Below are positions 1 to 20,999 of a stretch of 20,999 nucleotides of DNA, one piece after another. The DNA is from a virus: positions 1 to 20,999 of the IMG/VR virus record IMGVR_UViG_3300017697_000127, one strand, 5' to 3'. Made by a program: the position numbers and the translations under genes. The notes under the pieces were generated by a model, which saw only the letters and a program-made list of their open reading frames with translations, did no database searches and had not been told where the DNA came from. Every line of letters begins with the position of its first letter. Position 1 is the stretch's first letter.

Positions 1-149
1 AGCTCCTTTCTCGACAGCTTTACGCCCTCGTGGAGATAGCAGTCAGGGCCGTAGAACTTTATCTCGCCGCCCTTGGCAACCCACTGCTCGACGGCCTCTG
101 CATTCGCCTGCCTAAGCGCCTCGCGCTGCTTATCATGCGAGGGCCGCAT
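1..149 (-). CDS. Small phage protein, cut off by the left window edge
   Basis: This minus-strand frame opens at an ATG that shares one base with the TGA of the upstream 58-aa gene (TGATG), the usual sign of translational coupling. It stays open for 49 codons to the edge of the window. The visible protein begins MRPSHDKQREALRQANAEAV, is rich in Lys, Arg and Glu, and later has a KFYGPDCYLHEG segment. I do not recognise a family. The hydrophilic, helix-forming start and its place in a chain of tiny overlapping genes suggest a small accessory protein. Its C-terminus is not visible, so its size is unknown. Confidence 0.55.
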   Translation of the reverse strand, partial: MRPSHDKQREALRQANAEAVEQWVAKGGEIKFYGPDCYLHEGVKLSRKE

Positions 150-325
150 CAATGGATCACCTCGTCCACCTCAACCTCGAGGACATCCTCATCGCAGCAT
201 GTCGAGAGCACATAATAGGAGCGGCGCTCTACGATCTGATCGCCGTGGGGTTCGTAATCAATCTCGCGCACCTCGTAAACATTGCAGAGGCAATGGCACT
301 CGGCGCATATCAGATCAGTCGCCAC
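149..325 (-). CDS. Cys-rich 58-aa protein, possible small zinc-binding protein
   Basis: The gene starts at GTG (323-325), two bases after an excellent ribosome-binding site, GGAGGTGAC, on the minus strand. That site lies inside the end of the upstream 55-aa gene, and the two genes overlap by 11 bases. The 58-residue product begins MATDLICAECHCLCNVYEVR. It has CxxCxC-type clustered cysteines near the N-terminus, a CC pair near residue 43, and an acidic end (EDVLEVEVDEVIH). The cysteine spacing fits a small metal-binding knuckle, but no known family was recognised. It is coupled downstream to the next gene through TGATG. The strong Shine-Dalgarno, overlaps on both sides and a protein-like composition make it very likely real despite its length. 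Confidence 0.65.
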   Translation of the reverse strand: MATDLICAECHCLCNVYEVREIDYEPHGDQIVERRSYYVLSTCCDEDVLEVEVDEVIH

Positions 326-482
326 AAGTCACCTCCAAATTCATGTAATTGCCATGCACACCAGTGCAATATCGCTCGATGTAATCACGCTCTGAGGCCT
401 TTGCGTCCTCGAAGTCTCCATCGCCTGCGAAGCCCAGCGCGACCACTACCATCGCGGCGGCGGCGAGCTTAAGAGGCAGCAC
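315..482 (-). CDS. 55-aa peptide with N-terminal signal or membrane segment
   Basis: The frame continues upstream to 608, but that part overlaps the HTH-like gene and does not look like protein. The likely start is GTG at 480-482, overlapping the end of that gene by 14 bases. The product begins MLPLKLAAAAMVVVALGFAG: a Lys followed by about 14 hydrophobic or small residues, like a signal peptide or single membrane segment. It is followed by a short acidic domain with two cysteines (ERDYIERYC and VTCGD at the very end). Small secreted peptides ending in a conserved 'GNY...CGD' pattern are common in phages, and this one resembles them, but the function is unknown. An internal ATG (450-452) is an alternative start. 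Confidence 0.55.
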   Translation of the reverse strand: MLPLKLAAAAMVVVALGFAGDGDFEDAKASERDYIERYCTGVHGNYMNLEVTCGD

Positions 483-744
483 TGGACACCCCGCTGAACC
501 CAAGCCACCGCTCGCGGTACATCCTTCTGATCTTCGACACCTCGGAGGGCGATATACCCACAATCTCACTTGACTGCTTCGCAGTAAGTCCAGACTTAGC
601 GTGCTCACAAATCTGCGAGATGTACTCTTCGTCTTGGTAGTAGGGCGTGCGTGTCCCCGCGCCGCAGGGGTGCTTAGCTGCGAATATTCTGACCAACCTC
701 CCGTCCACGGAGACCCTAGTCGAGTCGTAAAATTTATTACTCAT
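469..744 (-). CDS. HTH-like 91-aa regulatory or DNA-binding protein
   Basis: The ATG at 742-744 opens a 91-residue basic protein. Residues about 40-80 (YISQICEHAKSGLTAKQSSE, then VGISPSEVSKIRRMY) look like a homeodomain-like helix-turn-helix: a helix, 'GLTAKQSSEIVGIS' as turn plus second helix, and 'PSEVSKIRRMYRERW' as recognition helix. This fold is used by small phage regulators, terminase small subunits and site-specific DNA-binding proteins; which of these applies cannot be told from sequence alone. No good Shine-Dalgarno precedes the start (GGTTAACAACA), and a probable terminator lies just upstream. It may therefore be read from its own weak promoter in the AT-rich gap at 745-780. It heads the chain of overlapping genes running to the left edge. 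Confidence 0.7.
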   Translation of the reverse strand: MSNKFYDSTRVSVDGRLVRIFAAKHPCGAGTRTPYYQDEEYISQICEHAKSGLTAKQSSEIVGISPSEVSKIRRMYRERWLGFSGVSSAAS

Positions 745-779
745 TGTTGTTAACCCATTATTTGGTTGTTTTCAAAAGC

Positions 780-812
780 AAAAAAAAATAGCTGCTAAAA
801 TGCAGGCCGCTA
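780..812 (-). terminator. Rho-independent terminator after the 829-1032 gene
   Basis: On the minus strand the sequence reads TAGC-GGCC-TGC, loop ATTTTA, GCA-GCTA, then nine T. The stem is seven base pairs with a four-base bulge on one side. It lies about 17 bases after the stop of the 829-1032 gene. An outer AGCAAA/TTTGCT match could lengthen the stem. The bulge weakens it, but the T-run is strong. Confidence 0.5.
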
Positions 813-828
813 TGTTCCTTTGCTTTTT

Positions 829-1032
829 TTAGTCGCGGTCTGCGAAGGCCACGGTCAAGTCATGCAGCTTCTGCATAGCGTGCTGAAACTTGTTGACCAC
901 AAAAATTCTGATCACGCTGTCCTCGTTGGAATTCCAAAGGGTCACCTCGTACTGCTCGTAGCAGCTATCGGGGCGGACCTCTATCCGAATGTTGTGATCA
1001 TGCACATATGTGATTGCGATTGGGTCTGACAT
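829..1032 (-). CDS. Hypothetical 67-aa phage protein
   Basis: The preferred start is the ATG at 1030-1032, preceded at the right distance by the purine-rich AGAAGAAGAAG. A TTG at 1072-1074 with GGGGAAACAA upstream would add 14 residues (MSNQISSIDLEEEV) and cannot be excluded. The protein has a beta-rich look (DPIAITYVHDHNIRIEVR, then YEVTLWNSNEDSVIRIFVVN) and ends with a helix (FQHAMQKLHDLTVAFADRD). No family is recognised. It is a single-gene unit: a sigma70-like promoter lies about 95 bases upstream and a terminator lies directly downstream. Expression independent of the early operon is therefore likely. Confidence 0.65.
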   Translation of the reverse strand: MSDPIAITYVHDHNIRIEVRPDSCYEQYEVTLWNSNEDSVIRIFVVNKFQHAMQKLHDLTVAFADRD

Positions 1033-1125
1033 TACTTCTTCTTCTAGATCGATACTGCTAATCTGATTGCTCAATTGTTTCCCCTGCGGTGGTGTAATTT
1101 GACAAGTTCGTCTTTACAAATTAAA

Positions 1126-1154
1126 ATTTATCACGTCTAAAGTTGTTACGTCAA
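1126..1154 (-). promoter_or_regulatory. Sigma70-type promoter, leftward
   Basis: The minus strand has TTGACG (1149-1154), a 17-base spacer and ATAAAT (1126-1131); TG in the adjacent TGATAAAT may strengthen the -10. It lies in the AT-rich gap downstream of the HNH gene and points at the 67-aa gene. The fit is five of six at -35 and four of six at -10. Confidence 0.5.
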
Positions 1155-1181
1155 CTGTTGTTGATTAAACACAAACTAACA

Positions 1182-1664
1182 TTATTTACGCATGGCCTCT
1201 GCGAGATTCTGAATCCACCAAAAAAGTTCGTGCTCCGGCAACGTGTGCTTCATGATGTTTATGCGCAAACAGACAAGCTGCACATTCATTGGCTTGCTCG
1301 CGTATCCGATGTCGGGGTTAATCCGGTCAAGCGAAACGTTCATTTCTTTTCGCCCCTTGCCGTCTTTTGCATAAGTCATCCTGACACCCGATAGCGCGCA
1401 CTTCCCGCCCTGTAGTTCCCACAGCCCCAACAAATCAGCCAACGTGATGTCAAACGTCAGCCCCCGTTTTTTGGCTCCGTATCGCGCTTTGTTAAGTAGG
1501 TTTCTTAAATATGCGCGGGGGCTTGCGTTCGCTCGAACCTGCTCACTGTTTGTGCGGCACCGCCTGCAAACTGGCTCGACGCTTCCGTTCGCCCTCATGT
1601 AGAAATCAGCAACCGGCTTCTCTGTGCTGCAAACCGTGCAGGTCTTGGTTTCGCCTACCGTCAA
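1182..1664 (-). CDS. HNH endonuclease with N-terminal zinc knuckle
   Basis: The start is TTG (1662-1664), overlapping the TGA of the primase-helicase gene as TTGA, with GAGGT seven bases before it. This makes a 160-aa protein. Residues 9-36 contain two CxxC pairs (CTVC, CRRC), a probable zinc knuckle. The nuclease core runs from about residue 87: GKCALSG, then SLDRINPDIGY (113-116 DRIN), then NVQLVCLRINIMK. This is the pattern of phage and homing-type HNH proteins, in which the first 'H' position is occupied by Asp. It probably nicks or cuts DNA at a metal-dependent site. The coupling to the primase-helicase suggests a replication or packaging role rather than a free-standing homing element, though an intron-less homing nuclease remains possible. 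Confidence 0.85.
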   Translation of the reverse strand: MTVGETKTCTVCSTEKPVADFYMRANGSVEPVCRRCRTNSEQVRANASPRAYLRNLLNKARYGAKKRGLTFDITLADLLGLWELQGGKCALSGVRMTYAKDGKGRKEMNVSLDRINPDIGYASKPMNVQLVCLRINIMKHTLPEHELFWWIQNLAEAMRK

Positions 1665-3919
1665 AACGGTACCTCGTCTGACCAGTTTGCGGGGTCGAGC
1701 GGATCAAGATCCTCTACCGCCTCAACGACCTCATTGTTTTTGATGTTGTGGTGGGTAAGGAATGCCTGCAATGCGATCTTCGGGCGCGCAAACTCAACGC
1801 AATACAATTGTCGGTTTGCGACTCGCTTTCTTGACTCGCGGACAATTAAACCATCGATATCGTGCAGGTGCTTCCAGAACTGCGACTCCTTGCGTGCGTT
1901 CTCGAAGCGGCCCTTCACGCTCGAAACATAGCATTGGTAAATGCTGTGCTTGGCCTCTGCGCTTCCGAACTCAAAAACATCGCCATTGGAACGCTGCTCT
2001 CGAAACTCACCGGAGCTTATGCAGTCGAGCACCCATTGATCAATAGTGTCCAGAGACAGCAGCTTTTGCTGATCGAGTGCCGCCGTGCTTGGGGCGACCC
2101 TCACATCAACTGAGCTGAGGTCAAAACTCTTGAAGAAGTGCAGTAGGTGCTCGGCACCGCCTCGGTCATACCAGCGCCGAAGATCGCCAAAATATTTTGC
2201 GTTCTGCATTTGACACGGGGACACATCGAAGACCGCGAATCTGCGCTCGTCGAGCGATGCCGGGACTACCCACTCCTCGTTGGAGGTGAACAGCAGCCGC
2301 GTGTAGTTATTGGAGCTATAGCTGTCCATTCCCTTACGCTCTACGGTGATGCGGTTGTTGGTCATAAGGTCTTTCAATGCCCCCTCGGCTGCCTTGTTCC
2401 TCGCCCAGTAAGCCTCGTCACATTGCAACAGTAACGTATCCTCTAAGTGGCGGTTGAACTTGCCGGTAACGTGATCTGCTTTCGATACAATACGGTGGTG
2501 GGGCTTGCACAAGCCGCCGACCAGCTCCCCGAAAAATGACTTGCCGGAGCCTTTCTTTCCGCGCAGCGTAATCCCAACACCCACCTTGGACTGGGGCTTC
2601 TGGATCATCTGCGCAACCCATCCGAGGATGTATCTTGCGTGGTCCTCGTCGCCGCCTGCGATCACGTTGGTCACGAACTCGATAAATGGAGACACATCGC
2701 CCTGAACCGGCTTGTAGCTCCAGCCTCGCCATAGATTGTATTTGTTTAGCACCTGACCATCGGGCGAGAAGCAGATGCCCCCCGCGTATGTTCTGCGGTC
2801 AGGGTGCTCAAGCCACATATCGGCTAAATTCATCATCCGAGGCTTGTCACTCCCGTGATCCAACACCTTTTGGTTAGCGAACTCCTTCTTGAGATCGTCG
2901 AGCTTATAAAGAATTATTTGGTCGCTGTTCAATTCCTCCCTTAGCACTCTGGCGCTGCCCTCAACTTGCACAAAGGCCCAGTTATTGAGCATAGAGGGTA
3001 GGCGTTCTTCAATTACCTCTACGCTCTCGGACTTTTTTGCTTCAAACTTAAGCGAGGCCATAGTGACCTTCGCACCGCTGTAATCACCGAAGGACTCCCA
3101 CCGTTTCGCGCACTCTCCCTCTTTAAATTTGTCAGAGTCCATTGACCATGTCTCAAAAAGCTCAAGCCCCTCAACATCTCCACCGAACTGGTGGTGCAGG
3201 GCCATTCCAACCCGGACCCATGAGTCGTGGTCGCCGTCAGCATCGAGCGTCTGTAAAATCTCGCTTATCTCCTCTGCGCCCATATCCAGCGCGGCCTTAA
3301 AATTCATCAGCTCGTCGTGGGCCTGCTGCTTCTCGCGGGTGCCTTCCTTTTCTGCCACCCAGCCAAGCTCTTCAGCCTGCTGCTCAAAAAACGTAATAAA
3401 CGCGCTGGCTATGTCGCTGGTCAGAGCAGGGAGATCCTCATGGAAAACGTCAGCCAGCGTCGGACCAGCAACCCACTCATATGGTTTCAAGGTCTTTGGG
3501 TGTATACCGTAGGCGATGAACTGCTGCCCAGCCCCCAAAATCTCAACGGCGTGCGTGACACCATCGCCGCAAACAAACTCCTTTGAGCGCATCTTCCTCA
3601 TGCCCTCGACGTTTCTATAAGGCACAACGCACTTCGGGTTGAGGCCAATTCGGGCCGCTGGCATACCTATATTATCTTTCAGCCAGTGCAGCAGGCGGTT
3701 GTTGAGTGCCTTGTTGTGGCAGTCGATGTCCACTGCCGCTGTCGTATTACACAGCACGCCGATCCCGAACTCGGGCATCTCGGTGATCCAATCCTGCACT
3801 AATTCAGGCGTTGACTGTATTTTTTGCCAGCCCAAACCGTTGGGTCTTTTCTTCGCTGGCAGGGTCGGGATGATGTTATACCCGCGCTCAACCATTCGGT
3901 GACCATACTGATCTATCAT
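1661..3919 (-). CDS. Bifunctional primase-polymerase / superfamily 3-like helicase
   Basis: This 752-aa protein should make primers and unwind DNA at the phage fork. Residues 1-170 form a Prim-Pol (AEP-type) domain: an early KKRP basic patch, the metal-binding VDID pair (D64, D66) and downstream THAVEIL. Residues about 210-290 match the primase C-terminal-2 linker (DHDSWVRVGMALHH and WESFGDY). Residues 400-600 form the D5/VirE-like ATPase: Walker A GKKGSGKS (454-461), Walker B LLLQCDEA (D501, E502), sensor FTSNEE (544-549) and arginine finger DERRFAVFD. The C-terminus (655-752) looks like a winged-helix region with an acidic tail. AGGGGAAG precedes the ATG at 3917-3919. It is the main product of the leftward early operon and the natural partner of the Pol A enzyme encoded on the opposite strand. 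Confidence 0.93.
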   Translation of the reverse strand: MIDQYGHRMVERGYNIIPTLPAKKRPNGLGWQKIQSTPELVQDWITEMPEFGIGVLCNTTAAVDIDCHNKALNNRLLHWLKDNIGMPAARIGLNPKCVVPYRNVEGMRKMRSKEFVCGDGVTHAVEILGAGQQFIAYGIHPKTLKPYEWVAGPTLADVFHEDLPALTSDIASAFITFFEQQAEELGWVAEKEGTREKQQAHDELMNFKAALDMGAEEISEILQTLDADGDHDSWVRVGMALHHQFGGDVEGLELFETWSMDSDKFKEGECAKRWESFGDYSGAKVTMASLKFEAKKSESVEVIEERLPSMLNNWAFVQVEGSARVLREELNSDQIILYKLDDLKKEFANQKVLDHGSDKPRMMNLADMWLEHPDRRTYAGGICFSPDGQVLNKYNLWRGWSYKPVQGDVSPFIEFVTNVIAGGDEDHARYILGWVAQMIQKPQSKVGVGITLRGKKGSGKSFFGELVGGLCKPHHRIVSKADHVTGKFNRHLEDTLLLQCDEAYWARNKAAEGALKDLMTNNRITVERKGMDSYSSNNYTRLLFTSNEEWVVPASLDERRFAVFDVSPCQMQNAKYFGDLRRWYDRGGAEHLLHFFKSFDLSSVDVRVAPSTAALDQQKLLSLDTIDQWVLDCISSGEFREQRSNGDVFEFGSAEAKHSIYQCYVSSVKGRFENARKESQFWKHLHDIDGLIVRESRKRVANRQLYCVEFARPKIALQAFLTHHNIKNNEVVEAVEDLDPLDPANWSDEVPF

Positions 3920-3935
3920 TTACTTCCCCTAAACT

Positions 3936-4076
3936 CTAAAGATGATCTGCTGCCTTTCGATCCGCCCAGTCCGCTGCCCTTTCTAGCAACTCAACCAGCT
4001 TGTCTGCAATGCGCTCCAACAATTTTGCAAGGTTTGAGCAGCACCACCAGAGCACTTGATAAAGCTGTGCCCTCAT
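3936..4076 (-). CDS. 46-aa helical protein between regulator and primase
   Basis: The ATG (4074-4076) overlaps the TGA of the upstream HTH gene as ATGA, and the stop lies 16 bases before the primase start. The 46-residue product begins MRAQLYQVLWWCCSNLAKLL and continues with ERIADKLVELLERAADWADR. It is a nearly continuous amphipathic helix with heptad-like Leu/Ile/Ala spacing and a WWCC cluster. It may dimerise or bind the neighbouring helicase, but no family is recognised. Coupling on both sides and the regular helix make it likely to be a true gene despite its length. Confidence 0.6.
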   Translation of the reverse strand: MRAQLYQVLWWCCSNLAKLLERIADKLVELLERAADWADRKAADHL

Positions 4077-4333
4077 TTCTTTACAAGCTCAATGGTCTCG
4101 CGCAGCAGCGAAGGGCATAGCGTGCGCCATGTCATCTCGCCGTCTGTCAGATGCTCTATTTGAATAGCCCGCATCGGTGGAACCTCTCCACGAGAGCGCC
4201 ACGCCGCCACATTTTGTTTCTCCACATCGAACATTGCGGCTAGCTGTCTGTCGCTTCGCAAAGCGAAAATGTTTTTCAGCTCATCGAGAGCGTTGTTGAC
4301 CTGTGTTTGGTCGCTGCTGATACCAGTTTTCAT
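4073..4333 (-). CDS. Cro/YdaS-like HTH transcription regulator
   Basis: The open frame extends to 4441, but its upstream part covers the promoter/operator region. The ATG at 4331-4333 (MKTGISSDQTQ...), with GGAAA about eight bases before it, is the sensible start and gives 86 aa. Residues about 22-60 (FALRSDRQLAAMFDVEKQNV, then AAWRSRGEVPPMRAIQIEHL) form the classic lambda-repressor-like helix-turn-helix of the short Cro/CII/YdaS group, which ends 'W...G.vP..ra..ie.lT.G...w..L'. It is the first gene of the leftward early operon and lies directly beside a palindromic divergent promoter, as expected for a Cro-type lysis/lysogeny switch protein. The other repressor candidate lies at 9901-10551. 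Confidence 0.82.
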   Translation of the reverse strand: MKTGISSDQTQVNNALDELKNIFALRSDRQLAAMFDVEKQNVAAWRSRGEVPPMRAIQIEHLTDGEMTWRTLCPSLLRETIELVKK

Positions 4334-4351
4334 CTGTTTTATTTCCAAAAG

Positions 4352-4384
4352 TTGACAATAGCGTTTGCAATCTACTATTGTCAG
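4352..4384. promoter_or_regulatory. Two opposed, overlapping early promoters inside one palindrome
   Basis: TGACAATAG (4353-4361) and CTATTGTCA (4375-4383) are perfect 9-bp inverted repeats with a 13-bp spacer. Rightward, TTGACA (4352-4357), 18 bases and TATTGT (4376-4381) form a promoter towards the polymerase operon. Leftward, CTGACA (4379-4384), 18 bases and TATTGT (4355-4360) form one towards the HTH/primase operon. Each arm is thus the -35 of one promoter and the -10 of the other. A dimeric repressor on the palindrome would block both. The positions are read directly; the function is inferred. Confidence 0.65.
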
Positions 4385-4394
4385 GAGCAATATA

Positions 4395-4409
4395 CAACCA
4401 AAGTGGTTG
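4395..4409. promoter_or_regulatory. Candidate operator, CAACCA-AAG-TGGTTG
   Basis: This is a perfect 6-bp inverted repeat with a 3-bp centre, placed just downstream of the expected rightward transcription start and upstream of the DUF2800 ribosome-binding site. A palindrome of this size in this place suits a Cro- or CI-type operator. The half-site CAACCAAA also occurs at 761-768 on the minus strand, upstream of the 91-aa HTH-like gene. Confidence 0.4.
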
Positions 4410-4429
4410 ATAAAAGTTAGGGGAATTTT

Positions 4430-5563
4430 TTGCAGCAGCAAGATTTAGTGCTTGAGACAGCTCACGCGGAGTTGAGCGCAAGCAGTGCGCATAGGTGGAT
4501 CGCGTGTCCAGCGAGCGTCAGCGAGAGCCGAGGACTTCCGAACACAAGTAGCCGTGCCGCTGAGGAGGGGACAGCCGCGCATGAGCTTGCAGAAACTTGC
4601 CTGAGAGACGGTTCAAATCCTTGCGATCATCTAGGCAAGACCTTTAACAGCTTTGTGGTTGATGAGGAAATGGCTGATGCGGTCGGCATGTACACAGACT
4701 TTTGCCGCGCATTGCCGCAGGGCAGGTCGCACGTTGAGCAGCGTCTGGATTTCTCGCTCTGGGTTCCGGGGGGATTTGGCACCGCTGACTTTGTCGCCAT
4801 CGCTGAGGGCGAAGCTTGGGTGGTCGATCTGAAATTTGGCAGGCATCTGGTTCGCGCAGACAGCGATCAACTGAAATGCTACGCCCTTGGGGTCATCAAC
4901 CAGTTTGGTTTCGATGCACAAATAGACACCATTCACATGACCATCGTGCAGCCCAGAATCTTTCGCAAAGACACACATACCATGCGAGTCACCGAGCTTC
5001 TGAAGTGGGGCAAGCAAGTGCTTCAGCCAGCGGCAAAGGCGGCGCTCGGTGAAAACCCAGACTTCAATCCGAGCGAGTCGGCTTGTCGATTCTGCCGCGC
5101 TGCTGAGACATGTAAGCCGTTGGCGCAGCACGCACTGGCGCAGGCAGGCATGAGCTTCGATGACCTCACGCTGCCATCTAACAAATTGACAACAGACGAG
5201 GTCGCGGAGCTGCTGCCGAATCTTGGGTTGATCAAGAGCTGGTGCGAAAAGGTTGCCGCGAAGGCTCAGAGCCTTGCAGCCGAGGGCCATGTCATTGAGG
5301 GCTACAAGCTTGTCCGCGCAAAGACCAACCGCCGTTGGGCCGATGAAAAGCAGGCGCTTCAGCTCATGCAGAAGCTAACCAACGAGCCGGTCTACACGGC
5401 TAAAACTATTTCACCAACTCAAGCCTTAAAAATCTTGGGCGATGAAAACGAGGAGCTAAATCAGCTCATCACAAAACCTGAAGGCAAGCCGACCTTGGTG
5501 CCAGATAGCGATAAGCGATCTGCCATCAATGTTGTCGAAGGCTTCGACGCAATAGAAAAGTAA
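4430..5563 (+). CDS. DUF2800 family, Cas4/RecB-like PD-(D/E)XK nuclease with Fe-S cysteines
   Basis: The start is TTG (4430-4432), five bases after AGGGGA; no ATG precedes the conserved N-terminus. The 377-aa protein opens with the family signature AELSASSAHRWIACPAS and has EEGTAAHELAE (45-55). The nuclease motifs are GTAD (D120), then VVDLKFG (D133, K135), then DQLKCYAL (Q147, Y151). Cys26 together with CRFCRAAETC (C219, C222, C228) makes the four-cysteine set used for a 4Fe-4S cluster in Cas4 and AddB nucleases. A role in DNA end processing, recombination or replication is expected. It is the first gene of the rightward operon and is followed 13 bases later by the DUF2815 gene, its usual partner. 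Confidence 0.9.
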   Translation: MQQQDLVLETAHAELSASSAHRWIACPASVSESRGLPNTSSRAAEEGTAAHELAETCLRDGSNPCDHLGKTFNSFVVDEEMADAVGMYTDFCRALPQGRSHVEQRLDFSLWVPGGFGTADFVAIAEGEAWVVDLKFGRHLVRADSDQLKCYALGVINQFGFDAQIDTIHMTIVQPRIFRKDTHTMRVTELLKWGKQVLQPAAKAALGENPDFNPSESACRFCRAAETCKPLAQHALAQAGMSFDDLTLPSNKLTTDEVAELLPNLGLIKSWCEKVAAKAQSLAAEGHVIEGYKLVRAKTNRRWADEKQALQLMQKLTNEPVYTAKTISPTQALKILGDENEELNQLITKPEGKPTLVPDSDKRSAINVVEGFDAIEK

Positions 5564-5576
5564 AAGGAAAAATAAA

Positions 5577-6128
5577 ATGAACGAACTAGTAATCAAAAAC
5601 GCACGACTGAGTTTCCCAAGCCTGTTCAAGCCCTCCGCATTCGATGCAGGGGCGCAGCCAAAGTATTCAGCGACCCTAATTCTGGACAAGAAAGAGGACG
5701 CTGCCGCTATCGCTACGCTGAGGCAGCTCGTTAGCGCACTCGCAACCGAGCAGTGGAGCAAGCTACCGAAGAAGGTGTTCTACTCCCTGCAAGACGGCGA
5801 CACGCTTGACCGCGCCGAGTACGAAGGAAAGTACATAGTTAAGGCCAACAACAAAAAGCGTGTCCCGATCATTGACAAAGATCTTACTGCTCTCGTTGAG
5901 GAAGACGAGCGCCCATATGCGGGTTGCTATGTAAACGCAAAGGTTAGATTTTACGCATGGTCTAACGGCACTAGCTTTAACGGAGTACTGTGCTCGTTGG
6001 AGGCCGTTCAGTTTGCCAAGGACGGCGACAGCTTTGGCGGTGGTGGCAACGCACTTGATGGCTTTGATGCCATTGAGAGCGAGACCGCAGTGGATGTTGC
6101 AGAGGAGGCCGAGGAGTTCCTAGCTTGA
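5577..6128 (+). CDS. DUF2815 family, probable single-stranded DNA-binding protein
   Basis: The 183-aa product begins MNELVIKNARLSFPSLFKPS after an AAAAGGAAAAATAAA leader. It shows the family's OB-fold-like pattern: 'arLSFPsLfkP', then PKYSATLILDKK, then a central GKYIVKANNKKRVPIID, RPYAGCYVNAKVRFYAW and FNGVLCSLEAVQFAKDGD. The tail is Gly-rich, then acidic (GGGGN ... EEAEEFLA), like the partner-binding acidic tails of SSB and T7 gp2.5. It presumably coats ssDNA and recruits the polymerase and nuclease encoded beside it. Its stop overlaps the start of the polymerase gene (TTGA), so equal expression is likely. The family assignment is firm; the ssDNA-binding role is inferred from family and context. 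Confidence 0.9.
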   Translation: MNELVIKNARLSFPSLFKPSAFDAGAQPKYSATLILDKKEDAAAIATLRQLVSALATEQWSKLPKKVFYSLQDGDTLDRAEYEGKYIVKANNKKRVPIIDKDLTALVEEDERPYAGCYVNAKVRFYAWSNGTSFNGVLCSLEAVQFAKDGDSFGGGGNALDGFDAIESETAVDVAEEAEEFLA

Positions 6129-7999
6129 TCATCTCGCTGGACTTTGAGACCTACTCCGAATGCGACATTCGGAAGGCGGGTGCGTTTGCGTATGCAGACC
6201 ACCCATCGACTGAGGTTATCTGTTTGGCGTGGTCGCTGAACGACGAGCTTCCGGTGCTCTGGACCCCCGACATGCCAGCGCCCACTGATTTGTTTCGACT
6301 GATCGAAAAAGGCGCAGAGGTCTGGGCATGGAATAGCTTCTTTGAGCTTTCGATTTGGGAGAGGGTGCTCCATTGGCCCTCGATCAAGATCACTCAGTGG
6401 AACGACACCGCCGCGCTGGCTGCTGCGCAGGCGTACCCAAGGGCGTTGGGCAAATGCGGGGAGTTTATGGGGATGACCGGGGATGCAGCGAAAGACAAGC
6501 GCGGAAAATACCTCATTCAGCGGCTGTGCAAGCCCTACAGAGGCGAGCGGGTTCGAGACCCAGAGCTGCTGCAAGAGCTGTATGACTACTGCCTTCAAGA
6601 TGTGGTTGCAGAAAGAGCGATACGAAAAAAGCTGCGGCCTCTTCACCCTACCGAGCGACAGGTATGGGTCACCGATCAGAAGATGAACCTGCGGGGTGTG
6701 CGTCTAGATAAAGATAACATAGGCCACGCCATCGCCATCATTGAAAAGCTTGCGATTGAGTTAAATGCAGAGGTCTATGAGTTGACAAACGGCGCTCTCT
6801 CCTCGACGGCCTCAAGAGCAAAGTCGCTTGAATGGATCAACGCGCAGGGCGTGAAGATGGATTCATATGATAAGGCAGCCGTCACCTGTGCGCTTGAAGG
6901 TGTATGCCCTCCAGATGTGTATAGGTTCCTGCAAATAAGGCAGGCGCTTTCTAAGTCCTCTACCAAAAAGTATCAGGCGATGCTTGACTGCTTGGCTCGG
7001 GATAACCGCGCCCACGGCACCGGCATGTACCACGGGGCAGCCACAGGGCGATGGTCTGGCAGGCACTTTCAGCCTCAAAATCTCCCGCGCCCAGTCGTCG
7101 ATGACGTTGATTCGGTGATTGATGTGCTCAAATACCGCAGCACCCAGCAGCTCGACGGCGAACCAATGGCGCTGCTTGCCTCCTGCCTTCGCGGGATGCT
7201 GATTGCAGGCAAGGGCAGAAGGCTTCTTGTCAGTGATTACAGCGCGATAGAGGCGAGGGTTTTGGCGTGGCTTGCTGGTCACGAAACCGTATTGCAGAGC
7301 TTCAGAGACGGACTGGATCTGTACAAGGTGACGGCCTCTGACATGTACGGCATTCCGTACAGCGATGTCGATAAAGATCAAAGATTTCTCGCTAAAATCG
7401 CAACGCTGGCCCTTGGTTATCAGGGTGGGGTCAAAGCCTTCCAAAAGATGGCGCAAAACTTTGGGACCGTGGTGGACGATGAGCAGGCGCTGAAGATCCG
7501 TGACGAATGGCGTGCCACAAATAAACCTATTGTCAGGCTGTGGCATGAGATTGAGGCCGCTGCTGTTAAGGCTGTTCAATTTGGAAAGGCCGACACCAGC
7601 ATTGGTGTGTTTAACATGGTTAAAAACGATCTTGTGTTTGTCCTGCCGTCTCAGAGGCTTCTGTCATTCCCGAAAGCGCAGGTCAGCAATCTAAAACTTA
7701 GCTACCACGGCATGAACAACTACACACATAAGTGGGAAGCCATCCCCACCTATGGCGGCTCACTGGTTCAAAGCATAACGCAGGCCGTTGCCAGAGACCT
7801 TCTGGCACACAGCCTGTTGTTAATTGAGCAAGCTGGCTACGACCCCGTCATGACGGTTCATGATGAGATTGTTGCCGACACGCGCATTAATCACGGATCG
7901 TTAGACGAGTTCAACACATTAATGTGCGAGCTGCCGAAGTGGGCAACCGGGCTGCCGATGGCTGTTGAGGGCTACGAGGCGGAGAGGTACAGAAAGTGA
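6125..7999 (+). CDS. polA: Family A DNA polymerase with 3'-5' exonuclease domain
   Basis: The start is TTG (6125-6127), overlapping the previous stop, and gives 624 aa (MIISLDFETYSECD...). The proofreading domain shows Exo I DFET (6-9), Exo II WNSFFE (69-74) and Exo III YCLQD (155-159). The polymerase domain shows GAATGRWSG (304-312), motif A VSDYSAIEARV (D371, E376), motif B RFLAKIATLALGYQGG (420-435) and motif C VHDE (578-581). It has no 5'-nuclease domain, as usual for phage enzymes. In motif B the residue matching E. coli Pol I Phe762 is Leu428, the variant that studies of marine viruses link to temperate phages. It is the replicative polymerase, embedded in the rightward operon and coupled to the next gene by TGATG. 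Confidence 0.97.
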   Translation: MIISLDFETYSECDIRKAGAFAYADHPSTEVICLAWSLNDELPVLWTPDMPAPTDLFRLIEKGAEVWAWNSFFELSIWERVLHWPSIKITQWNDTAALAAAQAYPRALGKCGEFMGMTGDAAKDKRGKYLIQRLCKPYRGERVRDPELLQELYDYCLQDVVAERAIRKKLRPLHPTERQVWVTDQKMNLRGVRLDKDNIGHAIAIIEKLAIELNAEVYELTNGALSSTASRAKSLEWINAQGVKMDSYDKAAVTCALEGVCPPDVYRFLQIRQALSKSSTKKYQAMLDCLARDNRAHGTGMYHGAATGRWSGRHFQPQNLPRPVVDDVDSVIDVLKYRSTQQLDGEPMALLASCLRGMLIAGKGRRLLVSDYSAIEARVLAWLAGHETVLQSFRDGLDLYKVTASDMYGIPYSDVDKDQRFLAKIATLALGYQGGVKAFQKMAQNFGTVVDDEQALKIRDEWRATNKPIVRLWHEIEAAAVKAVQFGKADTSIGVFNMVKNDLVFVLPSQRLLSFPKAQVSNLKLSYHGMNNYTHKWEAIPTYGGSLVQSITQAVARDLLAHSLLLIEQAGYDPVMTVHDEIVADTRINHGSLDEFNTLMCELPKWATGLPMAVEGYEAERYRK

Positions 8000-8268
8000 T
8001 GCAGTATCGACTTGAGGCAAAAATAGAGGAAAAGGTTTGCAGATACGCAAAGTCGCAAGGCTGGCTCACTTTCAAGTGGATGTCTCCGGGACAAAACGGG
8101 GTGCCGGATCGCATATTTTTCAAGGACGGTGTTTGCCAGATGATTGAATTCAAGGCTCCGGGCAAGCAACCAACTTCCTATCAACACGCCATACATCGGC
8201 AGCTCAAAGAGCACGGGTTCCACGTTTACGTCGTTTCAGATTTCGAGCAGGGGAAAGTATTATTCTAA
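7999..8268 (+). CDS. VRR-NUC domain nuclease
   Basis: An ATG (7999-8001) shares its first base with the polymerase stop (TGATG); a GTG three bases earlier is an equally possible start. The 89-aa product is a minimal VRR-NUC (PD-(D/E)XK superfamily) enzyme: EAKIEEKVCRYAKSQGW at the start, catalytic GVPDRIFF (about residues 34-41) and IEFKAPGKQPTSYQ (about 50-63), then a final strand GFHVYVVSDFEQG. Stand-alone phage VRR-NUC proteins of this size are structure-specific nucleases, thought to act on Holliday or flap DNA, and are commonly encoded beside an SNF2 helicase as here. All expected catalytic positions are present. Confidence 0.93.
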   Translation: MQYRLEAKIEEKVCRYAKSQGWLTFKWMSPGQNGVPDRIFFKDGVCQMIEFKAPGKQPTSYQHAIHRQLKEHGFHVYVVSDFEQGKVLF

Positions 8269-9623
8269 AGCACAATCAACTGCACAAGTACCAGCTCCGG
8301 GCCGCGCAGTTCATCAAAGATAACAAGATGTGCGCGCTTTGGGTGGACATGGGTCTAGGCAAAACTGTCAGCACGCTCACGGCAATTGTCGATCTACTGG
8401 CGACCAAGGAAGTCCAAAAAGTTCTGGTCGTTGCCCCGCTCCGCGTGGCGCAGCACACATGGCCCACGGAAATCAAAAACTGGGAGCACCTCAAGGCCTT
8501 AAAGGTCTCGGTAATTGCAGGCCTCAGCGCAGCAAAGCGTGAGCAGGCTATGCACTCCTCCGCACAGATTCACATTGTCAACAGAGAAAACATAGAGTGG
8601 TTAGAAAAAACATGTTCGCCGCACGGGTGGCACTACGACTTCGTCGTAATAGACGAGTCAAGCTCGTTCAAAAGTCAGAGCAGCCAACGGTGGAAATCAC
8701 TGCGGAGGGTAGTGAAGGGCGGCAAGATCAAGAGGATGGTGCAGCTAACGGGTACACCAGCGCCGAACAGCCTGATGGAACTCTGGCCCCAGATGTATTT
8801 GCTGGACAAGGGTAAGAGGCTGGGCGATACGCGCAGTAAATTCCTAGAGTCGTACTGCCGCCAAGTCGGGAACCCACAGTGGGCGCAGTACGAGGTCCGC
8901 CCTGATCGAGTAGATGACTTGCAGTCAAAGGTCGCAGACTTGGTCCTGCGAATGGACGCGAAAGATTACATCGAGCTGCCTGATCGAGTTGACTCTAACG
9001 TGGTTGTTTCGCTGCCTCCCAAGGCCTTGGCAGCCTACCATCAGATGGAAAAAGAATTCCTTGTACAGTTCCAAGGCGGTGAGGTGCTTGCCGCAAATGC
9101 GGCGGTCAAGATAAACAAGCTGTTGCAGATATCCTCTGGATCAATCTACACAGAAGATGGATACGAGGTTCTACACAACGCGAAGCTCGATGCACTGCAA
9201 GAAATAGTGGACACGGCATCCGAACCGATCTTGGTCGCTTACAATTTCAAGTCTGATGCCGAGCGCATATTGAAGCGAATAAAGGGCGCGGTCCTGATGG
9301 ACAAAGACAACGCCACCATTGATAAGTGGAACAAGAAAAAAATACCCGTTCTGCTCTGCCACCCAGCCAGCAGCGGTCACGGTCTGAACCTGCAAGCTGG
9401 TGGCTCGGTGATCGTCTGGTTCGGTCTAAGCTGGTCGCTTGAGCTGTACCAGCAACTCAATGCGCGGCTGCACCGTCAGGGCCAGACCAAGCCGGTTCGG
9501 ATCATCAAGATCCTTGCCGACACTAAATGCGATTTGCTTGTTTCCGAATCGCTGTCACAGAAAAACAAAACACAATCCGGCCTGCTCGAATTTGTTGAGC
9601 GGCTCCAAGGGGGCAAAAAATGA
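8262..9623 (+). CDS. SNF2-type DNA helicase / ATPase
   Basis: The first ATG in this frame (8328) would remove conserved sequence. Codons upstream encode LHKYQLRAAQFIKDNK, the usual Q-motif region, and the only well-placed signal is AGGGGA (8249-8254) seven bases before ATT at 8262. I therefore start there (453 aa) and note 8328 (431 aa) as the conservative choice. Motifs in the longer numbering: Walker A DMGLGKT (29-35), DExx box DESS (131-134), TGTP (163-166), motif V HPASSGHGLNLQ (367-378) and motif VI QLNARLHRQGQ (398-408). It is a compact phage SNF2 motor, presumably remodelling replication intermediates for the VRR-NUC nuclease. Its stop overlaps the next start (ATGA). Confidence 0.93.
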   Translation: MLKHNQLHKYQLRAAQFIKDNKMCALWVDMGLGKTVSTLTAIVDLLATKEVQKVLVVAPLRVAQHTWPTEIKNWEHLKALKVSVIAGLSAAKREQAMHSSAQIHIVNRENIEWLEKTCSPHGWHYDFVVIDESSSFKSQSSQRWKSLRRVVKGGKIKRMVQLTGTPAPNSLMELWPQMYLLDKGKRLGDTRSKFLESYCRQVGNPQWAQYEVRPDRVDDLQSKVADLVLRMDAKDYIELPDRVDSNVVVSLPPKALAAYHQMEKEFLVQFQGGEVLAANAAVKINKLLQISSGSIYTEDGYEVLHNAKLDALQEIVDTASEPILVAYNFKSDAERILKRIKGAVLMDKDNATIDKWNKKKIPVLLCHPASSGHGLNLQAGGSVIVWFGLSWSLELYQQLNARLHRQGQTKPVRIIKILADTKCDLLVSESLSQKNKTQSGLLEFVERLQGGKK

Positions 9624-9853
9624 AGGTAAATATCAGCGACGAAATGGTTCACAGCCCCCCGCATTACACCAACGGGGGCATCGAGTGTATCGACTACTTG
9701 GAAGATAACCTCGGGGCAGAGGGCTTCAGCTACTTCTGTGAGGGTAATGTGAAAAAGTACATGCATAGATGGCGGCAGAAGGGTCAGTTGCAGGACTTAG
9801 AGAAGGCCCAGTGGTATCTGAATCGCCTCATATGCTGTGTAGACAAGTTTTAA
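9620..9853 (+). CDS. DUF3310 small phage protein
   Basis: The 77-aa product starts at an ATG overlapping the SNF2 stop (ATGA). It matches DUF3310 in every landmark: VHSPPHYTNGGIECIDYLED near the start (the family's 'nPsHYk.GgiE.idv'), then GNVKKYMHRWRQKG (the 'gnviKYi.R...Kg' helix), and DLEKAQWYLNRLI (the 'dl.Ka.wyl..li' helix). The family is common in phages, often at the end of replication modules, and its biochemical role is not settled. Here it is the last gene of the rightward operon; the promoter of the repressor gene overlaps its stop codon. Confidence 0.9.
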   Translation: MKVNISDEMVHSPPHYTNGGIECIDYLEDNLGAEGFSYFCEGNVKKYMHRWRQKGQLQDLEKAQWYLNRLICCVDKF

Positions 9854-9868
9854 TTGACGGGTTATGAT
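9840..9868 (+). promoter_or_regulatory. Promoter of the CI-like repressor gene
   Basis: TAGACA (9840-9845), a 17-base spacer and TATGAT (9863-9868) make a good sigma70 match, overlapping the end of the DUF3310 gene. The predicted transcript would start near 9876, about 25 bases before the repressor ATG, so the repressor can be made when the replication operon is silent. Confidence 0.55.
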
Positions 9869-9884
9869 TTGCCGTTCACTAATT

Positions 9885-9899
9885 ACAACTAGGAGTTGT
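9885..9899. promoter_or_regulatory. Palindrome ACAACT-AGG-AGTTGT across the repressor ribosome-binding site
   Basis: This perfect 6-bp inverted repeat with a 3-base centre lies between the repressor promoter and its ATG and includes the AGGAG Shine-Dalgarno. It could be an autoregulatory operator, or an RNA hairpin hiding the ribosome-binding site, although a 3-base loop is tight. It shares CAAC...GTTG outer halves with the palindrome at 4395-4409. Confidence 0.4.
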
Positions 9900-9900
9900 T

Positions 9901-10551
9901 ATGTCTAGTTTTTATAGTCGTTTGAACGAGTCCTGCGCAGTTAGCACGAAAGTCCCACCGCACGGTAAGGGTCAGCAGACTTACATAGCCAGAGAGCTTG
10001 GCTGCTCTCAAGAGGCGGTGCGGAAGTGGTTTGCCAACGAATCTGTGCCAAGGGCAAAGATCGGAGCTAAGTTAGCAAAGCTACTTGATGTCTCGTACAC
10101 ATGGTTGATGTTGGGTGCCGCGCTTGGTGAGGTCGAAGAGGAAATAAAAAAGGCAAAAAACCATGACGCTGCCGTCTACTCTACATTGGCCTACGCCATC
10201 GTAAAAAATGTCGGAGCATCGTTGTGCGGCGATGATCACCCCGCTGATATGCTCATTATCGACAACGGGGTGTCGAGGCATGTCTGCGCAAAAGCTGCGG
10301 GTGAGACAAAAGACAATGGTGTTTTTGTGGCCACGTTTAGAAAAATTCAGGTTAAAGAGAGCACCACTGTCGTAGTTTTCAACCAGATCAGCAAGGACTC
10401 TATCGTCAAGTCAACCTTTCTGGAGATCCCAGAAGAGGCGTGGCAGGGTAAGAATGTGAAAACAAACGGAAACGAGATTACGTTGACCTTTACTCGCAAA
10501 GGAAATTCTTACGAGGCCAGCGGTATCAAACTTAAAAGCTTTTTGGGGTAG
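9901..10551 (+). CDS. CI-like phage repressor (XRE-type HTH)
   Basis: The 216-aa protein starts at an ATG after a strong AGGAG. Residues about 24-65 (GQQTYIARELGCSQEAVRKW, FANESVPRAKIGAKLAKLLD, then VSYTWLMLG) form a textbook lambda-repressor HTH with the 'ls..WLl.G' end. A charged linker (EVEEEIKKAKN) follows. The C-terminal half (about 90-216) is beta-rich (VVVFNQIS, EITLTFTRKGN) but has no clear Ser-Lys pair of an S24 self-cleaving peptidase, so it may be an oligomerisation domain. It is the best candidate for the lysogeny repressor: it has its own promoter, lies with the Xis-like gene and integrase, and is apart from the Cro-like gene. If it is not cleaved, induction must use another route such as an antirepressor. 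Confidence 0.8.
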   Translation: MSSFYSRLNESCAVSTKVPPHGKGQQTYIARELGCSQEAVRKWFANESVPRAKIGAKLAKLLDVSYTWLMLGAALGEVEEEIKKAKNHDAAVYSTLAYAIVKNVGASLCGDDHPADMLIIDNGVSRHVCAKAAGETKDNGVFVATFRKIQVKESTTVVVFNQISKDSIVKSTFLEIPEEAWQGKNVKTNGNEITLTFTRKGNSYEASGIKLKSFLG

Positions 10552-10553
10552 AA

Positions 10554-10754
10554 ATGGAAAGGCCGTACTTTAATTTAGCAGAGCTGGCTGAACTCTTCAT
10601 GATGAAAGAGTCCAGCCTCCTGAACGCAATTTCAAACGAGAGTTTTGTTTGCCCAACATATAAGCTAGGCCGTCGGCGTGTTGCTGACCGCCAAGTTGTC
10701 GAGGCATATTTTGAGGCCAAGCGAGCTGAAGGTTTGGGCAGAATTACAACCTAA
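10554..10754 (+). CDS. Small HTH protein, probable excisionase / AlpA-like
   Basis: The 66-aa product starts two bases after the repressor stop with GGGGT just upstream, so the two are cotranscribed. The sequence (FNLAELAELFMMKESSLLNA ... YKLGRRRVADRQVVEAYFEA) resembles the MerR-like winged helix of excisionases and AlpA regulators: an N-terminal 'laeLa..f...' HTH, a central basic 'GRRRVADR' strand, and a C-terminal 'vveayfeakra' helix. Its end faces the integrase gene. An Xis role, directing the integrase towards excision, is the natural reading. Cotranscription with the repressor is unusual for a pure excisionase and leaves room for a regulatory role. Confidence 0.65.
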   Translation: MERPYFNLAELAELFMMKESSLLNAISNESFVCPTYKLGRRRVADRQVVEAYFEAKRAEGLGRITT

Positions 10755-10771
10755 AGTGGCTCTCACCACTT
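10754..10771. terminator. Weak hairpin between convergent genes
   Basis: AAGTGG and CCACTT pair across a 6-base CTCTCA loop, exactly between the convergent stops of the Xis-like gene and the integrase. There is no T-run, so termination would be weak or Rho-assisted. The symmetry makes it usable from both sides. Confidence 0.25.
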
Positions 10772-11801
10772 ACAGGCCTCTATCTTTCAGGTTCCCCACA
10801 ATCGTCTCTGCTCGCAAGTGTGTGTATGACTGAAGCATTTGGATGTCCCTGTGACCGCTAAACATTGCGATCTCTGAAGGCAAGAAGATACCCATCTCGG
10901 TCAGTCTGCTGACACCCTCATGGCGCAGGTCGTGCCACACCAAATCCTTGATGCCAGCCTTGTCACGATAAATGTTGAAAACCTTAGCCGCGTGATCCGA
11001 GCTGATGTTGAAAATAAAGTCTCCTTCCGGCTCTCGGCTGTCGATTATTTCCATCGCCTCCTGCAACAGCGGCACGCGGCTGTAAACCTTTCCCTCTCGC
11101 GGATGCTTTCGCCAAATGCCAATTGTTCTTTCCTCCCGGTCCAACTCATCCCAACGCAAAGTGAACTGCTCCCCGCGCCTCATCGCGGTTATGACAGCGA
11201 AGCGCATAACCTCGGGCAGAGACCACGATCTTGACTGACTGCCTTGATAGTCGTCCAGCAGCCACTCTTCGGTAATGGCATTCATTTCTTCGTCAGTCAC
11301 GCGACGAGTTCGACGATCAGACTTTTTTAGAAACTTTTGGGAGGTTAGATATTGCCGGGCGAGATTGAACTCCTCGATATCGGGCTTGAGGCGCATGTAT
11401 GTTTCTGCAAATTTCAACATAGTGCGAAGGTAGGCAAACATGTTGTTGATCGAGCTTGCCTTGACCTCGTGTTTTCGTTCTTCAACGTACTCAAAAAGCA
11501 CCTCTCTGGTCATCTCTTTGAGTTGTAGGTGACCGAATCGCTTGTCAATTTGCCGGTACACTTTCGCCTTGTCTTCTGAAAGTTCCAGAGTCGCAAAACT
11601 TTTTGCTATCACATCAGAAACCAAAACCTTTTCACTTTTATAAGCCCCTTTTTCTAAAGCGACTTCGGTGGTGTTGGCAAAATCATTTGCAAGCTTCCAT
11701 TTGCTAAAAGTTTTGCTGATCGCAGGCTGTCCGGCTTTTCGAATCAAGACCCGATACCGTGTGTTGCCCCTTGCGTCTTTGCGTTTTTGAATGACAGCCA
11801 T
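10770..11801 (-). CDS. int: Tyrosine-type phage integrase
   Basis: The ATG follows GGGATCAAG and gives 343 aa, a normal length. An N-terminal arm-binding part (MAVIQKRKDARGNTRYRVLI..., about 1-60) is followed by a SAM-like core-binding domain (about 60-155) and the catalytic domain. The active site is complete: Arg208 in TAMRRGE (205-211), a basic strand near 231-240, HDLRH (H290, R293), SGH (H317) and nucleophile Tyr326 in QSYTH. It catalyses attP x attB recombination. It is transcribed convergently to the repressor/Xis unit and its upstream region is the candidate attP, as in many temperate phages. Confidence 0.96.
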   Translation of the reverse strand: MAVIQKRKDARGNTRYRVLIRKAGQPAISKTFSKWKLANDFANTTEVALEKGAYKSEKVLVSDVIAKSFATLELSEDKAKVYRQIDKRFGHLQLKEMTREVLFEYVEERKHEVKASSINNMFAYLRTMLKFAETYMRLKPDIEEFNLARQYLTSQKFLKKSDRRTRRVTDEEMNAITEEWLLDDYQGSQSRSWSLPEVMRFAVITAMRRGEQFTLRWDELDREERTIGIWRKHPREGKVYSRVPLLQEAMEIIDSREPEGDFIFNISSDHAAKVFNIYRDKAGIKDLVWHDLRHEGVSRLTEMGIFLPSEIAMFSGHRDIQMLQSYTHLRAETIVGNLKDRGL

Positions 11802-11820
11802 CTTGATCCCCTTGCTTCAG

Positions 11821-12030
11821 CCCGTGGTACAGTTCATGGTACAGTGACAAGAGTAGCTTAACTGTTTTTGCGTGAGTTTGCATGAGTTTAAGTGATTGTT
11901 TGCATTACCTTAAATGATGCTAAGTGATTGAAAATGAACGAAAATGAAAAAGCCGCGATTATGTGGGACAACCGGCTACCCCTTGTCGCGTAAGGCTTTG
12001 CGGGGACTTGGTACGCTGGTGGTACAGTAG
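11821..12030. other. Candidate attP region: three TGGTACAGT repeats and helically phased TGA motifs
   Basis: No gene of normal size fits here. TGGTACAGT occurs at 11825-11833, 11837-11845 and 12020-12028. TGA triplets begin at 11873, 11883, 11893 and again at 11915, 11925, 11935, 11945, exactly one per 10 bp in each run. TAAGTGATTG is repeated exactly at 11889-11898 and 11921-11930. A GC-rich block (11951-12010) with loosely inverted AAAGCC...GGCTTT and GACAA...TTGTC lies between. Direct repeats flanking a distinct core beside int are typical of attP arm and core sites. The core itself cannot be fixed without the host attB. Confidence 0.5.
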
Positions 12031-12031
12031 C

Positions 12032-12061
12032 CTATTTTTTCTTCTTCGTTTTTGCTGGCAT
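12032..12061 (-). CDS. Possible 9-residue basic peptide (MPAKTKKKK)
   Basis: Eight bases after the stop of the 154-aa membrane protein gene, a minus-strand ATG preceded by TAGGAAAAATA opens a 10-codon frame encoding MPAKTKKKK and stop. The spacing and purine-rich leader look like those of the real genes upstream, and short Lys-rich phage proteins do exist. It could equally be chance in AT-rich sequence, or the remnant of a longer gene cut at the att site. Confidence 0.2.
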   Translation of the reverse strand: MPAKTKKKK

Positions 12062-12069
12062 TATTTTTC

Positions 12070-12534
12070 CTATGTAAATGAATTAATTACACCCCATATC
12101 AAGCCAAACGCTATTATTCCCCCCACCACAAAAACCGTCAACGCGACAGTGATTTGGTGCATAAGCTTGTCGTGCTCTTTTCGTTTTTTCGCAAGCAGGG
12201 CCATGTGCTTTTGGCGTGCCTCTTCCTGTTGAGCCTTTGCTATTTTGAAATCTTGAAGAAGCTCAGGATCGACCATTGCAAGCAGGTCATGAACGTCTCT
12301 CCAATATCTTTCCTGCTGTTTTCGCAGTTGAGTCAGCTTCAGTAGATCGTTCTGACTAAGGGGCTTGAAGGTTCCGCCTTTGCGTTCAATCTCAAAGTTC
12401 GTGAGCGCCTCACCGAAATCGGAGATAGTCCCCATGACTTGCTGGATGCCAGAGCCTGTCTCATTGGCCTGCTTAATGAGTCCGTTGATGCTGGTCAGTA
12501 TTGCTGATGCGGCTGCTACCGATTCGATTATCAT
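12070..12534 (-). CDS. Coiled-coil protein with C-terminal membrane anchor
   Basis: The 154-aa product starts at an ATG overlapping the stop of the 900-aa gene (TGATG), so the two are translationally coupled. It has a mildly hydrophobic N-terminus (MIIESVAAASAILTSINGLI), a long charged helical middle (LRKQQERYWRDVHDLL; AKAQQEEARQKHMALLAKKRKEHDK) and one clear membrane segment near the end (about 126-150: ITVALTVFVVGGIIAFGLIW). This is the shape of small virion or membrane-docking proteins at the end of podovirus structural operons. A holin is less likely with only one strong segment and such a long coiled coil. It may help the ejected proteins reach or cross the inner membrane, or act with the 900-aa protein. 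No named family was recognised. Confidence 0.7.
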   Translation of the reverse strand: MIIESVAAASAILTSINGLIKQANETGSGIQQVMGTISDFGEALTNFEIERKGGTFKPLSQNDLLKLTQLRKQQERYWRDVHDLLAMVDPELLQDFKIAKAQQEEARQKHMALLAKKRKEHDKLMHQITVALTVFVVGGIIAFGLIWGVINSFT

Positions 12535-15236
12535 CAGTAGGGGCTTACATCCATGGCAGCGTCAACGTGCATTCTGCTTTTTGGATTCAATCCCTTGTAC
12601 CATTCATGGAGAGCGCCTAATCCATCCGCGCCATGGCGGTAAAGATTGATGCCCTCCATATCGTAGAGACCTTGGTGTGTTTTTTGTAGATCAGGTGCCA
12701 GAGCCTGCACGCCCTCAGCCAGCACACCCTTAAAGTTATCGGTGTACTGCTGCCCAAGCTCTGTGCGCGGGGAGTAGTTCAGCATCTGGCCCAGCTCGGC
12801 CTTCTGGGCCTGCAAGGCCTCAAGGCTTGGTGTGTAGCTTTCGGTTGCCGGTGTGCGCATTGCGTCTAGGTGCTGCACGCCTTGCACAAAAGGAGCGGTC
12901 AGCGCGGAACCCATGTTTGCCATGAAGTCGGCACCGCCCAATACGCCATCGGCAAACCTCTCAGCGCCACTTGGTTGATTGTTTTCCGAGTAAGCTAAAT
13001 AGTTTGCGGCGAGCCCACCCGCCAGCATCACCGGACCCAAGTCGTACAGCGCCTTCTCGCCCTTGATAAAATCGGAGAGCGCCTTCTTTTTGGTTACGCC
13101 GTTGCGCTCTGCGGTGTTGGCGACAACCTCGTCGAACACTTGCATAAACGGTCTTGCATCGGCAACGCCAGTGCCTGCACCCATCCAGACGGAGGCCTGA
13201 AACTGGGCGGGTGTCATACCCATCTTGCTGGCTATATCGCTCTGAAAGTCCTCGATGTACTTGTACTGAGTATTGGAGGGGCTTTTCTTTTCCATGTTGT
13301 TTTTAATGGCGGCAAAGTTGTGCGTGTCGGCGGTGAGAGGGGTCTGGTTACCCTTTAAATTCTCAGCGAAGCTTGATGTCTTTGGCCTGTTCAGGGCGGC
13401 AAAGGTGCCGTTCTCTTGAAGGTCTCGCAGGCTGTGGTCGTGGGTGGTGTGCGCAATGTGACCATACCCTTTAGGCATGTCTGCGTTGGTCAGCCCGCCA
13501 AATGGCTGCCCCTGCCTGTCTAAGATATCTAGGTGGCTTGCACGCCGTATGTTCATCGCCACATTAGATCTAGGGCTGGTCGCTGCAACCTTATCGACGT
13601 AGGAGTTGAAAATCTTCGTGCCTTCCTCCGCTCCGTGCTCTTCAATGAACTTCTCACGGAGAGGCTCTAGGTTGTACCAGCCTCTGCCACCGGCTATCTC
13701 TCCCTCTCTGGCGTACCCCTCTAGTCTCTTGGCTGTCTCGTCAGTCAGTAGCGGCTCCAAGCTCTCGGGCATTCCCCTCTTTGGCTCGTACCTTTCGAGT
13801 GGGAACTGCGGGACATCTGGGACCTCATCGAGTTTAGACATATCGAACAGTGAACCTTTGACACCCGCCTGAGATTCCTGCGGTGCCAAGGCTGCTGCGG
13901 TGCCGAGAGCGGCGACAGGTATAGCCGCCAGTGTCTTGCCGGTTTTAACTGGGTCAACGATAGCCAGTATCTTACCCATTGGCGTGTCTTGGAAAACAGC
14001 CGAGTAGCCAGCGTCATATATCTTTTTTGTCAGCTCGGTGTAGCGACCATATGGATTGCTGGATGGGATTTCGGAGTAGACCGCCGGTTTTATATTGTCG
14101 GGGTCTTTTAGTATGTCGTAAACTTGCTCAATAGGTAGCTGAACCTTGTTTGGCACGCTGCCAATGCCCTGCTCCTTTTGGTAGGGCCTCTCTCTGGTGT
14201 TTAGTCCTGCAAAGGTTCTGCCGTAGAAGTCTGGCGAAGCAGCCATATTTTTTTCAGAGACAGTCCGTCCAGAAAGCCCGCTTCCATATCTGCTTGGATC
14301 GAGGTAGTCGATTGGCCTGTTTGAGTAGTGGACAGCCTCAACAACCCCATCCTCATCGACTGCTCCCTCAAGCCTACCTCGAAGTCCATCTGGGCCATCT
14401 GCATCAATTCTTCGTCTTCGCTCATCACCTATGGGTGTCCTGTGTGTCGATACTAAATTAGGCAGCAGCCCAGTTTTCTGGTCGCTGAAAACTGTGTTCT
14501 CAAGGCTTGCATTTCTGTTGCGCTCACCATTGGGGCCGTAGTTTAGCAGAGAATTCTGCCCGCGTGTCTCCGTTGCAATTGCCTGCCTTGCAAGGTCGCT
14601 GAACATACCGCTGTGTGCGCGGAATGCGTTGTCCTCGCCACCGGCCCTGAATCCGAAGCCGTGCTTGCCGTGTCCATAGTAGTCGTGGACACCCCTAAAT
14701 GCATCATTCAAAAGGAACCGCTGACCATCGACGGTGAAGTCCATCTCTTGTAGCAGCGGATTGCCCGTTGGATCAAATTCGTTATCGCTGCCAAATCCGT
14801 CCCTTGTGCTGTAAATACCGAGCCGCTTGTTCTGATATATATCACCCAGAGCCTCATAGGGTGAGTTCTTATATGGGTCGTTGCTTGTAAACAGGTACGG
14901 GTTGATGCCGTCACTCAGCATCTGCTCGAACTGGGCCTCTGTTTCCTTAGCCAGAGCCTCATAGGCCTGCTTGGTTCTGGGGTCGTTTGGGTCGTGACGC
15001 ATACGCTCGTAGTAGTCTGCGTACATGCGGGCAAACTTGGGGTCTAGCTTTGCGTACTCGATGGGGGAGGTGAGGGGTATGCCGGACTCTCTGGCATAGT
15101 TCTCCGCGCTGCGTATTATGTCAGAGTTTTGACCCAGCGCGACCCGACCTACATTTGGAATATTGGCGGTCTCGGGGGCGTTAGCCAGAGGTGGTTCATC
15201 CGCTAACCTTTTCCCTATGGTTGCAAGTAGACCCAT
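12534..15236 (-). CDS. 900-aa multidomain polyvalent protein, probable ejected effector
   Basis: The ATG directly follows the previous stop (TAG-ATG). Module 1 (about 45-262) has VHDYYGH (183-189), ED-NAFRAH (201-208), TETRGQN (222-228) and NYGPNGERNR, a conserved His/Glu-rich pattern I remember from other phage polyvalent proteins but cannot name. Module 2 (about 298-434) resembles the ADP-ribosyltransferase of polyvalent proteins: VHYSNRP (H303), YDILKDPDNIK, then DAGYSAVF and ILAIVDPVKTG. A hydrophobic stretch follows (436-452). Module 3 (about 500-700) has GRGWYNLEPLR, AATSPRSN, SFAENLKGNQTPLTADTHN and WMGAGTG, also recurrent in phage proteins and of unknown function. The tail (700-900) is helical with a second hydrophobic patch (734-748). 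The location after the ejection genes suggests injection with the DNA. The modules are read from patterns; the activities are inferred. Confidence 0.75.
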   Translation of the reverse strand: MGLLATIGKRLADEPPLANAPETANIPNVGRVALGQNSDIIRSAENYARESGIPLTSPIEYAKLDPKFARMYADYYERMRHDPNDPRTKQAYEALAKETEAQFEQMLSDGINPYLFTSNDPYKNSPYEALGDIYQNKRLGIYSTRDGFGSDNEFDPTGNPLLQEMDFTVDGQRFLLNDAFRGVHDYYGHGKHGFGFRAGGEDNAFRAHSGMFSDLARQAIATETRGQNSLLNYGPNGERNRNASLENTVFSDQKTGLLPNLVSTHRTPIGDERRRRIDADGPDGLRGRLEGAVDEDGVVEAVHYSNRPIDYLDPSRYGSGLSGRTVSEKNMAASPDFYGRTFAGLNTRERPYQKEQGIGSVPNKVQLPIEQVYDILKDPDNIKPAVYSEIPSSNPYGRYTELTKKIYDAGYSAVFQDTPMGKILAIVDPVKTGKTLAAIPVAALGTAAALAPQESQAGVKGSLFDMSKLDEVPDVPQFPLERYEPKRGMPESLEPLLTDETAKRLEGYAREGEIAGGRGWYNLEPLREKFIEEHGAEEGTKIFNSYVDKVAATSPRSNVAMNIRRASHLDILDRQGQPFGGLTNADMPKGYGHIAHTTHDHSLRDLQENGTFAALNRPKTSSFAENLKGNQTPLTADTHNFAAIKNNMEKKSPSNTQYKYIEDFQSDIASKMGMTPAQFQASVWMGAGTGVADARPFMQVFDEVVANTAERNGVTKKKALSDFIKGEKALYDLGPVMLAGGLAANYLAYSENNQPSGAERFADGVLGGADFMANMGSALTAPFVQGVQHLDAMRTPATESYTPSLEALQAQKAELGQMLNYSPRTELGQQYTDNFKGVLAEGVQALAPDLQKTHQGLYDMEGINLYRHGADGLGALHEWYKGLNPKSRMHVDAAMDVSPY

Positions 15237-15695
15237 CTAGTTCTGGCCCCCGTAGGAGTCAAACCCAAATCCAAACGGGGACTGACCATTCGGCGTAGGG
15301 GTGTAGTCGGGTAGGTTGCCGTAAGCGTCTTGCAGTATCCCCATCTCGCGCTCCAGAAACCTTTGCTCACCGTCTTCCGTTAAAGGGCCTCGTCGCGGGT
15401 CCATTTGCGACAGGTAGCTGCGCAGTGGCGGCGTAGACATCGACGGCAACGCGCCCCCAAGCCCCTGCGATGCGTCTCTTACTCCAGCGGACATGTTTGT
15501 TTGCTGCAAGAGCTGTGCGCTGTCGCGCATGCCGGTTGGTATGATGGGCGGCGGCACGGCTGCCCTGTCCATGAACGCCAGTACGTTGGTTCCGTACCTG
15601 CTATCTAAATCATTTAAAGTGGACATCGCATCGGTGGGGTTACCGGATGCTCTGCGCTTGCCAAAGTTCCGAATGCTGTCTAACAGTTTATTCAT
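15237..15695 (-). CDS. Pro-rich 152-aa hypothetical virion-associated protein
   Basis: The ATG follows seven bases after the 652-aa gene, without a strong Shine-Dalgarno, and the stop touches the start of the 900-aa gene. The product (MNKLLDSIRNFGKRRASGNP...) has a basic amphipathic N-terminus, then a loosely structured body rich in Pro, Gly, Asp and Gln (AAVPPPIIPTG; GGALPSMSTPPLRSYL; a TPNGQSPFGFGFDSYGG end). No catalytic motif or family is recognised. Tight packing among ejection genes suggests a minor capsid, scaffold-like or ejected component. The N-terminal 'F-G-K-R-R' helix resembles the short basic heads of its neighbours (MGLLATIGKRL; MGIFDIFKRE). Confidence 0.65.
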   Translation of the reverse strand: MNKLLDSIRNFGKRRASGNPTDAMSTLNDLDSRYGTNVLAFMDRAAVPPPIIPTGMRDSAQLLQQTNMSAGVRDASQGLGGALPSMSTPPLRSYLSQMDPRRGPLTEDGEQRFLEREMGILQDAYGNLPDYTPTPNGQSPFGFGFDSYGGQN

Positions 15696-15702
15696 ATGAT
15701 AT

Positions 15703-17661
15703 CTACTCGCTGGTCACTGCCAGCACGCCTCCAATTGTAGCGCCCGTTATGCCGTCCTTTAATGCCTTTGAGAACTCTGGGAATACGCTCCCAGCGGCAT
15801 CCTTTAGGGCCTTAGAGTTCAAAAGCTCTCTGACCTCTTTAGAGGTTATGCCCTTGTTAATCAGGATCTGCGCCAGTTCAGTTGCCGCCTCTGCTGATAA
15901 TTCCGGCTGTTTGTTTATGATTTTCAAGGCCCCCTGCACCGCGCTAAGTGTTCCGACTCCGGTTTGCATGGTCATTGCGGCATCGAGTGCGTCCGCTCCA
16001 CCGAATGCGTTCTGAACCTGACCGGCCTCGTTGGTGACGCTGCCTCCGGTTACCACCTGCTTGGTTCTTGTGAACGCCTCCTCAGCATCTAGCTGTTTTA
16101 AGAAGGGGTCGATGTCATCAAATAGCACACCGAGCTGCTCTCTGGTTCGCTGCTTAGAGGACAGCTTGGCCCCTGCGTTCAAGTTATCTGCCGTGTTATC
16201 GACGGCATCGTTTACCGATCTCATACCGCCACGGCGGAACATATCAAGCTCAGATGCGCTCATTTTTGCCACGCCCGCCTGTAGATCCTCTGGGTCTGTC
16301 TTTAATATCCCACGGCCCAGATCTGCGGCTCTTTCGGCCTCTTTTCCCTCACGCCAAATGGCCCTAGCCTGCGGAAGCTCCGGCACCTCTGAATCTAACT
16401 GCTTTCTAAGTGCGCCAGCCAAATCCGCAATGTCACCGCCTTCGCCACCCCGACCCTGTCTAAACAGTGTGCTGGCTTGATCCTCTAGATCCCTTATAGT
16501 TTCATCGAGGCGCTGAACAGGTGAGAGGCTTATGTCCTCGACCTTGTTGTTTATTCTTGTCTTTGCGGCCTCGTATGCAGTTTTAACCGCGTCTTTATTT
16601 AGTAGCCTCGTTACCTCGCCGCTTAAAACATATGGGGTGGCGTAGGCCGCGTCATACAATGGGCCTGCCTTTTCTCGCATCTCCTTTTGTACCGCCTCCA
16701 TTGAACGCTTTAGGTCTGCGCCAGATGTACCCGCGCTTTCCTCTGCCGCATCCAAAAGTCTGGTCTGCTGGCTGTTGACTCGGTCAATGCCGTTCTCGGC
16801 CCTCACGCCCCTTTGTCGGGTGTTAACAAAGTCAGCCAGCATTCCCTTGCCTTGCCCAACCTTTCTTCTAACATCCGCCGCAAGCGCCCGAAGGTTTTCG
16901 CCCAGATCCATTATTGTGCTCTCTGGACCCATCTGATCGAGCATCTTTATAGCCTCATCTGCATCTACCCCATCGGCATTTGCAGCCATAGCCAGCCTGC
17001 GCTCTAGCTCGGCTCTTGGTGTGTCGAGCAGCTTGCGCTTGGCGGCGTTGAATGCACCGCCGAAGCCTTCCAGTAGAAGCTCCACCCCTTTTCCTCCCAC
17101 CACTCCTGCCATGCCCATTGGCACACCGTCAACGGCCTCACTCACTCGGTTATCAAAGCCATCGCCAGACAAGAAACCGTAGGTAGCGCCCTCGGCACCG
17201 CCAAAGCCCATAGCCGCCCCTGCGCGTGTGATCATCGGTTTACCCGCTGTCTTTGCGAGGGCTAATGCGTTTAATTTGCCGAGCCCCAGCATGGCACCGC
17301 TCATCTCAGCGCCCATCGCCGCGTACTCGTTTTCGCGTTTAAATGCCTCTCTGCGCTCCCGCAGGTCGTTGTGGTAGAAGTCATAGCTTCCACTGCCGAG
17401 CAGTGCGGAGCCAGCGGCTTGAAGCTCGTCGATCCCGCCAGCACTCAGACCTTGGGCTGTTGCGTCAGCTAAACCTGTTATGTAATTAGGTGCCTCGCGC
17501 TGTGGGCGCTGGGCCTCTACGTCAATGGGCGCGCTGCGCCCACCTATCGACCTTTTTTCAAGTTCGGCAAAAATAAGCTCACGCCGCTCATCTGGCAGTG
17601 ACCCTAGCCAATCATCATCTACCTCAAAGATCTGACCATTTACTGTCTTGTACTTTCCCAT
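15703..17661 (-). CDS. Probable DNA-ejection / internal virion protein (652 aa)
   Basis: The start ATG follows AAGGAATAAAG. Residues 1-50 are charged (YKTVNGQIFEVDDDWLGSLP). Residues about 60-200 are Gly/Ala-rich with several hydrophobic stretches (GLADATAQGLSAGGIDEL; MSGAMLGLGKLNALALAK; MGMAGVVGGKGVELLLEGFG). A long, charged, helical region follows (DLGENLRALAADVRRKVGQG; KRSMEAVQKEMREKAGPLYD), and the end is again Gly/Ala-rich (GITGATIGGVLAVTSE). This mix of membrane-active N-terminal part and long coiled body is seen in podovirus ejection proteins (the role of P22 gp16/gp20 or T7 gp15/gp16), which form the conduit for DNA across the host envelope. The 'DlGeNLRALAaDVRRkvG' segment recurs in such proteins. 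No lytic transglycosylase motif is visible. The role is inferred from shape and context. Confidence 0.72.
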   Translation of the reverse strand: MGKYKTVNGQIFEVDDDWLGSLPDERRELIFAELEKRSIGGRSAPIDVEAQRPQREAPNYITGLADATAQGLSAGGIDELQAAGSALLGSGSYDFYHNDLRERREAFKRENEYAAMGAEMSGAMLGLGKLNALALAKTAGKPMITRAGAAMGFGGAEGATYGFLSGDGFDNRVSEAVDGVPMGMAGVVGGKGVELLLEGFGGAFNAAKRKLLDTPRAELERRLAMAANADGVDADEAIKMLDQMGPESTIMDLGENLRALAADVRRKVGQGKGMLADFVNTRQRGVRAENGIDRVNSQQTRLLDAAEESAGTSGADLKRSMEAVQKEMREKAGPLYDAAYATPYVLSGEVTRLLNKDAVKTAYEAAKTRINNKVEDISLSPVQRLDETIRDLEDQASTLFRQGRGGEGGDIADLAGALRKQLDSEVPELPQARAIWREGKEAERAADLGRGILKTDPEDLQAGVAKMSASELDMFRRGGMRSVNDAVDNTADNLNAGAKLSSKQRTREQLGVLFDDIDPFLKQLDAEEAFTRTKQVVTGGSVTNEAGQVQNAFGGADALDAAMTMQTGVGTLSAVQGALKIINKQPELSAEAATELAQILINKGITSKEVRELLNSKALKDAAGSVFPEFSKALKDGITGATIGGVLAVTSE

Positions 17662-17670
17662 CTTTATTCC

Positions 17671-19122
17671 TTAACTACCGGGCATGTAGATGCCGCCAGC
17701 GGCTGTTGGTATTCCTGTCGGATTTGCAGGCGTATCTTGCTGCCCGCGCCTTTGACTGTTGGTGGAGTAGGGGTTTTGCGCAGGGGTTGATCTTGAACCA
17801 AACATATCAAGCATTTTAGTTACTTGCTCCGCGTGTGATTCGTCTGCGGCTTTGTAATTAAATTCAACATCGCTAAGAGTTTGCAGCAACACATCGGCTG
17901 GTAGATTTTGTGAAAGGTCGCCCATAATAGCTTGCAACGCCTCCAGCTCCATTACGGCAACTTGCCCCAACGTAGCGCCGGATTCTTTTAATGCTCGTAG
18001 CTCTTGGAAACCAATGTTTCCTTTAATGGTGTTCAGGTAACCGCGCAGAGCATTTGCGTCAGAGTCCGGAAGGTCTTTCCACAACCCACCCCACCCCGCT
18101 GCCGACGAGTTCTCAATAAGTTTCCGCGCTTCTGTGATTGCATTGGTTACGGTCTGAAGTTTTCTACCCCTGCTTCTGCTTGCAACAATGTTCTTGTCGT
18201 ACTGGTCGTACCAAGAATTCTTTGCGGTATTCCAAGATTCAAAGTCTGCAATCTGTCCGCGATCACTTAAACCTTGCTCTAGCCCTGAATCGGCGAACTG
18301 CACAAATGTGTCAGGTCCATCTGCGTTTTCTCTATAAACCGCCATCCTTCCTGACACCGGATCTACTTTTACTGTGGTTTTAGGGTTAGCCTGAAGAAGA
18401 CTAAAATTTCTTACGCCGGTTTGCATGAAATCGTCTTGAAACCTAGATAATGATTGAGGGGTGAACTTACCTGTGTCAACACTGTTAAAAATGTCACCGG
18501 CAATGGCTGCCTGCCGTGCATTTGTTTCCGAGGTCATTCTGTCGTTTGTAGCGGCCTCCATGGCAACGCCACGGGCCTCAAGGCTGTTCTGATACAGATC
18601 GTTGTTCTCTGACTGTAGCGCCTCCAGAGACTCAAGCCTCTTGCGGGTGCTTGTTCTGGCATCGTTATCGGGGTCGTAGTCGAAGGCGTTGCCGCCGGTC
18701 AGTATGTTAAACGGCAGGCCAATGGTCTCGCGTGCGACATCAGATATAAGGTCCGTGACCTTGAAGAACGGGTTGCTGAGTTTCTTATCAAGCTCCTGCT
18801 GCGCGTACTGCATACGGTTTGCGTATGCCTCCTGCTTCTGATCCCGTAGAACCCTCCTGCCGCTTTCGTATTGACCATACAAAGGTGCCGGTGGACCCTG
18901 CTGGTCCGCAGGCAGTTGACCCACTTGCGGATCAATCCGCGAGTCAGGTATCAGCCGCATCGTCCGCTCTGCAAGCCTCTGCTCGACGGCATTTGTAGGG
19001 CGGAAGGGGGCAGGCATTGTGTCAATGTACTGCTGATTCCGAGCCGCAACGGACTCTGGGCTAAAGTAACCGTTTTCGTCCAGCGCCCCTTGCTCTCGCT
19101 TAAATATGTCAAAAATTCCCAT
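17671..19122 (-). CDS. Probable DNA-ejection / internal virion protein (483 aa)
   Basis: The start ATG follows AAGGAAAAAAGAAA. The N-terminus (MGIFDIFKREQGALDENGYF) is short and basic, followed by a Pro-rich segment and long helical stretches (RVLRDQKQEAYANRMQYAQQ). The most telling part is residues about 360-421 (TIKGNIGFQELRALKESGAT, then LGQVAVMELEALQAIMGDLS), a pattern found in ejection or DNA-transfer proteins of many podoviruses, where it ends 'GalG.vsekEl..Lq.algsLd'. The C-terminus (about 445-483) is Pro/Asn/Gln-rich and disordered. It should be packaged inside the head or portal and released into the cell. It lies between two other ejection-type genes with gaps of only 9-12 bases. 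Confidence 0.75.
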   Translation of the reverse strand: MGIFDIFKREQGALDENGYFSPESVAARNQQYIDTMPAPFRPTNAVEQRLAERTMRLIPDSRIDPQVGQLPADQQGPPAPLYGQYESGRRVLRDQKQEAYANRMQYAQQELDKKLSNPFFKVTDLISDVARETIGLPFNILTGGNAFDYDPDNDARTSTRKRLESLEALQSENNDLYQNSLEARGVAMEAATNDRMTSETNARQAAIAGDIFNSVDTGKFTPQSLSRFQDDFMQTGVRNFSLLQANPKTTVKVDPVSGRMAVYRENADGPDTFVQFADSGLEQGLSDRGQIADFESWNTAKNSWYDQYDKNIVASRSRGRKLQTVTNAITEARKLIENSSAAGWGGLWKDLPDSDANALRGYLNTIKGNIGFQELRALKESGATLGQVAVMELEALQAIMGDLSQNLPADVLLQTLSDVEFNYKAADESHAEQVTKMLDMFGSRSTPAQNPYSTNSQRRGQQDTPANPTGIPTAAGGIYMPGS

Positions 19123-19134
19123 TTTCTTTTTTCC

Positions 19135-20439
19135 TTACCCTGCTGGGCCAAAGCCAAAGTTCATGCTCTTGCTGGAGCCTTTACTGCTGCTGGTTGCCGA
19201 TGACAAGTTATTAGGAGCACCAACAATATCGTTGTAGAAGTTCAACGAATTGTAAGGTGCCATCCCTTGACGGAACTGCTGATTATAAAGCTGCTGCTCG
19301 TAGTCTCGACCATACTGACCTGACGCTTGCGCTCTATCCAACCCAGAGCCAATCATGTCCGCCCCTGTTCGCTGCATGCCCACACCGGCTGCGCCGCCTC
19401 TGAAGGCCATGTCCGCGCCGAACTGGTTGTTTGAGATGTTTGAGTTGAACGCACCTTGACCTACGCCGGTGCCAAACTGTCGGGCCTGATTAAATTGCCC
19501 CGCGTTGTATTGGTCAGCCTGCTGCTGCCGAGCGAGGTTGTTCTGCAATTGGTTTCCACCCATCGTGAAACCCTGCGAACGCAATTGATTCTGCTGCCCC
19601 GCGTTGAACTGGTTAGCGTTTTGCATAAAATTAGCGTTAGCCTGATTTGCACCCTGCTGGAATCCAGCGTTCTGACTTGCACGCCCAGCCTCAATTCCCA
19701 ACGCTTGGTTATATGCATTGCCGCGCATGTTAGAGGCGATGTCGCCAATAGATTCGTTAGCCATGCCCATGGCGGTTCCCATCATGTTACCAACGCGGCT
19801 TGACCCAGAGTTGCCTGATCCTGCGGCCTGCCCCTGAATGCTGGGGAGTGTGTTTTGTTGAAGATTTCGCGTGATGTCTCTTGTTGAGGCATCGATCTGC
19901 CCCTGCAACACATCGTTGTTGATGTAGTTGCTCAAGTTGCTTTGATCAAAACCTTGGTTTACGGCGGAGTTCATGCTGGCTGGGCCAGCGGTAGACGCGC
20001 TGTTGCCCATGTTGTTAGCCATTCCAAAGTTTGCGCCGCCGCCCTGCGCGGCATCAAAACCCTGAGCGCCACTGGCGTATTGGTTACCCGCACCAAATGC
20101 AAATCCCGCCCCTTGCATTGGCCCACTGCCCATAGCGCGGTTGGCGTAGTTCATTGCACCGCCGTATCCTTGACGGGCCATGCCATTACCAAATTGGCCC
20201 ATCGCACCTCCGGCATTGGCTATCATGTTGCCGCCAGCGTATTGATCGTTCAGCGTGTTGCGCAGGTTGTCGTTAATCCCCGCAACGCCCTCAACTGGCA
20301 TACCGACACTGTTGTTGAGAGCTTGCGCTTGCCGCATCAGGTCTCGACGGTACGGCTGCTGAGTTGGATCAACAAACGTATTTGATGAACTGTTGGAACT
20401 GCTTTTGGATTTTGATCCGCCAAAACTAAATAAACCCAT
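19135..20439 (-). CDS. Asn/Gln/Gly-rich probable ejection protein (434 aa)
   Basis: The ATG follows ATAGGAAAAAAAG. A short hydrophobic head (MGLFSFGG) is followed by a Ser/Lys linker (SKSKSSSNSSSN), then a helix with TQQPYRRDLMRQAQAL. From about residue 60 to 385 the sequence is strongly biased to Asn, Gln, Gly, Ala and Met (GMARQGYGGAMNYANRAMGS; NQANANFMQNANQFNAGQQN), a loose, imperfect repeat. The end is again Ser/Gly-rich. This composition and place match the N/Q-rich head or 'needle-side' ejection proteins of podoviruses. It has no enzyme motif. A structural, disordered or self-associating role is inferred. Confidence 0.7.
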   Translation of the reverse strand: MGLFSFGGSKSKSSSNSSSNTFVDPTQQPYRRDLMRQAQALNNSVGMPVEGVAGINDNLRNTLNDQYAGGNMIANAGGAMGQFGNGMARQGYGGAMNYANRAMGSGPMQGAGFAFGAGNQYASGAQGFDAAQGGGANFGMANNMGNSASTAGPASMNSAVNQGFDQSNLSNYINNDVLQGQIDASTRDITRNLQQNTLPSIQGQAAGSGNSGSSRVGNMMGTAMGMANESIGDIASNMRGNAYNQALGIEAGRASQNAGFQQGANQANANFMQNANQFNAGQQNQLRSQGFTMGGNQLQNNLARQQQADQYNAGQFNQARQFGTGVGQGAFNSNISNNQFGADMAFRGGAAGVGMQRTGADMIGSGLDRAQASGQYGRDYEQQLYNQQFRQGMAPYNSLNFYNDIVGAPNNLSSATSSSKGSSKSMNFGFGPAG

Positions 20440-20448
20440 CTTTTTTTC

Positions 20449-20697
20449 CTATGAGATTTTTTGCCAACCGGCATCGTAAAGATAAAGACCGCGCCCACCA
20501 CCGGGGTTCCACGCGGTGCCATCGGCAAAGACTATTTGCCCTGTCACCGGCTTAGACGGCTCCACCGTCAAGACCGGCAGCGTTGTTGTTTGCGCCGACA
20601 CGGTAAAGCCGTTGGCGATTCTGTTAAGCTCCTGCACCAGCCAGCTACGCAGGCCGTTTGTTGTGTTGGCGGATGTGGAGGAGGGTATGTAGCTCAT
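20449..20697 (-). CDS. Small virion-type protein (82 aa)
   Basis: An upstream GTG at 20745 in the same frame would overlap the previous gene by about 50 bases. The ATG at 20695-20697 overlaps its TGA as ATGA and gives the better N-terminus (MSYIPSSTSANTTNGLRSWL). The N-terminal half is a helix (LRSWLVQELNRIANGF). The C-terminal half is a small beta domain with KPVTGQIVFADGTAWNPGGG and a YLYDAGWQKIS end, a module common in phage tail-region proteins (the 'ADGtnWNPGsG.G.Y.Y...aW..l' pattern). It is presumably a minor tail or head-tail component. The pattern is recognised; the exact role is unknown. Confidence 0.75.
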   Translation of the reverse strand: MSYIPSSTSANTTNGLRSWLVQELNRIANGFTVSAQTTTLPVLTVEPSKPVTGQIVFADGTAWNPGGGRGLYLYDAGWQKIS

Positions 20698-20999
20698 CGA
20701 CCCGCAACCTCCTGTACGTCGATGTCCAACCCGGTCAACCGCCAATAATCAGACGCGGATGTTGACTCGATTCGCAGCGCGAAGTACCTGCCACTGGTTC
20801 TAAAATCAATTTTGTGGTCCGATTCGACGTTGAACGTCTTATCTACCTGCCAACGGATACCGTCCTGCGGTGCGTCAGATATGCCAACTTGCACTCGGAC
20901 GGTTCCGGTGCCTTCCATCTGCGGCATTATCCCGTTTAGCTGCTTTATGTTTCGTGTCGATTTACCCAGCACCTGATCTAAGTCGATCTTCGTGGCCTC
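20694..20999 (-). CDS. C-terminal end of a larger probable tail/DNA-stabilisation protein
   Basis: The frame is open from the right window edge to its TGA at 20694-20696, so the visible 101 codons are only the end of the gene. A GTG at 20970-20972 is within a continuing coding frame and is not a convincing start. The visible part is beta-rich (GTVRVQVGISD; FNVESDHKIDFRTSGRYFAL; RIESTSASDYWRLTGLDIDV) and ends QEVAGR. The 'vdfRtsGRYfalRieS....dWrltgldidv' pattern is typical of the C-terminus of podovirus tail accessory or packaged-DNA stabilisation proteins. It is coupled to the next gene by ATGA. Most of the protein lies outside the window, so the name is tentative. Confidence 0.6.
   Translation of the reverse strand, partial: EATKIDLDQVLGKSTRNIKQLNGIMPQMEGTGTVRVQVGISDAPQDGIRWQVDKTFNVESDHKIDFRTSGRYFALRIESTSASDYWRLTGLDIDVQEVAGR

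Follow-up and report, generated by a model that had tools for sequence, protein, structure and literature searches.

A palindrome between two replication operons of a temperate-phage-like virus as their probable bidirectional early promoter

A palindrome between divergent operons

The window analysed here is the whole stretch of a virus record, 20,999 bases long and temperate-phage-like. At 4352–4384 it contains a palindrome that sits between two divergent operons, cro–primase and exonuclease (DUF2800)–polA, as judged from the open reading frames and Pfam. The reading that we consider probable is that 4352–4384 is the bidirectional early promoter of the virus, in which two opposed sigma70-type promoters occupying the same 33 bp would be fired together and shut by a repressor. 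We infer promoter activity, start sites, the pairing of proteins with sites and the logic of co-firing from the sequence. The genes concerned are as follows.

1661–3919, minus strand: primase, with Prim-Pol, PriCT_2 and DUF5906 domains
4073–4333, minus strand: Cro-like HTH regulator of 86 aa; YdaS_toxin and Phage_CI_repr matches above cutoff, P22_Cro just below
4430–5563, plus strand: DUF2800 exonuclease-like protein, with a favoured TTG start at 4430
5577–6128, plus strand: Enc34-type ssDNA-binding protein (domain match)
6125–7999, plus strand: DNA polymerase family A (domain match)
9901–10551, plus strand: HTH_3 repressor of 216 aa, with a P22 c2-like HTH and a C-terminal domain of PD-(D/E)XK fold in the predicted model
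10770–11801, minus strand: integrase (domain match)

The TTG at 4430 is favoured as the start of the DUF2800 gene because relatives begin at the aligned position. The rightward order runs from DUF2800 through the ssDNA-binding protein, DNA polymerase A, a VRR-NUC-like gene (plus strand; match below the Pfam cutoff) and an SNF2 helicase to the 216-aa repressor, after which comes the convergent integrase. Domain matches uphold the gene labels of the preliminary description, among them Cro-like protein, primase, polymerase and repressor.

Interlocked promoter-like boxes on the inverted repeat

Direct reading of the window gives the 33 bases at 4352–4384 as TTGACAATAGCGTTTGCAATCTACTATTGTCAG, in which the repeat is written TTGACAATAG/CTATTGTCAG. 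The arms TGACAATAG (4353–4361) and CTATTGTCA (4375–4383) are perfect inverted repeats, as had been claimed, of 9 bp each and lying 13 bp apart. No other perfect 9-bp repeat of this kind with a loop of up to 20 bases exists in the window. When the intergenic region was dinucleotide-shuffled, 1.3% of the shuffles held one. The following elements are predicted on it.

4352–4384: interlocked divergent promoter pair on the inverted repeat (arms, scores and shuffles)
4352–4381, plus strand: TTGACA-18-TATTGT, candidate A for the rightward promoter, which would transcribe the DUF2800/ssb/polA/SNF2 operon from a predicted start at about 4388
4355–4384, minus strand: CTGACA-18-TATTGT, putative promoter reading leftward into cro and primase (aligned pairs); predicted start at about 4348

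On the plus strand, TTGACA (4352–4357) is followed after an 18-bp spacer by TATTGT (4376–4381), with 10/12 consensus matches, and on the minus strand CTGACA (4384–4379) is followed after an 18-bp spacer by TATTGT (4360–4355), with 9/12; the boxes were scored as sigma70-type, a consensus that may not be the host's. TTGACA at 4352–4357 overlaps the minus-strand TATTGT at 4355–4360, and on the other side the minus-strand CTGACA at 4379–4384 overlaps the plus-strand TATTGT at 4376–4381, which are coinciding boxes of the pLS20 Pc/Pr type. The earlier statement that either arm serves one promoter as its −35 and the opposite promoter as its −10, with 18-bp spacers in both directions, is thus confirmed in the sequence. 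The combined interlocked score of the window is 19/24 (p = 0.0033, the minimum attainable with the 300 dinucleotide shuffles used). A promoter scan over the whole window found 17 against 13.1 expected, overall no better than chance, and single hexamer matches are therefore little proof.

Conservation of the layout in relatives

Relatives were collected from scans of viral contigs. They comprised 80 loci, 75 of which have both Cro and DUF2800; the five that gave no DUF2800 match were left out. The relatives contain 56 distinct intergenic regions, which form 28 clusters at <80% identity. The interlocked score exceeded that of 300 dinucleotide shuffles at p < 0.05 in 25 of the 28 clusters and at p < 0.01 in 20, although the clusters are related to each other and their p-values are not independent. 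When 28 loci were scanned whole (303,553 bases), scores of at least 19 occurred 15 times within these intergenic regions and never outside; the corresponding counts were 24 and 2 for scores of at least 18, and 35 and 13 for scores of at least 17. Inverted −35 boxes 20–23 bp apart, with NANNNT at 16–18 bp on both strands, were present in 46/56 distinct intergenic regions (L081 being counted through a poor pair), and perfect TTGACA plus TGTCAA in 19/56. Spacers are 17 bp in both directions in L130 and 16 bp in both directions in L134. In a conditional test, in which the forward promoter was fixed and the remainder shuffled, the reverse promoter was significant in 15/28 clusters and failed at 0.05 in the other 13. 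The clusters of L063, L065 and L066, all close to the window (Cro identity 57–65%), fail the interlocked test. At the level of sequence, the interlocked layout is a trait of the family.

Comparison of window positions 3900–6000 with the DNA of named phages gave no match, nor did comparison of Cro with named phages, and no cultured member of the window's phage group was found. Repressor relatives in named phages show at most 42% identity among the matches listed. A scan of genome contigs with the polymerase alignment returned only two metagenome-assembled loci, one of which (L137) has the primase–cro–DUF2800 order. This contig, labelled 'uncultured proteobacterium', carries primase, cro, DUF2800, polA, SNF2 and repressor in the same order as the window.

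Which boxes act in the window's sub-clade

When seven near relatives, the window included, were aligned, the blocks GACAA, TTGCA, TTGTC and A..ATACAAC were invariant. The rightward −10 TATTGT is present only in the window and L058 among the seven, and is not kept in L059, L061, L063, L065 and L066. A second rightward element overlaps the palindrome.

4365–4393, plus strand: TTGCAA-17-CAATAT, candidate B for the rightward promoter; in the nearest relatives TTGCA and −10 positions 2, 5 and 6 are invariant

Because the near relatives that fail the interlocked test keep another possible rightward promoter, the exact boxes used in the window are uncertain. The rightward promoter of the preliminary description therefore stands in part: its 18-bp-spaced boxes exist, but the −10 is not kept in the nearest relatives and TTGCAA-17-CAATAT competes with it.

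Two rival readings give the palindrome another standing. That the palindrome arose by chance and has no promoter function would fit the window-wide promoter scan, which did not rise above shuffles, but is extremely unlikely given that the layout recurs at the same intergenic region in 25/28 clusters and that scores of at least 19 are absent elsewhere in the same loci. The other reading is confined to the window's sub-clade. In it the palindrome would serve mainly as an operator, GACAA-N19-TTGTC with TTGCA at its centre, to which Cro or the repressor would bind, rightward transcription would start from TTGCAA-17-CAATAT just downstream and the 18-bp-spaced rightward promoter would be a by-product of operator symmetry. 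The four invariant blocks alongside a variable TATTGT favour it, as do L065, which lacks any TTGACA box, and L067, L073 and L074, which have a similar TTGCAA-16/17-nATCTT element beside an interlocked pair. Against it, candidate B matches the consensus at only 7/12 positions in the window, and the window, L059 and 23 more distant clusters pass the interlocked test. We regard this operator reading as possible but rather unlikely, and prefer the bidirectional promoter.

A candidate repressor site beside the promoters

The repressor model (pLDDT 89) matches a P22 c2-like HTH over residues 1–73 (Z 11.4), and residues 79–216 match PD-(D/E)XK nuclease folds (I-Ssp6803I, Z 11.5, 120 residues aligned, r.m.s.d. 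3.0; Hjc, Z 9.6). Pfam gave no S24 match for the repressor, whose predicted C-terminal domain resembles these folds. D116 is invariant and fits the PD-(D/E)XK motif, and the acid of (D/E)xK is, by eye, not conserved; for this reason the modelled C-terminal domain is probably not an active nuclease. Two sites in the window resemble operators.

4394–4411: degenerate repressor-type site ACAACCAAAGTGGTTGAT, CAAC-N7-GTTG here versus CAAC-N5-GTTG in relatives
9885–9899: operator-type site ACAACTAGGAGTTGT, perfect, immediately ahead of the repressor's start codon and overlapping its likely Shine–Dalgarno sequence

Exact CAAC-N5-GTTG sites number 81 in 28 loci, versus 0–20 for each other spacing from N0 to N12. 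Within 120 bases upstream of the repressor, an exact site is found in 21/29 loci (background 0.032 per 120 bases) and a site scoring at least 7/8 in 28/29 (background 0.118 per 120 bases). Beside the promoters, sites are exact in 16 of the 28 switch clusters and score at least 7/8 in 23, and there are several relatives in which a −35 box is touched or overlapped by the site; the switch-side site of the window scores below 7/8. Of the 80 exact sites that were located in the 28-locus count, 18 belong to the switch, 7 precede the repressor, 16 follow the primase gene and 39 lie elsewhere. The recognition-helix segment QEAVRKWF of the repressor is invariant in 15 homologues, as expected if the repressor reads one conserved site. 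On this pattern, CAAC-N5-GTTG is likely to be a repressor site separate from the palindrome, and we infer that the 216-aa protein binds it. The earlier proposal that the palindrome is itself the repressor's operator, with one dimer stopping both promoters, is not supported in that form: CAAC-N5-GTTG is the motif found again at the promoter of the repressor itself, and it lies next to the −35 boxes or overlaps them.

A simple operator reading of the arms, in which a single dimer would reach across 22 bp, was also considered and rejected because the recurrent operator motif has CAA-N7-TTG spacing. Within-phage resemblance of the arms (p = 0.006 inner and 0.029 outer, stratified by spacing) was rejected as proof of dimer binding because composition and shared promoter constraints can yield it. 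As to the overlap of the CAAC-N5-GTTG site with −35 boxes, a G precedes TTGACA in 21/24 left arms and 19/24 right arms. These counts and the arm-resemblance test exclude the clusters of L063, L065, L066 and L081.

In relatives, CAAC-N5-GTTG sites cluster downstream of primase. The window has further overlapping opposed sigma70-like promoters at 1099–1154, TTGACA-17-TAAAAT (plus) and TTGACG-18-TAAATT (minus), which sit downstream of an endonuclease VII-like gene.

Proposed working of the element

In the bidirectional promoter that we favour, the −35 of each promoter would overlap the −10 of its opposite. Leftward RNA would encode Cro and primase, and rightward RNA the exonuclease, ssDNA-binding protein, polymerase and helicase. 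RNA polymerase would bind one way per event, taking turns, but both halves of replication could be fired from one place; the earlier suggestion of one direction at a time is supported to the extent that promoter overlap implies it. Joint shut-off would probably come from the 216-aa repressor, acting from the CAAC-N5-GTTG sites next to or overlapping the −35 boxes. The repressor probably also regulates itself through the same motif, and Cro probably feeds back at or near the palindrome.

The preliminary description went further, to a bistable either/or switch between the primase and polymerase operons. Full promoter overlap, which is visible in the sequence, does bar simultaneous occupancy, a steric point also made in PMC12825309. 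Five E. coli bidirectional promoters tested there are nevertheless described as showing little or no competition at basal activity, competition appearing only after one direction was strongly activated or strengthened (PMC12825309). Both operons of the window encode replication functions, and it is hard to see what the virus would gain by choosing one over the other; nor does the window show an activator dedicated to either direction. We therefore consider a switch of this kind very unlikely and retain the co-fired promoter. Provided that the interlocked boxes are in use, two operons would be started from a single short element and one repressor could silence both, an economy near the limit for a divergent promoter. 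That related viruses keep the layout suggests a compact start of the two halves of a DNA-copying programme from one spot.

Comparison with known systems

In the CI–Cro immunity switches of lambda, P22 and 434, an HTH repressor and Cro act at divergent early promoters. The window shares with them a P22 c2-like repressor HTH, and P22 c2 and 434 Cro were found as structural matches. It differs in that its cro faces an exonuclease–polymerase operon and the C-terminal domain of its repressor matches a nuclease fold. Nor do its repressor and cro genes diverge from a common operator region, as in the lambda type; they lie 5.5 kb apart (cro at 4073–4333, minus; repressor at 9901–10551, plus, at the end of its operon).

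The closest geometry is that of pLS20, for which coinciding boxes have already been proposed: the favoured Pr boxes coincide with swapped −10 and −35 positions of Pc, and Rco alone is described as controlling both promoters (PMC4207663). In contrast to the window, pLS20 has a switch for plasmid conjugation in which a strong promoter is paired with a weak one, Pr is activated and the DNA loops (PMC4207663), whereas the window has similar box sets both ways and phage replication genes in both operons. The shared −10 bidirectional promoters of Warman, Grainger and colleagues also have symmetric DNA that polymerase uses either way, singly (PMC12825309). That class is defined by a common −10 and divergent starts 7–25 bp apart (PMC10268837). 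The candidate −10s of the window (4355–4360 and 4376–4381) do not overlap, and its predicted starts are about 40 bp apart. With predicted start-to-start distances of about 37–40 bp, the interlocked type lies outside this 7–25 bp range (PMC10268837), and surveys with such a criterion would miss it. The same geometry was not found for phages in the open-access literature searched. Coinciding divergent boxes are thus known from pLS20; what is new is their conservation across a family, together with a 34-bp form that at least 120 viral stretches carry.

A 34-bp form beyond the family

The pattern TTGACANNNTAN{10,13}TANNNTGTCAA occurs in at least 120 stretches of viral contigs (L139–L258), mostly in the 34-bp form. 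In 98 of the 120 matches listed, the −35 boxes are separated by 22 bp, so that the spacer is 17 bp in either direction. A scrambled control pattern gave 40 stretches, 13 with 22-bp spacing; the difference in spacing between these and the at least 120 matches listed has a Fisher p of 2e-8 (8e-5 on distinct sequences). In the first 80 of the at least 120 loci, a simple ORF caller placed 63 between divergent ORFs, 6 between tandem ORFs, 6 at an edge, 4 inside ORFs and 1 between convergent ORFs; two of these 80 belong to the window's family. In sampled cases, a Pam3 gp32-like gene lies opposite an SNF2 helicase, and a terminase small subunit lies opposite a gene with only weak matches.

We tentatively propose, at somewhat less than even confidence, that this recurrent 34-bp double promoter, TTGACA-N3-TA-N12-TA-N3-TGTCAA, could be a distinct and widespread bidirectional architecture of bacterial viruses at many divergent gene pairs, of which the window's phage group would have a repressor-controlled version. 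The final A of each −35 is, on the complementary strand, the final T of the −10 facing it, which yields the ideal 17-bp spacer in both directions. Its recurrence in uncultured phage contigs offers a simple, testable sequence rule for the pairing of divergent genes in compact genomes.

One 34-bp case has pelagiphage relatives. The cultured pelagiphage HTVC027P, a relative of some other 34-bp matches, showed no interlocked pair in the two stretches read beside the corresponding gene junction, and the whole record of HTVC010P contains weak pairs only; both results count against a simple generalization of the 34-bp form. At the corresponding junction of 023Pt_psg01 (end of L302), TTGACA-N23-TGTCAA is present by eye.
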